Positions 1-64,000 of a DNA stretch of 64,000 nucleotides are shown here, piece after piece. Position numbers and translations under genes: made by a program. Origin of the DNA: Streptomyces venezuelae (GTDB taxonomy: Bacteria; Actinomycetota; Actinomycetes; Streptomycetales; Streptomycetaceae). The DNA lies in the NCBI RefSeq assembly GCF_008642295.1, contig NZ_CP029190.1, forward strand, positions 1,798,001 to 1,862,000, in the 5' to 3' direction. The notes below the pieces were generated by a model. The model ran no database searches and had not been told where the DNA came from. It saw nothing but the letters and a program-made list of their open reading frames with translations. The stretch's first letter is position 1, and each line of letters begins with the position of its first letter.

Positions 1-970
1 CGGCCGCGGTGGTCTCGTCGAGCGGCGCGCCGCCCAGCACGAGAGCCGTGGGGGCGGGCAGCCGCTCGTCACCGGTGCCGAGCCGCTCCAGCATCATGCG
101 GATCATGGTCGGCACGCCGAGGACGTGCGTCGGCTCGTGCGCGCGTACGGCTGCGATCGCCGCGTCGGCGGTGAACTGGTCGAGCAGGACCAGGGTTCCG
201 CCGTGCCGGGCGAGGGTGACGGCGGTGCCGTTGGAGCCGAAGGCGGAGGCCAGGGGGACCAGGAACAGGCAGCGGGGCGGGCGGCCGTCGGGGATGAGGG
301 AGGCGAGGAAGTTGCCTCGGCCGCCGGCCAGCGCGTTGTGGGAGTAGGCGACCATCTTCGGCTCGGCCTCGGAGCCGGAGGAGACCAGGATGCGGGCCGC
401 ACCGTCCGGGTCGGGACGGCTGGCGCGGAAGGCGGCGGGGTCCGAGCGCATCAGCTCCGACCATGCCGCGGTCCCTTCCGGCGCGGCTCCGGGGCCGACC
501 GCGACCACGTGCCGCAGCGCGGGCAGCGAGCGCGACAGGGTGTGCAGGTCGGCCGCGTGCCGGAACTCCTTGTGCTCGACGGCGGCGATGACGGCCACGG
601 CCTCGGCGCGGCGCAGCAGGCACTCGGCCTCCAGGACGCCCCGGCCGACGGGGAAGGGCAGGGCCACGGCCCCCAGCGCGGCCAGGGCGAGGTCGGCGAT
701 CACGCTGTTGCGGTGGTTGGGCAGCTGTACGCCGACCACGTCGCCCGGGCGTATCCCGAGTCCGGCGAGGCCGGCGGCCAGACATCGCACCTTGCGGTCG
801 AGCGCGGTGTAGCAGAGCTCGCCCTTGGCGTCGATGACGGCGGTGCGGTGCGGGTCGGCGATCTGCCGTGCCCGGAAGAGGCTGTAGAGGTCCAGGTCGG
901 GGCAGGTGCCGTCGACGGCGTAGGAGCGGCGCAGTCCGGCGGGGAGCAGGTCGTGCAGGGCGACGGTCAT
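1..970 (-). CDS. AMP-dependent acyl-CoA synthetase (partial, C-terminus off the left edge)
   Basis: This encodes the N-terminal 323 residues of an ANL-superfamily adenylate-forming enzyme, which activates a carboxylic acid as acyl-AMP and then usually as acyl-CoA. The frame stays open to the window edge. The phosphate-binding A3-type motif ILVSSGSEAEPKMVAYSH lies near residues 180-200, and the following ALVLGGAPLDE segment is typical of the N-terminal domain. The ATG at 970 overlaps the TGA of the upstream CoA transferase (ATGA), so the two are translationally coupled. The order synthetase, CaiB-type transferase and acyl-CoA dehydrogenase suggests activation and desaturation of an unusual acid. 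The substrate cannot be read from the sequence. Confidence 0.85.
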   Translation of the reverse strand, partial: MTVALHDLLPAGLRRSYAVDGTCPDLDLYSLFRARQIADPHRTAVIDAKGELCYTALDRKVRCLAAGLAGLGIRPGDVVGVQLPNHRNSVIADLALAALGAVALPFPVGRGVLEAECLLRRAEAVAVIAAVEHKEFRHAADLHTLSRSLPALRHVVAVGPGAAPEGTAAWSELMRSDPAAFRASRPDPDGAARILVSSGSEAEPKMVAYSHNALAGGRGNFLASLIPDGRPPRCLFLVPLASAFGSNGTAVTLARHGGTLVLLDQFTADAAIAAVRAHEPTHVLGVPTMIRMMLERLGTGDERLPAPTALVLGGAPLDETTAA

Positions 971-2754
971 ACGAGCCTCCAGGGGGTGGGGACGGCGGGC
1001 GCGCCATAGGCGTCACGGGTGATCGCCCCGGCGAACCGAGGGTCGTGGTGCAGCGCGTCGAGGTCGGTGGTGACCGGGGTCGCCGCGATGCCGTGCGTGT
1101 GGAGCAGGGCGAGGGCCTCGGCCGTGGGAAGTCCGTCCAGGGCGTGGCCGCGAGCGGCTGCGGCGTGCCGGTCGGCGGGGGCGATCCAGCCGTCGGCCGT
1201 ACGCAGGGGGCTACGGAACCCGGCCGACCGGCGGGGGTTCTCCCCCCGGGTGATCCGTGCCAGGGCGGGGGCGGTGAGGGTGTCGGCGGCGCCGAGGAGG
1301 GAGGAGTCCACGCGTACGCCCCGGCCCGTGCGCTCGCGCAGCAGCAGCCCCGCCAGAACGGCCTCAGCGCCGTGCAGCCCGCCGAGCACGTCCAGGAGGG
1401 TCATCAGCGAGGGGGCGGGTGCCTCTCCCTCGGGGCGCACGGCCTCGCCGACGCCGGTGCGGGCCTGCACCATGAAGTCCGTGCCCATGGGGGCGTCCTC
1501 GATCCGGTCGGCCCAGCCGCTGGTGTACGCGTACACCAGGCCGGGGTTGACGCGGGCGAGGTCCTCGGCATCCAGACCGAGTTGGGCGGCCTTGCCGGGG
1601 GCCCAGTTGTGGAGGAAGACATCGGCCTGGGACGCCATGTCACGGAGTCGGCCCCGGTCGGCTTCCGCCTTGATGTCGATCTCCACCGCCTTCTTGCCCC
1701 GGTTCAGGGCGAGCCAGCGGGCGGAGATGCCCGAGGTGGTGGGGGGCATGCCGCGCAGCGGGTCGCCGCCCGGCGGTTCGATCCGGACGACCTCGGCTCC
1801 CAGGAGTCCGAGGAGGTGCGCGGCCAGGGGTGCCTGGATGCGGCGGCCCGCCTCCAGTACGGTCAGGCCGGCCAGCGGCAGGTGAGGGGCCGGCGTCTTG
1901 GCGGGGGCCGACCGTGGCCGGGGCACCGGCCCTCCGGCGAGCGGGCTCAGCGCCCAGGGGGCCGCGCCGTCGGTCTCGGTGTGGCGTTCGGCGAGGGTGC
2001 GCAGGACGCAGATCTCGGCGCCGGAGTGTGCGGCGGCGCGGTGGAGGACGGCCAGCGGGTGTGCGCGGGTGACGGTGTGGAGGGCTGCCGGGAACGGGGC
2101 GCAGGCCGTGGCGTAGCGGAACTGGAAGGGGCGCCAGCCCGCCCGGATCGCGTCCGCGGGGGCGTCCAGAGCCCGCCAGAACGCGGCCCACGCGCCCGGG
2201 TCCAGGGTCTCCAGCTCGAAAAGCGTGCCCTCCGCGGAGGTGAACGGTGGCCCTCCGGGCGCCAGTTCGGCGGCCTCTCCCTCGTCTGCTCCGGCAGCGG
2301 CGAGGTACTGGGAGACGGCGAGCAGTCCGGCCCGGTCGGCGGCCACCTCGACGGGGGCGGCAGCGGCTCCGCGGGCCTGGCCGATCAGGCCCGCCAGCAG
2401 TCCCTGGACGACGAGGACTCCGGTGGCGGTGGCGGTGTAGTCGGCGGCCAGCCCGGCCGGGGCGCCGTCGCGGCGTCCGTGCACGGCCATGATGCCGGTG
2501 GCCGCCTGGACCGTCGCCTCGTCGACGAGCCCGCTGCCGGGAGCGCCCCAGACGGCCGTTGCCCGGGCCGGCTCGAACCCGTCACCACTGAGGGTGACGG
2601 TCGCGTCCGGGCCGGATGCGGCCGGTCCTTCCGTCCGCGCGCCGAGCAGCCTCAGGTGCTCGGCGGCGACGCCGACGATCTGCTCGGGGCCGCCGATGCG
2701 CACACCCATCGTGTCGAGCGGCCGGACCGTCTGCGTGGTTGCCGATGACGTCAT
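967..2754 (-). CDS. CaiB/BaiF-family CoA transferase, double-domain
   Basis: At 595 residues this is longer than a usual CaiB/BaiF transferase (about 400). Residues from about 300 to the end form a complete class III CoA-transferase: LPLAGLTVLEAGRRI, AEVVRIEPPGGDPLRG, the NRGKKAVEID segment and the GTDFMVQARTG segment with the likely catalytic Asp near 422. Residues 1-280 look like a second, diverged copy of the middle of the same fold (VDEATVQAATGIMAVHG, then GVLVVQGLLAGLIGQARG). The family moves CoA between acids by acyl-aspartyl intermediates. It overlaps the synthetase gene by 4 bases and diverges from the acyl-CoA dehydrogenase over a 141-bp gap that should hold both promoters. Confidence 0.85.
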   Translation of the reverse strand: MTSSATTQTVRPLDTMGVRIGGPEQIVGVAAEHLRLLGARTEGPAASGPDATVTLSGDGFEPARATAVWGAPGSGLVDEATVQAATGIMAVHGRRDGAPAGLAADYTATATGVLVVQGLLAGLIGQARGAAAAPVEVAADRAGLLAVSQYLAAAGADEGEAAELAPGGPPFTSAEGTLFELETLDPGAWAAFWRALDAPADAIRAGWRPFQFRYATACAPFPAALHTVTRAHPLAVLHRAAAHSGAEICVLRTLAERHTETDGAAPWALSPLAGGPVPRPRSAPAKTPAPHLPLAGLTVLEAGRRIQAPLAAHLLGLLGAEVVRIEPPGGDPLRGMPPTTSGISARWLALNRGKKAVEIDIKAEADRGRLRDMASQADVFLHNWAPGKAAQLGLDAEDLARVNPGLVYAYTSGWADRIEDAPMGTDFMVQARTGVGEAVRPEGEAPAPSLMTLLDVLGGLHGAEAVLAGLLLRERTGRGVRVDSSLLGAADTLTAPALARITRGENPRRSAGFRSPLRTADGWIAPADRHAAAARGHALDGLPTAEALALLHTHGIAATPVTTDLDALHHDPRFAGAITRDAYGAPAVPTPWRLV

Positions 2755-2895
2755 GCCTCTCCTCTCCCGGCGGCGGTGGCCTCTGCCGGAGTTCGTACGG
2801 GGTCGGGAACCATGGCGCTTTCGCCCCCGACCAGTTGGCCAAGAAGCAGTCGTACGTGCGTTCCCGGGAGTTCCCGGGAACGGAGAGGAGAAGCC

Positions 2896-4107
2896 GTGCC
2901 GGATCCCGAGGCGGCCCGTGGCCCGTCACCACAGCAACACCCGCCGCTGCCGGAACTGAGCGAGCGGATCGCCCGGTTCGTCCGCACCGGCGTGATGCCG
3001 TGCGAGCCCGTCCTCGACGCCGGCGGGCCGGAGGCCACAGCAGTCCTGAGCGACCTTCGGCTCAGGGCCCGGGCGGAAGGTCTGTGGGCGCTGCCGCTCC
3101 CCGCGGAACTCGGCGGTGGCGGGCTGCCGTTCTCCGCCTACGCGGAGCTGGCCGAGGCCGAGGGAGCCAGCGACCACGGTCCCGCCGCGCTGGGCTCCGC
3201 ACCGTTGCTGGACGTCACGATGCTCGCCCGGCACGGCAGCGGATCCGTCCGGGAGGCCTACCTGAAGCAGCTGGTCGCCGGTGAACTGCGCGCCTGCTAC
3301 GCGATGACGGAGCGGGACGTTCCGGGCACGGATCCCTTCCTCACGCGGACGCGGGCCGAACGTCGGACGGAGGGGGGCTGGCTGCTGACCGGTGCCAAGT
3401 GGTTCACCTCCGGAGCCGCGGGCGCCGACCTGGTGACGGTGCTCGCCCGCACGGGCGGTGCGCCGGGTGACCGCGGCGGGCTCTCGCTGTTCCTGGTGCC
3501 CACCACCGCCCCCGGATACCGGGTCGTCCGCGAACTACCGGTGTTCGGCGCGTCCGGACAGTTCGAGATCGCACTCGACCAGGTCGCGATCCCTGAGGAC
3601 CACCTGGTGGGCGAGGAAGGCGAAGCCCTGGCCGTCGCCGGGGAGCGGCTGGCGCTCGGGCGGACCCTGCGCTGCCTGCGCTGGCTCGGCCAGGCCCAGC
3701 GGGCCTTCGACCTCATGTGTGAACGCGCGGCCCGCCGCACCACCTCGCGAGGACCCCTGGCCGATCACCAGCTCGTCCAGCAGCACGTCTTCGACGCCCT
3801 CCTCGCCCTGCGGACCACCCGGCCCCTGGTTCACGAGGCGGTCGCACTGGTCGCCGCAGGCCGCGAGGCGCGGACCGAAGTGGGACTGGCCAAGGTGGCC
3901 GCCGCCCGGATGCTCCAGCAGGTCACGGACTCGGCCATACAGATCCACGGCGCGGCCGGCCTCGGCCCGGACACCGCACTGCCCGCGCTGTTCCGCAGCG
4001 GCCGGGCCGCCCGCATCCTCGACGGACCCGACGAACTGCACATCACCTCCGTGGCCCGGCGGATCCTGCGCGGGTACGGAGAAGAGGCGTCCGCTACACC
4101 TTCCTGA
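2896..4107 (+). CDS. Acyl-CoA dehydrogenase family protein
   Basis: This is a 403-residue flavoprotein of the acyl-CoA dehydrogenase family, expected to oxidise an acyl-CoA at C2-C3 with FAD. Visible family features are CYAMTERDVPGTDP near residue 135, GWLLTGAKWFTSGA, the central beta domain ending in IPEDHLVGEEG, and the C-terminal helical domain with QIHGAAGLGPDT and GPDELH. The GTG at 2896 is chosen because GGAGAGGAG lies just upstream; earlier in-frame starts have no ribosome site. It diverges from the CoA-transferase/synthetase pair, with which it probably forms one pathway. Its 3' end overlaps the convergent glycosidase gene by 14 bases. Confidence 0.85.
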   Translation: MPDPEAARGPSPQQHPPLPELSERIARFVRTGVMPCEPVLDAGGPEATAVLSDLRLRARAEGLWALPLPAELGGGGLPFSAYAELAEAEGASDHGPAALGSAPLLDVTMLARHGSGSVREAYLKQLVAGELRACYAMTERDVPGTDPFLTRTRAERRTEGGWLLTGAKWFTSGAAGADLVTVLARTGGAPGDRGGLSLFLVPTTAPGYRVVRELPVFGASGQFEIALDQVAIPEDHLVGEEGEALAVAGERLALGRTLRCLRWLGQAQRAFDLMCERAARRTTSRGPLADHQLVQQHVFDALLALRTTRPLVHEAVALVAAGREARTEVGLAKVAAARMLQQVTDSAIQIHGAAGLGPDTALPALFRSGRAARILDGPDELHITSVARRILRGYGEEASATPS

Positions 4108-5167
4108 GGTCGACCAGCCCGTCCAGGGAGGCCAAGCCGAGGGCCAGGAAGAAGTCGCCCCAGATCAGCTCGTGCCGAACGGCCAGTCCCCGGGCCGCGT
4201 CGTAACAGCCGTCCAACAGCATGCCCGCCGGACGGCCGCCGCCCTCCCCGTAGGTGAGGTGCCGTTCGGCAAGGCGGATCAGCAGGGCGACACCGCGGTA
4301 GGAGCACGCGAACGACCAGTCCGCGGGAACCCGGGCGAGCTTGAGCAGGGCGACCGCCGTGATGGCGGCGGCCGACGTGTCCAGCGGGCCCGTGGGATCA
4401 ACGGCGTCCGCGGGCAGGACGAACCGTCCCCTGAGGACATCGCTCCCGGCCAGCAACCGGCGCGCCGCCGCCTCCAGTCGGGGCCTGTCCTGCGCGGCGA
4501 CCTCCGGGCTGAGCAACGCGTCGGCGACGGCGAGCAGCAGCCACGCCCGCCCCCGGGCCCATCCCGGGCGCGGTTCCTCACACGGCAGCCACCCGGACCC
4601 GTCGAACTTCCAGGCGGGCGGCTGCCGCTCCCCGGCAGGACCGACGCAGAGGTCGAGATGACGGTGGAGATGAGCCGCCGCCGCACCCGGTGCAATGCCC
4701 GCGAGCAGAGGAACCGTCCCCGGTACACCGTCCGCCCGCGCGAGCAGCCGTGGCCCTCCGAAGGCGTCCCCCCAGGGCACGATCCCCAGCCCGGGTTCGA
4801 AGGAGGCCAGCGTGGCGCTCGCCGCCCGCTCCCGCAGCTGCTCCGCCGCACCGTCCCCGACGGCCGGCGCTGTGCCGTACCAGAAGATCAGGCCCCTGGT
4901 CGCGGTGTCAGCGTCCGCCCACGGCGCCAGCCGGGCCGTGCAGGCGGCAGCCGCGCGCCGGTCGGCGGGATCTCCGGTGTACCGGGCCCGCAGCCACAGC
5001 AGCCCCGCCCAGAAACCCCCGGCCCAGCTGCCGCGCCCCGTCGTCTTCCACCGGCCGTCAGCCGGGTCCGCGTACAGCGGGAACCGCTCCCCCACCTGCG
5101 CGGCGGTCCCCGCGACCCGCTCCATCACCGCGGACAGCGCGCGGTCGGCCCAGTCACCCGTCCTCAT
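4094..5167 (-). CDS. GH88/GH105-like glycosidase (unsaturated glucuronyl hydrolase-like)
   Basis: This 357-residue protein resembles six-hairpin glycosidases of the GH88 type, which hydrate and cleave unsaturated uronic acids from oligosaccharides. Visible signatures are SWAGGFWAGLLWLRARYTGD near residue 50, a GWARGRAWLLLAVADAL segment in the middle, DTSAAAITAVALLKLA, and WGDFFLALGLASLDG at the end. There is no signal peptide, so it is probably cytoplasmic. Its ATG at 5167 overlaps the stop of the MFS gene (ATGA), which suggests that the transporter imports the sugar acid or glycan fragment that this enzyme processes. The exact substrate is inferred only from family resemblance. Confidence 0.75.
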   Translation of the reverse strand: MRTGDWADRALSAVMERVAGTAAQVGERFPLYADPADGRWKTTGRGSWAGGFWAGLLWLRARYTGDPADRRAAAACTARLAPWADADTATRGLIFWYGTAPAVGDGAAEQLRERAASATLASFEPGLGIVPWGDAFGGPRLLARADGVPGTVPLLAGIAPGAAAAHLHRHLDLCVGPAGERQPPAWKFDGSGWLPCEEPRPGWARGRAWLLLAVADALLSPEVAAQDRPRLEAAARRLLAGSDVLRGRFVLPADAVDPTGPLDTSAAAITAVALLKLARVPADWSFACSYRGVALLIRLAERHLTYGEGGGRPAGMLLDGCYDAARGLAVRHELIWGDFFLALGLASLDGLVDLRKV

Positions 5168-6363
5168 CGGCCCCGCTCCCGGCGGTCCCGGACGGCCCAC
5201 GCCCACGCGACGGCACCCGCGAGCGCGAACTCCACCGCCACCAGGGTCCAGCCGACGCCGTACCGGCCGCTCTGCGCGAACGGAGCGAACAGGGACGGGC
5301 CCACGGCGAACCCGGCGAAGAACCCCGCCGCGACCAGCGCCGAATCCTGACCGGCCCGGCCGGGAGCCGCACGCTGCACGACCAGCACCATCGACACCGC
5401 GTTCCCGGACACCGCGAACACCCCGATCGCGAGCACTCCGGCCCACACCAGCACGGGCGCCGATGCCGCCGCCCCCAACAACACGGCCGCGCCCAGCGCA
5501 CCGAACGCGAGCCAGGCCGGCAGCCGCTCGGCGAGGCCGGGCACGGCCGCCCGCGACCAGCCCACCCGGCCCCCGATCCCCGCCAGCCCCAGGACCGCGA
5601 CCAGGCCGGCCGCCGCCGCCGGCCCCATCCCCAGCCGCTGAGTGCCGTACAGCGCCACGTAGGTGTTGACCGAGGCGATCCCCGCACCCAGGAACAGGGA
5701 GAACACCGCCAGCCAGGCCACCATGCCACGCAAAACGAAGCTCGCCCTCGCGGCCGCCGGGGCCGGTGCCGGGTCGGCCGGCAGTGCGCGAGCCGCCCAT
5801 ACGGCGGCCAGCAGTGCGGCACCCGCGGCCGTCCAGACCGCCGCGCGCCAGCCGAGCCCGCCCGCGAGTGCGGCCAGCGGCAGCCCCGCGGCGAAGGCAC
5901 CGAGCTGGACCCCGGACTGCTTCATCCCGGTCACCGCGCCCCGGCGTTCGGGTGGAACAGTCGCGAGAACGGCCTTGTTCGTCGCCGGGTTCGCCAGCGC
6001 CTGGGGTACGCCGCCCAGTGCGACGGCACCGAGCAGCAGCCCCGTCCCCGGAGCGGAGCCTATGAGGGTGAGGGCCATGGCCGAGACCGACAGCAGCAGG
6101 ACCAGCGACCGCCGCGGCCCCATCCGGTCCACGATCCGGCCACCGGCCGGGGACAGCACGGCCGCCACACCGAATCCCATGGTCGTCGTCAGCCCCAGCA
6201 CGGTCGCGGAGAGGCCCAGTTCCTCCACCAGTCTCGGCCCCAGCGCCCCCAGCAGGAACAGCTGGAGCATCGAGAAGCCCATGGCGCAGGTCAGCAACGC
6301 GGTGGTGAGCCGGGACGCACCGGTGCCCGTGGGTGAGGGTATTGCCGTGCGCCGGACCGCCAC
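5164..6363 (-). CDS. MFS transporter
   Basis: This is a 399-residue, roughly 12-helix major facilitator protein. The loop 2-3 signature appears as GGRIVDRMGPRRSL near residue 80, and NPATNKAVLATVPPERRGAV lies in the fourth to fifth helix region. The GTG at 6363 follows GGAGA by five bases. It sits upstream of, and is translationally coupled to, the GH88-like gene, which points to sugar-acid or oligosaccharide uptake, though export of another compound cannot be excluded. Confidence 0.85.
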   Translation of the reverse strand: MAVRRTAIPSPTGTGASRLTTALLTCAMGFSMLQLFLLGALGPRLVEELGLSATVLGLTTTMGFGVAAVLSPAGGRIVDRMGPRRSLVLLLSVSAMALTLIGSAPGTGLLLGAVALGGVPQALANPATNKAVLATVPPERRGAVTGMKQSGVQLGAFAAGLPLAALAGGLGWRAAVWTAAGAALLAAVWAARALPADPAPAPAAARASFVLRGMVAWLAVFSLFLGAGIASVNTYVALYGTQRLGMGPAAAAGLVAVLGLAGIGGRVGWSRAAVPGLAERLPAWLAFGALGAAVLLGAAASAPVLVWAGVLAIGVFAVSGNAVSMVLVVQRAAPGRAGQDSALVAAGFFAGFAVGPSLFAPFAQSGRYGVGWTLVAVEFALAGAVAWAWAVRDRRERGR

Positions 6364-6592
6364 GGGTGTCTCCGATCTCCAGGAATCAGGTCAGCTCCCG
6401 CCCTCGGATGCCTTCCCCTCGGCGGACCGTTTGAGCAGTCGTACGAGGCGGTGCTCCGGTTCCCGGCCACCCTGGTACGCCGGAGCCCGGTCGGGCCGGA
6501 CAGCCCGGCACCGGTTCCGACCGGCCGTCCTGCACCACGCAACGCGCACCCCCCTGCCGGGCCCGGAGAGCGGGTGCGAAGATGAACCCGCC

Positions 6593-7387
6593 ATGAGGCC
6601 AGGCCACTGTTCCCGATTCGTACGGGCCGCGATGTTCGCGGCCGTCTGCGTGCTGCTCGCGGCCGTCGGCCACGTCCTCATGTCCGGCACCGAACTGCCC
6701 TGGTGGGCGCTGCTGCCCGCGCTCGCAGGGACCGCAGGGGCCGCCTGGGCCCTGGCCGGCGGGGAACGCGGACTGGCCACGGTGACGGCGGCCACGGTGG
6801 TGGTACAGGCCGTGCTCCACTCCCTGTTCTCACTGGCCCAGTCCCTCGTGCAGCCCTCCCTGCCGACCGGAACCTCCTTCGCCCGGCAGTGGGCCGCCTA
6901 CCTGACCTGCGGACCGGGCGATCAGAGCGACCTGTCGGCCGAAGAAGCGCTGCGAATCGTCGACGCCGCCGGACTCGGCGGGCTCGTCTCGCAGCCGCCG
7001 CCCGGCACGACGGGGCAAGCCCTCGGCGGCCACGCCATGCACCACATGGGCGCCTCCCCGAGCGGTCTCATGCCACCGGGCACGGGCCACGACATGGCGT
7101 CCATGGCCTCGATGTCCGCCACGGGCATGCTGGCCGCCCACCTGCTCGCCGCCGTGCTCTGCGGCCTCTGGCTCGCCTACGCCGAACAGGCGTTCTTCCG
7201 CTTCACCCGTGTCCTCGCGGGCTGGCTCACCGCGCCCCTCCGGGTGCTCTTCGCCGTCCTCGTCCCCGTCGCGAACCACCAGGCTCCCCGGCCGGTGCGG
7301 GACTTCGGCGTCCGGCGGCCACGACGGCTGCTCCTCGTCCACGCCATCACCTCACGGGGTCCGCCGACGGGAACCGCTGTCCTGTGA
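6593..7387 (+). CDS. Polytopic membrane protein with Met/His-rich loop
   Basis: I do not recognise a named family. The 264-residue product has hydrophobic segments near residues 10-30, 35-50, 60-80 and 175-195. Between the third and fourth is a loop of about 90 residues rich in His and Met (GGHAMHHMG, then GHDMASMASMSATGM), a composition typical of copper-binding extracytoplasmic loops. It lies 146 bp upstream of a SigC-like sigma gene on the same strand. In Mycobacterium tuberculosis SigC is linked to copper acquisition, so a copper role is a reasonable but unproven guess. Confidence 0.6.
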   Translation: MRPGHCSRFVRAAMFAAVCVLLAAVGHVLMSGTELPWWALLPALAGTAGAAWALAGGERGLATVTAATVVVQAVLHSLFSLAQSLVQPSLPTGTSFARQWAAYLTCGPGDQSDLSAEEALRIVDAAGLGGLVSQPPPGTTGQALGGHAMHHMGASPSGLMPPGTGHDMASMASMSATGMLAAHLLAAVLCGLWLAYAEQAFFRFTRVLAGWLTAPLRVLFAVLVPVANHQAPRPVRDFGVRRPRRLLLVHAITSRGPPTGTAVL

Positions 7388-7399
7388 CAGCAGGTTCCC
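7369..7399 (+). terminator. Hairpin at the end of the Met/His-rich membrane gene
   Basis: GGGAACC-GCTGTC pairs with GACAGC-GGTTCCC around a 4-base loop with one bulged A. The hairpin includes the stop codon and sits before the sigma-factor gene, so it may act as a partial terminator or attenuator. Confidence 0.5.
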
Positions 7400-7533
7400 C
7401 GAGGACGCGCCGACGGCACCAGGCCGTCGCCCCTCGGGCATCGGCCCTGCCCTCCGGCAGGCCGTACTCCCCTCACCGGCCGGACCCCCCGCGCGGTCCG
7501 CCGGAAAACCCTTGCCCCTAAGGACCTGTGGCG

Positions 7534-8235
7534 ATGACTCCTGCCCTGCCCGCCCCCCGCCGCCCGGAGGCCCGGAAGCCCTCCCGGCACACCCCGGAAT
7601 CCGACGCCGAAGCAACCCGACTGGCTCTTGAGGCACGCGACGGGAACCCGGCCAAGGCCGACCTCTTCATCCGCGCGCTCCAGTACGACGTCTGGCGCTA
7701 CGTCGCCTACCTCAGCGCCGACCCCCAGGCCGCCGACGACCTCACCCAGGAGGTCTTCCTGCGCGCCCTCGCCTCACTCCACCGCTTCGAAGGCCGCTCC
7801 TCCGCCCGGACCTGGCTCCTGACGATCGCCCGCCGGACCGTCGTCGACAGCCTGCGCCGCGCCGCCGCCCGCCCACGCCTGGCGGACCGGGACGACTGGC
7901 AGACGGCCGCGGAACGGACCCAGCCCCTCACCCTGCCCGGCTTCGAGGAAGGAATCGCCCTCGCCGAACTCCTCTCCCTGATCCCCGCCGAGCGCCGCGA
8001 CGCGTTCGTACTCACCCAACTCCTCGGGCTGGGATACGCCGAGGCCGCGGCCGCCGTGAACTGCCCCATCGGAACCGTCCGCTCGCGCGTGGCCCGCGCC
8101 CGCCGCGACCTCACCGCTTTGCTGACGGACGATGACCCGTCTTCCCCCGCACCCGGCCGGACGCCTGCCCCGACCGTCCCGGGCAACCGCCACCGCACAC
8201 AGCGGCATCGCGTCCTCGTGCCCGCCGCGGCCTGA
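7534..8235 (+). CDS. sigC: ECF RNA polymerase sigma factor, SigC-like
   Basis: This 233-residue sigma-70 family protein has region 2 (DVWRYVAYLSADPQAADDL, TQEVFLRALASL, then the promoter-melting GRSSARTWLLTIARR) and region 4 (SLIPAERRDAFVLTQLLG, then CPIGTVRSRVARARRDL). The region 2 sequence is strikingly like mycobacterial SigC. No anti-sigma gene follows. A basic C-terminal tail of about 40 residues is unusual. ATG 7534 is preferred over GTG 7528 because AAGGA lies nine bases upstream of the ATG. The family assignment of SigC rests on remembered similarity rather than an alignment. Confidence 0.85.
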   Translation: MTPALPAPRRPEARKPSRHTPESDAEATRLALEARDGNPAKADLFIRALQYDVWRYVAYLSADPQAADDLTQEVFLRALASLHRFEGRSSARTWLLTIARRTVVDSLRRAAARPRLADRDDWQTAAERTQPLTLPGFEEGIALAELLSLIPAERRDAFVLTQLLGLGYAEAAAAVNCPIGTVRSRVARARRDLTALLTDDDPSSPAPGRTPAPTVPGNRHRTQRHRVLVPAAA

Positions 8236-8248
8236 CCGAAAGGGTGGA

Positions 8249-8277
8249 CCCGTACCCGTTCCGCGAACGGATACGGG
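8249..8277 (+). terminator. Terminator hairpin after the SigC-like gene
   Basis: CCCGTA-C-CCGTTC pairs with GAACGG-A-TACGGG around a 3-base loop, 14 bases after the stop codon. There is no T-run, as is common in Streptomyces. Confidence 0.65.
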
Positions 8278-8415
8278 CCCACAACGCAGCGACAGCCCGC
8301 TGGGCGACCGTGGCCACGACCACGGAACATGCCGCTGCCCGTCCAGCATGGAGCGTCAAACCCGCCTCTCTGTCCGGGAACCGGATGTCTCGGCTCGACG
8401 ACTCCCTCCACGACC

Positions 8416-8455
8416 GAACAGCCGACCCGGACCGGTGCCTCCGGTCCGGCTGTTC
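8416..8455 (+). terminator. Second strong hairpin upstream of the DJ-1/PfpI gene
   Basis: GAACAG and CCGGACCGG pair with CCGGTCCGG and CTGTTC around a 5-base loop. It ends 39 bases before the DJ-1/PfpI start, so it either insulates that gene from sigma-gene readthrough or forms a structured leader. Confidence 0.5.
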
Positions 8456-8493
8456 GTGCCTCGCCCGGTCCGGAACCGACGAAGGAGCCCTCC

Positions 8494-9123
8494 ATGCAGG
8501 TCGCGATCGTGCTCTACCCGGGATTCACGGCCATCGATGTCATCGGCCCCTACGACGTCCTGGGACGACTGCCCGGCACCGAGGTCGTGTTCGTCGCCGA
8601 AGCACCAGGCCTGGTCCGAAACGACCTGCACAGCCTGTCCATCGACGTCGTGGCCGCATTGGACGACGTCCCCCACCCCGAGGTCGTGCTCGTCGGCGGC
8701 GGCCCGGGGCAGGCGGACCAGATGGCCGACGGTCCCCTGCACACCTGGCTGAGGCGCGCCGACGAGACCGCCGACTGGATGACCTCCGTATGCACCGGCT
8801 CCCTGATCCTCGCTGCCGCCGGCCTTCTCACCGGCCGCCGGGCGACGACCCACTGGGGCGCCCTCGACCAACTCACCGGGCTCGGCGCGACGCCGGTCCA
8901 GGAACGCGTCGTCATCGACGGCCACTACGCCACCGGGGCAGGCGCCTCAGCAGGCATCGACATGGCCCTGACCCTGGCCGGACTGATCGCCGGTGACGAC
9001 ACCGCCCAGGCTGTCCAGCTCCTCCTGGAGTACGCGCCACAGCCGCCGTACAACGCGGGGACCCGCGAATCCGCGGGCCCCGACGTCGTGGCGAAGCTGT
9101 TCGCGATGTTCCCTCACGAGTGA
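8494..9123 (+). CDS. DJ-1/PfpI family protein (isonitrile hydratase-like)
   Basis: This 209-residue cytoplasmic protein has the DJ-1/PfpI fold. QVAIVLYPGFTAIDVIGPYDVL opens it with the conserved acidic/Asp region, and the nucleophile elbow SVCTGSLILAAAGLL places the reactive Cys near residue 99. GRRATTHWG follows, a pattern shared with isonitrile hydratase InhA and with GATase1 regulators that lack their DNA-binding tail. GAAGGAG lies seven bases before the ATG. It stands alone, with two hairpins between it and the sigma gene and the alaS cassette converging from the right. Confidence 0.8.
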   Translation: MQVAIVLYPGFTAIDVIGPYDVLGRLPGTEVVFVAEAPGLVRNDLHSLSIDVVAALDDVPHPEVVLVGGGPGQADQMADGPLHTWLRRADETADWMTSVCTGSLILAAAGLLTGRRATTHWGALDQLTGLGATPVQERVVIDGHYATGAGASAGIDMALTLAGLIAGDDTAQAVQLLLEYAPQPPYNAGTRESAGPDVVAKLFAMFPHE

Positions 9124-9190
9124 CCCACCCGGCCGTCAGCCGGCTCGGGAAGGCTGGCGCAGCGACCACCTCCTGCCCGGCCCCCGGGTG

Positions 9191-11833
9191 TCAGCGCGAG
9201 GCGATCAACGCGGGCAGTGCGGCAAGCGCGCCGGTGATGGCATCCGCAGTCAGCCCGCCGCCTTGGGCGAGCTCGGCGGAGCCGCCACCGCGACCGCCAA
9301 GGAGTTGCTTGACCAGCGCCGAGGCGTTCAGGCCCGCGTCCCGGGCCGCAGGGTTGAGCGCGATGACCAGACCCGTGCTGGTGCCGACCGCGACCGCGCC
9401 GGGCAGTCGGCCGGGCAGGCGGTCACGGACGGCCATGGCGAGCGCGCGGGCGTCCTCGGCCGCGCCCTCGGTGGTGACCGTCACGGTCTGCACACCGGCG
9501 GCATCGGTTGCCGTGTCGGCCAGCTCACCGGCGCGGGCAACGGTGGCCTGCTGCTTGAGATGGGCGTTCTCCCGGTCCGCTGTCTTGAGGCGGTCCAGAA
9601 GCCCGGCGATCCGGTCCTGGAGCTCGGTGCGCGGGGCGCCGAGCTGTTCGGCGATGCGGGCGACGAGGTCGCGTTCACGGGCGAGGTAGGCGAAGCCCTC
9701 GACGCCGACCGCCGCCTCCAGGCGGCGCATGCCGGCGCCGACCGAGCCCTCCGAGGTCAGCGCGACGGTGCCGATCTGGGAGGCGTGCTCGACGTGGGTG
9801 CCGCCGCACAGCTCGCGCGACCAGGCCCCGCCGATCTCGACGACGCGTACCTTCTCCCCGTACGTCTCGTCGAAGAGGGCGAGCGCGCCGATCTCCTTGG
9901 CCTCGGGCAGGGTCATCCACTGCACGCCGACGGGCAGGTCGCGGCGCAGGGCGCGGTTGGCGGCCTCCTCGACTTCGCTGCGGACGGCCGGGGAGAGGGC
10001 GCCGCGCCAGGGGAAGTCCAGGCGGAGGTAGCCGGGCCGGTTGTACGAGCCGGACTGCAGGGCGGTGGGGCCGAGCACCTCGCGCAGGGCCGCGTGCAGG
10101 ACGTGGGTGCCGGAGTGGGCCTGGCGGGCGCCGAGTCGCCACTCGGCGTCGACGGCTGCGTGCACGGCGTCGCCGGGGGCCAGCTCGCCTGCGGTGATCC
10201 GGACCTGGTGGACGACCAGGCCCGGCAGGGGCCGCTGGACGTCGAGGACCTCGGCCTCGACGGAGGCGCCCGACAGGCGTCCCGCGTCGCTGTCCTGGCC
10301 TCCTGACTCGGCGTAGAACGGCGTCCGGTCCAGGACGACGGTGACGATCTCGCCGGTGGCCGCCACCGGGACCGGGCCGGCGGTGCCGAGGACGGCCAGT
10401 ACGCGGGACTCGGTGGTCAGGGCCTCCCAGGCCCGCCAGTCGGTCGGGCCGTGCTGGTCGAGTACGGGGCGGAGGGCGGAGGTGTCCAGGGCGCCGCCGG
10501 ACTTGCGGGCGCGGGCGTCGGCCCGGGCGCGTTCGCGCTGGGCGTTCATCAGCGCGGTGAAGCCCTCGCGGTCGACCTCCACGCCCTGCTCGGCGGCCAT
10601 CTCCAAGGTCAGGTCGATCGGGAAGCCGTACGTGTCGTGCAGCAGGAAGGCCTGGGCGCCGGGCAGCGAACGGCCGCCGTCGGCCTTCACCTGGGCGACG
10701 GCGGTGTCCAGGACGGTGGTGCCCTGCTTGAGGGTGGCGCGGAAGGCGTCCTCCTCGCCGTACGCCTGGTCGGCGATGCGGGCGAAGGAGTCGGCGAGCT
10801 CGGGGTAGCTGGGGGCCATGCAGTCGCGGGCGACCGGCAGCAGCTCGGGCAGGACCGGGTCGTGGAAGCCGAGCTGGCGCATGGAGCGGACCGCGCGGCG
10901 CAGGATGCGGCGCAGGACGTAGCCGCGGCCTTCGTTGCCAGGGGCCGTTCCGTCGCCGAGCAGCATCAGGGCGGTGCGGACGTGGTCGGCGACCACGCGG
11001 AGGCGGACGTCCGCCTGCGGGTCGGTGCCGTAGCGGGCGCCGGAGAGCTGGGCGGCGCAGTCCAGGACGGGGCGGGTCTCGTCGATCTCGTAGAGGTTGT
11101 CGACGCCCTGGAGGAGGGTGGCCATGCGTTCCAGGCCCATGCCGGTGTCGATGTTGCGGCGGGGCAGCTCGCCGAGGATCGGGTAGCCGGACTTGCCGGC
11201 CCCTTCGCCGCGCTCGTACTGCATGAAGACGAGGTTCCAGAACTCCATGTACCGGTCCTCGTCGACCGCCGGGCCGCCCTCGCGGCCGAGCGCCGGGCCG
11301 CGGTCGTAGTACAGCTCGGAGCAGGGGCCGCAGGGTCCGGGGACGCCCATGGACCAGAAGTTGTCCTCGTCGCCGCGAGCCACGATCCGCTCGTCGGGCA
11401 GGCCGGCCACCTTCCGCCAGATGCCGCGGGCGTCGGTGTCGGAGTGGTGGACGGTGACCCAGATCTTCTCCGGGTCCAGCCCGTAGCCGCCGTCCGCCTG
11501 GGCCTTGGTGGACAGGTCCCAGGCGTAGGCGATGGCCTCCTCCTTGAAGTAGTCGCCGAAGGAGAAGTTGCCGTTCATCTGGAAGAACGACCCGTGCCGG
11601 GTGGTCTTGCCGACCTCCTCGATGTCCAGGGTGCGGATGCACTTCTGCACGCTGGTCGCCCGCTCCCACGGTGGGGTGGCCTCGCCGGTGAAGTACGGCT
11701 TGAACGGCACCATCCCCGCGTTGACGAACAGCAGCGTCGGGTCCGGGGTGGGCAGCGGCGCGCTCGGGACGACCGTGTGGCCGCGGGCGGCGAAGTAGTC
11801 CAGGAAGCGCTGGCGGATGTCGGCGGTACGCAT
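9191..11833 (-). CDS. alaS: Alanyl-tRNA synthetase (AlaRS), probable extra copy
   Basis: This complete 880-residue AlaRS charges tRNA-Ala. It has the class II catalytic core at the N-terminus (MRTADIRQRFLDYFAARGH, VNAGMVPFKPYF, RHGSFFQMNGNFSFGDYFKEE), the editing domain metal motif HSGTH near 575 paired with CGGTH near 678, and a coiled-coil plus DHHA1-type C-terminal domain. GGAG lies 11 bases before the ATG. Usually alaS in Streptomyces neighbours ruvX, mltG and aroE; here it follows tsaD and a GNAT gene, which suggests a second copy. The upstream GNAT frame enters alaS with no stop codon, so a 1083-residue fusion starting at 12442 is also possible. Confidence 0.92.
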   Translation of the reverse strand: MRTADIRQRFLDYFAARGHTVVPSAPLPTPDPTLLFVNAGMVPFKPYFTGEATPPWERATSVQKCIRTLDIEEVGKTTRHGSFFQMNGNFSFGDYFKEEAIAYAWDLSTKAQADGGYGLDPEKIWVTVHHSDTDARGIWRKVAGLPDERIVARGDEDNFWSMGVPGPCGPCSELYYDRGPALGREGGPAVDEDRYMEFWNLVFMQYERGEGAGKSGYPILGELPRRNIDTGMGLERMATLLQGVDNLYEIDETRPVLDCAAQLSGARYGTDPQADVRLRVVADHVRTALMLLGDGTAPGNEGRGYVLRRILRRAVRSMRQLGFHDPVLPELLPVARDCMAPSYPELADSFARIADQAYGEEDAFRATLKQGTTVLDTAVAQVKADGGRSLPGAQAFLLHDTYGFPIDLTLEMAAEQGVEVDREGFTALMNAQRERARADARARKSGGALDTSALRPVLDQHGPTDWRAWEALTTESRVLAVLGTAGPVPVAATGEIVTVVLDRTPFYAESGGQDSDAGRLSGASVEAEVLDVQRPLPGLVVHQVRITAGELAPGDAVHAAVDAEWRLGARQAHSGTHVLHAALREVLGPTALQSGSYNRPGYLRLDFPWRGALSPAVRSEVEEAANRALRRDLPVGVQWMTLPEAKEIGALALFDETYGEKVRVVEIGGAWSRELCGGTHVEHASQIGTVALTSEGSVGAGMRRLEAAVGVEGFAYLARERDLVARIAEQLGAPRTELQDRIAGLLDRLKTADRENAHLKQQATVARAGELADTATDAAGVQTVTVTTEGAAEDARALAMAVRDRLPGRLPGAVAVGTSTGLVIALNPAARDAGLNASALVKQLLGGRGGGSAELAQGGGLTADAITGALAALPALIASR

Positions 11834-12442
11834 GGTGGGTGCTGCTCCGGGAGTGGGAGTGGGTGGTCGGATGCGGCGAGGGGCGGCTGTGCGGGCCGGG
11901 TGCAGGGGGCCGAGGAAGACCGCGTGTCCGGTTCCCTCGGGAGCGGGGTGGGTGGCCTGGGTCCAGCCGAGGCGCCGGTAGAAGGCCAGCGCGTCGCGGG
12001 CGCGGACCGAGGTCAGCAGCCAGCACCGGCCTTCCGGGGCGTCGGCGGTCACGGCGTCGAGCAGGGCGGCACCTACGCGCCGGCCGCGTGCCGCCTTGGC
12101 GACGGCGAGCTCGTCTACTTCACGGCCTCCGCACAGCCACGAGGCCGTGTGCTCGGGGCCCAGCGCAGCGGCCACCTGCGGGTAGCAGCCGCCGGACGGG
12201 AACGGTGCGGGCGTGGTCCATGCCGTCGCGAAGCCGGACACCCTCTCGCCGTCGAAAGCGAGCGCAGCCACGAAGCCGGGCCGGGGCGCACTCTCGGCCA
12301 GCCCTCCGAGGAACCGTTCCGCCACCTGCCGGGACGCATTCCACGGCGCCTCGGTAAAAGCCTCGGCGTAGACGTGAAGGATGTCGTCCTGCCGGGCGAG
12401 CAGTTCGGCGCCGGACACCCGGCGCACCGCCACGCCGCTCAC
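11834..12442 (-). CDS. GNAT acetyltransferase domain fused in frame to AlaRS
   Basis: This is a 203-residue GNAT N-acetyltransferase segment. The acetyl-CoA-binding motif A is [20 protein letters not shown] near residues 95-115, and the C-terminal [13 protein letters not shown] is typical of the fold. The GTG at 12442 overlaps the tsaD stop (GTGA). No stop codon separates it from alaS: the frame continues to 9191 through a Pro/Thr-rich linker, so the ribosome should make a GNAT-AlaRS fusion as well as AlaRS alone. RimI-like GNATs often sit beside tsaD, but this one is not clearly RimI. Its acceptor (amino acid, aminoacyl-tRNA, protein N-terminus or drug) is unknown. Confidence 0.75.
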
Positions 12443-13509
12443 GCCACTCTCGCCGCCGGCCGGGCGACGGGGTGCAGAGCCGCGTACTCCAGGGGCGCGG
12501 ACGGGTCGATGGACATGTCGAGCTGGGCGGGGTCGGAGCCGGCCCGGACCAGCAGGTCGCCGACGGCTGCGATCATCGCGCCGTTGTCGGTGCACAGGGT
12601 CATGGGCGGCACCCGCAGCTCGACCCCCGCGGCCGCGCACCGCTCCTCGGCCAGGGCCCGCACCCGCGAGTTCGCGGCCACGCCGCCCACCACCACAAGG
12701 GTGCGCACGTCGTACTCCCGGCAGGCGGCGAGCGCTTTGCGGGTCAGGACGTCGGCGACGGCCTCCTGCAGCGAGGCGGCGCCGTCGGCCACGGGGAGTT
12801 CCGCTCCGCTCTGGCGGTGCTGCTCGGCCCAGCGGGCAGCGGCCGTCTTCAGCCCGGAGAAGGAGAAGCCGTAGGGGTGCTCCTTGGAACCCAGGAGCGG
12901 ACGCGGGAAGGCGACGGAGCAGGGGTTGCCGCCGCGGGCTGCGCGGTCGATGGCCGGGCCGCCCGGGTAGGGCAGGCCGAAGACCCGGGCGACCTTGTCG
13001 AAGCACTCCCCGGCCGCGTCGTCGATGGTGTCGCCCAGGTGCAGGATCGGATCGCGGACCAGGTCCCGTACGAGCAGCAGCGAGGTGTGGCCGCCGGAGA
13101 CGATGAGCACCATGCAGGGGTCGGGCAGCGGCCCGTGCTCCAGAGTGTCGGCGGCCACGTGCCCGGCGAGGTGGTGCACGCCGTACAGGGGCACGCCAGC
13201 CGCGTACGCGAGGGTCTTCGCCCCGGCCAGACCGACCTGGAGGGCACCGGAGAGGCCCGGGCCGGTGGTGACGGCGACCGCGTCGATGTCCCGCAGACGC
13301 AGCCCGGCCTGGTCGAGCGCCTCCTGGACGACCGGATTGAAGGCCTGCAGGTGCGCACGGGACGCGATCTCGGGCACCACGCCTCCGAAGCGCGCGTGCT
13401 CGTCCATGCTCGTCGCCACGACGTGGGCCAGCAGTCTCCCGCCGGAGACGATGCCCGCGCCCGTCTCGTCGCACGACGACTCGATACCGAGCACCACCGG
13501 AGCTGCCAC
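12439..13509 (-). CDS. tsaD: tRNA N6-threonylcarbamoyladenosine synthase TsaD, probable extra copy
   Basis: This 356-residue Kae1/TsaD ASKHA protein transfers threonylcarbamoyl to A37 of ANN-decoding tRNAs together with TsaB and Tsa[12 protein letters not shown] opens it, the iron-binding HHLAGH lies near residue 115, and [17 protein letters not shown] and SGGHTSLLL are in place. The usual streptomycete tsaD sits with tsaE, tsaB and rimI; here there is only a GNAT gene and alaS, so this is probably a paralogue. The GTG at 13509 is chosen because AAAGAGG lies just upstream. An inverted repeat at 13537-13555 lies in its promoter region. Confidence 0.9.
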
Positions 13510-13536
13510 GGCCACCTCTTTCGCATCAGGCACGCA

Positions 13537-13555
13537 ATTGCAAGTGTTGTGCAAT
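13537..13555 (-). promoter_or_regulatory. Inverted repeat ATTGCA-N7-TGCAAT upstream of tsaD
   Basis: A perfect 6-base inverted repeat with a 7-base spacer ends 28 bases before the tsaD start. Its low GC stands out from the surroundings. It looks like an operator for a dimeric regulator controlling the tsaD-GNAT-alaS cassette. The regulator is not identified. Confidence 0.5.
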
Positions 13556-14234
13556 AAGGTACTCCGCCGATGGGCATCGACTGCGCCGGACATGGCGCGA
13601 CCAGCCTTGGGGCGGCACCGAAGCAGCAGCACCGGCCGTTGGCGCCCCTGTCGCGGAGGGCCCGGAGCCGGGCGAGCGGGGCGAGCGGATCAGCCTGGTG
13701 TGCCTCGGCTCCCGTGTCGACGCCTACCGCCCGGAGGGCCTCGAGCGACAGAACCGGAGCTGGCACCCGCATCCGACAGGTTCCTCAGGAGCCGGTTGTG
13801 ACCCCGGAACCTGGATCTGGAGGACCAGCAGGTGATTGCCTGCGCCACCAGTGCGTAAGCAACAAGAGCAACACGGGATGGGAACCGCCCTCGGCCTTCG
13901 TGCGCCGCAGCTGTCGCTGGCCAGGCCTCGCGCGGTGGCTACCTGAACCGCTTCGCGGCAGGTTGCGGTGACGGAGCTGGCGGCCGGAGGTTCCGCCCGG
14001 CGCCGTCCGGGATCCGGTCCATGGCGTTCCTCCCGCAAGTGCGCCCCGAGGCCCTTCGGCGGCGCTCACCCTCGCCCTGTCTTTCTGCACGTGTTGCGGG
14101 GGCGGACACCTGACAACGGGATGTGTGACGCAGTGGGGACGGAGATCCCTCTGGCGCGTATCCCCCGGTCATCGGCCGAGTGAAGCGCGTGGTGGCGCCG
14201 TTTCCCGACCCATGATCGGGGGTGTTGTCACTCC
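13556..14234. other. Intergenic stretch without a convincing gene
   Basis: About 680 bp separate tsaD from the STAS gene. Several open frames exist on both strands, but none shows a recognisable family or a ribosome site. One plus-strand frame around 13665-13780 reads like ordinary protein ([17 protein letters not shown]) and could be a gene remnant. Confidence 0.5.
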
Positions 14235-14627
14235 GTGAGCATCGTGATCAGTTCCCCGATAGTGGCCTCGCCGGTTGTCGCAGCGGACGTGGAGGACGCG
14301 GGCGCATCCGGCATGGACCTCAGCTGTACCTCCCACGGAGACGTCCTGAGGGTACGACTCGCAGGCGAGGTGGACCACTTCACCGCCGCACCCCTGAGGG
14401 TCGTGCTGGCTGCTGCGGCGGCCTACGGATACCGGCATCTGGATCTCGACACCCGAGCCGTCTCGTTCTGCGACTCCGGGTTGCTCGCTGCGGTCGCCGG
14501 TTGGTGCGGTAGAGGCCGCACCGTGTCCCATACGGCCACCTCAAGGGCAGTTGGCCGGCTCCTGGCGATGGAGTGCGACCTGGACCGCCGCAAGACACCG
14601 GGTGCCTGGAGGGCGACCGGCCGATGA
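14235..14627 (+). CDS. STAS-domain anti-sigma factor antagonist
   Basis: This 130-residue protein has a STAS domain of the SpoIIAA/RsbV/BldG type. DVLRVRLAGEVDHFTAAPLR opens the fold, and SFCDSGLLAAV carries the serine (near residue 81) that anti-sigma kinases phosphorylate. It would bind an RsbW-like kinase and free a sigma factor. The GTG at 14235 is the only sensible start. A possible kinase partner is the HATPase protein at 26865-27290, but it is 12 kb away and the pairing is only a guess. Confidence 0.8.
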   Translation: MSIVISSPIVASPVVAADVEDAGASGMDLSCTSHGDVLRVRLAGEVDHFTAAPLRVVLAAAAAYGYRHLDLDTRAVSFCDSGLLAAVAGWCGRGRTVSHTATSRAVGRLLAMECDLDRRKTPGAWRATGR

Positions 14628-14742
14628 TCTTCAGTGTGATGACGGCCGCCCCGCTCCTCCTGGCGTTGTTCTTGGCATTGAGCCCGGCCAAGAAGCCGGT
14701 CCGCCGCCACCGTGCGTGCGGTAAGGCACGGTGACCCGTACC

Positions 14743-14795
14743 GGACCCGGTTGGCCCGCGCCCGCGTTGAGCGGGTACGGGCCAACCGGGGGTCC
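14743..14795 (+). terminator. Terminator hairpin after the STAS gene
   Basis: CCGGTTGGCCCG (14747-14758) pairs with CGGGCCAACCGG (14778-14789), with further pairing inside and outside these arms. It is the strongest structure in the 317-bp gap between the STAS and HTH genes. Confidence 0.7.
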
Positions 14796-14944
14796 GTCGT
14801 CTCGCTGCCGCGCCCTCGAATCTTCCCCGTGCGCGACGCGGCTCATGGGGCGGCGCCCGCTCCTGCCGGCCCTGCACCGCCGACGTACGGGTGAACGTCC
14901 ATAACTTCGCGTCACGGCCCGTGCGTAGGGATTGTCACACCGGT

Positions 14945-15502
14945 ATGACAACAGCGCATCAGCAGATGATCCCACGTCAGGCCGACGCTTTCCCCTCAGC
15001 TCGGCGGTCGCGGAGCCGGCCCGGCGAGCTGCCCGAGCCGGATGAGCGGCGCCGGCTGCGAGAGCGGTGGGGCTTGTCGACCCGGCAGGTGGCGACGGCG
15101 TTCGGGGTGACACCCGCGACGGTGCGCTCCTGGGAGCACGGCCGTTCGGCACCCCGGGGCAGTCGCAAGGAGGCGTACCGGCGGTTCCTGGCGGGCCTTG
15201 CCTCCTACGCAGAGGTGGCCCGGTCGGGGGCCGCGGACCGTGACCGGCGTCGGACAGCGGACGTTCAGCGTCCGCTCTTTCGCCCGGCCGCGGCGGTGCC
15301 CGCTGTGCCGCAGGGCATCCCGCCCGGGCCATCGTGCCCGAACACGTCGTGGACGGGCAGGGCGGTGCGCGCCGCCGCGGGCAAGCCGGGTGCCGACCCC
15401 GTGTCACCGGAGCGCATCCGGCGCCTCCGGCGGCTGGGCGCCGCGGCCTGCGTGTGGTCGCTCGCCCTGTGGGTGATCATCACCTGTCCACCGCCGCTCT
15501 GA
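14945..15502 (+). CDS. Small helix-turn-helix protein with C-terminal membrane segment
   Basis: This 185-residue protein has an XRE-like helix-turn-helix near residues 40-75 (LSTRQVATAFGVTPATVRSW), then a Pro/Arg-rich linker, and a single hydrophobic segment at the very end (AAACVWSLALWVIITC). It may be a membrane-tethered transcription regulator. ATG 14945 is chosen because it begins the conserved-looking part; GTG 14891 in the same frame is possible. It converges on the Asp23 cluster, and its targets are unknown. Confidence 0.65.
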   Translation: MTTAHQQMIPRQADAFPSARRSRSRPGELPEPDERRRLRERWGLSTRQVATAFGVTPATVRSWEHGRSAPRGSRKEAYRRFLAGLASYAEVARSGAADRDRRRTADVQRPLFRPAAAVPAVPQGIPPGPSCPNTSWTGRAVRAAAGKPGADPVSPERIRRLRRLGAAACVWSLALWVIITCPPPL

Positions 15503-15528
15503 CGGCGCCGGGCGGGTGGGGCGGGTGG

Positions 15529-15858
15529 TCACACGATGCCGGTGACCGTCACCCGCACTGCCCCGGGTGTCGTGGCCGCCGCCTCGACCGCCGCCGCCCG
15601 CACGGCGGCGGCGGTCGAGGCGGCCTGGTGCCGCGCACGGACAACGATCTCGATGCGCAGGGCGGCCACCCGGCCACGGGGTCCGTAGGTGATGCGCACC
15701 GCGCCGCCCGGGTCGGGCTGGTCGGCAGCGGCCTGCTGCCGTGAGCCGGTCGCCTGTAGCAGGGAGCGCAGGCCGGGGCGCAGGCACGCGACGCCCGGGA
15801 CGGCAAGGACGGCGTAGGTCACCTGCTGGGTCAGGGCTTGGGAACGGTCGCTGTTCAC
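15529..15858 (-). CDS. Small Asp23/Gls24-related protein
   Basis: This 109-residue protein has the alternating pattern of Asp23/Gls24 family members: VTYAVLAVPGVACLRPGL at the start, then ALRIEIVVRARHQAASTAAAVRAA and VRVTVTGIV at the end. These proteins coat the inner face of the membrane and respond to envelope stress in Gram-positive bacteria. Its ATG overlaps the stop of the upstream ZAS-Asp23 gene by 4 bases, so it is third in the sigma/anti-sigma operon. Confidence 0.7.
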   Translation of the reverse strand: MNSDRSQALTQQVTYAVLAVPGVACLRPGLRSLLQATGSRQQAAADQPDPGGAVRITYGPRGRVAALRIEIVVRARHQAASTAAAVRAAAVEAAATTPGAVRVTVTGIV

Positions 15859-16472
15859 GGCCTGGCCTCTCGCGGCTGGGTGGGTGGGTCGTGGAGGTCG
15901 GTGACGCTGACATCCACGTCGCCGAGCGTCAGGCCGAGGTGCTGCCGGGCTGCACGGATCAGGTTTTCACGCACCGCGCGAGTGGTGTCCGGGAGGTCGC
16001 GCCCGTAGGCGACGGTGATGCCGAGGTGGACGCTGGAGGGGCCGCGTTCAGGTTGGGTACGGCTACCGGGCGGGGTGATACGGCAGCTTCCGGCCAGTAC
16101 GCCGGGCACCTCTTCAGCGGCGGTGCGCAGGACGCGGGCGGCAACGGACTCGTAGATCCAGCTGTCCTCGCCGACCTCACCGAGCGGCAGGTTGCGGCCC
16201 GGGCGCAGCTCCAGGCGGACCGCGTCCATGACGCGCCGCACCACTGCGGCGGTGTCGATGTCGGCGGGTGGCGTGGTCGGCGGGAGCACGGCGGTGCGCA
16301 GGTGTTCCAGGTCCGCGACAGCCTGCCGGCAATAGGTGCAGCCGGCGGTGTGCGGGTCGGTGCCCGGCCGGTCGGCGTCGTCCCAGACTCCGGCCAGATC
16401 CCTGCCGCAGGCGAGGATCCCGAAGTCTTCGTCGTCAGGGTTCTCGTGGGAGTGGGGGGTGTTCATCGCCAT
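15855..16472 (-). CDS. Zinc-type anti-sigma / Asp23-Gls24 fusion protein
   Basis: This 205-residue protein begins with a ZAS-like zinc module: Cys22, then His41-x3-Cys45-x2-Cys48, the spacing seen in RsrA-type anti-sigma factors. The rest (from about residue 75) is an Asp23/Gls24 domain with VRRVMDAVRLELRPG and ENLIRAARQHLGLTLGDVDV. It lies directly after an ECF sigma gene and overlaps it, the usual place for an anti-sigma factor. ATG 16472 is chosen because GGAGG lies ten bases upstream; ATG 16466 overlaps the sigma stop. I infer that it binds the sigma factor and senses the Asp23 layer or redox/zinc state. Confidence 0.75.
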   Translation of the reverse strand: MAMNTPHSHENPDDEDFGILACGRDLAGVWDDADRPGTDPHTAGCTYCRQAVADLEHLRTAVLPPTTPPADIDTAAVVRRVMDAVRLELRPGRNLPLGEVGEDSWIYESVAARVLRTAAEEVPGVLAGSCRITPPGSRTQPERGPSSVHLGITVAYGRDLPDTTRAVRENLIRAARQHLGLTLGDVDVSVTDLHDPPTQPREARP

Positions 16473-17044
16473 GCGGCCATCGCCTCCGTCAGCATGCGCC
16501 GGGCCCGGAACACGCGTGCGCGAACCGCTTCGGGCCGGATGCCCACCGCCTGGGCGATCGTCTCGTACGGCTGTCCTTCGACTTCCCGCAGGACCCAGCA
16601 GACCTTCTGCTCGGCGGACAAGCCGCCCATGGCCCGGGCGAGGTCGCGAACGGCGGCGTGGGACTCCGCGGCGCGGACGGGTGACGACTGGTGCTCGGGT
16701 GCGGGCGGTTCGGCGACCGCGTCCAGGTCGGCTGCGGGTCTGCGGGCCCTTAGCAGGTTCAGGCACCGGTTGGTGACGATGCGGTGGAGCCACGTGCCGA
16801 AACCGGCATCGCCGCGGTACTCGGGCAAGCTCCGCCACGCACTGACAAAGGCGTCCTGGACGGCGTCCTCGGCTTCGGCCCGGCTGCCCATCAGGCGTTC
16901 GGCGAGCTGCATCATGGCCGGCGAGTGTCGGTGGACCAGCACCTCGAACGCCTCCTCATCTCCTTCTGCGGCCCGCACGGCCAAGAGCCGGTCGCCGGCC
17001 TCGGCCGTTTCCTCATCTTCGTCCGGGCCCCACCGAGCGTTCAA
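16463..17044 (-). CDS. ECF RNA polymerase sigma factor of the Asp23 cluster
   Basis: This 193-residue ECF sigma factor has region 2 (SRAEAEDAVQDAFVSAWRSL, then GDAGFGTWLHRIVTNRCLN) and region 4 (GLSAEQKVCWVLREVEGQ, then GIRPEAVRARVFRARRML). The start is TTG at 17044, supported by GGAAGGAG six bases upstream. It is followed by the ZAS-Asp23 anti-sigma candidate. The same promoter motif precedes this gene and the divergent Asp23 operon, which suggests that it drives its own operon and the envelope-protein operon together. Confidence 0.88.
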   Translation of the reverse strand: MNARWGPDEDEETAEAGDRLLAVRAAEGDEEAFEVLVHRHSPAMMQLAERLMGSRAEAEDAVQDAFVSAWRSLPEYRGDAGFGTWLHRIVTNRCLNLLRARRPAADLDAVAEPPAPEHQSSPVRAAESHAAVRDLARAMGGLSAEQKVCWVLREVEGQPYETIAQAVGIRPEAVRARVFRARRMLTEAMAAWR

Positions 17045-17064
17045 CGCGGGCTCCTTCCAGCCTC

Positions 17065-17099
17065 CACTGCTTTGACACCACCTGCCCGGCGTTCGTTAC
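17065..17099 (-). promoter_or_regulatory. Candidate ECF promoter of the sigma gene
   Basis: On the minus strand GTAACG is followed after exactly 14 bases by GGTGTCAAAGCAGTG. The identical arrangement occurs in the opposite direction at 17147-17181. GTAAC fits an ECF -35 element and TGTC a -10-like element. Confidence 0.65.
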
Positions 17100-17146
17100 G
17101 CCACCCGGATCCGCACTTTTGTTCACCCGTTCACGGCAAGAGGTCC

Positions 17147-17181
17147 GTAACGGATGGCGCACTCGCGGTGTCAAAGCAGTG
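17147..17181 (+). promoter_or_regulatory. Candidate ECF promoter of the Asp23 operon
   Basis: GTAACG, 14 bases, then GGTGTCAAAGCAGTG matches the divergent copy at 17065-17099 in both boxes and spacing while the spacer differs. It lies 33 bases upstream of the Asp23/Gls24 gene. Confidence 0.65.
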
Positions 17182-17213
17182 CAACCACACACCGACCCGT
17201 TGAGGGAGCAGTC

Positions 17214-17693
17214 ATGACGGCAACGCAGGAGAAGACCCCGGTCCGCCAGCACCACGCAGACAGCTCGGTGCCCGGGGCCGGCCGCACGCAGGTCGACGAG
17301 CCCGGCGGAACGCGCGGCCGTACGTCGATCGCGGACACGGTCGTCGTCAAGATCGCGGGGCGGGCCGCGCGGGAGATCCCCGGCGTCCACGACATGGGCG
17401 GCGGTCTGTCCCGCACGCTCGGCGCGGTCCGCGACCGGGTGCCGGGCGGGCGCCCGAACGTCGGGCGCGGGGTGAAGGTCGAGGTGGGCGAGCGCCAGGC
17501 CGCCATCGACGTGGAACTGGTCGTGGAGTACGGCGTCCCGGTCCCTGACGTCGCCCGCGACGTCCGCGAGAACGTGATCGCCGCGGTGGAACGGATCACC
17601 GGCCTGGAGGTCGTCGAGGTCAACATCGCCGTCACCGACGTCCACCTGCCCGGTGACGACGAGGACGACGCGACCGAGACACGGGTGGCATGA
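17214..17693 (+). CDS. Asp23/Gls24 family envelope-stress protein
   Basis: This 159-residue protein has the full Asp23/Gls24 domain from about residue 40: SIADTVVVKIAGRAAREIPG, KVEVGERQAAIDVELVVEYG, then VRENVIAAVERITGLEVVEV and the closing VNIAVTDVHL. Family members form filaments or sheets beneath the membrane. GAGGGAG sits nine bases before the ATG. It is first in a four-gene operon whose other members resemble Firmicutes Asp23 partners (a small DUF2273-like protein and AmaP-like membrane anchors). Confidence 0.88.
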   Translation: MTATQEKTPVRQHHADSSVPGAGRTQVDEPGGTRGRTSIADTVVVKIAGRAAREIPGVHDMGGGLSRTLGAVRDRVPGGRPNVGRGVKVEVGERQAAIDVELVVEYGVPVPDVARDVRENVIAAVERITGLEVVEVNIAVTDVHLPGDDEDDATETRVA

Positions 17694-17751
17694 GCCGCCC
17701 ACACCGCGTGGGCTCCTGAGTACCGTCGATGAGGAAAGAAAGGCAACAGCC

Positions 17752-17934
17752 ATGAGCAGGGATGTCCTGGGGCTGCTGGTGGGGATGGCGCTCGGGTTCG
17801 CCGGCTGGTTCGGAGGCTTCGGTGCCTTCCTCCTGGTCGCCGCCCTCGGTGGGCTGGGCTACGCGGCCGGCCGCTACACCGAGCGCGGCGGAGACCTGCG
17901 CGACCTGCTGCTCACCGAGCGCAGGCAGTGGTGA
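17752..17934 (+). CDS. Small membrane protein, DUF2273-like
   Basis: This 60-residue protein is mostly two hydrophobic stretches separated by glycines (VLGLLVGMALGFAGWFGGFG, then FLLVAALGGLGYAAG), ending in a charged tail. In Bacillus and Staphylococcus, asp23 and amaP are accompanied by a small DUF2273 membrane protein, and size, topology and position agree with that. AAAGAAAGG precedes the ATG. It overlaps the next gene by 7 bases. Confidence 0.65.
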   Translation: MSRDVLGLLVGMALGFAGWFGGFGAFLLVAALGGLGYAAGRYTERGGDLRDLLLTERRQW

Positions 17935-18845
17935 ACCCAGCCGAGCGGGGCGTCACCACCGTCACGGACCGGGTGACGGCCAAGATCGCCCGGCAGGCGG
18001 CCTCCGAAGCGGTCCTCCCGGCCGGCGGGCACGTCCTGAGGTCTGCGGCCACGACGCGCGGAACCCGGGTCGAGGTGACCGTGGAGGTGGACCTGCCCGT
18101 ATCAGCCCCGGCCGACACCGGCCGGATGGTCCAGCTCCACGACCACCTGACCAGCCGCACCCGTTGTCTGACCGGGCTGGCCCTCGGCCCCGCACACCTG
18201 CGGATCCGCAGACTCGGCCCGGTCACCCCGAGCTCCCGTCCGGAGATCACACGGCAGCCGACGGTCACGGCCCGCAGATCGTGGTCCTCACGGCGCACCG
18301 CCACCACAGGTGTGGCCATCGCCGTGGCCGTCCTGTCCGCGCTGGCACTGTGGACCGTCCTGCACCAGCACCTGCCCGGCACTGCCGCGCCGCCCTGGGA
18401 ACGGGTACGCCGGTGGGTGACGGCGTCCGGAGGCCGTTCCCTGCTGCGCCCGGCTGCCTGGGCGGCCGCTGCTGCCGGGGCATGGCTGATCCTCCTGGCA
18501 CTGGCGCCCGGTCACCGCCGTCTGATTCCCCTGAGCTGTCCTCAGGCGGTCCGGGCGGTCATCAGCCGCCGGCACGCCTCACGCCTGGTCCGGGCAGCCG
18601 TCACCGAGGTGCCCGGTCTGAGGGTCCGCGCGCTCCGCTTCACCCGCCGCACGGTCACCGTGCGCGCCGAAACGGCCTACGGCGCACCCCCCGACATCGG
18701 CCACACGACCACCGCCGCAATCGAGCGCACCCTCCAGAACATGGCACTCCACCGCACACCGAAAGTGCGGCTCGTCCTGCGCCCTGTGCGGGACCCGCAC
18801 GCCTCCTCCGCCCGGCGAGCGACCCAGGAGGACGAGAATGCGTAG
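17928..18845 (+). CDS. Asp23-domain membrane protein (DUF6286/AmaP-like)
   Basis: This 305-residue protein begins with an Asp23/Gls24-like domain (TDRVTAKIARQAASEAV, then EVTVEVDLPVSAP). Two membrane segments follow near residues 125-145 and 170-195, and a second alpha/beta domain (RLVRAAVTEVPGLRVRAL, VTVRAETAYG) resembles DUF6286 found with streptomycete Asp23 proteins. It could anchor Asp23 filaments to the membrane, as AmaP does in staphylococci. Start is GTG 17928 or 17931, overlapping the previous gene. Confidence 0.72.
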   Translation: MVNPAERGVTTVTDRVTAKIARQAASEAVLPAGGHVLRSAATTRGTRVEVTVEVDLPVSAPADTGRMVQLHDHLTSRTRCLTGLALGPAHLRIRRLGPVTPSSRPEITRQPTVTARRSWSSRRTATTGVAIAVAVLSALALWTVLHQHLPGTAAPPWERVRRWVTASGGRSLLRPAAWAAAAAGAWLILLALAPGHRRLIPLSCPQAVRAVISRRHASRLVRAAVTEVPGLRVRALRFTRRTVTVRAETAYGAPPDIGHTTTAAIERTLQNMALHRTPKVRLVLRPVRDPHASSARRATQEDENA

Positions 18846-19362
18846 CCGCACCGTGCCCAACCGGACGGCCCTCGCTCTGACCGGGCTCGCCCTCATCGCC
18901 GCAGCCGCGTCCGTTACCCGGTGGGGCGAGGAGAACGTCCTCATGGCCGTCCTCCGGCACCTGCAGCAAGCGGATCATCGCCTGCTATCCGTGGCAGGCG
19001 CTGTCGGTTTCGCCGCGTCGCTGTTCCTGGTCACGGTGCAGATACCGCGCCCGGCCCCACGCCGCCTGGCCCTTCCCGCCCCCCACTGCGGGCTGGACAG
19101 CCGGGCCGTCCGCCACGCCGTCCAAGCCGGCTGCGCCGCCATACCGGGGGTCGTGCGCGTCCGCTGCCGCCTTACGGGCCGCCGGCACATGATGCGCCTG
19201 GGCATCACCCTCACCGTGAACGCAACAGCACACCCCGACGACGTCCTGACCACGGTGTCAGACACTGTCCTGACACAGATCGCCCCGCTTCTCGAGCCCC
19301 GCCGGCTCCGCACTCGGATCCGTCTTCAGGTACAACGACCCAGGCCGCATCGAGCCCGCTGA
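18838..19362 (+). CDS. AmaP-like membrane anchor protein
   Basis: This 174-residue protein has two hydrophobic segments near residues 11-30 and 51-66, then a small alpha/beta domain with VRHAVQAGCAAIPGVVRVRCRL and MRLGITLTVNA. That topology (membrane hairpin plus C-terminal domain) matches the alkaline-shock membrane anchor AmaP. It overlaps the stop of the preceding gene by 8 bases, so the four genes form one transcription unit under the candidate promoter at 17147. Confidence 0.68.
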   Translation: MRSRTVPNRTALALTGLALIAAAASVTRWGEENVLMAVLRHLQQADHRLLSVAGAVGFAASLFLVTVQIPRPAPRRLALPAPHCGLDSRAVRHAVQAGCAAIPGVVRVRCRLTGRRHMMRLGITLTVNATAHPDDVLTTVSDTVLTQIAPLLEPRRLRTRIRLQVQRPRPHRAR

Positions 19363-19582
19363 CAAGAGCCCGGCGGGCCGGTCAACACCGGTCGCGGCAC
19401 AGCCGTCCGCAGGAGCAGCCCCGCCGCCACGGACCGCCGCGGAGCAGCGGCGGGCCCGTCGCGCGGCTGCGGCCACTCGCTCTTCTCGTGGCCACATCCC
19501 TCAACCGCCCTGGCTGCGACGTGACACCGGAGACGTACGGCGTGGACGTGGTGTCGACCCGTGGGTCACCCGCCTGCCGCAG

Positions 19583-20041
19583 TTGCCGGGCACTGCCGGC
19601 ACGCAGGCATTCGAAGTCCTCGGCCTGTACGCGCGCGCAGCAGGGGGAGCCTTGGCCGCGACCGCGGTGACCGCCCTGGTCGATCCCCGCTCCCACCTGA
19701 TCGTCTACGCCAGCGCCGGCCATCCACCACCGGTCCTGCTCCGCCCCGACCGCACCGTCGAAACCCTCGACCAGGCCTCCGACCCGCCGCTGGGCGCACG
19801 GCCCGAGCACGTCCCCCGCCCTCAGGCCGGCATCCAGTACCGCCCGGGCGACACCCTCGTCTTGTGCACCGACGGCCTCATCGAGCGTCACGGCGAAGAC
19901 ATCGACGCCGGCCTGACACGGCTGACCGATGCCCTTGCCGATTCAGGCTCGGTGCTGAGCCCGCAGACGCGGACGCCCTGCTGGACGGGCTGGGGGTCAG
20001 CCACGGCGCCCGCTAAGACATCGCCCTCGTCGTCACGCGCC
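19583..20041 (+). pseudogene. Remnant of a PP2C/SpoIIE-type serine phosphatase
   Basis: The frame encodes only the C-terminal half of an RsbU/SpoIIE-like phosphatase: TAVTALVDPRSHLIVYASAGH, PPVLLRP, then RPGDTLVLCTDGLIERHGEDID. No N-terminal half or start signal is present upstream. Near 19960 a one-base deletion in CCCGC moves the reading to the next frame (ADADALLDGLGVSHGAR), and a TAA then interrupts the expected DIALVVTRL ending. I regard it as a decayed gene rather than a functional one. Confidence 0.75.
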
Positions 20042-20623
20042 TCCGAGCGGGCCCGCAATCACAAGATGGCGGCCCGCAAGGTGAGTCCGAGCCCGACGAG
20101 AACGACCAGGACGGAGATGCCCAAGGGGCCCGGGCGCGGTGGTAGTGCCACAGGGCCTGGCGGGTGCCGAGGGCCAGGTCCTGATCGGCTGGATAAGGCC
20201 TGGCTCACCGATCGGCCGAGGTGCGTCACTACAGGCAGATTTCTACCCCGGGTCCGTGGCCTTGGGGCGGCTGGTCCCCGGGGCGAGGACGGCTGCAAGA
20301 GAGCGGGGCAGTACCTCTTGCCAGCCCAGCAGGCGCAGCCCCTGCACCGTCTCGCCCGCACGGCAGAGTTCGAGCCCGGCGCAGTCCGTCGATTGCCAGC
20401 CTGTAGACGATTCCATCTCCGCACCGTCCCCAGGCCCCCACCCGCCCCGCAGCACAACGGGTGACGACACGCCGACTGCCACCCGCCTGGAGCAGTGACG
20501 GGGTCGGTTCCTGGGCCGGGCGGGTGGCTTTCGCGCCGGAGCCCCGTCCGCCGCGGTGGCGGTGGCGAATCCCCCAAAAGCCGTCGGCCACTGTGGTCGA
20601 GGCATCGAATACCGGGAGAACTC
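20042..20623. other. Gap with a possible vestigial membrane-protein end
   Basis: No intact gene is visible. On the minus strand around 20060-20180, two adjacent frames read QALWHYHR and then GPLGISVLVVLVGLGLTLR with a stop. This looks like the last helix of a membrane protein split by a frameshift. The remainder shows nothing recognisable before the ribosome site GGGAG at 20614. Confidence 0.4.
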
Positions 20624-21493
20624 ATGCGAAACCGCACCATGACCGCTGTGTCCGCCGCCGTACTCGCCGCGCTGTGCGCTGCGCCTGCTCTGGCGGCGTC
20701 CGACACCCGGTCGCAGACCCTGCCCGCCCACGATCACAAGGCCTTGCACGCGATCGGACTCACCAGCGATCAGCGTCTGGTCGAGTTCGACGTGAACAAG
20801 CCGTCCAAGACCTGGTCGCTGGGGAAGGTCTCGGGCCTGTCCGGCGACAGCAAGCTGGTCGGCATCGACTTCCGCGTCCAGAACGAGAAGCTCTACGGCG
20901 TCGGCGACCAGGGCGGCATCTACACCCTGAACACCGCCAACGCCAAGGCGATGAAGGTGTCCCAGCTGACCGTCGCGCTGGCCGGGACCGCGTTCGGTGT
21001 GGACTTCAACCCCGCCGCCAACCGGCTCCGCGTCATCTCCAACACCGGCCAGAACCTGCGCCACAACATCGACGATGCGGCAGCGCCGCTGACGACCACC
21101 GTGGATGGCACCCTCACCAACCCCACCACCCCGCCGTCGACCGCGATGGGCGTCACGGGCGCCGCGTACACCAACAACGATCTGAACGCCGCGACCGCGA
21201 CGACCCTGTTCGACCTGGACACGATGGCCGACCGGATCTCGCTGCAGTCCCCGGCCAACGCCGGCACCCTGGCCCCCACCGGCAACCTCGGTGTGGATGC
21301 CGCTCTCGATGCCGGCTTCGACATCTACTACAACGCGATGGCCGGCACGAACCACGGCTTCGCCGCCATCGGCACCGGCGGCTCCTACCGCCTCTACGCA
21401 GTCGACGTACTGACCGGGAAGGCCACGAGCAAGGGCGCCTTCCCGACGAAGTACCAGGTCACCGACCTGGCCCTGCCCATCAACCAGAAGTAG
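20624..21493 (+). CDS. Secreted DUF4394-domain protein
   Basis: This 289-residue protein has a Sec signal peptide (MRNRTMTAVSAAVLAAL, cleavage after ALA near residue 24). The mature part has DUF4394-like repeats: HAIGLTSDQRLVEFDVNKPS, LVGIDFRVQNEKLYGVGD, VDFNPAANRLRVISNTGQN and FAAIGTGGSYRLYAVDVLTG, a beta-propeller-like pattern. GGGAG lies five bases before the ATG. It converges on the fasciclin gene across a strong shared terminator. Function is unknown; its place beside the SigK-type genes suggests an extracytoplasmic role. Confidence 0.8.
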   Translation: MRNRTMTAVSAAVLAALCAAPALAASDTRSQTLPAHDHKALHAIGLTSDQRLVEFDVNKPSKTWSLGKVSGLSGDSKLVGIDFRVQNEKLYGVGDQGGIYTLNTANAKAMKVSQLTVALAGTAFGVDFNPAANRLRVISNTGQNLRHNIDDAAAPLTTTVDGTLTNPTTPPSTAMGVTGAAYTNNDLNAATATTLFDLDTMADRISLQSPANAGTLAPTGNLGVDAALDAGFDIYYNAMAGTNHGFAAIGTGGSYRLYAVDVLTGKATSKGAFPTKYQVTDLALPINQK

Positions 21494-21591
21494 CACGCAC
21501 CCTGACGCCCGGCCCCGCGCCACCGGTCCCGACGGGGGACCACGGCGCTGGGCGGGGCCCGCCGGCCATCCACGCACACGGGCCGGTACGT

Positions 21592-21631
21592 CGGTGGCCC
21601 CGCGTCCTTCGGGAAGGACGCGGGGCCACCG
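21592..21631. terminator. Bidirectional terminator
   Basis: An 18-bp perfect stem (GGTGGCCCCGCGTCCTT and its complement, plus one outer pair) closes a 4-base CGGG loop between the convergent DUF4394 and fasciclin genes. It can serve both strands. Confidence 0.85.
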
Positions 21632-21661
21632 GCCGTTGCGGGACGACGTTCCTGGTGCGGG

Positions 21662-22312
21662 TTACTTGGGCATCAGGACGGTGTCGACGATGTAGACGTT
21701 GGCGTTGGCGGTCTTGACGTTGCCGCACACCACGTTGGACGTGTCGTTGACCTTGTACGCCTCGCCGGAGCCCTTCGTGGTGACCATGCCCTTCTCCAGG
21801 GTCTCGAAGGAGCCGTTCTCCAGCTGCTTGGGCGTGAGCTTCTGGCCCACGACGTGGTAGGTGAGGATCTTCGTCAGGGTGGCCTTGTCGGCGAGGACCT
21901 TGTCGAGGTCGGCCTTCGGGATCTTCGCGAAGGCGTCGTTGGTCGGGGCGAAGACGGTGATGTCCTTGGCGTTGTTCAGGGTGTCGACAAGGCCGGCCTG
22001 CTTGACGGCGGCGACCAGGGTGGACAGGGCCGGGTTGTTCGAGGCGGCGGTGGCGACCGGGTCCTTGGCCATGCCGTCGAACGAGCCCGCGCCCTCCTTC
22101 GGCACGCCGGCACAGGCCGCTCCGAACGGCTGGTCGCCGGTCATCGAGTCGCCCGTGGGGGTGCTCTCGCCGGTCTTGGCCTGGTCACCGGCGGCGGCGG
22201 TGGGTGCGGCCTTGGTGTCGCTGCCGGAGTCGGAGCAGGCGGCCAGGGAGAAGGGCAGCAGGGCGGCTGCGGCGACTGCGATCGCGGTACGGCGGATCTT
22301 CATGCTGTTCAT
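21662..22312 (-). CDS. Fasciclin (FAS1) domain lipoprotein, MPT83-like
   Basis: This 216-residue protein has a lipoprotein signal (RRTAIAVAAAALLPFSLAAC, lipobox LAAC with Cys26) and a Thr/Ser-rich linker. A single FAS1 domain follows: NPALSTLVAAVKQAGLVDTL, ITVFAPTNDAFAKIP, LTYHVVGQKL and ANVYIVDTVLMPK. It resembles mycobacterial MPT70/MPT83, the main targets of SigK. A candidate SigK-type promoter lies at 22324-22350, so close that GAGGAG overlaps its -10 box; the transcript may be nearly leaderless. FAS1 proteins usually mediate adhesion or binding at the cell surface. Confidence 0.88.
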   Translation of the reverse strand: MNSMKIRRTAIAVAAAALLPFSLAACSDSGSDTKAAPTAAAGDQAKTGESTPTGDSMTGDQPFGAACAGVPKEGAGSFDGMAKDPVATAASNNPALSTLVAAVKQAGLVDTLNNAKDITVFAPTNDAFAKIPKADLDKVLADKATLTKILTYHVVGQKLTPKQLENGSFETLEKGMVTTKGSGEAYKVNDTSNVVCGNVKTANANVYIVDTVLMPK

Positions 22313-22323
22313 GATCGATTGCT

Positions 22324-22350
22324 CCTCGGGGGCTTTTCTGTAAGGGATTG
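22324..22350 (-). promoter_or_regulatory. Candidate SigK-type promoter of the fasciclin gene
   Basis: CAATCC, 15 bases, then CCGAGG on the minus strand. The -35 box and spacing match four other sites in the window, while the -10 is the least similar (CGAG rather than CGAA). Confidence 0.45.
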
Positions 22351-22400
22351 CAGGAAGTTGGTTGTGCGGCCGGAGTCGCCCTGGGGGCTCGTCCGGTGGT

Positions 22401-23984
22401 CTAGGGGACGGTGACGAAGACGCTGTGCCAGCCGCTCGCTCCGTCGGGGATGGTCCGGGCGCGCTGTTCGGTCTGTACCTGGCCAGTGCCGTCGGTGGCG
22501 CGGACGGTGATCGTGTGGCCGCCGGGGGCGGCTTTCCAGGGGTAGGACCACTGACGCCAGGTATCGATGCCTGCCTGCTGGGCGAGGTCGGCGTCCTGCC
22601 AGGGTCCGTCGTCGATGCGGACTTCGACGCGGGTGATGCCGCGGTGCTGGGCCCAGGCGACACCTGCGATGGTGACGGTGCCGGCGGCGGGGCGGGCAAA
22701 CGGCTTGGGGGTGTCGATCCTGGCCTGGGTCTTGATCGGTGCCTTCCGCGCCCACTTGCGCTTGACCCAGTAGGGGTCGTAGGCGTCGAAGGTGGTGAGC
22801 TCGATGTCGGTGATCCATTTGCAGGCCGACACGTACCCGTACAGGCCGGGTACGAGCATGCGCACCGGGAAGCCGTGATCGAAGGGCAGGGGCTCGCTGT
22901 TCATGCCGACGGCGAGCATCGCGTCCCGGCCGTCCATCAGGTCCTCGACCGGCGATCCGAGCGTCATCCCATCCACCGAACGCGCCACCAGCTGATCGGC
23001 CTTGCCTCCCTGGGACGGTGGCCGCACCCCGGCCTCCTTCAGGAGGCCGGCCAGCGGCACGCCGAGCCAGCGGGCGGTTCCGATATAGGGGCCACCGACC
23101 TCGTTGGAGACACAGGTCAAGGTGATGTCGCGTTCGATCAGGGGGCGTGCCAGGAGCTGGTCGAGGGTGTAGGTGCGCGGCCTGCTCACCCCTTTGCCGT
23201 GGATGCGCAGCCGCCAGGTGCCCGCGTCGACCTTGGGGACGGTCAGGGCGGTGTCGACGCGGTAGAAGTCGGCGTTGGGGGTGGTGAAGGGGCTGATGTC
23301 GGCGACCTTGAGCTGGACACCGGCCGGGATCGCGGGTGCCGGAGAGGCAGGAGCGGGCAGGACCAGGCTGTTGCGGGAGGCGACTGCACCTTGGCCCTGG
23401 CGGCCGGTGAAGAACCGGCCCAGGGCCCCGGCAGATACCGCCGCCACCGCGGTCACGCCGGCCGCGGCGAGGAAACCGCGCCTGTTCCAGCCTTCAGTGG
23501 CTTCCTGTCCGTCCGCGAGGGCAGGGACCGTGGCGGGCACGGCTTTCGACGCAAGGACATAGAGGACGAGGGCCCCTGCAAGGGCTCCGGCGATCGAGGG
23601 CAGTACGTCGCCGATGCCGGTGGAGTCGGGGCGGCTGAGGGCCGCGGCTGAGCCGACGATTCCGAACAGCAGCACGCCGGTGGCGCCGACCCGCCGGTGG
23701 GACAGGGCGAGGATGCCGAGGCCGACGGCGATGAGGGCGAGGATGGCGAGGATTCCGAGCTGCAGGACGGTCTTGTCGTTCTCCCCGAAGGTGCGGATCG
23801 CGAAGTCCTTCACCGCGGCGGGTGTCCGGTCGATCACCGCACCACCCACAACCGTCACCGGGCCGGCCGCAGGCCGCACCAGGCCGGCGACCAGCTCGGC
23901 CACGGCCAGCGCCGTGAACGCCGCCAGAAGGCCGGCCAGTGCACCCCGTGCGGCGCGGGAGAGGATTGTTCGGAAGCTGCTCAC
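22401..23984 (-). CDS. Membrane-anchored molybdopterin oxidoreductase, sulfite-oxidase-like
   Basis: This protein of about 527 residues has four hydrophobic segments in the first 155 residues and then a Tat-like internal signal (NRRGFLAAAG). A sulfite-oxidase-type molybdopterin domain follows, with the molybdenum ligand Cys in DITLTCVSNEVGG near residue 290, FPVRMLVPGLYGY and the C-terminal dimerisation domain (GVAWAQHRGITRVEVRIDDG). An ATG at 23993 is in frame, but a SigK-type -10 box (23992-23997) overlaps it. If that promoter is used, the GTG at 23984 is the first codon of a leaderless mRNA. The catalytic domain should face outside. The substrate is unknown; repair of oxidised methionine or sulfite oxidation are family possibilities. 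Confidence 0.85.
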   Translation of the reverse strand: MSSFRTILSRAARGALAGLLAAFTALAVAELVAGLVRPAAGPVTVVGGAVIDRTPAAVKDFAIRTFGENDKTVLQLGILAILALIAVGLGILALSHRRVGATGVLLFGIVGSAAALSRPDSTGIGDVLPSIAGALAGALVLYVLASKAVPATVPALADGQEATEGWNRRGFLAAAGVTAVAAVSAGALGRFFTGRQGQGAVASRNSLVLPAPASPAPAIPAGVQLKVADISPFTTPNADFYRVDTALTVPKVDAGTWRLRIHGKGVSRPRTYTLDQLLARPLIERDITLTCVSNEVGGPYIGTARWLGVPLAGLLKEAGVRPPSQGGKADQLVARSVDGMTLGSPVEDLMDGRDAMLAVGMNSEPLPFDHGFPVRMLVPGLYGYVSACKWITDIELTTFDAYDPYWVKRKWARKAPIKTQARIDTPKPFARPAAGTVTIAGVAWAQHRGITRVEVRIDDGPWQDADLAQQAGIDTWRQWSYPWKAAPGGHTITVRATDGTGQVQTEQRARTIPDGASGWHSVFVTVP

Positions 23985-23991
23985 AACCGGC

Positions 23992-24018
23992 ATTCGGCAG
24001 CCCCCTACCGGAGGATTG
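23992..24018 (-). promoter_or_regulatory. Candidate SigK-type promoter of the molybdopterin oxidoreductase
   Basis: On the minus strand CAATCC (24018-24013), 15 bases, then CCGAAT (23997-23992). Both boxes and the spacing are identical to the site before the His/Trp-rich gene. A start of transcription seven bases downstream would fall on GTG 23984. Confidence 0.65.
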
Positions 24019-24059
24019 GTCCGACCTCCGAAAGAGTGAACAGAGCACGGGTGTTGCCG

Positions 24060-26123
24060 TCACGGCACCGGTGTCGAGGCGGTGGTGAGCCCGGGTTCGC
24101 CCATGTGCGGGGGCGGGCCGATCCGGGGGCGGGAGAGGTCCGCGGGCAGGCGGGTGGGCCACCAGGTGCGGGGTCCGAGGTCGAGGATCAGGGCGGGGAC
24201 GAGGAAGAGGCGAACCAGGAGGGTGTCGATCAGCACGCCGATGGCGACAATGCAGCCGATCTGTGCGAGGTAGAGCAGGGGCATCACGATCAGAGCGGCG
24301 AACGTGGCGGCCAGGATGAGTCCGGCGGCGCTGATGACGCCGCTGGTGGTTGCCAGTGCCCGGTGCACCCCGGCGGTGGTGCCGTGGTGGAGCGCTTCGG
24401 CGCGGATACGGTGGACGAGGAAGATGTTGTAGTCCACGCCAAGGGCGACGAGGAAGACGAAGGAGAACAGCACCACGGCCGGCTCGGTGGCAGCACTGCC
24501 GACGACCAGCTGGAGAACGAGCGCGGCGGCCCCGAACGCGGTGAACAGGCTGACCCATGCCGCCGCGACCAGAAGCAGGGGCAGCAGCAGGCAGCGCAGC
24601 AGAACGATCAGGACGACCAGGACGACGGCCAGCACCAGAGGCATGATCAGCCTGTGGCCGCCGACAGATGTCTCGTGGAGGTCGGTGAGCTGCGCGCTCT
24701 GCCCGCCGACCAGCGCCCCGGTTCCGGCCAGCGAACCGCGCAGCCGGACCACCGTGGCACGGGCTTGGGCGCTGTCCGGGGCGTCTGCCAGCGTCGCCAT
24801 CACCTGTGCCGTCCTCTCAGGTCCGGGGTGGACGTCGGTGGCCGCAACGCCGGGCGTCGCGGCAGCCTTCTCTCGTACCTCGGTCATGCGGGTGGCGGGC
24901 GCGATGATGATCAGGGGGCTGGCGGTTCCGGCGGGGAAGTGGCGTGCGAGGACGTGCTGCCCGGTAGCGGAGGGTGAACCGGCCGGCAGGGCCTGGTGCA
25001 GGGGAACGCCGCTCTGCGCGAGGAACGGGGCGCAGGCCGCTCCCGCGGCGAGCAGCACCAGGCAGCCCGCCCACACCCGGCGGGGCCGGCACTCGATGGC
25101 ACGGCCCGCTTTCGTCCGCCGACCGTCTTCTCCCGTCTGCGACGCGGTGGCGGGACGCAAGGCTCGGCGTCCGCACACAAGGAGGAGGGCGGGGAGGAAG
25201 GTCAGGGACACTGCGGCGCAGCAGGCCATGGCGATCGCCACGGCCGGTCCCAGCGCTTGCTCGGCGGGCAGGTCGCTGAAGGTGAGGGTCATCATGGCGC
25301 AGGCGATGGTTGCTGCGCTGGCCAGGACCGGGGGTGCGGTGGCGCGGCATGCGGCTTTCATCGCCTGCGCGGCGTCGGGGTGTTGGGCGAGTTCTTCGCG
25401 GTGGCGGGCGGCCAGCAGGAGGGCGTAGTCGGTGCTCGCGCCGATCACGAGGACGAACACGATGCCCTGGGTTTGGCCGTCGATCGCCAGCCAGCCCGGC
25501 CGGGCCAGCGCATACAGGACCGCGCAGGCTGCGGCCAGCGCCACCAGGGAGCCGGCGATCACCAGCAGCGGCATCACCAGGCTGCGGTAGACGGCGAGCA
25601 GGATCAGCAGGACGCCGGCGAGGGTGACGGCCAGCAGCATGCTGTCGGTCTTCGCGAACGCGCCGTCGAGGTCGGCCTGCGCGGCGGCCGGCCCCGCCAG
25701 ATCTACGTGTGTTCCGTCGACGGTGGTGGCCGCCTGCCGGATGGCATTCAGCTGCGCGGCCAGTTCGGACGGTCTGGCGGCGATCACGGCCGTCAGTGCC
25801 CGGCCGTCCGCAGCCAGGACCGGGACGGCGGTGGAGCCGGCCAGGCGGGTGGTGATCTGACGGACCGCCTGCTGCTGGGCGGCGGTGATCTTCTCGCCGC
25901 CCTTGCGAGGGGTCCAGATCACCGCGAGGGGCAGCAGGTCGTCCTGCGCGGTCGGGTTGAGCAGGCGGGCGACCCGGGCGGACTCGGCGCCGGCCGGCAG
26001 CTGGACCGCCTGGCTGGAGGGGGCCACCTCGCCCAGACGCATGGTGTACGGGCCGGCGGCTACGGCCAGGGCCAGCCACAGCAGGAGCACGGCCAACGGG
26101 CCTGCCCGATGGAACTTCCACAT
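24060..26123 (-). CDS. MMPL-family membrane transporter
   Basis: This 687-residue RND-superfamily protein has two repeats, each made of one helix, a large extracytoplasmic domain and a block of five to six helices. Conserved MMPL motifs are visible: FVLVIGASTDYALLLAARHREE in the first half and FSFVFLVALGVDYNIFLVHR in the second. Such proteins export lipids, drugs or small molecules with proton force. ATG 26123 is chosen since hydrophobic sequence begins at once (MWKFHRAGPLAVLLL). It lies in the SigK-type neighbourhood but no SigK-like box was found before it. Confidence 0.88.
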   Translation of the reverse strand: MWKFHRAGPLAVLLLWLALAVAAGPYTMRLGEVAPSSQAVQLPAGAESARVARLLNPTAQDDLLPLAVIWTPRKGGEKITAAQQQAVRQITTRLAGSTAVPVLAADGRALTAVIAARPSELAAQLNAIRQAATTVDGTHVDLAGPAAAQADLDGAFAKTDSMLLAVTLAGVLLILLAVYRSLVMPLLVIAGSLVALAAACAVLYALARPGWLAIDGQTQGIVFVLVIGASTDYALLLAARHREELAQHPDAAQAMKAACRATAPPVLASAATIACAMMTLTFSDLPAEQALGPAVAIAMACCAAVSLTFLPALLLVCGRRALRPATASQTGEDGRRTKAGRAIECRPRRVWAGCLVLLAAGAACAPFLAQSGVPLHQALPAGSPSATGQHVLARHFPAGTASPLIIIAPATRMTEVREKAAATPGVAATDVHPGPERTAQVMATLADAPDSAQARATVVRLRGSLAGTGALVGGQSAQLTDLHETSVGGHRLIMPLVLAVVLVVLIVLLRCLLLPLLLVAAAWVSLFTAFGAAALVLQLVVGSAATEPAVVLFSFVFLVALGVDYNIFLVHRIRAEALHHGTTAGVHRALATTSGVISAAGLILAATFAALIVMPLLYLAQIGCIVAIGVLIDTLLVRLFLVPALILDLGPRTWWPTRLPADLSRPRIGPPPHMGEPGLTTASTPVP

Positions 26124-26301
26124 CACGGGGGGGCGCCTTCCGATCGCGGCGGTCGAAACCGCCCGGCGGCCCTGCGGAAGCCCGCGGACCCCCATCCGGG
26201 ACGGGTGTACGGGGGTGGTTCGACACCACGGCGGGAGGGGGATGGGGTGGGCTGCCTGATGTCACCCGACCGGGCGACTTTCGCTGTTTGCGCCGTAGAC
26301 A

Positions 26302-26328
26302 CAATCCTTGGTCCGGTTCGTCCCGAAT
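26302..26328 (+). promoter_or_regulatory. Candidate SigK-type promoter of the His/Trp-rich gene
   Basis: CAATCC (26302-26307), 15 bases, then CCGAAT (26323-26328), about 75 bases before the start codon. It is identical in boxes and spacing to the site at 23992-24018. Confidence 0.65.
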
Positions 26329-26404
26329 CCTTCGCGTGAGGCTCCTGAAGGGGCCTGCAGCACACCGATTCCGCGATCGACTGGATTCAAGGGAGGTGAG
26401 TGCG

Positions 26405-26749
26405 ATGACCGTATCCGTGAACGTGCGCAGGCTGGTGGCAGGGGCCGCGTCGGCCGGTCTGCTGGCCGGCGCGTCCGTGCTGAGCGTGGCCGCAACGGCT
26501 AACGCCGCACCAGCGCCGTCCGCGGTGACGTTGGCGGTCACCGGTGACCGGGACCACCGGCACGACCGGTGGGACCGCAATGAGCGGTGTAACTGGGTTA
26601 AGGGCCACTGGAAATGGAAGTGGCACCAGGGCACCTGGCACCACGGCTACCAGGACCACCACGGTAAGTGGCACGACGGATGGTGGGGCAAGGGTTACTG
26701 GAAGCAGCACTGGGTTCCCGGCCACTGGAACTGCCACGACAAGTGGTAG
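26405..26749 (+). CDS. Secreted His/Trp-rich small protein
   Basis: I know no family for this 114-residue protein. It has a clear signal peptide (VNVRRLVAGAASAGLLAG, cleavage near ANA at residue 37). A mature part of about 75 residues is extraordinarily rich in His, Trp, Lys, Asp and Gly, with repeating HW and GHW units (KGHWKWKWHQGTWHHGY, then WVPGHWNCHDKW), and has one Cys at each end that could form a disulfide. Such composition suggests metal binding or surface association. GGAGGTGAG precedes the ATG, and a SigK-type promoter lies upstream. Confidence 0.7.
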   Translation: MTVSVNVRRLVAGAASAGLLAGASVLSVAATANAAPAPSAVTLAVTGDRDHRHDRWDRNERCNWVKGHWKWKWHQGTWHHGYQDHHGKWHDGWWGKGYWKQHWVPGHWNCHDKW

Positions 26750-26766
26750 CCCTTGCAGGGTCGTCG

Positions 26767-26793
26767 TGGGGTTCCGGAACCACCGGAACCCCA
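26767..26793 (+). terminator. Terminator of the His/Trp-rich gene
   Basis: TGGGGTTCCGG pairs with CCGGAACCCCA around a 5-base loop, 18 bases after the stop codon. Confidence 0.75.
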
Positions 26794-26864
26794 CCCCTGT
26801 TCCCTCCCGGCTTTCCGGCCCGCCCAGGAGCGGGTGCGGGTGTCGCCGATTGTGAGGAATGATC

Positions 26865-27290
26865 ATGGTCACCGCGATCGCGTCCTGCGGGTGCCCGTCC
26901 ACCATGCACCTCCCGCTCCCGGCGGGTGCGCCGGCTGCCCGGCACGCCCGTCAGAGCGTGGCACGGATGCTGGCCCTGGAGCCGGCTGTCTGCCCGCGTG
27001 CGGTGGCCGAGGACCTTTTCCTCATCGTCTCCGAGCTGGTCACCAACGCCGTACTGCACGCGCACGGCCCCTACGCGCTCACGATCAGACTGGAGCCGGG
27101 ACGGGCGGGCATCGCCGTCACCGACGGCTCCGGCGACATGAAGACCCGATCCCCTGATGCTGGTACCCGGCGGATCGGGCCGGGCGGCCGCGGCTTGAAG
27201 ATGGTCCGTGCTCTGGGTGCGGATCTGTTCGTCAGCCGTTCCGACCGGGGGAAGCAGGTCGTCGCGATTCTCACATGGCAGGCCCAGTAA
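26865..27290 (+). CDS. HATPase-domain anti-sigma kinase-like protein
   Basis: This 141-residue protein has the GHKL ATPase fold of RsbW/SpoIIAB-type kinases. DLFLIVSELVTNAVLHAHG gives the N box, ITVTDG-like GIAVTDGSGD the G1 box and GPGGRGLKMVRALGADL the G2 box. Streptomycetes encode many such stand-alone domains that work with STAS proteins; the STAS protein at 14235 is a conceivable partner. ATG 26865 has GAGGA six bases upstream, better than ATG 26859. Confidence 0.82.
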   Translation: MVTAIASCGCPSTMHLPLPAGAPAARHARQSVARMLALEPAVCPRAVAEDLFLIVSELVTNAVLHAHGPYALTIRLEPGRAGIAVTDGSGDMKTRSPDAGTRRIGPGGRGLKMVRALGADLFVSRSDRGKQVVAILTWQAQ

Positions 27291-27305
27291 GGGAAGAGGT
27301 ACTAC

Positions 27306-27329
27306 GGGTGGCTGTGCCGACAGCCACCC
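27306..27329 (+). terminator. Terminator after the HATPase gene
   Basis: GGGTGGCTGT pairs with ACAGCCACCC around GCCG, 15 bases after the stop codon. Confidence 0.75.
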
Positions 27330-27465
27330 GCAGCCGACCCGCCCGGCAGCGGTTTCGCACGCGGCGCGTCCCCAGGGCCGCGCTGCGCCCGCGCCGGGGC
27401 GGGTCACCGACCGGCGCCTCCCCGTCTTGGCGGCGCCGGACCGGAGCTGTGCCCGCGGTGGACGG

Positions 27466-27705
27466 TCAGGCGTTGACGCAGGTGTTGCCGAAGGACGGGT
27501 TCAGCAGCCCGATGACGCTGACGGTGTTGCCGCAGGCGTTGACCGGGATGTGGATCGGTACCTGGATGAGGTTGCCCGAGAGCACGCCCGGCGAGCCCGC
27601 GGCCAGGCCCTGCGCGCCCGCGTCGGCGGATGCCACCGACGCGCCCGCCACCACGACCGCGCCGGCCGCCAGGGCCACTGCCAGACCTCGTCGCACACGC
27701 ACCAT
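27466..27705 (-). CDS. chp: Chaplin (short, secreted)
   Basis: This 79-residue protein has a signal peptide (VRRGLAVALAAGAVVVAG, cleavage near SADA) and one chaplin domain: GNLIQVPIHIPVNACGNTVS, then LLNPSFGNTCVN with the two conserved cysteines. Short chaplins (ChpD-H type) self-assemble into the amyloid, hydrophobic sheath of aerial hyphae and spores. This is the best single marker that the genome is a Streptomyces. The gene lies between the HATPase gene and sigK, and its leader contains a 13-bp-stem hairpin. Confidence 0.93.
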   Translation of the reverse strand: MVRVRRGLAVALAAGAVVVAGASVASADAGAQGLAAGSPGVLSGNLIQVPIHIPVNACGNTVSVIGLLNPSFGNTCVNA

Positions 27706-27730
27706 GTCTATGTACCTCTCGTGAGGGTGT

Positions 27731-27759
27731 CCGGCCGCGCGGAGGTTCCGCGCGGCCGG
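27731..27759 (-). other. Strong hairpin in the chaplin leader
   Basis: CCGGCCGCGCGGA pairs perfectly with TCCGCGCGGCCGG around a 3-base loop, 26 bases upstream of the chaplin start. It could be a structured 5' untranslated region or mark a terminator on the other strand. Confidence 0.55.
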
Positions 27760-27892
27760 TGAGGAAGCCCGTGAACACCTTCGGGATCCCTCACGACCGG
27801 CCTTCGCCGCCGAAGCCCGACCGGCTTGCCCGAGGGAGCCGGGTTCCCTCCAACGGGTCAAGGCTGGTGCGTGGAGGTGACGAAGTGGCCTC

Positions 27893-27919
27893 CCATCCGC
27901 AGGCCTGTCGGCTACGAAG
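27893..27919 (+). promoter_or_regulatory. Candidate autoregulatory SigK-type promoter
   Basis: CCATCC, 15 bases, then ACGAAG, about 165 bases upstream of the sigK start. The spacing equals that of the other four sites; the -10 shares CGAA with three of them and also ends in G like the 30016-30042 site. Confidence 0.45.
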
Positions 27920-28084
27920 AACAGGCGAATCACGCACAGGTTTCCAAGGCCGGACCGCTTCCCTGGGGGCGGTCCGGTCCCGCACCAGCGACGACACAAG
28001 GACCGGCATGCGATGGATGCCCCGCCCCCCGACGGCCGCCCCAGGCCGCCGCTTCGCCTTCTCTCCACGGCCGGAGCCCCGCAG

Positions 28085-28678
28085 GTGAACCAACCGATCC
28101 CCTTCGACACCGGCCGTCCCTCCGACCCTGTCCGCCGCGACCTCACCGAGACCATGCAGAAGGTCGCCCACGGCGACAAACAGGCCTTCTCCCTCCTCTA
28201 CGACGCCCTCGCCCCGATGGTCTTCGGGATCGTCGTCAAGGTCGTGCGCGACCGCGCCCAGTCCGAGGAGGTCGCCCAAGAGGTCATGATCGACCTGTGG
28301 CGCCAAGCCGCCCGCTACCGCCCCGATGCCGGTTCCGTGACCACGTGGGCGGCGACGATCGCGCACCGGCGGGCCGTGGACCGGGTCCGCTCCGCCCAGG
28401 CCGCCACCGACCGCGAGCACGCCCAGGCCGCCCGCGAGCACACCACCGCCTTCGACGAGGTCGCCGAACAGGTCGAGACACGGCTGGACTCCGAGCAGGT
28501 CCGCCGCTGCCTGCGCGGCCTGACCGAACTCCAGCGCCAAGCGGTGACCCTGGCCTACTACCAGGGCCTGACCTACCGTGAAGTCGCCGAAACCCTGCGC
28601 ACACCGCTTCCCACCATCAAGACACGCATGCGCGACGGACTCATCCGGCTCCGCGACTGCATGGGGGTGACCACATGA
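28085..28678 (+). CDS. sigK: ECF sigma factor SigK
   Basis: This 197-residue ECF sigma factor has region 2 (GDKQAFSLLYDALAPMVFGI, SEEVAQEVMIDLWRQAARY, TTWAATIAHRRAVDRVRS) and region 4 (LTELQRQAVTLAYYQGLTY, then LRTPLPTIKTRMRDGLIRL). It is followed by, and overlaps, an RskA-type anti-sigma gene, as in mycobacteria. GTG 28085 is chosen because GGAG lies nine bases upstream. Neighbouring fasciclin and FAD-oxidase genes are counterparts of known mycobacterial SigK targets. Confidence 0.92.
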   Translation: MNQPIPFDTGRPSDPVRRDLTETMQKVAHGDKQAFSLLYDALAPMVFGIVVKVVRDRAQSEEVAQEVMIDLWRQAARYRPDAGSVTTWAATIAHRRAVDRVRSAQAATDREHAQAAREHTTAFDEVAEQVETRLDSEQVRRCLRGLTELQRQAVTLAYYQGLTYREVAETLRTPLPTIKTRMRDGLIRLRDCMGVTT

Positions 28679-29424
28679 ACCACCACGCCACCGACGCCCA
28701 CACCCTCGCCGCCGCCTACACCCTCGGCGCACTCGAAGACGACGAACGAAACGCCTTCCACGCCCACCTGCAAGCCTGCGAGGCCTGCCGGCAGGAAGCC
28801 GCCGAATTCGAAGCGACCGCCGCACGCCTGGCCACAGCCGTCGCACAGCCGCCACCCGCCGTGATCAAGGCGCAGGTCATGGCCGCCATCGACGGGGTCC
28901 GCCAGCTTCCGCCGCGTGTTCCCACACACGCCGCCAAGCCCGCTCGCGGTGGCATGCTGCGGCGCAAGGCTGTGCCGCTCGCCCTGGCGGCCAGCGTGGC
29001 TGCCGCCGCACTCGGAGGCATCGCCGTGTGGCAGACGCAGAACGGTCAGGACCTCAAGGCCCAGGCCCGCCAGGCCCAGCAGCAACTCGACACGATCAGC
29101 ACGGTTCTGGCCGCACCCGATGCGCGCACCGTCCACGGGCGGGCCGCCAACGGCGCGCTGACCACGGTGGTCTCCTCCGACCGGCAGAACAAGGCGGTCT
29201 TCACCGCCGCCAACCTCCCCACACCCGGGGCGGGCAAGACGTACCAGCTGTGGCTCGACCACGACGGCACCATGCGCCCCGCCGGACTCATCGGCCACGA
29301 CGGCACCGTCATCCTCACCGGAAACCCCGCCGACGCCGGCGCCGTCGGCCTCACCCTCGAACCCGCGGGAGGTTCCCCCCAGCCCACCACCGACCCGCTA
29401 CTCCTGATGACCCTTCCCGCCTGA
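28675..29424 (+). CDS. rskA: Anti-sigma-K factor RskA
   Basis: This 249-residue membrane protein has an N-terminal sigma-binding domain with His-x3-Cys-x2-Cys (AHLQACEAC), one membrane helix near residues 101-118 (VPLALAASVAAAALGG), and a C-terminal extracytoplasmic RskA domain (GKTYQLWLDHDGTMRPAGLI). It holds SigK inactive until regulated proteolysis. The ATG overlaps the sigK stop (ATGA), so the pair is coupled. Confidence 0.92.
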   Translation: MNHHATDAHTLAAAYTLGALEDDERNAFHAHLQACEACRQEAAEFEATAARLATAVAQPPPAVIKAQVMAAIDGVRQLPPRVPTHAAKPARGGMLRRKAVPLALAASVAAAALGGIAVWQTQNGQDLKAQARQAQQQLDTISTVLAAPDARTVHGRAANGALTTVVSSDRQNKAVFTAANLPTPGAGKTYQLWLDHDGTMRPAGLIGHDGTVILTGNPADAGAVGLTLEPAGGSPQPTTDPLLLMTLPA

Positions 29425-29482
29425 TCCTCCCGACCGCCGCCGTCCGCGGGCGCCCGCACCGAGCAACGAATCGAGGTACCAC

Positions 29483-29965
29483 ATGGCCCACGCCCCCAAG
29501 ATCGGGGACACCGTCGGCGACTTCCAGCTGCCCGGCGGGCACCTGGACGGCGAAACCTTCCACCGCCGCGACTACACCCTGCGCGAACAACGCGGCAAGC
29601 CCCTCGTCCTCGCGTTCTACCCCGGCGACGACACCCCGGTCTGCACCGCACAGCTGTGCTCCTACTCCGACGGCCTGGCCGACCTCCAGGCCGCCGGGGC
29701 CACGGTGTGGGGCATCAGCCCGCAAGGGCTCGACAGCCACGAACGGTTCGCCCGCGACCGGAACCTGCGCATGCCCCTGCTGTCCGACCACGGGCGCACC
29801 GTGGCGAAGGCCTTCGGAATCACCGCCCCCGTGATCGGACTGCGCCGGGCGGTGTTCATCCTCACCGGCACCGGCCGCCTGCACTGGAAGCACGTCACCG
29901 CCGTGGGCGCCACCTACCCCCCTGCCACCACCCTGACCGCACAGCTCGCCCGCCTGCCCGCCTGA
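29483..29965 (+). CDS. Peroxiredoxin of the BCP/AhpC-TSA type
   Basis: This 160-residue thioredoxin-fold peroxidase has the peroxidatic Cys54 in DDTPVCTAQLC and a second Cys59 five residues later, the atypical two-cysteine arrangement of BCP-like peroxiredoxins. FYPGDDTPVC and GISPQGLDSHERF are family landmarks. It reduces hydroperoxides with thioredoxin or mycothiol-linked partners. It lies 58 bp after rskA on the same strand and may belong to the SigK operon. Confidence 0.88.
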   Translation: MAHAPKIGDTVGDFQLPGGHLDGETFHRRDYTLREQRGKPLVLAFYPGDDTPVCTAQLCSYSDGLADLQAAGATVWGISPQGLDSHERFARDRNLRMPLLSDHGRTVAKAFGITAPVIGLRRAVFILTGTGRLHWKHVTAVGATYPPATTLTAQLARLPA

Positions 29966-30015
29966 CCTCGCACAACCGTTCCCCATGGACGGCGTGCCGC
30001 CGCTGGGATCTCCTC

Positions 30016-30042
30016 CAATCCGGCCCCCGGGCCGCTGCGAAG
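30016..30042 (+). promoter_or_regulatory. Candidate SigK-type promoter of the FAD oxidase
   Basis: CAATCC, 15 bases, then GCGAAG, 54 bases upstream of the GTG start. The -35 and spacing match the other sites. Confidence 0.55.
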
Positions 30043-30095
30043 TACGGGTGAAACGCAGCAGCCTGGCGGCGTGTCGAGTGGCGGGAGCGGTTGTG

Positions 30096-31355
30096 GTGCA
30101 AGACCGGACAGTGGCGGTCATCGGCTCGGGGGTGGCGGGCCTGACCGCCGCCTACATCCTCGCCCGCTCGCATCAGGTCACCCTGTACGAGGCGGACGGG
30201 CGGCTCGGCGGCCACGCCCACACCCGCGACCTGCCTGCCGCCGGCGGGCGGACCGTGGCGGTGGACTCCGGTTTCATCGTCCACAACGAACGCACCTACC
30301 CCAACCTGCTCCGGCTCTTCGCAGAGCTCGGGATCAGCACGCGGGACGCCGAGATGAGCATGTCGGTTCGGTGCGACGGCTGCGGCCTGGAGTACGCCGG
30401 CGCCCGGGGCCCGGCCGCCCTGTTCGCGTCCCGGGCCGCGCTGCGGGGCCGCCATCTGCGGCTGCTTGCCGAGGTGCCGGTCTTCCACCGCGGCGCCCGG
30501 CGCCTCCTGGCCCGGGGCGCCCAAGCGGGCATCACCTTCGGGGACTATCTGCGCGAGGGCGGATTCTCCCCCTATTTCGTCAGCCACTTCGCCCTGCCGC
30601 TGGTCGCCGCGGTGTGGTCCTGCCCCGCGCAGACCGCCCTGTCCTACCCGGCCGCCTACCTGTTCACCTTCCTGCACCACCACGGCCTGCTGTCCGTCAC
30701 GGGCTCCCCGCAGTGGAAGACCATCACCGGCGGATCCGCCGCCTACGTCACCGCCGCCGCCAAGCACATCCCGCGTATCCGCACCTCCAGCCCCGTCGAC
30801 GCCGTCCACCGCACCGTCCGGGGTGCACTCGTCACCACCAAGGAGCACGGCACCGAAGGCTTCGACGGCGTCGTCATCGCCACCCACCCCGACCAGGCGC
30901 TGCGCCTGCTCGCCGATCCCACGGAGGACGAGCAGCGGCTTCTGGGAGCCTTCACCTACTCGCGCAACCCCACCGTGCTGCACACCGACACCGCCCTCCT
31001 ACCGCGCTCGCCCCGCGCCCGCGCCAGCTGGAACTACCGCATGACGGGCTGCGACCCGTCCACGGAACCCGTCCGCGTCAGCTACGACATGCGGCGCCTG
31101 CAGCACCTGCCCGAGGGCGCCGACTACGTCGTCACCCTCGGCGGCCAGGACGGCATCGCCGTCGACCGCGTGGTGGAACGGATGGTGTACGAGCACCCGG
31201 TGTACACCCCCGTGTCCGTCACGGCACAGAAGCATCTGGGCCGCCTGAACGACGGGGTGACCGCGTACGCAGGCGCCTGGCAGGGGTGGGGTTTCCACGA
31301 GGACGGCTGCCGCTCCGGCGTTCAGGCGGCCCGGTCCCTGGGAGGACGCTGGTGA
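30096..31355 (+). CDS. FAD-dependent amine-oxidase-like oxidoreductase
   Basis: This 419-residue flavoprotein starts with a Rossmann motif (VAVIGSGVAGLTAAYILA) followed by the GGHAHT region, and ends with the FAD-contact segment AYAGAWQGWGFHEDGCRSG. It resembles mycobacterial Rv0449c, which lies in the sigK locus together with a DUF1365 protein and a cyclopropane-fatty-acid-synthase-like enzyme, neither of which follows here. Such proteins probably modify fatty acyl chains. GTG 30096 is chosen for the GGAG eight bases upstream. A SigK-type promoter lies at 30016-30042. Confidence 0.85.
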   Translation: MQDRTVAVIGSGVAGLTAAYILARSHQVTLYEADGRLGGHAHTRDLPAAGGRTVAVDSGFIVHNERTYPNLLRLFAELGISTRDAEMSMSVRCDGCGLEYAGARGPAALFASRAALRGRHLRLLAEVPVFHRGARRLLARGAQAGITFGDYLREGGFSPYFVSHFALPLVAAVWSCPAQTALSYPAAYLFTFLHHHGLLSVTGSPQWKTITGGSAAYVTAAAKHIPRIRTSSPVDAVHRTVRGALVTTKEHGTEGFDGVVIATHPDQALRLLADPTEDEQRLLGAFTYSRNPTVLHTDTALLPRSPRARASWNYRMTGCDPSTEPVRVSYDMRRLQHLPEGADYVVTLGGQDGIAVDRVVERMVYEHPVYTPVSVTAQKHLGRLNDGVTAYAGAWQGWGFHEDGCRSGVQAARSLGGRW

Positions 31356-31687
31356 CCGGAACCACGCAACCCATTGCCGTCTTCCTGCACCACATGCTCG
31401 ACCTCACCCCGGCCCCGGCCGGCTTCGGCGCCGAGTGGACGACCTACTCCCTCGCGGTGCAGACCGGCGGCCTCCGGCCCGAGCGCGGCCTGTTCTGGCA
31501 CCCGGCCCCCGGCACCACGAACGAGCAGGACGTCTGGGTCCACTACGGCTTCACCGGCACCGGCAGGTGGATCTCCCCCGCCAAGGACCGGTGGGCGGTG
31601 CTGCTAACCAACAAGCTCTACTACACCCGCGACCGCCAGCAGCTGACCGAGGTCCGCAACACGTTCCGCGAGCTGGCCTTCGCCTGA
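31352..31687 (+). pseudogene. C-terminal remnant of a serine hydrolase (beta-lactamase family)
   Basis: The 111-residue frame matches only the last part of serine hydrolases of the beta-lactamase/class C penicillin-binding type: GLRPERGLFWHPAPGTT, WVHYGFTGTGRWISP and RWAVLLTNKLYYTRDRQ. The catalytic SxxK and YxN regions are absent. Its apparent GTG start overlaps the FAD-oxidase stop, which is likely chance created by a deletion that also removed the expected downstream SigK-locus genes. Confidence 0.7.
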
Positions 31688-31756
31688 AGTACCCGGCCCG
31701 GGCTTGTTCTGGCCCAACCGAGGCTCTTTGTCAGTGCCTTCGTCCACAATCAACTC

Positions 31757-32779
31757 ATGTGGGACAACTCTCCGTTCCCCATGCCGGACGGTGCGAAGAT
31801 CACCGGCCGCCAGGGAGACCAGTACAAGGTGAGCGTGAGCATCCCGTTCGACGTGGACGGGTTCTTCGGGCGCCAGTGCCCCGAGTGCTCGATGCTCTTC
31901 CGCGTCCACGGCGATGACTACGAGGCACTGCCCGATGACCTCCGGCTTTGGTGCGTGTACTGCGGCCACCACACGGTCCACTCGGATTTCCTGACCGATC
32001 AGCAACGCGAGCGAGCCATGGAAACCGCGCGGGCGCTCGGCGCGCAGATCGTGCAGCAGGGGTTCACGAGGATGCTCCGCAAGACACGGAGCTCCTCACG
32101 TCGTGGCCACGTCTCGGTGTCGTTCCGCAGCCGCCCGCGATATCCCCGCCCACTGCCCGAGATTGACGAGGAGCGGCTTGCCCGTACGCGGACGTGCGCG
32201 GGATGCGAGATCCGTTACGGCGTCTTCGGCGAGCACCGCTACTGCCCCTCGTGTGGTCAGCTGCCGGCGGCCACCATCGCCTTCGACGCGCTACAGGCGG
32301 AGACCGCCCGGCTCGACGCACTGGCCTCGCTGCCCGACGAAATCCGGGCCACGCTGCGCGAGCAGGGTGTGTTCACCCGCAGCTGGGTCGACACCATCGA
32401 GAATGTCGTGGGTGTCGTGGAAGCACTCGGATCCTCTGTGTTCCACGAGTACGTCACGGACGCGGCAGATCGGCTGCGCGGCAAGGGGAGTGTCTTCCAG
32501 CGGCTGGACGACATGGCGGACCTCTTCGTCTCGGCCGGATTCCCCGGCGTACGCGGTTCGCTGGAGTCGTCCGTCTGGCAGCGGCTGCTCCGGACCTGGG
32601 CGGCGCGGCATGTTTTCACCCACAACGACGGTGTCGTCGACGAGAAGTACCTGCGGCGAGTGCCCACTTCCAGATCCTCCGTCGGCCAACGGCTGGTGAT
32701 CTCGGATGCCGACTGCCGGGAGGCGGTCGACGACGCCACCGCACTGTGCCGGGTGCTCGTTGATATCAGACCCCAGTAG
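31757..32779 (+). CDS. Zinc-ribbon protein with HEPN-like RNase motif
   Basis: I know no name for this 340-residue protein. Two Cys4 zinc ribbons are visible: CPEC (40-43) with CVYC (66-69), and CAGC (147-150) with CPSC (162-165). The C-terminal half is helical and ends in RHVFTHNDGVVDEKYLRR, where Arg284-x4-His289 has the form of the RX4-6H catalytic motif of HEPN ribonucleases and is followed by the HNxGxVDEKY pattern often seen in stand-alone HEPN proteins. It may therefore cleave RNA. The gene is solitary, lies at the edge of the arsenic island and overlaps the convergent MFS gene by 14 bases. Confidence 0.65.
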   Translation: MWDNSPFPMPDGAKITGRQGDQYKVSVSIPFDVDGFFGRQCPECSMLFRVHGDDYEALPDDLRLWCVYCGHHTVHSDFLTDQQRERAMETARALGAQIVQQGFTRMLRKTRSSSRRGHVSVSFRSRPRYPRPLPEIDEERLARTRTCAGCEIRYGVFGEHRYCPSCGQLPAATIAFDALQAETARLDALASLPDEIRATLREQGVFTRSWVDTIENVVGVVEALGSSVFHEYVTDAADRLRGKGSVFQRLDDMADLFVSAGFPGVRGSLESSVWQRLLRTWAARHVFTHNDGVVDEKYLRRVPTSRSSVGQRLVISDADCREAVDDATALCRVLVDIRPQ

Positions 32780-33875
32780 CGCAGGCCTTCTCTCGCGGGG
32801 CGGTTCTCGTCGCCAGGAAAGCTGCCGCGAGGCAGCTTCCGCTCAGGGCAAGGAACAGGTCGCCGTAACCGCCGAGCGGACCGGCGAGGGCGGCTCCGGC
32901 CCAAGGGGCGAGGGCGGCGGCGATGGTGGCCGGGGCTGTAAGGAGGGCGGAGAGGCGACCGTAGTGGGTGGTCCCCCAGCGGTCGGTGACCGCCGTGGCC
33001 TGGAGCAGGGTGAGGTTGCCCCGTACCACTCCGGCGAGCACGGAGAGCAGGACGAGGAGCGGGATCGGGCCCGGGACCAGCGCGAGGGCAGCGGTGGTGG
33101 CGCCGCCAAGGGCGATCAGGGCGGCGGTTCGGGTGGTGACGGTCGTACGGGTGGCGAGCGTGGCATAGAGGGTTCGGCCGAGGGTCTGGCCGGCGCCGCC
33201 GAGGCCGAGGGCCCACGCGGCGGTGGTCGGGCTCGCGCCCCGCTGTTCGAGGAGTGGTACGAGCCCGATGACGACCGCGTACATGGCGAAGCCGGAGAGG
33301 GTGAACGCGGTGGCGAGCGGGACGAAGGGCCTGCTGCGTGCGGTTCGGTCGTCTCCGGTCGGCTGTTCGGGGTCCTGGGTCTGTGGGGCTGGTGGCCAGG
33401 GAGCGCGTAGGGCGAGGGCGTGGGCGGGGAGAGTGATCGCGGCGAGCACGCCTGCCAGGACGAGGTAGGTCGTGCGCCAGTCGAGGTGGTCGGCGAGGGT
33501 GGCGGTGAGCGGGGCGAAGACGGTGGAGGCGAGGCCGCCCGCGAGGGTGACGATCGTGAGGGCGCGGACGCGGTCGGGCCCCCACCAGCGGGTGAGTGCG
33601 GCGAAGGCGGGGTGGTAGAAGGTGGCGGCCATCGCGATGCCGGTCAGGGCCCAGGCGGTGTAGAAGACAGGGAGGTTGGGGGCAAAGGCCACGGACAGCA
33701 CGCCTGTGACCGCGAGGGCGGAGCCCCCTGTCATGACCAAGTGGGGGCCGCGTCGGTCCAGGATGCGGCCGATCGGCACGCCTGCGGCTGCGGAGACGAG
33801 GAGGGCCAGGGAGAACGCGCCCGACGTGGTACCTGACGACCAGCCGGTGTCGGCCGTGATGCGGGAGAGCAGCAC
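32766..33875 (-). pseudogene. MFS transporter lacking its first helix
   Basis: The 369-residue frame is clearly an MFS permease (GVPIGRILDRRGPHLVMTGG loop motif), but it begins in the middle: VYYAFPVLL, the normal end of helix 1, is in frame upstream of the GTG with no start, and the preceding helix is missing. Just upstream sits the strong hairpin at 33909-33947 that probably terminates the flavoprotein gene. The 5' end appears deleted, so expression and function are doubtful. Confidence 0.7.
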
Positions 33876-33908
33876 GGGGAAGGCGTAGTAGACGCGGGCA
33901 GCACGGCG

Positions 33909-33947
33909 CGGGGCCGCGACCGGACCCCCGTCCCGGTCGCGGCCCCG
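33909..33947 (-). terminator. Terminator hairpin after the arsenic flavoprotein gene
   Basis: A perfect 15-bp stem (CGGGGCCGCGACCGG and complement) closes a 9-base loop, 23 bases past the stop codon of the flavoprotein gene and directly before the truncated MFS gene. Confidence 0.8.
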
Positions 33948-33969
33948 CTCGTGCGGGTGTTCAGATCGG

Positions 33970-35343
33970 TCACGAGCCGCAGGACGGCGCAGGGCTCGTG
34001 GTGCCGAGCTGGATCAGCGCCGGCGCCGGGGCGCAGCAGCCACCGCCATCGGTCGCCGTGTCGGTGTCGGGCTGGTCGAAGAGGCCGGCGCCGCCGCAGA
34101 CTCCGGTCTCCGGGAGGACGAGTTCCACGCGTTCCGCGGACTCGCGGTCGCCTGCGATGGCGGCGACGACGGAGCGGACCTGCTCGTAGCCGGTGAGGGC
34201 GAGGAAGGTCGGGGCGCGGCCGTACGACTTCATGCCGACCAGGTAGACGCCTTCCTCCGGGTGGGAGAGCTCCTTCACGCCGTGCGGGTAGACGGTGCCG
34301 CAGGAGTGCTGGTTCGGGTCGATCAGCGGGGCGAGCTCGACGGGGGCCTGGAGGCGTTCGTCGAGGTTGAGGCGGAGTTCGTCGAGGAAGGACAGGTCGG
34401 GGCGGAAGCCGGTGAGGACGATGACCTCGTCGACCGGGGCGAGCCGGCGGCCGTCCTCCGCCACGAGGACGAGCTGCTCGCCGTCGCGCTCGATCGACTC
34501 CGTGCGGAAGCCGGTGACGGCGTCGGCGTGGCCCTCGTCGACGGCGGTCTTGGCGGCGAGGCCGAGGGCGCCACGGGCGGGGAGCTGGTCGGCCGTGCCG
34601 CCGCCGAAGGTGGAGCCGGAGATGCCGCGGCGCAGGATCCACACCGCCTTGGTTCCCTCGCCGTCCTCGGCTTTGGCCAGGTCGGCGAGGGAAGCGAGAG
34701 CGGTGAACGCGGAGGCGCCGGAGCCGATGACGGCGGTGCGCTTGCCCGCGTATCGGGCACGGGCGGCCGGGTCCTTGAGGTCCGGGACGCGGTAGGTGAC
34801 GCGGTCGGCTGCGGCCTTCTCGCCGAGGGCCGGCAGGCCGGAGGCGCCGGCCGGGCTCGGGACGGCCCAGGTGCCGGAGGCGTCGATCACCGCGCGGGCG
34901 AAGAGTCGCTCCTCACGCCCGTCGGCGTGGGTGACGTAAACGACGAAGGGCTGGGTCTCGCGGTCGGAGTCGACGATCCGGTCGCGGCCGGAGCGGGAAA
35001 CGCCGGTAACCGTGGCTCCGAAGCGGACCTTGTCGCCGAGGACGTCGGCCAGCGGCTGGAGGTACTTCTCCGCCCAGTCGCCGCCGGTCGGGTACGTCTT
35101 CACATCGGGCTTCACCCAGCCGGTCGGCGCGAGGAGCTTCTCGGCGGCCGGGTCCGTGACCTCGCCCCAGGTGGAGAACAGCCGGACGTGCGCCCAGTCG
35201 CGCACCGCAGCGCCGGCGGCCGGTCCGGCCTCCAGGACGAGCGGTTCCAGTCCGCGCTCGACGAGGTGGGCGGCGGCGGCCAGGCCGGCGGGCCCGGCAC
35301 CGATCACGAGGACGGGCAGCTGGTCGGTGGCGATGGCGTTCAT
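33970..35343 (-). CDS. Flavin-dependent monooxygenase, ArsO-like, with Cys-rich tail
   Basis: This 457-residue FAD/NADPH enzyme has a Rossmann motif near the start (VLVIGAGPAGLAAAAHLVE), a second nucleotide-binding site (TAVIGSGASAFTALASLA) and the DLSFLDELRLNLDERLQAP C-terminal lobe. The last 45 residues carry several Cys (GVCGGAG, GGGCCAPAP, final PSCGS) that could bind arsenite. ATG 35343 has AAGGGGAA just upstream. It diverges from arsR across a palindromic operator. Its role in arsenic metabolism is inferred from position and from resemblance to ArsO of Streptomyces ars operons. Confidence 0.78.
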   Translation of the reverse strand: MNAIATDQLPVLVIGAGPAGLAAAAHLVERGLEPLVLEAGPAAGAAVRDWAHVRLFSTWGEVTDPAAEKLLAPTGWVKPDVKTYPTGGDWAEKYLQPLADVLGDKVRFGATVTGVSRSGRDRIVDSDRETQPFVVYVTHADGREERLFARAVIDASGTWAVPSPAGASGLPALGEKAAADRVTYRVPDLKDPAARARYAGKRTAVIGSGASAFTALASLADLAKAEDGEGTKAVWILRRGISGSTFGGGTADQLPARGALGLAAKTAVDEGHADAVTGFRTESIERDGEQLVLVAEDGRRLAPVDEVIVLTGFRPDLSFLDELRLNLDERLQAPVELAPLIDPNQHSCGTVYPHGVKELSHPEEGVYLVGMKSYGRAPTFLALTGYEQVRSVVAAIAGDRESAERVELVLPETGVCGGAGLFDQPDTDTATDGGGCCAPAPALIQLGTTSPAPSCGS

Positions 35344-35403
35344 GACGGTTCCCCTTGCTTCGACGGTTGCCGATCTCTTCGTGGCCCAGGATGGCACTCG
35401 ATA

Positions 35404-35433
35404 TCGATGAACGTCAACATAGACATTCATCGA
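35404..35433. promoter_or_regulatory. Palindromic ArsR operator candidate
   Basis: TCGATGAA and TTCATCGA form a perfect 8-bp inverted repeat around 14 bases. The spacer contains GTCAACATAGA (35413-35423), repeated at 35497-35507 just before arsR. Together they look like the operator controlling both divergent genes. Confidence 0.65.
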
Positions 35434-35510
35434 ATCTGCGTGCTCAGGCGCTTCCCTCCGGGTGAAGCATCGACCGATTGCCCTGCTTCGACGTGTGTCA
35501 ACATAGATGC

Positions 35511-35873
35511 ATGCCGAATGCCACCGTGTTGCCGCTGCTGGAGCCCGAGGTCGAGCCGTGCTGCCCGCCCCTGGCCGAGCGTCCGCTGACGGCCGAGGAG
35601 GCCGAGCGGACCGCGAGGATGTTCAAGGCGCTCGGCGACCCGGTCCGGCTGCGGCTGTTCTCCGCCGTCGCCTCACACGAGGGCGGAGAGGCATGTGTGT
35701 GCGACATCTCCGACGTCGGCGTCTCCCAGCCGACGGTCTCGCACCACCTGAAGAAGCTGAAGGAGGCCGGACTGTTGTCCTCCGAGAGGCGCGGCACCTG
35801 GGTCTACTACCGCGTCGAGCCCGCCGTCCTGGCCGCCATGGGACAGCTGCTCACCAAGGCTGCCGCCGCGTGA
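35511..35873 (+). CDS. arsR: ArsR-family arsenite-responsive repressor
   Basis: This 120-residue winged-helix repressor has the core LGDPVRLRLFSAVASHEGGEA, then CVCDISDVGVSQPTVSHHLKK, in which CVC is the classical As(III)-binding Cys pair in the alpha-3 helix of ArsR, and GTWVYYRVEPAVL as the wing. A further CC pair near residue 17 could join in. The ATG at 35511 lies only four bases after the GTCAACATAGA repeat, so the mRNA may be leaderless or nearly so. It overlaps the acetyltransferase gene by 4 bases. Confidence 0.92.
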   Translation: MPNATVLPLLEPEVEPCCPPLAERPLTAEEAERTARMFKALGDPVRLRLFSAVASHEGGEACVCDISDVGVSQPTVSHHLKKLKEAGLLSSERRGTWVYYRVEPAVLAAMGQLLTKAAAA

Positions 35874-36370
35874 CCACCTCCTCCCTGGTGGTTCCGCTCA
35901 CCGCCGCACACGCCGACGAAGTGATCGCGATCTACCAGGCCGGCATCGACGAGGGCAACGCCACCTTCGAGACCACGGCACCGAGCTGGGAACAGTTCGA
36001 CGCGGCCAAGCTGCCCGGGCATCGCTTCGCCGCCGTGGACGAGACCGGCCGTGTCCTTGGCTGGGTCGCCGCGTCGAAGGTGTCCGACCGGTGCGCGTAC
36101 GCGGGCGTGGTCGAGCACTCCGTCTACGTCCACCCGGATGCCCGGGGCCGGGGCGTCGCCTCCGCGCTGCTGAAGGCACTGGTCAACTCCACCGAGGCGG
36201 CGGGGATCTGGACCATCCAGTCCGGCATCTTCCCCGAGAACACCGCGAGCCTGGCCGTCCACGAGCGGGCTGGCTTCCGGGTCATCGGCACCCGCGAACG
36301 AATCGGCCGTCACCACGAGGCGTGGCGGGACGTCGTCCTGGTCGAGCGCCGCAGCAGCACCGTGGTGTAA
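35870..36370 (+). CDS. arsN: GNAT acetyltransferase, ArsN/phosphinothricin-type
   Basis: This 166-residue GNAT protein of the phosphinothricin acetyltransferase group has IYQAGIDEGNATFETTAP at the start, VYVHPDARGRGVASALLKAL as the acetyl-CoA-binding motif and NTASLAVHERAGFRVIG. ArsN proteins of this type in ars operons acetylate the arsenic antibiotic arsinothricin. Coupling to arsR by a GTGA overlap supports that reading. A general drug-detoxifying acetyltransferase is the alternative. Confidence 0.8.
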   Translation: MTTSSLVVPLTAAHADEVIAIYQAGIDEGNATFETTAPSWEQFDAAKLPGHRFAAVDETGRVLGWVAASKVSDRCAYAGVVEHSVYVHPDARGRGVASALLKALVNSTEAAGIWTIQSGIFPENTASLAVHERAGFRVIGTRERIGRHHEAWRDVVLVERRSSTVV

Positions 36371-36486
36371 GCCCCGTTGAGGGTTTGGAGCTCTCCACCA
36401 AACGGCGCGCGGGTCGCCGGTGCCTTTGGCCGAAGGATGAGCCGGCCCATGGCGGGCGGGGCGTGAGGCAAGCGAAGATCCCTGCC

Positions 36487-37299
36487 ATGGCCGTGAACAA
36501 GGACCTCATCGCGACGACAACCAACTCAGCCCCATGGGTGTTCGCCGCAGGTGGGGCCGTCGGCGTTCTCGGCGGGATGATCGGCCTGGGCGGCGCGGAG
36601 TTCCGCCTGCCACTGCTGATCGGAGTCTTCGGTTTCGCCGCTCTCTCGGCCGTGATCCTGAACAAGGCGATGAGCCTGGTCGTGGTCCTCGTGGCGCTGC
36701 CCGCCCGTTTTGCTGCGGTGCCGCCGTCCGAGGTCTTCGGGCACTGGCCCGTCGCGGTCAACCTGTTGGCAGGCAGCCTGCTCGGCGCGTGGGCCGGTGC
36801 GTCGTGGGTAGTGCGGATGCGGAGCGCCACCCTGTACAAGGTGCTGGCCGTGCTGATGGTGCTCATGGCCGCGGCGCTGGTGGTCACGCATGCCACCGCC
36901 CTGGGATCGCTCGCGTTGCCCCTGGTGGCTCAAGTGGCCTGCGGCGTGGTGGCCGGCTTCGGCATCGGCGTGGTTGCCGCGATCATGGGTGTGGCCAGCG
37001 GCGAACTGCTGATCCCAACCATCGTGCTGCTCTTCGCGGTCGACATCAAAGCAGCCGGCAGCCTGTCACTGCTTGTGTCCCTGCCGACGATGCTGGTCGC
37101 CTTCGCCCGCTACAGCCGTGACGGCAGCTTCAAGGTGCTCGGCGCCAACCTCCGCTTCGCAACGACCATGATCAGCGGTTCCGTCGCCGGTGCGCTGGTG
37201 GGTGGAGCGCTGCTCGGAGTCGTCCCGGATCTTCTGCTGATTCCCGCCCTGGCCATGGTTCTGCTCGTCTCCGCCGTCAAGGTCGCCCGGCACGGCTGA
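36487..37299 (+). CDS. TauE/SafE-type permease
   Basis: This 270-residue integral membrane protein has about eight helices and the two-repeat pattern of the sulfite exporter TauE/SafE family: GAVGVLGGMIGLGGAEFRLPLL in the first half and GFGIGVVAAIMGVASGELLIP in the second. These export sulfite, organosulfonates or related anions. In this island it might export an arsenic species or organoarsenical, but that is inference. It follows arsN by 116 bp without a clear terminator. Confidence 0.82.
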   Translation: MAVNKDLIATTTNSAPWVFAAGGAVGVLGGMIGLGGAEFRLPLLIGVFGFAALSAVILNKAMSLVVVLVALPARFAAVPPSEVFGHWPVAVNLLAGSLLGAWAGASWVVRMRSATLYKVLAVLMVLMAAALVVTHATALGSLALPLVAQVACGVVAGFGIGVVAAIMGVASGELLIPTIVLLFAVDIKAAGSLSLLVSLPTMLVAFARYSRDGSFKVLGANLRFATTMISGSVAGALVGGALLGVVPDLLLIPALAMVLLVSAVKVARHG

Positions 37300-37316
37300 C
37301 CACCGAGGGATCGCTG

Positions 37317-38372
37317 TCAGCGCAGCAGATCCGCGATCCTCCGGGCGGCGTCGCGGGCGGGGCGGCCGACGCCGATGAGGGTGGCGGAGGCGGGGCCGGT
37401 CCAGTCGCCGTAGCCGATCAGGTGGAGGCGGGGTTCACCCAGGGCCTGGGTGCCGGCGGTGGGGATGTGGCCCCGGGGGCCGCGCAGGCCGAGCGGGGCC
37501 AGGTGGGAGAGGGCGGGGCGGAAACCGGTGCACCACATGATCGCGTCCGCCTCGGCAGTCATGCCGTCGGCCCAGACAACCCGGGTCTCAGTGAGGCGGG
37601 TGAACATGGGCTGGGCCTTGAGCAGGCCGGCGTCACGGGCGGTACGGACGGGCGGCACGGCGACGATGTCGCCCAGCGAGGCGACGCCGCCAGTGTCGGT
37701 GCGGCCTTCGTCCAGGGCGCGGCGGCGGGCGGTGGCGTGGTCGAAGAGGGTCCGGCCGTCGATGTCGTCGGCGAGGTAGCGCGGTTCGCGCAGGGTGACC
37801 CAGGTCAGGTCGGTGTCGTACGCGAGGTCGGCAGCGATCTGGGCGCCGGAGTTGCCACCGCCGACCACGATCACCTTCTGTCCGGCGAAGTCGGCCGCGC
37901 TGCGGTACTCCACGGTGTGGCGCTGGGCGCCCTGGAACTCCGTACGTCCGGGAACGGCGGGGATGAAAGGCCGCGACCAGGTGCCGGTGGCACTGATGAC
38001 CGCCCGTGCCAGCCATGTACCGGAGTCGGTCTCGACGCGCAGGAGTGCGCCGTCACGGTGGACACCGGCCACACGTACGGGGCGGTGGACCGAGAGGTCG
38101 TACCGCTGCTCATAGTCGGTCAGGTAGTCGACGACATGACCGGCGTCCGGGTACGTCTCACCCGGCTGCGGGGGCATGAGACGGCCAGGGAGGGAGGAGT
38201 ACGCGGCAGGCGAGAAGAGGTGGAGGGAGTCCCAGGTGTGCTGCCAGGCACCGCCCGGCGTCGACTGCGCGTCGAGGATGGCGAAGTCCAGGCCAAGGCG
38301 GCGCAGGTGGTAGCCGGCGGCGAGCCCGGACTGGCCACCGCCGATCACCATCACGTCCACGGCCTGGGTCAC
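37317..38372 (-). CDS. arsO: Flavin-dependent monooxygenase ArsO
   Basis: This 351-residue NADPH/FAD monooxygenase has VMVIGGGQSGLAAGYHLRRLG at the N-terminus, the central NADPH motif KVIVVGGGNSGAQIAADLAY, and WCTGFRPALSHLAPLGL. Size and motifs fit ArsO of actinobacterial ars clusters. The GTG at 38372 overlaps the aquaporin stop (GTGA), so repressor, channel and monooxygenase (39494 to 37317) form one operon. Its reaction in arsenic resistance is not settled. Confidence 0.85.
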   Translation of the reverse strand: MTQAVDVMVIGGGQSGLAAGYHLRRLGLDFAILDAQSTPGGAWQHTWDSLHLFSPAAYSSLPGRLMPPQPGETYPDAGHVVDYLTDYEQRYDLSVHRPVRVAGVHRDGALLRVETDSGTWLARAVISATGTWSRPFIPAVPGRTEFQGAQRHTVEYRSAADFAGQKVIVVGGGNSGAQIAADLAYDTDLTWVTLREPRYLADDIDGRTLFDHATARRRALDEGRTDTGGVASLGDIVAVPPVRTARDAGLLKAQPMFTRLTETRVVWADGMTAEADAIMWCTGFRPALSHLAPLGLRGPRGHIPTAGTQALGEPRLHLIGYGDWTGPASATLIGVGRPARDAARRIADLLR

Positions 38373-39139
38373 TCCGCGTCGGCCTTGCCGCGCATGAAGA
38401 TGACCGCGACCAGGGCCAGGCCCACGGCCGCCCCGATCAGCTGCATGCCGACGAACGCGGGCACCGAGCTCGGCGCGATGCCGGCGAAGGTGTCGGTGAA
38501 CGCGCGGCCGATCGTCACTGCGGGGTTGGCGAAGGAGGTGGAGGAGGTGAACCAGTAGGCGGCGCCGATGTACGAGGCGACGGCGACGGGCGCGAAGCGG
38601 AGCCGGTCGGTGCGGGCCAGGCCGAAGATCAGCAGGATGAGGCCGGCAGTGGCGACGACCTCACCGAGGAGGAGGTTGCCGGCGGAGCGGTCGTGGGTGG
38701 ACCACTTCACCAGCGGCTCGCCGAACATCGCGTCGGCCAGGATCGCGCCGAGGATCCCGCCGACGATCTGCGACGGGACATAGACGGCGAGGTCGCGGGC
38801 GTTCACCCCGGCGCCGCCCCGGCGGGCAGTCCACCACTCGGCCAGGGTGACGGCCGGGTTGAAATGCGCGCCGGACACCGGGCCGAGAAGAGCGATCAGC
38901 ACGCCGAGGCCGAAGACGGTGGCCGTGGAGTTGGCCAGGAGCTGCAGAGCGACGTCGTCGGTGAGCTTCGTGGCCTGGATGCCGGAGCCGACGACGATCG
39001 CCACCAGGGCGGCGGTGCCCACCAGCTCGGCAGCGGCGCGGGCGATCAGCGGGGTACGGGGCGGGGTGGCGCCGGGGGCGGGCTGCGGCGACAGGTCGGC
39101 GGCTATGGCGTCGCTCGCGGCGGGCTCGGTGGCGGTCAC
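38369..39139 (-). CDS. Aquaporin/MIP channel (AqpS-like)
   Basis: This 256-residue six-helix channel has both NPA boxes, SGAHFNPAVTLAEWW and TSFANPAVTIGRAF. In Sinorhizobium and in actinobacterial ars operons, AqpS passes arsenite made by ArsC out of the cell, replacing the ArsB pump; no arsB or acr3 is present in this window. GTG 39139 is chosen for GAGGAGG eight bases upstream. Confidence 0.88.
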   Translation of the reverse strand: MTATEPAASDAIAADLSPQPAPGATPPRTPLIARAAAELVGTAALVAIVVGSGIQATKLTDDVALQLLANSTATVFGLGVLIALLGPVSGAHFNPAVTLAEWWTARRGGAGVNARDLAVYVPSQIVGGILGAILADAMFGEPLVKWSTHDRSAGNLLLGEVVATAGLILLIFGLARTDRLRFAPVAVASYIGAAYWFTSSTSFANPAVTIGRAFTDTFAGIAPSSVPAFVGMQLIGAAVGLALVAVIFMRGKADAE

Positions 39140-39179
39140 GGGATGGGCCTCCTCGGGCAGTTGAGGCACTGGGGCAGAG

Positions 39180-39494
39180 TCAGGGACAGGACCGCTTGAA
39201 GTTCGCCTCGGCGGTCAGACGCGCGGTCTGCGCCAGCGCGGCGAACTGGCCGGCGAGCTGCTCGATGACGTCCAGCTTGAGCCGGTAGTAGGTGAACCGG
39301 CCGCAGGGTTCCGTCTCCACTACCCCGGCCTCGCGCAGCACTCTCAGGTGGTTGGAGAGGTTGGTCTGCTTGGCACCGGTCTCCTCCACGAGGTGGGTGG
39401 TGCAGAGCGTCTCGCGGGCGAGAAGGGTCACGATCTGAAGGCGCAGGGGGTCTCCCAGCACCCGGATCAGATCAGTATCGACTGACGTCATCAT
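39180..39494 (-). CDS. arsR: Second ArsR-family repressor
   Basis: This 104-residue ArsR protein has LGDPLRLQIVTLLARETLC, then TTHLVEETGAKQTNLSNHLRV as the recognition helix and CGRFTYYRLKLDVIE as the wing. Its cysteines differ from those of the first ArsR: one before the recognition region, one at EPCGRF and one at the extreme C-terminus (KRSCP), which is the pattern of a different As(III) site. It diverges from arsC over 74 bp with repeated GCTGAT boxes. Confidence 0.9.
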   Translation of the reverse strand: MMTSVDTDLIRVLGDPLRLQIVTLLARETLCTTHLVEETGAKQTNLSNHLRVLREAGVVETEPCGRFTYYRLKLDVIEQLAGQFAALAQTARLTAEANFKRSCP

Positions 39495-39496
39495 GG

Positions 39497-39544
39497 GCTG
39501 ATACTCTCACATCACCCGGTGCTGATACCAGCCTGGGCTGATCT
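39497..39544. promoter_or_regulatory. Repeated GCTGATAC boxes between arsR and arsC
   Basis: GCTGATAC occurs at 39497-39504 and 39521-39528, with GCTGATCT at 39537-39544. They fill the short divergent promoter region and are probably the binding sites of the second ArsR. Confidence 0.5.
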
Positions 39545-39568
39545 CTTTGAACCCGGGGGGTTCACGCC

Positions 39569-40213
39569 ATGGCCGCGTCCTCGCACCCGGTCCTTCCCGA
39601 CGAACGCCTCGCGGCCGGTGCCGCCAAACTCGCCGTGCGCCACCGGGGCCGATTCTCCCCGGAAACCGTGCAGCGGCTGATCGCTGACTCCTATCGGCGA
39701 CTCGCCGCGAACGCGCACGTCCGCACCCACCTCGTCGTGCTCGCGGAGCGGTTCGCCGCGGAGCGTCTGGACGCACTCGCGCACGTCGAGAACCGGACCG
39801 CCGCTGGCGGCGGCCGACCGCGAGTGCTGTTCGTGTGCAGCCACAACGCCGGCCGCTCCCAGCTCGCCGCGGCCCTGCTCGCGCACCGCGCCGGGGAGGA
39901 GGTGATCGTCTCCTCCGCCGGTACCCACCCGTCCGGTGCCGTCGACCCCCACGTGGTCCAGGCGCTCACCGAGTCGGGCGCCGCACTCGACGAGGTCTAC
40001 CCCAAGCCGCTGACCGACGAGGTCGTCCAGGCCGCCGACATCGTGATCACCATGGGCTGCGGCGACGCCTGCCCCATCTTCCCCTGCCACCGTTACCTGG
40101 ACTGGCCGGTCCCCGATCCCGAAGGCGCGCCGATCGCGGTCATACGCGAGATACGCGACGCCCTCGACGCCCGGATCACCGCCCTGCTGGACAGCCTGCC
40201 GTCCGGCTCCTGA
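39569..40213 (+). CDS. arsC: Arsenate reductase ArsC with N-terminal helical domain
   Basis: This 214-residue enzyme has an N-terminal three-helix domain (to about residue 80, RFSPETVQRLIADSYRRLA) followed by a low-molecular-weight phosphatase domain with the catalytic loop FVCSHNAGRSQLAAALL (Cys near 90) and TMGCGDACPIFPC. This two-domain form is typical of actinobacterial, mycothiol/mycoredoxin- or thioredoxin-dependent arsenate reductases. It is the first gene of arsC-arsC-arsT. Confidence 0.9.
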   Translation: MAASSHPVLPDERLAAGAAKLAVRHRGRFSPETVQRLIADSYRRLAANAHVRTHLVVLAERFAAERLDALAHVENRTAAGGGRPRVLFVCSHNAGRSQLAAALLAHRAGEEVIVSSAGTHPSGAVDPHVVQALTESGAALDEVYPKPLTDEVVQAADIVITMGCGDACPIFPCHRYLDWPVPDPEGAPIAVIREIRDALDARITALLDSLPSGS

Positions 40214-40257
40214 GCCATCCCCGTCCCCCGCACCACCCCTGCCCCAAGGAAGTACCG

Positions 40258-40671
40258 ATGACTGCTCCGCTCGCCTCCGTGCTCTTCGTCTGTGTTCACA
40301 ACGCCGGCCGCTCGCAGATGGCCGCCGGGTTCCTGCGCCACCTCGCGGGCGACCGCGTCGAGGTCCGCTCCGCGGGCTCCCTCCCCGGCGACCAGATCAA
40401 CCCCTCCGCCGTGGCCGCGATGGCCGAGCTGGGCATCGACATCTCCGACCAGAAGCCGAAGGTCCTCACCGTCGAGGCCGCCCAGGCGTCCGACTTCATC
40501 ATCACGATGGGCTGCGGCGACGCCTGCCCGTACTTCCCCGGCAAGACCTACCTCGACTGGACCCTGGAGGACCCGGCCGGCCAGGGCGTCGAGGCCGTCC
40601 GCCCCATCCGCGACGAGATCAAGACCCTCATCGAGGGCCTGATCGCCGACATCGACGCCAAGAAGGCGTGA
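40258..40671 (+). CDS. arsC: Arsenate reductase ArsC, single domain
   Basis: This 137-residue low-molecular-weight-phosphatase-type reductase has the catalytic Cys12 in FVCVHNAGRSQMAAGFL, ITMGCGDACPYFPG for the shuttle cysteines, and DQKPKVLTVEAAQ. It reduces arsenate to arsenite with thioredoxin, probably supplied by the next gene. AAGGAAG precedes the ATG. Two different ArsC proteins side by side may use different reductants. Confidence 0.92.
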   Translation: MTAPLASVLFVCVHNAGRSQMAAGFLRHLAGDRVEVRSAGSLPGDQINPSAVAAMAELGIDISDQKPKVLTVEAAQASDFIITMGCGDACPYFPGKTYLDWTLEDPAGQGVEAVRPIRDEIKTLIEGLIADIDAKKA

Positions 40672-41666
40672 AGGGCGTGAGCGACATCGATCAGAGAGAC
40701 GGCATACGCGACGTCGTCATCATCGGCTCCGGCCCCGCCGGATACACCGCCGCCCTCTACACGGCCCGCGCCCAGCTCAAGCCGCTGTTGTTCGGCAGCT
40801 CGATCTTCGTCGGCGGCTCCCTGACCACGACGACCGAAGTCGAGAACTTCCCCGGCTTCCCCACCGGCATCGACGGCCCCGACCTCATGGACAACATGAG
40901 AGCCCAGGCCGAACGTTTCGGCGCCGAGATGATCGACGACGACATCGTCGAAGTCGACCTCACCGGCGACATCAAGCTCCTCACCGACTCCGTCGGCACC
41001 GTCCACCGCGCGAAGACGGTGATCATCGCCACCGGGTCCGGCTACCGCAAGCTCGGCCTCCCCAACGAAGACGAGCTGTCCGGCCGAGGCGTCTCCTGGT
41101 GCGCGACCTGCGACGGGTTCTTCTTCCGCGACCGGGACATCGTCGTGGTCGGCGGCGGCGACACCGCCATGGAGGAAGCCACCTTCCTCACCCGCTTCGC
41201 CCGCTCCGTCACCGTCGTCCACCGCCGCTCCGCCCTGCGAGCCTCCCAGGTGATGCAGAACCGGGCGTTCGCCGACGACAAGATCTCCTTCGCGTTCGAC
41301 AGCGAGATAGCCGAACTCAAGGAAGAGAACGGCATGCTCTCCGGCGTCGTCCTGCGCGACACCATCACCGGGAAGACCCGCGACCTCGACGCCACCGGCC
41401 TGTTCATCGCCATCGGCCACGACCCGCGCACCGAGCTCTTCACCGGCCAGGTCGACCTCGACGACGAGGGCTACATCAAGGTCGAGTCCCCCTCGACGCG
41501 CACGAACCTCTCCGGCGTCTTCGCCGCCGGCGACGTCGTCGACCACACCTACCGCCAGGCGATCACCGCCGCAGCCAGTGGCTGCCAGGCCGCCATCGAC
41601 ACCGAGCGCTACCTCGCCAGCCTCGCCCACACCGCCTCCCCGGAGTCTGAAGCGGTGAGTGTCTGA
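40668..41666 (+). CDS. arsT: Thioredoxin reductase, ArsT-like
   Basis: This 332-residue FAD/NADPH enzyme has DVVIIGSGPAGYTAALYTAR, the redox motif CATC near residue 145 and ATGLFIAIGHDPRTELF with GVFAAGDVVDHTYRQAI for FAD. It recycles thioredoxin for arsenate reduction, as ArsT does in the Streptomyces arsRBOCT operon of plasmid pHZ227. GTG 40668 overlaps the arsC stop; GTG 40677 is an alternative. Catalytically it could equally serve as a general TrxB. Confidence 0.9.
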   Translation: MKGVSDIDQRDGIRDVVIIGSGPAGYTAALYTARAQLKPLLFGSSIFVGGSLTTTTEVENFPGFPTGIDGPDLMDNMRAQAERFGAEMIDDDIVEVDLTGDIKLLTDSVGTVHRAKTVIIATGSGYRKLGLPNEDELSGRGVSWCATCDGFFFRDRDIVVVGGGDTAMEEATFLTRFARSVTVVHRRSALRASQVMQNRAFADDKISFAFDSEIAELKEENGMLSGVVLRDTITGKTRDLDATGLFIAIGHDPRTELFTGQVDLDDEGYIKVESPSTRTNLSGVFAAGDVVDHTYRQAITAAASGCQAAIDTERYLASLAHTASPESEAVSV

Positions 41667-41689
41667 CCGAGCCCTCGTCTCCGGACGTC

Positions 41690-41815
41690 CCTCGTGTAAC
41701 CCTGCGCCCGGCTACAAATGGGCCTGAACGCAGGGGAATCCGGTGCGAATCCGGACCTGTCCCGCAACCGGTGCAGCGCCCTTCACGGCGCGGAGTCCGA
41801 GGACCTGCCTCCCAG
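41690..41815 (+). ncRNA. Cobalamin riboswitch (orphan)
   Basis: The conserved B12-box core is plain: GGGGAATCCGGTGCGAATCC followed by GGACCTGTCCCGCAACCGGT (41732-41772), then GAGTCCGAGGACCTGCC (41793-41809) as the 3' closing element. The preceding CCTGCG pairs with CGCAGG to form an inner stem. Cobalamin binding normally shuts off a downstream gene, but no B12-related gene follows on this strand. The next 430 bp hold a hairpin and only a small open frame, after which genes run the other way. Confidence 0.88.
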
Positions 41816-41880
41816 GAAGTGCTGGGTGCCCTGTGCGCCATCCAGGCCCTTCCCGGCAGGGCTTCGGGACACTCCGCTCG

Positions 41881-41911
41881 AAGCCTGGCTCATGTCGAGT
41901 CAGGCTTTCTT
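41881..41911 (+). terminator. Hairpin with T-rich tail downstream of the riboswitch
   Basis: AAGCCTG pairs with CAGGCTT around a 13-base loop and is followed by TCTT. It may be the riboswitch expression platform (an intrinsic terminator) or the remnant of one. Confidence 0.6.
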
Positions 41912-42243
41912 GCGTCGACTGCCGGACCTCTCTCGCGAATGGCCGAGTCTCACGCAAACGCGCGGGACCCACGCCCCACCGCACGGCGGGTCCCACGCCA
42001 GGGAGGGCCTCCTGACCATCACGCTGGGCTGCGTTGTTGCGGCCGCGGTTTTCAAGTACACGGCGCACACGCACCAAGGGCCGTACTCTCGCTGGGACCT
42101 GGTGGGGGCCATCGGCTCCGGTGTGGGGGGTGGCAACGCTCTTGGCCTTGCCGCTCAACGCAAGTCCTGAGCAGCCCCCACGCCCGTCGGTCGCCCTGAC
42201 GTCAGCGCAACCTCGCCCGCCCGTTGAAGGGGCGCAAATCGCC
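41912..42243 (+). other. Region with a possible small membrane ORF
   Basis: The frame ending at 42170 finishes with a plausible small membrane protein (TITLGCVVAAAVFKYTAHTH, then GAIGSGVGGGNALG), but it has no good start codon or ribosome site near its beginning at about 42010. It could be what is left of the gene once controlled by the riboswitch. Beyond it nothing is visible. Confidence 0.35.
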
Positions 42244-42723
42244 CTAGGCCGGCGTCAGGTCGTTCAATGCGCCCTGAAGGGCCGCCCCTGTCACTGGTGC
42301 TACCTCAGCGACCTTACGGAGGTCTTCGCCGGTCAAGTACCGGTAGCTCTGCGGCGGGTGGAACGTGCCGGAGGCTCGCAGTGCGGCCAGCGATACCGGG
42401 TCCTCGAAGGTGATCGGTTCTTCGAGTGACAGACCGCTGGCCTGAGTCGCTCCACTCATGTACTCGTCGTACTCACGCCGACTGATCCCGGCACTCGTGC
42501 GGCTGGCCGACCAGACTTCCCGAGGGGAGGCCACCTGCACTGATGCAATCCGCGCCATGCCCACGATGGCCATCGTGGGCGCGGTCGCATAGAGGAGTAC
42601 TGGCGTTCCAGGCGGGGCTGCGACGCGCTGCCGACGGACCTCCACCGTCTTGGTCCCAGCCAGGATCGCCGTGGCAAACCGAGGGTGGACGGACAGCAGC
42701 ATCGCGCGCTCCGGATCACTCAC
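42244..42723 (-). CDS. ASCH-domain protein
   Basis: This 159-residue PUA-like protein has the ASCH signature GxKxxExR as GTKTVEVRR (residues 23-31), after LLSVHPRFATAIL, and VLLYATAPTMAIVGMARI as the core strands. ASCH proteins bind modified RNA or nucleosides, and some hydrolyse N4-acetylcytidine. The GTG start overlaps the stop of the GNAT-PIN gene by 4 bases, so the two are made together. The pairing suggests that it recognises or removes a modification made by its partner. Confidence 0.8.
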   Translation of the reverse strand: MSDPERAMLLSVHPRFATAILAGTKTVEVRRQRVAAPPGTPVLLYATAPTMAIVGMARIASVQVASPREVWSASRTSAGISRREYDEYMSGATQASGLSLEEPITFEDPVSLAALRASGTFHPPQSYRYLTGEDLRKVAEVAPVTGAALQGALNDLTPA

Positions 42724-44780
42724 GTCTTTCGGTGCCCCTCTTCGTACATGGCCTGGAACAGCGCGTTGCTGATCTTCGACAGCTGCATCGGCGGTACCCA
42801 CCGTAGCCCCAGCCCCTTGGCCAACGCGGTCACTCGTGCATGCGTCACCTGTACGGGAAAGATCTCCGTGTCCGAAAACCTCAACGCCATAGCCTTGCCC
42901 GACACATCGGCTGCGGCACGCACTTCGGCATGACCATATACGCCCAAGTGTTCGAATCGCGAGAAGAGGGTGTCAGGGTCGTCGATGACCACTTCGTCGA
43001 GGCGCGAGCAGCCGATGACCATCTTGCCCTGCTGCCCGGAAGTCCCCTCGCTGACGTACCACAGGATCCGGGCGGGAACGCTTTCTCCCCGACGTCCGGA
43101 CGAACGGTAGTAGACGTGCTCACGGCTGATGCCCAGGACGTCGTCCCGGGGAACGAGCATGGCCGGAACGTCGAAGAGCTCCGTGGACCAGCGCGGCTTG
43201 ATGGGCGCGACGAAGCAGGGCAGGGCCGTGTCGATCAGCTTGGCCGGCCACCACACCCGCTCGGCCATGCTCGCGATCCCGGGCGACACGCGATCATCCA
43301 GCCGAGGGGCCGACCGACTCATGCGCCCTGCAATCTCCGCAGCCTTCTGCGAGACGACCTCGGCAGGTCCGCAGACGTCGACAAGCAGTGCGGTGAAGCC
43401 GCTCTCATCCTCGGTGAAGCCGTCGGCGCCGGCCGCCGACATCGCTGTCGGCGACAGGAATGGATCGGTGATGCGGACTGCCTGCGCCCCTCGCTCTCGG
43501 CCGAGCCGCTTGAGCATGAACAGCAGTTGCCGTGCAAGAGTCTCCTCCAGCCGGTGCGATGCCGTGCGGAGGAACGCGACGTTCAGCGTGCGGCCGTCCA
43601 TGGCCCAGACGTAGAGCGCTACCGGATGCCCCTCTCCGTCGCGGAGCAGCTCCCTGCGCCACAGCACTCCGTCATCGACGAGACTCTTCAGCCGCTCCGC
43701 AAAGGCCGTTCCACGGTCCCCTTCGGCCTGCTCGAAGAAGGCGACTAGCTCTCCTTCGCCGCCCGGCGCAATCTCCTCGGCGGAGAAGGTAGTGCCCATG
43801 AGATCCGCTGGACGATACACCTGGGCCTGACGCAGTTCGTCCACATGCAGCGTGACCACCGCCGGGGAGACGACCTTGACCCGTGCGATGTCCCAGGCGA
43901 TGTCTGCGAGGGCCGCCAGTGCAGGATCGCGCGTCACCAGTACCTGCAGCCCGGCACACGACGTCTCGGCCACGTAGCGCAGGCGGGCGCGCTGCCGGTC
44001 ATCGAGGGGGACATCAGGCAGCTCCTTCCTCGCTGCCGCGGACAGCTCCTGCAAACGGATGGCAACGGCAGCGCTGTCGGGAGACAGGGACCTCAACTCG
44101 GCAAGTCCCGCACGCTGATGGTTGCGCGCCTCACGATCGTCGACATCACGTACGTCGTGCAGAAGCTGCGGAGTGAATGCGAGCTCGACAAGGTCCGCGA
44201 GCCATCCCGCTTCGAGAGCACGTGACTCCGCAACAGCGCGTTCCGTTCCCGTACCACGCAGCCCGGCGAACACACCGTGGTCCACGGTCACCACCAGCAG
44301 CGCATCACTCTGGGCCTCGGTGAACAGATCCTCGTGCCCCAGGTCGAGCCACCAAGTGTCCAGCGTCTCCTTGTCCTTGCCCCGCCCCAGGCTCTCTCCC
44401 CTGGGGACAAAGCCCAGCGCCGTCCACATGCCGCTGAGCCCGTAGTCGCGCCGGCACTTCGCACGGACTCCGAGCCGGTGAGCGTGGCGCGTGCGGATCG
44501 CGTGGATCAGCTCACGAGCGACACCCTTGCCTCGGTGCTCCTCTGCCACACACAAGTGCGCCAGCCGCACGTGCAGACTCCGCTTGGGCAGCCCGAAGAG
44601 CGCGTAGCCGACCACCTCCTCGCCATCCACAGCCACCAGCAGGCCGTCGTCCTCGGCGTGCTTACGGTAGGCAGGCGGCGTCAGCAGACCCAGATACTTG
44701 GTGTACCGGTCACCCAAAGCGATGATCGCGTCCAGCAGCTCCGCCTGTTCCGCAGCCACCGGCAGCACACTGATCGCCAT
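42720..44780 (-). CDS. GNAT - PIN-like - PUA-like multidomain protein
   Basis: This 686-residue protein appears to have three parts. Residues 1-130 form a GNAT acetyltransferase (VRLAHLCVAEEHRGKGVARELI). Residues 150-330 look like a PIN nuclease (DALLVVTVDHGVFAG, LTPQLLHDV-like acidic helix, then RYVAETSCAGLQVLVTRDPAL with the last Asp). Residues 545-665 are PUA/ASCH-like (SVPARILWYVSEG, MVIGCSRLDEVVID, then LGVYGHAEVRA), ending in LSKISNALFQAMYEEG. An acetyltransferase and an RNase joined to an RNA-reading domain point to an RNA-directed toxin or defence protein. It is first in a two-gene operon with the ASCH protein. Confidence 0.72.
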   Translation of the reverse strand: MAISVLPVAAEQAELLDAIIALGDRYTKYLGLLTPPAYRKHAEDDGLLVAVDGEEVVGYALFGLPKRSLHVRLAHLCVAEEHRGKGVARELIHAIRTRHAHRLGVRAKCRRDYGLSGMWTALGFVPRGESLGRGKDKETLDTWWLDLGHEDLFTEAQSDALLVVTVDHGVFAGLRGTGTERAVAESRALEAGWLADLVELAFTPQLLHDVRDVDDREARNHQRAGLAELRSLSPDSAAVAIRLQELSAAARKELPDVPLDDRQRARLRYVAETSCAGLQVLVTRDPALAALADIAWDIARVKVVSPAVVTLHVDELRQAQVYRPADLMGTTFSAEEIAPGGEGELVAFFEQAEGDRGTAFAERLKSLVDDGVLWRRELLRDGEGHPVALYVWAMDGRTLNVAFLRTASHRLEETLARQLLFMLKRLGRERGAQAVRITDPFLSPTAMSAAGADGFTEDESGFTALLVDVCGPAEVVSQKAAEIAGRMSRSAPRLDDRVSPGIASMAERVWWPAKLIDTALPCFVAPIKPRWSTELFDVPAMLVPRDDVLGISREHVYYRSSGRRGESVPARILWYVSEGTSGQQGKMVIGCSRLDEVVIDDPDTLFSRFEHLGVYGHAEVRAAADVSGKAMALRFSDTEIFPVQVTHARVTALAKGLGLRWVPPMQLSKISNALFQAMYEEGHRKT

Positions 44781-45138
44781 GTTCCCCCTCCGGTTCCCTC
44801 AACCGATCAACACCCCAGGACGGCATACTGCCCAACAGGGCACGTACTGAGCCACCAGTTGACGAAAACCGGCTAACTGGCGCGAACTCGCCTGGTCTTG
44901 CCCTGCTCGGGCAGGCTGACTGGAGCTTTTCCCAGCGGCAACCTGACCAGCACCTGTGGCTCCCTTTGCCGGCCGCAGCCATGACCCTCTTCGAAGCAGC
45001 GCTCCCATCCCCGCGCTTCACGGCAACCACCCCGGGACAGCACCATCGGCGGTCACGTATGGACAGGTTCAGCAAGCCGGTTGACCAACACCGCGCTTCC
45101 TCTCCAGCCGCGTGACCGCCATTCCTACGCTGGCAGCC
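44781..45138. other. Divergent intergenic region
   Basis: About 358 bp lie between the GNAT-PIN operon and the zinc-finger gene. TTGACG (44861) and TTGACC (45081) could be -35 elements, and GC content dips around 44810-44880. No gene is visible. Confidence 0.4.
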
Positions 45139-45666
45139 ATGCGCGAAGTCGAGTACCGGAGCAGCGGGGTTCCGCTGGAGGCATACGAACTCACCCGCGA
45201 AGACCATCGCCGCCAGAAGCGGAGTGAAGAGATCAGCGAGTCGGTTCGGCTTCAGGTCGAGGAGGACATCGCAAAATGCCAGGCAGACCCGGCGAGGGCG
45301 GAGCGTCGCCGCCAGGCGTTCGAAAACGTCGCGAAGCTGATGCAGTTGTTCAAGGAGGCCGACCACGAGATCATGCGGTGGCGTGTCCGGCTTCACTGTG
45401 GCCACATCATGGAGATGGAGGCGCATTACACGTACGCCGACCCGCTCTCCGCGGGGTCGTACGGCAGGCGATGCTCCGAGTGCGGGAGCGATCGGCAAAC
45501 TGTCGTGGCCTTCGAGCCCCTCGGACTGCGCGGCAAGCCACCGGAGGCAACAAAACCCCTGCCTCCGCCACTGCCCGCGAAGAAGCCGACACGAGCCGAC
45601 CTCGAGCAACGCGTGAAGAGCCTGGAGAAAGAGAACGAGCGCCTGCGCGCGAAACTCAGTGACTGA
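45139..45666 (+). CDS. Hypothetical protein with Cys zinc site and C-terminal coiled coil
   Basis: I do not recognise this 175-residue protein. The middle holds HCGHIMEMEAHY and RRCSECGSDRQ, a likely zinc-binding treble of cysteines and histidines. Residues 15-85 are charged and helical, a Pro/Lys-rich linker follows, and the last 30 residues form a heptad coiled coil (LEQRVKSLEKENERLRAKL). It may be a nucleic-acid-binding accessory protein. ATG 45139 is preferred over GTG 45112, though neither has a good ribosome site. Confidence 0.6.
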   Translation: MREVEYRSSGVPLEAYELTREDHRRQKRSEEISESVRLQVEEDIAKCQADPARAERRRQAFENVAKLMQLFKEADHEIMRWRVRLHCGHIMEMEAHYTYADPLSAGSYGRRCSECGSDRQTVVAFEPLGLRGKPPEATKPLPPPLPAKKPTRADLEQRVKSLEKENERLRAKLSD

Positions 45667-45886
45667 AGTCCGGACCCAAGCGCCTGGCTTCCTCGCGCGC
45701 AGCTCATGGAGCCGAACCGACGGTGACAGCAAAGAACTCCGCCCGCACTGGCAACGAGTCTCGCCGACGCAGAGGCAACCATGAGGTATCGCTCATTCGA
45801 GCGAATTGCTTCGAATCGCCAGTCACCGGCCAACGGAACTGACAGCATGCCGCCGTCATAGATCACTTCGAGTCGAAGGCGGCCCC

Positions 45887-47293
45887 TTGGAACGGCAGGT
45901 CAATGAGCGGCAGCTTTCGGTACTGCAGTGGGTGGGCGCCGGGTGCCCTGCCGGCGTATGGGAAACCAGCGCCTACAAGACCACCTGCCAGGCACTGCAG
46001 AACCGGGGGTTGGTCACGGTCTCCAGGAAGGGCGGCCAGTGGAGCGTCACCCTGACGAGCGCCGGCCAGCATTACCTGGCGCACGGCTCATACCCTCCCC
46101 ACGAGTCTCGCCCACGGAAGACCCAGGCAGCCCCTCCGCAACCCCCGCCAATCCAAGCGCAGGAAATTCCTACCCCCGCTCGATTGCCACGTCCTTCCAC
46201 ACAGCCTCGCATGACGTTCTCGGAACAGCTGCTGCAAGAGCTCGCGGAGGCGGGCGGCCGGATCGTCAAGAACGGCAGCGGTCTGGAGTTGGAGAAGTGG
46301 CCCTCTCGCGTCGCCGCGGCGCGCAGATCCCGAAGGATCCCGGAGACGAAGGAGCTGTACGGGGGCTGGTGCCGTGGCGGGTACGAGATCAAGCTCGTCG
46401 ACGTCCCCGCCTGGCGCCTCGTGGCCCTCGAACCCGTCCCTGTCCCCTCGCGGCTCACGCGGCCGCACAGCGTAGTCCGGGCCATGCAGAACGACCCCCA
46501 GCCGCTGGGCCTCACCAAGCCGGTCCAAGGACGCGCCCTCAGACTTATCCAGGCGCTTATCACCGCGACCGAGAACGCAGGACACTCAAGTGCGGCAGGG
46601 CAGACCAGCTCCGCTCCCCCGCCCCATCGCCGCCGCAGGGCGTCTCCCCACTTCACCATCACCGCACAGGGCCAGACCGTGGAGTTCCTCGTCCTCCAGG
46701 AGCAGGACCGGACTGAGCACGTCGCCACCGAGAAGGAACTCGCCGAGGCCAAGAAGAACTCCTGGATCAGGATCCCCCGCTTCGACCACACCCCGTCCGA
46801 ACGCCTCCGCTTCGTCCTCAACGGCGGCCAGCCACACCGGGCGAGCGAATGGTCCGACGCCCCTGGCCGCTCACTCGAAGACCAGCTCGCCGAGATCGCG
46901 CAGGAGGTCACCCTTCGCGGCGAAGCCGCCGAACGCAAACGTCTCGACGAGATCGAGGCGGCCCGCCAGAAGCGCATCCGCTGGGAAGCCGCAATGGAGG
47001 AAGCACGTGTCCAGTACGCCGAGGCGTATCGCGTCAGGCACTTCGAAGCACAGGAAACGGCATGGCGCCATGCCATCCGACTGACGGAGTACGTGAGCGC
47101 CGTACGCACCCGGGTCGAGACCATGCCCCCGGGTCAGGCCAGGAGAGAAGCCGAAACGTGGATCGACTGGGCGGCAGCACGCGTGGAGCGCCTCGACCCG
47201 CTGAACACACCGCCCCGGCTGCCCGACATCCCCGAACCGCGAGCCGACGATCTCAGGCCCTTTCTCGGGCACTGGAGCCCATACGGCCCCTGA
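45887..47293 (+). CDS. Winged-helix protein of an unnamed paralogous family
   Basis: This 468-residue protein begins with a winged-helix-like module (NERQLSVLQWVGAG, ALQNRGLVTVSRKGG, TLTSAGQHYLAHG), then a Pro-rich linker. A central alpha/beta region follows, then a long charged helix (VTLRGEAAERKRLDEIEAAR) and a conserved end (DWAAARVERLDPL, then DLRPFLGHWSPYGP). The frameshifted gene at 49301-50487 has the same order and ending (WARAYTRSLDPL, KPYLKGWSHRGP), so the two are paralogues. TTG 45887 is chosen because AAGG lies upstream and the module starts there. Function unknown. Confidence 0.65.
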   Translation: MERQVNERQLSVLQWVGAGCPAGVWETSAYKTTCQALQNRGLVTVSRKGGQWSVTLTSAGQHYLAHGSYPPHESRPRKTQAAPPQPPPIQAQEIPTPARLPRPSTQPRMTFSEQLLQELAEAGGRIVKNGSGLELEKWPSRVAAARRSRRIPETKELYGGWCRGGYEIKLVDVPAWRLVALEPVPVPSRLTRPHSVVRAMQNDPQPLGLTKPVQGRALRLIQALITATENAGHSSAAGQTSSAPPPHRRRRASPHFTITAQGQTVEFLVLQEQDRTEHVATEKELAEAKKNSWIRIPRFDHTPSERLRFVLNGGQPHRASEWSDAPGRSLEDQLAEIAQEVTLRGEAAERKRLDEIEAARQKRIRWEAAMEEARVQYAEAYRVRHFEAQETAWRHAIRLTEYVSAVRTRVETMPPGQARREAETWIDWAAARVERLDPLNTPPRLPDIPEPRADDLRPFLGHWSPYGP

Positions 47294-48150
47294 CTCAGCA
47301 TGGGCCTGACCCCCACCTAGCCTCACGGAACGTCACTACCGAGAAGCGGATGGGGCAAGGGCCGCCAACAGCTCAGCAACCCGAGCCCCGGCCACCTCAA
47401 GGTGTCTAACACCAGACAGCTGAGGGCTCCACTCGGTGGTCGCCAAGGCTGCATGACGACCCATCAGAATCCGCGCCATCCGTGCGTCAAACGTGCGTCA
47501 CGTGCGTCGAATATGCGTCAAGATATCGCACCTAACGCACGTAACGCCCATAATGCACACTCGGAGAAACGCCAGGTCAGCGGGCCTTTTCGGCGGGCTC
47601 AAGGATCGCGACGCACTCGACATGATGGGTCATCGGAAAAAGATCTAGCAAAAACAGGTGGAAGAAAACCGCAGGTCAGCGGTCCGTATGGCGCAAATCG
47701 AACAGGTCGCTAGTGTGCGTTACGTGCAGAGTGTGCGGGATGTGCAGCGCGTTGACGCTTCCTGCCTGTGTCCGGGCGGGCGAACAGAGCCCAGCGAGGG
47801 CCGACCGGATGACGCCCGGCGTCGTCCCTCCAGCACCCGCGCGTTCAGGAAGCCGGTGAGGAGGGAACGGCCTCCCGAGAGGTCCGGGGATCGGTCCCGA
47901 CGCAACCGAGGCTCCGGCGCCTGCCGACTCGGCGCACCCCCTCCCCCCTGGACCGAGCCGCCCCGCCCCGCCCGTCCAGCAACAGCCGGGATCTTGTTCG
48001 CCAGGACTTTCATGGAGGCAGTCCTCCCAGGCCAGGCGACTCGGAACACGAAGGCGACCGGCCACGCGCCGTGCCTCGGCAGGCTCCCGGGAGCGCCGCC
48101 ATCGCAGGCATGTGTACCGCGGAGCCCCGGTTTCGGGCATGCTGATGAGC
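47294..48150. other. Long non-coding stretch containing the TGCGT repeats
   Basis: Apart from the repeat cluster no gene is supported over about 850 bp. The part from 47610 to 47710 is locally AT-rich, and 47790-48110 is GC-rich with no family resemblance on either strand. The stretch could be an origin-like or regulatory region of a former mobile element. Confidence 0.45.
47483..47722. repeat. Cluster of TGCGTCA/TAACGCA short repeats
   Basis: TGCGTCA or TGCGTCG occurs at 47483, 47494, 47503 and 47514 (steps of 11, 9 and 11 bases). TAACGCA at 47533 and TAACGCC at 47542 are near-complements, and TGCGTTA recurs at 47716. AGGTCAGCGG also occurs twice (47573 and 47671). Helically phased short repeats in an AT-richer gene-free stretch look like iterons, a partition site or a cooperative repressor operator. 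Confidence 0.6.
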
Positions 48151-48477
48151 ATGAGCAGCAGGTACGCACAGCTCCGGCCCTATACCCTGCCGGACTCGCT
48201 CGGGGATCTGAGCGGGCCGGTGGACGGCCTTGTGGTCCTGCCCCGGCACCTGGACTGGGGCCCGCACTACGAGTACGACCTGGCCGATGACGCCGACGTG
48301 CTGCTGATGTACGAGCGGGTGATCCGCGAGGCGCAGACGTCCGAGGACCTGCACGCCCACCTCCATGCGGACGTGCTGCGCAGCCACTGGCGGGCCCTGT
48401 TCCTGCCCGGCCCGGCGAGGGCCGCCTGGGAATCCCGCTTCCCTGAGCTCGCCAGTACACCGGCGGCGGCCGCGTAG
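48151..48477 (+). CDS. Hypothetical partner of the AbiEii-type gene
   Basis: This 108-residue acidic protein (YTLPDSLGDLSGPVDGLVVL, LDWGPHYEYDLADDADVLL, LHAHLHADVLRSHWRALFLP) is of no family I can name. Its TAG overlaps the GTG of the nucleotidyltransferase gene, so it is first in a two-gene operon and occupies the place of an antitoxin. It lacks the winged helix of classical AbiEi. Start could also be 48139 or 48145. Confidence 0.6.
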   Translation: MSSRYAQLRPYTLPDSLGDLSGPVDGLVVLPRHLDWGPHYEYDLADDADVLLMYERVIREAQTSEDLHAHLHADVLRSHWRALFLPGPARAAWESRFPELASTPAAAA

Positions 48478-49233
48478 TGGAAGACCTGCATCATCGCCTC
48501 ATCCGCATCGGCCTGGAAGCGCTCGCTGAGGACTTCGGCTACCGTCTGGCCGGCGGATACGCCGTCCAGGCCATCGTCTCGTCAGCCGCGTCAGTGACGA
48601 CGTCGACCTCTTTACCCCGATCGGACGCGCCGAGGGGGAGCTGCCGCAGGCGATCGCACGTCTCACTGCGGCGTACCGGACGGCCGGGTACCTGGTCCAG
48701 GTGACCCAGCAGGCACAGGTGTATGCCCGCCTTCACGTCACGGATCCCGACTCCGGCGCGCAGTCCAGGTGGAACTGGTCGGTGACCTGCTGCACCACCC
48801 GCCGGTCGAATCGGACCTCGGCTCCGTCCTCCACCTCGACGACCTCGCTGCGGCCAAAACCGGAGCTCTCTTCGGCCGCGCCGAAGTCCGGGATGCCATC
48901 GACGTCAGCGCGCTGCTGAAGGCTGGCTACACCCGTGCCCGGCTGCTCGAACTCGCCGCACAGAACGAGGCCGAACCCAGTCTTGACGAGTACGCGTCCG
49001 CCCTCGCCCGCGTCCAGCACCACACCGACAGACAGTTCGCCGCATACGGCCTCGACGCCCCGTCCGCGGCCGCCATCCGCCAGGAGTTCGCCGCCTGGCA
49101 CCGCGAACTCAGCGACCGAATCCGAGCCGAGGCCGCGAGAAACCTCGAATCGCAAGCTGACTCGTCCTCTACCCAACTGGACAAGCAAGCCGAGAGCCCG
49201 CCCGGCCCCACCTCCGAGTCCCGGATCAAATAA
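48477..49233 (+). pseudogene. AbiEii/AbiGii-type nucleotidyltransferase broken by two frameshifts
   Basis: Read across three frames, the product is a nucleotidyltransferase of the AbiEii toxin type: DFGYRLAGGYAVQA, then SRVSDDVDLFTPIGRAEG with the catalytic DxD, then VELVGDLLHHPP, DLAAAKTGALFGRAEVRD and DYASALARV-like helical end. One base is missing near 48574 (GGCCATCG, expected a longer C run) and one near 48745 (GGCGCGCA). Both are deletions in C/G tracts. The gene is either recently inactivated or wrongly sequenced. AbiEii enzymes transfer nucleotides to tRNA and act in abortive infection. Confidence 0.75.
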
Positions 49234-49302
49234 CAATCACGGGGGGGACTACCAGGCGGTAGACGAAGGACGCGCGACTGCCAGGGCCGACGCTATTTGA
49301 TC
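49224..49302. repeat. Inverted repeat GATCAAATA / TATTTGATC
   Basis: The nine-base arms lie at 49224-49232 and 49294-49302, between the convergent AbiEii-type and winged-helix genes. AT-rich repeats are rare here. It may be a terminator-like structure or a recombination footprint. Confidence 0.35.
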
Positions 49303-50487
49303 ACCTACGCCAGGAGTAGTCGTGCTCTTCCGGGCCCCTGTGGCTCCAGCCCTTCAGGTACGGCTTCAGCTCTTCGGGCTCGGGATCCCGGGTCGGCGGC
49401 ATCCCGGGCAGCTCCAGCAGCGGGTCCAGGGATCTGGTGTAGGCGCGGGCCCACTCCAGCCACCGGTAGGTGGAGTCCGACTCCGCGGCAAGCCGACGCT
49501 CCAGGGCGTCGCAGTACTCGCTCAGGGCTCTCGCCTCGTGCCAGTGCTTCGCCTGCTCCCGCAGGACCGTGGCGAGCTGGGCCTGGATCGCCTGCTCCCG
49601 TGCCGATTCCATCGCCGCCTGCCACCGGACCTTCCGGTCCTCCTTGGCATGCTCCTCGTCGATCCGGCGTTGGGCATCTTCCCGTGAGCGGACTTCCACC
49701 TCGCGCAGGATCGCCCCGAGGACGTCCTCCAGCCTCCACCGCTTCCGGTCGGCCCACTTTCCCTGGCGCCCCGATCGACTGTACGGGAGCTCGATCATCA
49801 GGTTCTGCGCCCGCTCCGGATCCTCGGATAGCGGGAACTCCTGCTTGATGGTCACCGTGTACGTGAAGTCGCCGACGACCAGGTCCAGCTCACCCTCGCG
49901 GCGGGAGGGTCGGGAGGGGATGTACGCGCCGCCGTGCCCGTAGGCCCGGCTGCGGTAGTTCTCATCCACCGGGTGCTCGCACACCGTATGGCCGCGCTTC
50001 ACCGCTTCCGCGCGCAGGCCCTGGAGCATGCGGAGAACCCTGCTCCGGAGTGCGGCGGACACAGCGAGCCGACTCTGGTCTTCTTTCAAGGCAGCCACCA
50101 CCGGGTGCAGGGAGCGCAGTTGGGTGGGCACCCGAATGGGCGGCGCGCTCTCCGGCCGTTCGGTTCTGGCGTTGTGGTGGGGTCCGTCGACGAGCGAGAT
50201 CTGGAGGTCGCGGTTCCACAGGCGGAGTTTCTCGATGCGCTCGCCGTCTGCTGCGCGGCCGTGTACCTCGGGTCCTCCGGGCGGTGGCCGTGTTCCAGAT
50301 AGAACTTCCCAGCCTCGGTGACCTCGGTCCGCACGGCCCCGTCACGGCGTACGACGAGCAGCAGCCCTCGGTCGCGCAGCGCGTACGCGGAGAGCCGTTC
50401 GGCTGAGGCTGAGCCCAGCGCTCCGCCGGCCTCGAGCCGAAGCAGGAGTTCGCGCTGTCGATCGTTCAACGGGGACCAGCGGTGCAT
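49301..50487 (-). pseudogene. Winged-helix paralogue with a one-base frameshift
   Basis: The N-terminal part (ATG 50487; DRQRELLLRLEAGGALG, YALRDRGLLLVVRRDG, TEAGKFYLEHGHRPE) and the C-terminal part (IEKLRLWNRDLQISLVDG onward, ending EELKPYLKGWSHRGP) lie in adjacent frames. They join near 50240 if one base is restored. The whole matches the intact paralogue at 45887-47293 in domain order. An open frame from GTG 50131 could still give the 276-residue C-terminal part. Function unknown. Confidence 0.65.
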
Positions 50488-50964
50488 GCGCCCACCTCAC
50501 GCTCTCAAGCGGCAGATGCCTCCTCCTCTACCGGACGCCGGTGGGCGCCGACGCCAGATCCGGCGAACTGCTCCTACTTCGACCCTCATTCGCTAGCGGA
50601 CCGCTGTTCGCACACGGTCCGCCGCGCTGGGCGGAGCGACCTGGACGGAGGCCCGCCCCGCAGGAAGGACAGCGGTCAGTGCCGGCCGGCCTTGCGGTCG
50701 TGACGGGCCGTTGCATCTCTCCCGTCCGTCCGGCGGGTCGTGGTGATGGCTGCTCGGTCTCGTTCCCACACGCCGAGCAGTTCCTCCTGGTGGCGAAGTC
50801 GCGGTGGCCCGAGGCCGTGTTCGAGGGCGCAGGCGGCCCCGCCGCTGCGGCAACGGTGCCTGTAGGCCAGACGCGACGGACGGGCGGGACGCGCCTGGGC
50901 CGTTCGCATCACACCCAGCCCCCTGTGGCCGGTCGCACAGATGTGGGTCTGGCGTGGTCGTGGC
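50488..50964. other. Gap without a recognisable gene
   Basis: Open frames exist on both strands, but none resembles a known family or has a ribosome site. The minus strand near 50690-50900 reads as a basic, protein-like tail (LRHQEELLGVWERDRAAI) that could be a gene fragment. Confidence 0.4.
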
Positions 50965-51130
50965 CGGTTCTGCGATGCTTCCGTCCGACAAGCGACGGCG
51001 GAACGAGGAAGCCGGTGAGATTCCGGCACGGTACCGCCACTGTGTAGGGGGAGCGACTCCACCCATGGCCACCGCCCCATCCGGGGGTGGGAAGGCCGGA
51101 GAAGCACTGATCCCGAGTCAGGAGACTCAC
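50965..51130 (+). ncRNA. Cobalamin riboswitch controlling the importer operon
   Basis: The B12-box core reads GAGGAAGCCGGTGAGATTCC then GGCACGGTACCGCCACTGTG (51005-51044), followed by a CCATCCGGGGGTGG hairpin and the closing element GAGTCAGGAGACTC (51114-51127). It lies about 250 bases upstream of the substrate-binding protein gene on the same strand. High cobalamin should repress the operon. Confidence 0.9.
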
Positions 51131-51377
51131 GCCGTCGCACCTCGAAGTACGGGGCGGATTTCCCCAGGAGAGGCGGTGGCACCCGTGTGCCTGCGTATGT
51201 GTGGCGGCAGCTTCGCGCTGCCCTCGGCCCGTCGGAGCCGACCTGCCCGGGCTGACACCCACGCCCGTTCCCCCAGGTTCTGACGACCTCTTCCCTCAGC
51301 GGGTTCCTTCCCGTACGCCGCATCACGCGCACCGGCATGCCGGTGCGCACTGCCCACGCACGCCACCAGGAGTCACC

Positions 51378-52613
51378 TTGTTCGTACGATCCGTCATGCC
51401 CGGCCGCCGTCAGGCCGCCGCTGCGGCCTTCATCGCCGCCGCCCTCACGCTCACCGCGTGCGGCGGCGACTCCAGCCCGCCCGCCGACTCCAAGGCCCAG
51501 GCCGCCGGGGAGGGTTGCATCAAGGACTTCGACCCGGCCAAGGACTACTTCCCGGTCAAGTCGACGGTAAGGCACGCCAAGAACTTCACGCTCCGGTACG
51601 AGAAGAGCTACCAGGTCCTCACCGTCAACGAGCCCTTCCCCAAGGGCAAGCCCGAATCGTACGTGCTGGTCAAGTGCGGTGCGCCGAAGCCGGAGCTGAC
51701 CGGTGAGCTGGCGTCCGCGCAAGCGGTCACCGTCCCCGTCAAGAGCCTGTACTCCGCCTCCACCACCCACCTGCCGCTGCTGACCGAGACCGGCACCCTG
51801 GACGTCCTGACGGGGGTGGCGAGCACCACGAACATCTCCTCCGCCCAGGTGATCGAGCGAGTGAAGGCAGGGAAGGTCACCGAGTACGCCAAGGACCGGA
51901 CCCTCAACGCCGAGACGGTCATCGGCGCCAAGCCCGACGTGCTGATGACCCAGGGCACCGACGACCCGCAGTATCCGAAGCTCCGTCAGGCCGGTATCGC
52001 GGTGGTCGCCAACGCCGAGTGGCTGGAGCCCAGTCCGCTCGGCCGCGCTGAGTGGGTCAAGGCGATGGCCGCGCTCACCGGAGCGGAAAAGCGCGCCGGC
52101 GAGGTGTTCGACACCATCGAGGGCGACTACCGCAAGGTCGCCGAGAAGGGCGCGCAGGCGGTCAAGGCGGGCAAGCCCGTCGACGTGCTGCCCGGCACGA
52201 TGTACCAGGGCACCTGGTACATGCCCGCCGGCGGCAGCTACGCCGCCCAGCTGGTCAAGGACGCGGGCGGCACCTACCCCTGGGCCGGCGAGGCGGGCAC
52301 CGGCAACCTCCAGCTGAACTTCGAGGCCGTGTACGCCAAGGGCGGCGAGGTCCCGGTCTGGATCGCCGACCAGAAGTGGAAGTCCACCGCCGACGCCGTC
52401 AAGGCCGACAGCCGGTACGGGCAGCTGAAGGCCCTCTCCGGAGGTGCGGTCTGGACGAACACCAAGGCGCTCGGCCCCGGCGGCGGCAACGACTACTTCG
52501 AGCGCGGTGTGCTGCGCCCGGACCTGGTCCTCGCCGACCTCTTCGCGCTGATGCACCCGGACCAGGCGAAGGACCACACCTTCACCTTCTACACCCAGGT
52601 GCCCAAGGCGTGA
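51378..52613 (+). CDS. ABC transporter substrate-binding lipoprotein (BtuF/siderophore type)
   Basis: This 411-residue protein has a lipoprotein signal (FIAAALTLTACGGD, lipobox LTAC) and the two-lobe fold of class III binding proteins (vitamin B12, haem and ferric siderophores): TLDVLTGVASTTNISS, then AKPDVLMTQGTDDPQYPKL and PVWIADQKWKSTADAVKAD. An N-terminal extension of about 60 residues (CIKDFDPAKDYFPVKST) precedes it. The TTG at 51378 has CAGGAG five bases upstream; ATG 51396 is possible. Control by a cobalamin riboswitch suggests cobalamin, a corrinoid or a cobalt chelate as ligand. Confidence 0.85.
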   Translation: MFVRSVMPGRRQAAAAAFIAAALTLTACGGDSSPPADSKAQAAGEGCIKDFDPAKDYFPVKSTVRHAKNFTLRYEKSYQVLTVNEPFPKGKPESYVLVKCGAPKPELTGELASAQAVTVPVKSLYSASTTHLPLLTETGTLDVLTGVASTTNISSAQVIERVKAGKVTEYAKDRTLNAETVIGAKPDVLMTQGTDDPQYPKLRQAGIAVVANAEWLEPSPLGRAEWVKAMAALTGAEKRAGEVFDTIEGDYRKVAEKGAQAVKAGKPVDVLPGTMYQGTWYMPAGGSYAAQLVKDAGGTYPWAGEAGTGNLQLNFEAVYAKGGEVPVWIADQKWKSTADAVKADSRYGQLKALSGGAVWTNTKALGPGGGNDYFERGVLRPDLVLADLFALMHPDQAKDHTFTFYTQVPKA

Positions 52614-53713
52614 CGACTCACACGGCAACCGCGCCGGCCGCCGTCCCGGACACCCCGCGGGCGGTACGGCCGGGACGGCGGCGCCTCGTCGTCGTCCTCG
52701 CCCTCGCGGGCGGTACCGCCGCACTGTTCGTCCTGACCATCGCGACCGGCTCTCACCGGGTGCCGGTCGCCGAGGTGGTGCGGATCCTGTTCGGCGGTAC
52801 AGCCGACGACCCGCGATGGACCGTGATCGTCGAGCAGGTCCGGCTGCCGCGCGCGCTGACCGCGACCGCCGTCGGGGCGGCCCTCGCGGTGGCGGGTGTG
52901 CAAATGCAGACCCTGTTCCGTAACGCGCTGGCCGACCCGTTCTCCCTCGGGGTGAGCTCGGGCGCCAGCATGGGCGTCGCCGCCGTGGTGGTCGGCACCG
53001 GCGGGGTCGCCGGCAGCTTCACCGGAAACCTGGCCGGCCTCGGGCGCGTGGGCGTCGTCCTGGCCGCCTCGCTCGGCGCCGCCGCTGTGCTGGCCCTCGT
53101 CCTGCTCCTCTCGCGATGGGTGCGGTCGGCCGTCACCCTGCTCGTCATCGGCGTCATGATCGGCTCGGCGGCCACCGCCGTGGTCGGCGTGATGCTCGTC
53201 TACGCCCGGCCCGAACGTGCCCAGCAGTTCGTCATGTGGGGCCTGGGCAGCTTCAGCGCCACGACCTGGCCCGACCTCCAGGTCATGCTGCCCGTCATCG
53301 GCGCGGGCCTGCTGACCGCGCTGCTGACCGCCAAGCGCCTCAACGCCCTGCTGCTCGGCGAGGACTACGCCCGCACCATGGGGCTGAACGTGCGGCGCAG
53401 CCGCGATCTGGCACTGCTCGGCACCTCGCTGCTGGCGGGCGCGGCAACCGCGTTCTGCGGCCCCGTCGCCTTCCTGGGCCTGGCCGTCCCGCATCTGACG
53501 CGGGTGGCGCTGGGGACCTCGGACCACCGGGCGCTCATTCCCGCGTCGATGCTCGCCGGGGCCTTCCTCGCGCTGGCCTGCGCGCTGCTGAGCCAACCGC
53601 CCGGCACCGACTCCGTGCTGCCTCTCAACGCCATCACCTCACTGTTCGGCGCCCCCGTCGTCATCGCGTTCCTGATCCGCAGCCGTCGCGGCGTACAAGG
53701 AGTGGCCTCGTGA
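52610..53713 (+). CDS. FecCD/BtuC-type ABC permease
   Basis: This 367-residue permease has about ten helices and the classical FecCD landmarks: VRLPRALTATAVGAALAVAG, MQTLFRNALADPFSLGVSSG and GPVAFLGLAVPHLTRVALG, where the ATPase couples. It imports B12 or siderophore-type complexes. It overlaps the binding-protein stop (GTGA) and the ATPase gene in the same way. Confidence 0.9.
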   Translation: MTTHTATAPAAVPDTPRAVRPGRRRLVVVLALAGGTAALFVLTIATGSHRVPVAEVVRILFGGTADDPRWTVIVEQVRLPRALTATAVGAALAVAGVQMQTLFRNALADPFSLGVSSGASMGVAAVVVGTGGVAGSFTGNLAGLGRVGVVLAASLGAAAVLALVLLLSRWVRSAVTLLVIGVMIGSAATAVVGVMLVYARPERAQQFVMWGLGSFSATTWPDLQVMLPVIGAGLLTALLTAKRLNALLLGEDYARTMGLNVRRSRDLALLGTSLLAGAATAFCGPVAFLGLAVPHLTRVALGTSDHRALIPASMLAGAFLALACALLSQPPGTDSVLPLNAITSLFGAPVVIAFLIRSRRGVQGVAS

Positions 53714-54783
53714 CCGACACCATGACCGAGACCGCCACGGAGAAGGCCGACGGACGACCGGACCACCCTGGTGGTCTCGCCACCCAGCGGCTCGCCGTCG
53801 GATACCGCACCCGGTCACCGCGCGGGCGCAGAGCAGGCCGGGCCGTACTGTCGGGGCTCGACCTGACCGCGCGAGCCGGCGAACTGACAGTTCTGCTCGG
53901 CCCCAACGGCGCGGGCAAGTCCACGCTGCTACGCACCCTGTGCGGGCTTCTCCCACCGCTCGGCGGCCGGATCCGCATCGGCGGCGCCGACCTGGCGCAG
54001 ACCTCGCCGACCGCGCTCGCCCGCCGGCTGGCGGTCGTCCTGACCGACCGGGTGGATCCTGGGCTGCTGTCCGTACGGGAACTGGCCGGGCTCGGCCGCC
54101 ACCCGCACACCGGGTTCACCGGCCGCCTCACGGACGCGGACCACGCGGCCGTCGAGTGGTCGCTGCAGGCGGTGAGCGCGGGACACCTGGCGGACCGACC
54201 GGTCGCCGAACTCTCCGACGGCGAACGCCAACGCGTCCTGACCGCGCGCGCCCTCGCCCAGGAGCCCGAGGTCATCCTCCTCGACGAGCCGACCGCCTTC
54301 CTCGACGTCCCCTCACGGGTGGCGCTCACCGTACTCCTGCGCGACCTCGCCCGGGACAAGGGACTGACCGTCGTCGTCAGCACCCACGACCTGGAACTGG
54401 CCCTGCGGGTGGCCGACGCGGTCTGGATCGTCGACCGCGACTCCTACGTCCACGCCGGGGCACCCGAGGACCTGATCCGCAGCGGGGCCGTCGCCGCCGC
54501 CTTCGACGCCGACCACCTCGCCTTCGACCCGCTCTCCGGCACCTTCGGACTGCGCCGCACCCCCCGCGCCGACGTGGCGGTGGACGCGCCGGCCGAGCTG
54601 CTCCCGCTCCTCGAGCGCGCCCTCGCCCGGGAAGGACTCGCCGTCGCAAACCCGGGCAGCCCGGCCGCAGGTCCCCGGGTGAGCTGGGACGGAGAGGACC
54701 GGCTCACCCTCACCGGACCCGACGGGCAGATCGTCCACGTCCGCGGCTTCCACGAGCTGACGCGAACGGTACGGACATGGTGA
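53710..54783 (+). CDS. ABC transporter ATPase (BtuD/FhuC type)
   Basis: This ATPase has Walker A GPNGAGKST, a Q-loop near VVLTDRVDPG, signature LSDGERQRV, Walker B VILLDEPTAFLD and switch His in STHDLELAL. At 357 residues it is about 100 longer than usual. The extra C-terminal part (PAELLPLLERALAREGLAV, then TGPDGQIVHVRGFHEL) looks like a small separate regulatory domain. It powers the FecCD-type permease encoded upstream. Confidence 0.9.
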   Translation: MTDTMTETATEKADGRPDHPGGLATQRLAVGYRTRSPRGRRAGRAVLSGLDLTARAGELTVLLGPNGAGKSTLLRTLCGLLPPLGGRIRIGGADLAQTSPTALARRLAVVLTDRVDPGLLSVRELAGLGRHPHTGFTGRLTDADHAAVEWSLQAVSAGHLADRPVAELSDGERQRVLTARALAQEPEVILLDEPTAFLDVPSRVALTVLLRDLARDKGLTVVVSTHDLELALRVADAVWIVDRDSYVHAGAPEDLIRSGAVAAAFDADHLAFDPLSGTFGLRRTPRADVAVDAPAELLPLLERALAREGLAVANPGSPAAGPRVSWDGEDRLTLTGPDGQIVHVRGFHELTRTVRTW

Positions 54784-55496
54784 ACGCGCTGATCACCCCC
54801 GACACCCTGGCGCGGATCTCCGCGATCGGCCCCTACTTCGCGGTGTCCACCGGCCCCCGCCCCGAGGCCGACGGCTTCCGGCCACTGACCGACCTGTACG
54901 CCGACCCGGGCGCGCTGGAGGAATGCGTACGAACCGTCTCCGGGCGGCTGGGCACCGACCAGCCCAGAGTGGCCGCGTCCACCCTGCACCTGGGCACCGC
55001 CTCCCGGCTCTGGTCGATCGCCCTGGCCTGCACAGCGCTCACCGGCCGCGTCCCCGATCTGGGGCCCGACCGGCTGTGGTGGCGCCTGCCCGCCTCAGGC
55101 CCCCTCGACCTGTGGCTGCCCGACCTGCGGGAGGTCGACCAGGAACTGCACCCGGCTCTGCACCACACCGTCGCCGTCCAGAACCTGGCGCCATGGGCCG
55201 ACGCCGTACGGCGCGTTTCCGGCGTCTCCCCGCACACCCTGCGCGGCAATGCCGCCTCGGCGCTGATCGGAGCCCACCGCGTCCTGATCGCCAGAGCGCC
55301 GCGCCCCCTCGTCCCCGTCATACCTCTCGTCCGCGCGCTGCTGGACCAGCCTCCGCTGACCGGAGCCGGCACGCACCGCGCCACTCCCGCCGGACCACTC
55401 GCCTTCCGACGACGCAGCTGCTGCCTGTACTACCGCGTGCCGGGCGCGGGCACCTGCGGCGACTGCGTCCTCAACCCCAAGGAGAAGACCGCATGA
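54777..55496 (+). CDS. FhuF-like ferric-chelate reductase, (2Fe-2S) protein
   Basis: This 239-residue protein has the FhuF/siderophore-interacting layout and the C-terminal [2Fe-2S] motif RRSCCLYYRVPGAGTCGDC, that is CC-x10-C-x2-C. FhuF proteins reduce the metal in an imported siderophore to release it. Here it is in a cobalamin-regulated operon, so it might release cobalt from a chelate or act on a corrinoid. ATG 54777 overlaps the ATPase stop. Confidence 0.82.
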   Translation: MVNALITPDTLARISAIGPYFAVSTGPRPEADGFRPLTDLYADPGALEECVRTVSGRLGTDQPRVAASTLHLGTASRLWSIALACTALTGRVPDLGPDRLWWRLPASGPLDLWLPDLREVDQELHPALHHTVAVQNLAPWADAVRRVSGVSPHTLRGNAASALIGAHRVLIARAPRPLVPVIPLVRALLDQPPLTGAGTHRATPAGPLAFRRRSCCLYYRVPGAGTCGDCVLNPKEKTA

Positions 55497-56053
55497 CCAC
55501 CACCGAGCCGACCGTCGTCGAAACCCCCGGCGGCGGCACCCAGCACGTCTGGCCCCTCCCCGTCGACGAGGCCACCCTCCTCGACCTCGTCACCACCGTC
55601 TTCACCGACCACTGGCAGCACATCCACTTCGGACCCATCATCGAAGGCGCCGCCTGGGAGGTCGGCGCCCCCTGCGCCCCCACCGCCATCACCATGAACG
55701 ACGGCTACGCCACCGTCGACTTCGGCGCCTGGCACTTCCACCTGTGCATCGGCGAACACACCGCCTCCGGCCCCGAACTCGGCCGCATCCGCCGCTGCTC
55801 CCGCGCCGAGCTCTACCGCAGCATCGGCTCCGACGGCGCCCCCGTCAGCTGGGGCGCCCGCCTGTTCAACGGCCGCGACGAACAGATGATGACCGTACTC
55901 CTGCCCAACCCCTTCCTCACCGACCGCCAGGAGATCCTCGACGCCCCCGACTTCGCCCGCCTCACCGCCTGGGACACGCTCCGCGACCGCTTCCTCGGCC
56001 TGTCGCCCGACCCTCTCGACCGCACGGGCAAGGGCTTCCGGCACAACGGCTGA
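55493..56053 (+). CDS. Conserved hypothetical protein of the importer operon
   Basis: I cannot name this 186-residue soluble protein. Its core holds a striking metal-ligand-like cluster (GAPCAPTAITMNDGYATVDF, then WHFHLCIGEH, and IRRCSRAELY), with several His and Cys that could bind a metal or a metal chelate. It overlaps the fhuF-like stop (ATGA) and ends the operon, converging on the peptide/nickel-type transporter genes 30 bp away. Confidence 0.7.
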   Translation: MTTTEPTVVETPGGGTQHVWPLPVDEATLLDLVTTVFTDHWQHIHFGPIIEGAAWEVGAPCAPTAITMNDGYATVDFGAWHFHLCIGEHTASGPELGRIRRCSRAELYRSIGSDGAPVSWGARLFNGRDEQMMTVLLPNPFLTDRQEILDAPDFARLTAWDTLRDRFLGLSPDPLDRTGKGFRHNG

Positions 56054-56082
56054 CGTAGGGCCCGGCTTCCCAGCCTCCCCTC

Positions 56083-57510
56083 TCAACGCTCTGGAGCAGA
56101 TCTCTGCCGGCAGGTGACCAGCCGGCCGGCGTCGAGGACTGCGGTTCGGTCGGCCAGGGCTTCGCCGGCCGCCCCGTCATGGGTGATGAACACCAGGCTC
56201 AGGCCGTCCCGTTCCCGGAGTGCGGCCAACCGGGTGAGGATCGCGTCCCGGGTGGCCGCGTCGAGCCCGGAGGTGATCTCGTCGCAGACCAGGACGTCGG
56301 GCTCGGCCAGCAGGGCCCGGGCCAGAGCGGCCCGTTGGAGTTCGCCGCCGGAAAGGGCGCCGGGGCGGCGCAAGGTCAGCTCCTCGGCCAGGCCCAGGTC
56401 CTCCAGGGTTCGTACGGCGGTACGGCGGGCGGTGTCCCGGTCGGCGCCGCGCAGCCGGACCGCCGTGCGGGCGACCTGGTCCAGGACCGGCCGGTGCTCG
56501 TCGAAGGCCGCCTTGGGATCCTGGAACACGTACTGGACGGCAGCCAGTTCGGTGCGGGCGCGAGCGCGGAGGCTGCGTGGCAGCGGGGTTCCGTCGAGCA
56601 GGACCGCGCCGTCGTACGCGGAGTGCAGTCCGGCCAGGCAGCGACCCAGGGTCGTCTTGCCGCTGCCGGACCGGCCGGTCACGGCGAGGCACTCTCCCGG
56701 CGCGACCGACAGCGTGACGCCGTGCAGCACCGGAACGGTACCGTGCGCCGTTGGGTGCCGGGCGGTCAGCCCCTGTACCGCGATCCGGGTGGCGACGGGC
56801 CGGGTGGCTGCTCGTGGCTTGGGGAGCACGGGCCGCTTGGAGGCGGGCAGTACGGTGTCCGCGGGGCCGCGGTCCACTACCCGGCCATCCCGCAGCACGA
56901 CCGCCTCGTCGGCCAACTGCCGTACGACGTCCCAGTCATGGCTCAGCAGGACCAGGGCAATGCCTTGCTCGGCCACGTCGGCGAGCGCCTCGACGACGCC
57001 CCTCTTGGTGGCCGGGTCCTGGCCCGTGGTGGGTTCGTCGGCGACGATCAACTTCGCGCCCAGGAGCAGGGCCTGTGCGATGACGACCCGCTGCTGCTGT
57101 CCGCCGGAGAGCTGGTGGGGGTAGCGGCGCAGCACCATCTCGGGGTCGGGCAGCTGGGCCAGGCGCAGGGCGTGCTCGACGCGGTCGCGGATCTCGCCGC
57201 GGGTTCCGCCGCGCTGGGCGGCGATGTCCCGCAGGAGTGCTCCGGCTCGGCGGGCGGGGTTGAGGACGGCTGCGGGGTGCTGGGGTACGTAGCCGACGGA
57301 GCCGGGTCCCGGGATGCTGATCCGGCCGTCGATCCGTGCCCCGGGCGGGAACTCGCCGAGGAGGGCGCGTCCGGTGGTGGTCTTCCCGCTGCCCGAGGGC
57401 CCGACGAGGGCCGTTGTCCGCCCGGCACGGGCCGTCAGGCTCACCCCGTCGACGAGCACGCTGCCGGCCACCTCCACCCGCAGGCCGTCCACTTCCGCTA
57501 CCGGCTTCAT
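56083..57510 (-). CDS. Fused ABC ATPase (NikD-NikE/OppD-OppF type)
   Basis: This 475-residue protein is two ATPases in one chain. The first has Walker A GPSGSGKTT (about residue 40), LSGGQQQRV and VADEPTTGQD. The second, after residue 255, has GRSGSGKTT, LSGGELQRA and VCDEITSGLD. Together they energise the nickel/dipeptide-type permease encoded upstream in the operon. Such fusions are common in opine-metallophore, nickel and peptide importers. ATG 57510 overlaps the permease stop. Confidence 0.9.
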   Translation of the reverse strand: MKPVAEVDGLRVEVAGSVLVDGVSLTARAGRTTALVGPSGSGKTTTGRALLGEFPPGARIDGRISIPGPGSVGYVPQHPAAVLNPARRAGALLRDIAAQRGGTRGEIRDRVEHALRLAQLPDPEMVLRRYPHQLSGGQQQRVVIAQALLLGAKLIVADEPTTGQDPATKRGVVEALADVAEQGIALVLLSHDWDVVRQLADEAVVLRDGRVVDRGPADTVLPASKRPVLPKPRAATRPVATRIAVQGLTARHPTAHGTVPVLHGVTLSVAPGECLAVTGRSGSGKTTLGRCLAGLHSAYDGAVLLDGTPLPRSLRARARTELAAVQYVFQDPKAAFDEHRPVLDQVARTAVRLRGADRDTARRTAVRTLEDLGLAEELTLRRPGALSGGELQRAALARALLAEPDVLVCDEITSGLDAATRDAILTRLAALRERDGLSLVFITHDGAAGEALADRTAVLDAGRLVTCRQRSAPER

Positions 57511-58322
57511 ACCCGGTCTCCTTTCCAGCCGGTCTTGGCCGGTGTGTGCAGGGCGGCGTCGAAGAGCAGGTTGGTGCCCATCGACAGGGCTGCGATGAGC
57601 AGGGCGGGTACCACCACGGCCCATGGCTGGAGGAACAGGCCGGTGCGGTTTCGGTCGACCATGACCGCCCAGTCGGCGGCGTCCGGTGGGACGCCGATGC
57701 CGAGGAATGCGGCCGTGGCCACCAGGTACAGGGCTCCGGTCAGCCGGATCCCCGCGTCGGCGGCGAGGGTCCGGCGCATACAGCGGGCAACGTACCCGAT
57801 CGCCGTACGCCACCAGGTCTCGCCCTGCATCCGCAGGGCCTCGACGGCGGGCCGGGCGGAGATCTCGGCCGCCGCCGCGTGCACCACGCGAGCTGCGTCG
57901 GGTACGGCGGCCAGGCCGACCAGGGCGGCCAGGCCGGCCGGCCCCGGGGTGAGGGTCGAGGCCACCAGCAGCACCAGCAGGAGCGACGGGACGGCGATCA
58001 GGACATCGAGGGGCCGCATGAGGGCCTCCTCCAGCCAGGTGCGGCGGGTGAGGGCCGCGGTGAGCCCGATCGGGACGGCGACCAGGTAGGCGAGTCCGGT
58101 GGCGGCGAGCGCCACGAGGACGACGGAGCGGCCTCCGAGCAGGACCTGCCGCCAGACGTCCCGGCCGGAGAAGTCGGTGCCCAGCCAGTGCCCGCCGCCC
58201 GATGCGAACGACACCGACCGGGGTCCGGCCGGTCCGGTGAGCAGCGGTCCGAGGGCAGCCAGCAGCAGGGGCACGGCGATGAGACCGACGGCCAGGGCGT
58301 ACCTGGATGCATGGCGCCTCAC
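57507..58322 (-). CDS. ABC permease, NikC/OppC type
   Basis: This 271-residue permease has an N-terminal helix and then the OppC-like periplasmic segment HWLGTDFSGRDVWRQVLLGGR, and the cytoplasmic coupling region EALRMQGETWWRTAIGYV. It pairs with the NikB-type permease. Start GTG 58322 overlaps that gene (GTGA). Confidence 0.88.
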   Translation of the reverse strand: MRRHASRYALAVGLIAVPLLLAALGPLLTGPAGPRSVSFASGGGHWLGTDFSGRDVWRQVLLGGRSVVLVALAATGLAYLVAVPIGLTAALTRRTWLEEALMRPLDVLIAVPSLLLVLLVASTLTPGPAGLAALVGLAAVPDAARVVHAAAAEISARPAVEALRMQGETWWRTAIGYVARCMRRTLAADAGIRLTGALYLVATAAFLGIGVPPDAADWAVMVDRNRTGLFLQPWAVVVPALLIAALSMGTNLLFDAALHTPAKTGWKGDRV

Positions 58323-59266
58323 GCGACCGCCTCCGCACGGGGGGCGAAGCGGCGGGCCACGAGGTCCGCGCCCAGGTTGGCCAGGACGGTCACCACGCCG
58401 AAGACGACGGCCATGCCCTGGACGACGGGCACGTCGCGGGCGGCGACGGCGTCGATGAGCACGGTTCCCAGGCCGGGGATGACGAAGAGGGCTTCGACGA
58501 CGATCACTCCGCTCAGCAGCCAGTCGCAGGTCCGGGCCAGTTGCTGGGCGGCCGGAGCAAGGGCGTTGGGCAGGGCGTGCGTCCAGCGGACGCGGGCGCC
58601 GCTGACGCCGTAGCGCTGGGCCTGGGCGACGTATGGCGAGGCCATCGCGTCGATCATCCCGGCGCGTACCAGGCGGCTGATGGTGCAGACGGGCCGCGAG
58701 ACGAGTACGAGGACGGGCAGGACCAGCACGGCCGGCTCGGTGACCGGGTCCGCGCCGACGGCCGTGGGCGGCAGCCAGCCCAGCCACAGCCCGAACAGGG
58801 TGGCCAGCAGCACGCCGAGGGCGAACTCGGGCACGGAGTGCACGGCCAGGGTCAGCGCGCTGAGGGTCCGGTCCAGCGGGCCGCCCTCGCGGCGGGCGCA
58901 CAGCACGCCGAGTCCGACCGACAGCGGTAGGAGTACCAGGAGAGTGGCGCAGGCGAGCGTCACCGTGGGACCGAATCCACCGGTCAGGTAGTCGGCGACG
59001 GGGCGCCCGCTGACCAGGGAGGTGCCGAGGTCACCCCGGACGAGGCCGGCGGCCCAGTCCAGGAAGCGTTCGGCGGCGGGTCGGTCCAGGTCCAGTGCGG
59101 CGCGGATCCGGGCGATGCGCTCGGGGTCCGGCTGGTCGCCGGCCAGGGCGACCGCCGCGTCGCCGGGCAGGGCCTCGGTGAGGACAAAGATGAACAGGAC
59201 GACCGCCGCCGTCTGCCCCAGGCCGAGGAGCAGACGGCGGCCGATCCAGTTCAGCTGCCGGGTCAC
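58319..59266 (-). CDS. ABC permease, NikB/OppB type
   Basis: This 315-residue permease has FIFVLTEALPGDAAVALAG at the N-terminus, DLGTSLVSGRPVADYL, and MASPYVAQAQRYGVSGARVR as the coupling loop, all typical of OppB/NikB. It forms the heterodimeric channel with the NikC-type protein. GTG 59266 overlaps the binding-protein stop. Confidence 0.88.
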   Translation of the reverse strand: MTRQLNWIGRRLLLGLGQTAAVVLFIFVLTEALPGDAAVALAGDQPDPERIARIRAALDLDRPAAERFLDWAAGLVRGDLGTSLVSGRPVADYLTGGFGPTVTLACATLLVLLPLSVGLGVLCARREGGPLDRTLSALTLAVHSVPEFALGVLLATLFGLWLGWLPPTAVGADPVTEPAVLVLPVLVLVSRPVCTISRLVRAGMIDAMASPYVAQAQRYGVSGARVRWTHALPNALAPAAQQLARTCDWLLSGVIVVEALFVIPGLGTVLIDAVAARDVPVVQGMAVVFGVVTVLANLGADLVARRFAPRAEAVA

Positions 59267-60843
59267 GCGAGCCAGAGCCTGTCGAAGCGGGCCCAGTCGA
59301 GGGTGTTGGCGGGGGCCTGCTTCGAGACTCCGTGCACGGCGGGCGCGGTGGCGACGATCCAGTCGGCGAAGCCCCAGATCAGGAAGCCGCCTTCGTCGTA
59401 CAGGCGGCGCTGCATCCGCTCGTAGAGGGCGGCGCGTTCCTTCTCGTCGCGGGTGGACTGGGCCTGCTGGTACAGGTCGTCGAAGTCCTTCTGCTGCCAC
59501 TTGGTGGCGTTGGTGGTGGAGCCGGTGAGCAGGCGCTGCGAGATGTGGGACTCGATGGGCATGGACCCGGACCGGTAGGAGGCGAAGGTCCCGTTGTTCA
59601 GGATGTCCTTCCAGTACGTGTCCTTGTTGCCGACCTTGACCTCGACGGTGACCCCGGCCTTGGCGGCCTGCTCCTTGAAGATCCCGGCGGCCTCGACGAA
59701 GCCGGTGGCAGCGGGGGCGGTGTCGAGGGTGACCTTGAGGTTCTCGGCGCCGGCCTCCTTGAGGAGGGCGCGGGCCCGGTCGAGGTCCTGGGTGCGCTGC
59801 GGCAGGCCGGAGGCGTAGTACTGGTAGCCCTTGCCGAAGAGGTCGTTTCCGACCTCGCCGGCGCCGGAGAGGGCGCCGTCGACGAGTTCCTTGCGGTCGG
59901 CGATGAGGAAGAACGCCTGCCGGACCCGCTTGTCGTTGAACGGCGGCCGGTCGGTCTTCATGACGAAGCCCTGCATGGAGCTGCCGGGCAGCCGGACGAC
60001 CTCGATCTTGCCCTTGCCCTCGTGGGTGCGGGCGGTGGCGGGGGTGAGCTCGTGGGCGTACTGGACCTGGCCGCCGAGCAGCGCGCTCGTACGGGCCGAT
60101 TCCTCGGTGGCGACGACGAATTCGACCTGGTCGAGGTGGGGCGCGCCCTCCCAGTAGGCGTCGTTGCGCTTGACGATCAGGGACTTGCCGGGGGTGAAGG
60201 AGCCGAACGTGAAGGGGCCGGAGCCGACGGGCCTGTCGAAGGACGAGGTGTCCTTGGGGACGATGTAGGCACCGAACGCGGCGAGCACGTTGGGGAATTC
60301 GGCGTACGGGCGCTTGAGCTTGAACTCGACGGTGTTCGCGTCGAGGGCGCGGCTGGCGGCGAGGTCGATCGGCTCCAGGGATGCCTTGGCCCGGAAGGTG
60401 CCCTTGGGGTCGGCGATCCGCCGGTAGCTGTAGAGGACGTCCTCGGCGGTGACCGGGCGCCCGTCGTGGAAGGCCGCCTTGCGCAGGGTGATCTTCCAGG
60501 TGTCGAGGGTCTCGTTGGGCTCCCAGCGCTCGGCGAGCCGCGGGACCGGCGCGAGGTCGGTGCCGAAGTCGGCGAGCTTGTCGTAGAGAGCCTTGGCGCG
60601 GGCGGCGTCGACGAACAGGTTCGCGGCGTGCGGGTCGAGGGTCTCGTTCGCGCCGCCACCCGCGAAGGCGGCGCGCAGGGTGCCGCCACGCTTGGGGGTG
60701 CCGGCCTCGGCGGCGTTCTTGCTGTCTGCGGTCTTACCGGTGTCGGCGGAGCAGCCGGCGGTCAGGGCAAGGGCGGCGGCGGTGGCCGTGGCGGTGGCGA
60801 GGAGGAAGCCTCGGCGGGCGAGGCCGGAGCGGCGCTGGTTCAC
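59263..60843 (-). CDS. ABC substrate-binding lipoprotein, peptide/nickel/opine type
   Basis: This 526-residue class C binding protein has a Tat-like and lipobox signal (RRGFLLATATATAAALALTAGC). TPKRGGTLRAAFAGGGANE follows, then LAERWEPNETLDTWKITLR, FHDGRPVTAEDVLYSYRRI and the C-terminal lobe (DFDDLYQQAQSTRDEKERAA). The family binds peptides, nickel complexes or nicotianamine-like opines (NikA, CntA). Its operon includes an exporter and small-molecule enzymes, so a self-made chelator is a plausible ligand. Confidence 0.88.
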   Translation of the reverse strand: MNQRRSGLARRGFLLATATATAAALALTAGCSADTGKTADSKNAAEAGTPKRGGTLRAAFAGGGANETLDPHAANLFVDAARAKALYDKLADFGTDLAPVPRLAERWEPNETLDTWKITLRKAAFHDGRPVTAEDVLYSYRRIADPKGTFRAKASLEPIDLAASRALDANTVEFKLKRPYAEFPNVLAAFGAYIVPKDTSSFDRPVGSGPFTFGSFTPGKSLIVKRNDAYWEGAPHLDQVEFVVATEESARTSALLGGQVQYAHELTPATARTHEGKGKIEVVRLPGSSMQGFVMKTDRPPFNDKRVRQAFFLIADRKELVDGALSGAGEVGNDLFGKGYQYYASGLPQRTQDLDRARALLKEAGAENLKVTLDTAPAATGFVEAAGIFKEQAAKAGVTVEVKVGNKDTYWKDILNNGTFASYRSGSMPIESHISQRLLTGSTTNATKWQQKDFDDLYQQAQSTRDEKERAALYERMQRRLYDEGGFLIWGFADWIVATAPAVHGVSKQAPANTLDWARFDRLWLA

Positions 60844-61667
60844 GGGGTGGTGTCTCCGTTGCTGTTGTGCTGGGGGGTGTTCTGGGGACTGAGCCGGGCG
60901 ACGAGGTGGAGGCGGTCGGAACTTGTGGTTCCGTGCGGGGAGTCGCCTTCGCTCCACACAGGTTCGGTGCGGGGACCGGGGCCGTCGTGCAGGGCGAGGA
61001 CCTCGAAGCCGGCGGTGGTGAGGAAGTACCGCAGCTCCTGGGGGAAGAGCAGCCGCCAGGCGGAGTGCTGCTCTTCCGGGTCGGAGCCGTCGTCGGCGGT
61101 CCAGGTGCGGCGCCGGCTCAGGAGTTGGGCGCCGTGGTCGATCCACAGGGTGGTGTGGGAGGTGTACGTCGTGCCCCGCCAGTCGAAGGAGGCGGTGCGC
61201 GTCCCGTCGAGGAGTTCGGTGTTGCCGAGGAAGAAGGCGCCGTTGCGCATCTCCGCGACGAGCAGTCCGCCCGGGCCCAGGTGGCGGCGGATGGCGGCGA
61301 GGCAGGAGGTGAGGTCTTCGTTGGTGTGGCAGTAGAGCAGGGCGCTGTCCAGGCAGAGGACGGCGTCGAAGGTGCGGCCGAGGTCGAAGTCCCGCATGTC
61401 GGCGCGGTGGTAGTCGGGTCCGGGGTGTCGGCGGCGGGCGTGGGCGAGCATGGCCTTGGCGGTGTCGATCCCGGTGACCCGGCGTCCGGCGTGGTGGTGC
61501 AGCCAGGCGGCGTCCCGGCCGGTGCCGCAGCCGAGGTCCAGAATCCGGGCTCCCGCGCCGTGGCGGCGCAGGGTGTCCTCGGTCCAGCGTGCGGCGAGCC
61601 GGTCGGGGTCGGGGAAGCGCTCTTCGTAGAGCTCGGGGTGGTCGGTGAGGAGGTTGCCGGTGCTCAT
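60840..61667 (-). CDS. Class I SAM-dependent methyltransferase
   Basis: This 275-residue Rossmann methyltransferase has motif I ARILDLGCGTGRDAAWL near residue 45, acidic GIDTAKAML, then DAVLCLDSALLYC and GGLLVAEMRNGAFF. It overlaps the MFS gene start-to-stop (ATGA) and the binding-protein start (GTGA). In a metal or peptide export-import operon it may N- or O-methylate the transported compound. It is not recognisably nicotianamine synthase. Confidence 0.85.
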   Translation of the reverse strand: MSTGNLLTDHPELYEERFPDPDRLAARWTEDTLRRHGAGARILDLGCGTGRDAAWLHHHAGRRVTGIDTAKAMLAHARRRHPGPDYHRADMRDFDLGRTFDAVLCLDSALLYCHTNEDLTSCLAAIRRHLGPGGLLVAEMRNGAFFLGNTELLDGTRTASFDWRGTTYTSHTTLWIDHGAQLLSRRRTWTADDGSDPEEQHSAWRLLFPQELRYFLTTAGFEVLALHDGPGPRTEPVWSEGDSPHGTTSSDRLHLVARLSPQNTPQHNSNGDTTP

Positions 61668-62998
61668 CTGGTCTCGCTCAGGGGACGTGGGCCAGGGGTG
61701 GCGGGCGTTGTCTTCGCATGCTGTTCCGGGTCCTCCGGGACCGGCGAGTCCGGAGCAGCGGATGCCGCGGCGGTGGCAGGCGGGCGGGGCAGGGCCCGGC
61801 GTCGGTGCAGCAGGGTGACGGCCGCCGCCGAGGCGAGGCCGAGTGCCGTGCAGCAGGCGTAGGGAAGCCATGTCGGCCCGCCGTGCGTCGCGGTGTCCAT
61901 GGCCCACCCGACCCCCGCGCCGGTGCCCGCGGCAGCCGCTCCGGACACTCCGTAGAACAGGCCGTAGAAGGTGCCGGTGAGCTCCGCGCGGCCGAAGGCG
62001 GGGATGAGTTCCATGACGAAGGGCTGGGCGGTCATCAACCCGACGTACAGGAGCAGCGCTCCGGCCAGGACCGGCAGCAGCAATACCGGGTGCGTCCCCG
62101 CTGCTCCCGCCATCAGCATCGGTGGTACGAAGCCGAGTCCGCTGACGGTCAGCCCGGCGGCGATCCACCGGCCCCGGCCACCGGCCCGGGCGGCCAGCCT
62201 GCGGGTGATTCGCAGCTGGAGCAGGAAGTTGGCGAAGGTCCCGACGACGAAGATCAGCCCGACGGCGCCCGCCCAGCCGGTGGCCTGCCGCGCGGCGTGC
62301 GGGAGCAGCAGGTAGAGCTGGCTCTCCATGCCGTACATGCCGACCATGGCGAGGGAGAAGGCCACGAAGCGCCGGTTGCCGGCCACCTCCCGCCAGTCGC
62401 CGAGCACGGAGCCTGTCGGCCGGGGCACGGCACGGGCGGGCAGCACCACAGCCTGGGCGAGGGTGAGCAATGCGAACACCCCGGCCGCGGTGAGTGCCGC
62501 GACCCGGAAGCCGCCGAACAGCAGCAGGCCCCCCAGCAGCGGCCCGATCAGCGCACCCGCCGTGGCGAACACGTTGAACAGGGCGAACGCCTCGGCCTTG
62601 CGGTCGCCGGACTCCTGGGCGACGTACGTCCGTACGGCCGGGTTGAACAGGGCTCCCGCCAGCCCGCTCAGCACGGACGCGGCGATCAGTACGGGCAGCG
62701 CGTCGCCCAGGGCGAACAGCGCGAAGCCCAGGGTGCGCAGGCCACAGCCCGCGATGATCACGCCGCGGGCCCCGAGGCGGTCGGCGGCGGAGCCCCCGAT
62801 CAGGAAGAGCCCCTGCTGGCTGAGGTTGCGCAGGCCCAGGACCAGGCCGACCACCGCCGCCGACATACCGAGGTCGTCGGTCAGGTGCGTGGCCAGGTAC
62901 GGGATGAGGAGGTAGAAGCCGATGTTGACGCCGAGCTGGTTGACGAGCAGGAGCCGTACGGCCGGCGGGAAGCCGCGCACCGCGGCGATGGTTCTCAT
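61664..62998 (-). CDS. MFS exporter
   Basis: This 444-residue MFS protein has about twelve helices, the GGSAADRLGARGVIIAGCG loop motif and NPAVRTYVAQESGDRKAEAFA. It resembles drug/metabolite exporters such as CntE-like or YfcJ-like carriers. Placed between an epimerase and a methyltransferase, it probably exports the product of the operon. Overlaps on both sides are 4 bases. Confidence 0.85.
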   Translation of the reverse strand: MRTIAAVRGFPPAVRLLLVNQLGVNIGFYLLIPYLATHLTDDLGMSAAVVGLVLGLRNLSQQGLFLIGGSAADRLGARGVIIAGCGLRTLGFALFALGDALPVLIAASVLSGLAGALFNPAVRTYVAQESGDRKAEAFALFNVFATAGALIGPLLGGLLLFGGFRVAALTAAGVFALLTLAQAVVLPARAVPRPTGSVLGDWREVAGNRRFVAFSLAMVGMYGMESQLYLLLPHAARQATGWAGAVGLIFVVGTFANFLLQLRITRRLAARAGGRGRWIAAGLTVSGLGFVPPMLMAGAAGTHPVLLLPVLAGALLLYVGLMTAQPFVMELIPAFGRAELTGTFYGLFYGVSGAAAAGTGAGVGWAMDTATHGGPTWLPYACCTALGLASAAAVTLLHRRRALPRPPATAAASAAPDSPVPEDPEQHAKTTPATPGPRPLSETR

Positions 62999-64000
62999 CG
63001 GGCGGCTCCTACGGGTATGGCGGCGCGGGGCAGCACTCCCAGGCCGCCGCGCGATGCGGGGCGTACGGTGCCGTCGGAGCCGCCGATGCCGGACCAGGGA
63101 TCGTCGGCGAGGAGCAGGTGCCCGTCGAGGTCGATCCAGCGGGCCCGGTCGACCAGGTGGACGGCGGGCGCGATGCCGAGGGAACTGGCGGTGAGGCAGC
63201 CGAGCATGAGGTCGGTGCCGGTGCCGTCCAGCGCGGCATGGATGCGCAGCGCGGCCCGTACGCCCCCGCACTTGGCGAGCTTCACGTTGACGCCGTGGAC
63301 CCGCCCGGCGAGGGCCGCGGCGTCCTCGTAGGAGACCGCGTCCTCGTCGGCGATCACGGGGATCGGGGAGGTGGTGGCGACCCGGGCCAGGGCATCGGGC
63401 TGCCCGGCGGCGATCGGCTGTTCCACGGCGGTGACGCCGAGGGCTGCGAAGCGGGGCAGCAGTGCGTGGGCCTGGTCCTCGGTCCATGCGCCGTTGGGGT
63501 CGAGCAGCAGGTCCGCGGCGGGCGCTCCCACACGGACGGCCTCGACCCGGGCCAGGTCCTCGACCGGGTCGGGAGATCCGGCCTTGACCTTCAGCACGCT
63601 GAATCCGGCCGCGGCGAGCCGACTGGCCTGGGCGGCAGCGGATACGGGCGTGACGATGCCGATGGTGCGTGCCGTGGCGGCGGACGGCGGCAGAGGGCTG
63701 CCGAGGAGTCGGTGCACGGGTTCGCCGGCTCGCTTGCCGGTGAGGTCCAGTACGGCTGATTCAACGGCGGCGAGGACTCCTGCGGGCAGGTCTGCGCCCA
63801 CAGGGCCCGCGGGCGCGAGTTCCGCCCAGGCGGTCTCGGGGTCCGGCAGGCGCTCCACCGCCGGCCGGAGGGCGCTCAGGTGGCGGAGGATGGTTTCGGT
63901 GGGCAGTCCGAGGTAGACGCTGCTGACTGCCTCCCCCCAGCCGCGCAGCCCGCCGTGTTCCAGGCTGACCCAGACCGCGTCGCGGCGGGCCATCACCGAG
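62995..64000 (-). CDS. Enolase-superfamily racemase/epimerase (partial, N-terminus off the right edge)
   Basis: About 335 residues of a mandelate-racemase/muconate-lactonising-type enzyme are present; the frame is open to the window edge. The catalytic set is visible: VLKVKAG (KxK), LLLDPNGAW (Asp), TAVEQPIA (Glu), VIADEDAV (Asp) and GVNVKLAKCGG (second Lys). This pattern fits L-Ala-D/L-Glu (dipeptide) epimerases and amino-acid racemases. In staphylopine-type metallophore pathways the first step is racemisation of an amino acid, which this enzyme might perform here. Confidence 0.85.
   Translation of the reverse strand, partial: SVMARRDAVWVSLEHGGLRGWGEAVSSVYLGLPTETILRHLSALRPAVERLPDPETAWAELAPAGPVGADLPAGVLAAVESAVLDLTGKRAGEPVHRLLGSPLPPSAATARTIGIVTPVSAAAQASRLAAAGFSVLKVKAGSPDPVEDLARVEAVRVGAPAADLLLDPNGAWTEDQAHALLPRFAALGVTAVEQPIAAGQPDALARVATTSPIPVIADEDAVSYEDAAALAGRVHGVNVKLAKCGGVRAALRIHAALDGTGTDLMLGCLTASSLGIAPAVHLVDRARWIDLDGHLLLADDPWSGIGGSDGTVRPASRGGLGVLPRAAIPVGAAR

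Follow-up and report, generated by a model that had tools for sequence, protein, structure and literature searches.

The window analysed here, a stretch of 64,000 nucleotides from Streptomyces venezuelae, carries two converging operons, and this raises the question whether both serve one vitamin B12-regulated cobalt-chelate system, as an earlier note on this DNA had proposed, or whether they are unrelated in function. The evidence favours two independent systems lying tail to tail, with a probability of roughly 0.7 as judged from sequence comparisons and structure models: the right operon would be a Zur-repressed metallophore operon, probably for a zincophore, and the left operon a corrinoid importer repressed through a B12 riboswitch. 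The left operon is composed as follows.

50958..51148, forward strand: cobalamin riboswitch aptamer RF00174 (84.9 bits, gathering score 31.5, E 1.7e-19)
51396..52613, forward strand: lipoprotein-type solute-binding protein, Peripla_BP_2 (PF01497, 70.7 bits)
52610..53713, forward strand: FecCD/BtuC-type permease (PF01032, 246.6 bits)
53710..54783, forward strand: ABC ATPase of the BtuD/FecE type with a C-terminal extension (PF00005, 108 bits)
54777..55496, forward strand: FhuF-like 2Fe-2S reductase (FhuF_C, 38.8 bits)
55493..56053, forward strand: DUF7676 (PF24724), predicted cytosolic tetrapyrrole-binding protein of the ChuX/HutX fold (Pfam, predicted fold)

The riboswitch, siderophore-type importer and FhuF-like reductase described for this region are thus all present; the whole aptamer is matched (positions 1-189), and it is the only Rfam match at gathering score within the window. 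The best NCBIfam names are BtuC for the permease (171 bits) and corrinoid ABC ATPase for the ATPase (202 bits), both below cut-off, while the solute-binding protein is 54-90% identical to 10 aligned relatives and, used as query in a PDB sequence search, retrieved nothing. In the reductase, the C-terminal CC-x10-C-x2-C cluster is invariant in 12 aligned sequences and the structure model matches E. coli FhuF (7qp5, TM 0.74); the FhuF equivalog TIGR03951 is not reached (31.7 vs 63.85 bits), and by this score the protein is classed as FhuF-like and not as the siderophore-iron reductase FhuF proper. Together with DUF7676, these genes make up a conserved unit of their own downstream of a cobalamin riboswitch, which also precedes the other four intact copies in Streptomyces (one of them partial) and is found at seven of eight loci from other genera, the exception being L175. 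Moreover, cobN lies divergent from the operon in three of four Mycobacterium-type loci, L173 being one of the four and giving no CobN match, and a cobF-like gene also adjoins in three of the four.

The last gene of this unit had been described as encoding a His/Cys-rich unknown protein; the protein exists, as a DUF7676 member, and its richness was overstated (8 His and 3 Cys in 186 aa), with H81, H83 and C85 invariant in 50 aligned sequences (49 homologues taken from 659 found). Its predicted fold is the haem-binding fold of ChuX/HutX/HemS, with a moderate match to ChuX (Foldseek E 5.5e-4, TM about 0.5, rmsd 4.2), no more than two Foldseek matches at E 0.001 or better and 8-16% identity to the seven top-ranked structure chains, and a fold in common with ChuX is insufficient as proof of corrinoid binding. 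Because of this predicted fold, the left operon is better explained by import of an intact corrinoid and its reduction than by release of cobalt from a metallophore, and the argument that an FhuF-type reductase suits metal release from a chelate better than import of intact B12 loses force. If the corrinoid reading is true, DUF7676 would serve Gram-positive bacteria as a cytosolic receiver dedicated to corrinoids. Alternatively, the left operon may supply cobalt by importing a Co(III) chelate, produced either by other organisms or by a different cluster, from which FhuF would free the metal for cobN. The proximity of cobN also fits such a role, as do the adjoining cobF-like gene and the FhuF fold, and two of six DUF7676 genomes carry a riboswitch-controlled metallophore cluster (0.28 expected, uncorrected p 0.028, kinship ignored), although one of these two holds a DUF7676 fragment only. 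With the predicted haem-chaperone fold and the BtuC and corrinoid ATPase names, albeit below cut-off, on the other side, cobalt supply is considered a doubtful alternative.

The window edge interrupts the right operon, which extends 3.4 kb further; coordinates past 64000 are window-equivalent (position in locus L006 plus 50000).

56083..57510, reverse strand: fused NikD/NikE-type ATPase (two ABC_tran stretches)
57507..58322, reverse strand: NikC/DppC-type permease (PF00528)
58319..59275, reverse strand: NikB/DppB-type permease (PF00528 and PF19300)
59263..60843, reverse strand: NikA-like solute-binding protein, SBP_bac_5 (PF00496, 283 bits)
60840..61667, reverse strand: SAM-dependent methyltransferase (PF13649, 73 bits)
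61664..62998, reverse strand: MFS exporter (PF07690, 105 bits)
62995..64000, on to 64059, reverse strand: dipeptide-epimerase-like enzyme of the enolase superfamily, MR_MLE (PF13378, 124 bits)
64056-65186, right operon: SbnA-family PLP enzyme (SbnA family, 243 bits)
65183-66070, right operon: DUF364 protein (PF04016, "heavy-metal chelation"; 26.7 vs gathering 23 bits)
66067-67386, right operon: dipeptide-type ATP-grasp ligase (nearest L-amino acid ligase 3vot and BacD)
67390-67404 (L006:17390-17404), upstream of the right operon: Zur-type box, a 15-bp conserved promoter motif

All components previously ascribed to a converging operon, namely a nickel/opine-type importer, an MFS exporter, a methyltransferase and an enolase-type racemase, were found on the minus strand, and the proposal that they make, export and recover a metallophore gains from the SbnA-, DUF364- and ATP-grasp-family genes and the Zur-type site predicted beyond 64000. 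In the importer, the fused ATPase scores 258 bits for NikD, 253 for NikE and 247 for CntF, and the solute-binding protein 154 bits for its best NCBIfam nickel-binding family and 70 for CntA, all below cut-off. As for the enzymes, the nearest solved structures of the epimerase-like protein are MR_MLE members, dipeptide epimerases among them, those of the SbnA-family enzyme are SbnA itself (5d84-5d87), and the DUF364 profile finds the DUF364 structure 3npg (E 3.7e-5). The SbnA equivalog TIGR03945 is not reached (243.5 vs 349.95 bits, the protein having been scanned without its first 33 residues), and the enzyme is, at sequence level, family-like and not assigned to SbnA proper. No OCD-family (sbnB) match, which a staphyloferrin-type Dap pathway calls for, and no nicotianamine-synthase-like or opine-dehydrogenase family was found in Pfam scans of the ten right-operon proteins; an OCD-family (SbnB-like) gene lies elsewhere in the genome (L027:16569-17549), through which diaminopropionate chemistry in trans is possible. 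The ten-gene order is recognisable in 19 of 21 other loci of the genus (L044 by patchy matches only) and likewise in 68 of 80 named loci. Overall, the right operon looks like one for a small-molecule metallophore, with zinc as the probable metal.

The assignment to zinc draws on the promoter. The box upstream of the right operon differs from the consensus applied at 3 positions, and a genome-wide scan gave 16 Zur-type matches (15 places) vs 4 for a reversed control; one of these belongs to the right operon, and some others lie, by eye, near genes of ZnuA-like, CobW-like and ribosomal-paralogue type. The published Zur motif occurs at no more than 2 mismatches in 59 of 75 named upstreams (80 loci) vs 131 of 3750 control windows, the remaining 16 upstreams having at least 3 mismatches, and a shorter core is present in 66 of the 75. 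On the other hand, the Zur core is absent in two of 22 loci, with none in L038 and just a different 4-mismatch site in L044. By its conserved 15-bp promoter box the right operon is a predicted member of a Zur regulon, though not in every relative. Among type-B DUF364 loci, a perfect box was found in just 4 of 14 (one mismatch in 2 more), so that zinc control cannot be extended to all of them. The earlier note had pointed to the sequence beyond 64000 for another riboswitch or a Zur/Nur site; the Zur-type site is there, whereas upstream of the right operon no further riboswitch, RF00174 included, was found at gathering score in L006/L007. Since a Zur-type box is present and a riboswitch at gathering score is not, zinc is favoured over cobalt. 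It could still be argued that the chelator serves nickel, copper or several metals instead, as the best family name of the solute-binding protein is of the NikA type and staphylopine contributes to broad-spectrum metal uptake, according to an excerpt of PMC5719457. However, the Zur-type box is conserved and the best Nur-like match in the promoter of the right operon comes with 4 mismatches and overlaps that box, which makes another metal unlikely. DmdR-like iron boxes were absent at up to 5 mismatches from L006 and 16 related loci.

Whether the two operons belong together can be judged from their distribution. A single B12-regulated cobaltophore system, in which the right operon makes the chelator and the left operon with FhuF recovers the cobalt, would agree with the adjacency of the operons in the window genome, with FhuF and a siderophore-type importer behind the riboswitch, and with homologous biosynthetic clusters that stand behind cobalamin riboswitches elsewhere. 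Against this, a Zur-type box precedes the right operon, which also encodes a Nik-type importer itself, and of 69 genomes with a window-type operon just 2 contain DUF7676 at all, i.e. the window genome and G209, in which the two lie on different contigs. Their co-occurrence is at chance, as 2 of 6 DUF7676 genomes have the right operon and 1.4 are expected. At 19 other loci, 2.0-5.5 kb of sequence past NikDE did not contain the riboswitch operon, and it adjoins NikDE in none of 80 named loci, the latter being a weak test of adjacency because the flanks have a median of only 0.8 kb (at least 0.5 kb in 64 of 71). The proposed link between both operons is therefore not sustained, and a single system appears very improbable. 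A riboswitch in L065, considered as a possible connection, precedes a metE-like gene. Ordinary dipeptide or cell-wall recycling by a Dpp importer and an Ala-Glu epimerase, suggested by Dpp-type and dipeptide-epimerase homology, can be set aside as extremely improbable in an operon that also comprises SbnA, DUF364, ATP-grasp, methyltransferase and exporter genes and a Zur-type box.

For the two independent systems, we infer the substrates and the metal, the order of the reactions, the binding of Zur and the direction of regulation from what the sequence offers, namely gene families, gene order, conservation, riboswitch, conserved box and predicted folds. In the right operon, the SbnA-family enzyme would combine an amino acid with a serine-derived unit into an aminopolycarboxylate core, the ATP-grasp ligase would attach an amino acid through an amide linkage, the epimerase would invert one centre, the methyltransferase would cap the chelator and DUF364 might catalyse a condensation-type step; the MFS protein would then export the chelator and the NikABC(DE) importer recover the metal complex. 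In the left operon, the importer would take up a corrinoid under repression through the B12 riboswitch and hand it to DUF7676, acting as a ChuX-like cytosolic chaperone, while FhuF would reduce Co(III) with loss of the upper ligand.

These systems resemble known ones in part. Like the systems for the opine-like zincophores staphylopine and pseudopaline (cnt), the right operon combines a racemase-type enzyme, an MFS exporter and a Nik/Opp-type importer for a small amino-acid-derived, zinc-linked chelator, whereas its core step is of the SbnA type, accompanied by DUF364 and an ATP-grasp ligase. The SbnA family is also common to the sbnA/sbnB branch of staphyloferrin B, although sbnB is missing from the right operon and an OCD-family gene occurs only elsewhere in the genome. 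DUF364, a family with a solved structure, is placed here in a biosynthetic context beside SbnA-type enzymes. SbnA-like chemistry is possibly common to the right operon and S,S-EDDS as well. The latter, from Amycolatopsis japonicum, is described in an excerpt of PMC6103462 as a Zur-controlled small chelator, and the right operon would share with it an actinomycete origin and a Zur link, predicted in our case. The left operon shares its riboswitch and Btu-type permease and ATPase with BtuFCD corrinoid importers and adds FhuF and DUF7676, the latter having the predicted fold of ChuX/HutX haem chaperones, yet being tied to B12 control and not to haem.

The cobaltophore concept is not supported for the operons of the window and resurfaces elsewhere, in a homologous cluster behind cobalamin riboswitches in other Streptomyces. 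Among 295 Streptomyces genomes, clusters with a homologous toolkit (GHMP kinase, SbnA-like enzyme, ATP-grasp ligase, MFS protein and methyltransferase) were found, and a cobalamin riboswitch precedes all 14 close sister clusters (4 of 4 on rescan), the type cluster of Streptomyces sp. Tu 2975 being a biosynthetic operon under such a switch. All five biosynthesis and export genes are present in 12 of the 14 (L196 ends at a contig edge and L201 is without MFS match), and 8 are followed by another riboswitch with a siderophore-type importer, the importer solute-binding protein being matched in 8 of the 14. None of 24 more distant clusters has a riboswitch nearby among the matches listed (to about 8e-10), other riboswitch matches in these 24 genomes being located on contigs without the ATP-grasp gene, and the low-identity ATP-grasp loci L202-L208 have neither a riboswitch nor, beside the cluster, a clear Zur box, L204 having two 1-mismatch sites. 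On this sequence evidence, the 14 clusters are the actual candidates for a cobaltophore, a term not met in the papers retrieved by literature search, and they provide named strains for direct tests with and without B12 and cobalt; to our knowledge, bacterial cobalt acquisition for B12 beyond ion transporters has been little explored. A broader proposal, which we consider evenly balanced, is that Streptomyces use one modular kit (SbnA-type enzyme, ATP-grasp ligase, methyltransferase and MFS exporter, with GHMP kinase, DUF364 and epimerase variable) to build metal-specific chelators, the metal being declared by the upstream switch: a Zur box for zinc, as in the window, and a cobalamin riboswitch for cobalt, as in Streptomyces sp. 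Tu 2975, S. ficellus, S. luteolus, S. buecherae and others. If this is true, the riboswitch group would represent dedicated cobaltophores, secreted cobalt chelators that are made at low B12 only and many of which have an importer of their own under riboswitch control.

As a separate observation of little weight, one genome (G266) carries the DUF7676 operon and a riboswitch-type cluster on one contig, where long unrelated reading frames separate them over about 30 kb.

The arrangement described in the earlier note, an operon behind a cobalamin riboswitch met by a converging operon with a Nik-type importer, was confirmed in the window genome, a single contig of 7.53 Mb in which the window spans bases 1798001-1862000. 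In the left operon the riboswitch is followed by genes for a solute-binding protein (SBP), a FecCD permease, an ATPase, an FhuF-like protein and DUF7676, neighbouring genes overlapping by a few bases each. The right operon converges on it with genes for a fused NikDE ATPase, two permeases, a NikA-like SBP, a methyltransferase, an MFS protein and an enolase-superfamily enzyme, and beyond position 64000, where that note had advised looking, it continues with genes for an SbnA-family enzyme, DUF364 and an ATP-grasp ligase. After the ligase come a divergent GNAT gene and then an HMA-type P-type ATPase (the latter recognised by eye). The features are (L006 positions being window coordinates minus 50000):

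50958-51148 of the window, plus strand: cobalamin riboswitch of the left operon
L006:14056-15186, minus strand: SbnA-family enzyme, right operon
L006:15183-16070, minus strand: DUF364, right operon
L006:16067-17386, minus strand: ATP-grasp ligase, right operon
TGAAAACGATTTCCG, minus strand: Zur-type box upstream of the ATP-grasp gene of the right operon

The interpretation given in the earlier note is supported in part. The window holds kinds of system that are already known, in variant form; one B12-regulated cobaltophore system spanning both operons is not supported. Only 2 of the 69 genomes with the window-type operon have DUF7676 anywhere: the window genome and G209, in which DUF7676 and the right operon are on different contigs. 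Co-occurrence of the two was observed in 2/6 against 1.4 expected (p 0.43), and is thus at the level of chance. The riboswitch operon was absent from all 19 loci in which it was sought 2.0-5.5 kb past NikDE, and left-operon genes at >60% identity were found in none of the 80 named loci (the best 80 of 290 relatives, with short flanks). In four Mycobacterium-type loci (L168, L170, L171, L173) the DUF7676 operon adjoins PPE-like genes, and in three of them further cobalamin riboswitches lie beyond it on the opposite strand. No further Rfam RNA family reached its gathering score in the 38 kb examined around the right operon; a cobalamin-riboswitch-like match below threshold at G000:C1:1839734-1839798 (window 41734-41798; 29.2 bits against a cut-off of 31.5) is probably due to chance.

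A genome-wide scan with a Zur-box consensus (≤3 mismatches) gave 16 matches at 15 places in the window genome versus 4 for the reversed pattern used as control. Eleven loci, comprising 13 of the 16 matches, were inspected by eye; six look like chance, and five lie near metal genes:

ZnuA-like SBP, two sites
CobW-like GTPase, 0.6 kb off
ribosomal-protein paralogues
decarboxylase/P-type ATPase locus
right operon

The Zur targets named in a review (PMC6103462) include znuABC, COG0523, alternative ribosomal proteins and two metallophores of actinomycetes, and the Streptomyces coelicolor motif appears in a passage of PMC5472717 as tGaNNatSatNNtCa. This published motif, at ≤2 mismatches, was detected in 59 of the 75 scannable named loci (among the best 80 of 290 relatives) versus 131 of 3750 random windows drawn from the same loci, some of which may overlap true Zur sites. 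A TGAAAAYGATT core is present upstream in 20 of 22 window-type loci, 15 of these having ≤3 mismatches to the consensus of the genome-wide scan. The window genome has a second Zur-box locus at G000:C1 about 726-735 kb (L027:9973-20000), with a DAP/ornithine-type decarboxylase, an OCD (SbnB-like) gene and, judged by eye, an importer of FecCD type together with an HMA-type P-type ATPase like the one beside the right operon.

DUF364 is found in 122 of the 295 genus genomes, at ≥67% identity in 69 with the window genome counted in, and the ten-gene order is recognisable in 19 of 21 other genus loci examined and in 68 of the 80 named loci (best 80 of 290 relatives, Streptomyces scabiei 87.22 among them). 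A second DUF364 class (type B; about 40-45% identity) adjoins an SbnA-like enzyme (28-32% identity) in all 14 loci examined, mostly with FecCD or Nik importers; four of the 14 have a perfect Zur box, and in one a FUR-family gene is close by. Since an SbnA-type enzyme is paired with DUF364 in both classes, DUF364 can be placed in chelator biosynthesis, which agrees with a passage of its structure paper proposing a condensing or hydrolysing role in connection with metal chelators such as siderophores (PMC2954201). In G273 (L075:6192-9077) a riboswitch importer adjoins a type-B DUF364 cluster and is preceded by a small Cys-containing protein, for which a Pfam scan gave no match.

SbnA couples O-phosphoserine-derived carbon with the nitrogen of an amino acid. 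The right operon lacks SbnB, so the adduct made by its SbnA-family enzyme would remain whole, as an aminopolycarboxylate. The ATP-grasp ligase, whose nearest relatives are dipeptide ligases, would then form an amide link, and the racemase (the enolase-superfamily enzyme), which has dipeptide epimerases among its closest structures, would epimerise the product; judged from these relationships, an amide-linked, epimerised and methylated product is likely, which the MFS protein would export and the Nik-type importer recover.

Outside the window, the comparison yields a stronger form of the cobaltophore idea. Around a DUF7676 fragment of Streptomyces sp. Tu 2975 (G174) we found genes for a GHMP kinase, an SbnA-like enzyme, an ATP-grasp protein, an MFS protein and a methyltransferase, followed by a cobalamin riboswitch (96.4 bits) with SBP, FecCD and ATPase genes; a second riboswitch (78.5 bits) lies upstream of the kinase. 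On sequence grounds this riboswitch-controlled cluster is the best cobaltophore candidate seen:

L178:12552-14905 and L067:1-7369: candidate cluster, G174
L189-L201: candidate cluster, 13 further genomes

Its SbnA-like enzyme is 30% identical to that of the right operon. Of 295 genomes, 45 have a match to the cluster ATP-grasp with an E value no higher than 1e-60, with ≥72% identity in 14, and its relatives, among 120 matches listed, are named 'ATP-grasp', 'argininosuccinate lyase', 'biotin carboxylase' or hypothetical. Riboswitches were checked in 38 of the 45 genomes: in all 14 close ones a riboswitch in the same orientation precedes the start of the ATP-grasp gene by 2.0-2.4 kb, and none of the 24 more distant ones checked, some on short contigs, has one within 10 kb among the matches listed. 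When clusters were scanned directly with Rfam, the riboswitch was detected in 4/4 close versus 0/7 distant ones. All 14 close clusters have the kinase, SbnA-like and ATP-grasp genes, 12 have all five biosynthesis and export genes, and eight also have a second riboswitch accompanied by SBP-FecCD-ATPase. At ≤1 mismatch no Zur box lies inside the riboswitch-controlled clusters scanned, one match lying about 4.6 kb past the methyltransferase in L198; related SbnA/ATP-grasp/methyltransferase clusters (L202-L208) lack both the riboswitch and a clear Zur box. Among the papers listed by literature searches, none has a title or abstract opening that mentions a metallophore cluster controlled by a B12 riboswitch.

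No match to the G174-cluster ATP-grasp at E 1e-60 or better was found in the window genome. At C1 about 6.65 Mb (L009) this genome carries another riboswitch-controlled importer, whose SBP shares 56% identity with the SBP of the candidate cluster. Window-type DUF364 also occurs in four of the 14 close-cluster genomes (G031, G154, G245, G289), and in G031 and G154 the whole window-type operon and its Zur-type box are both present.
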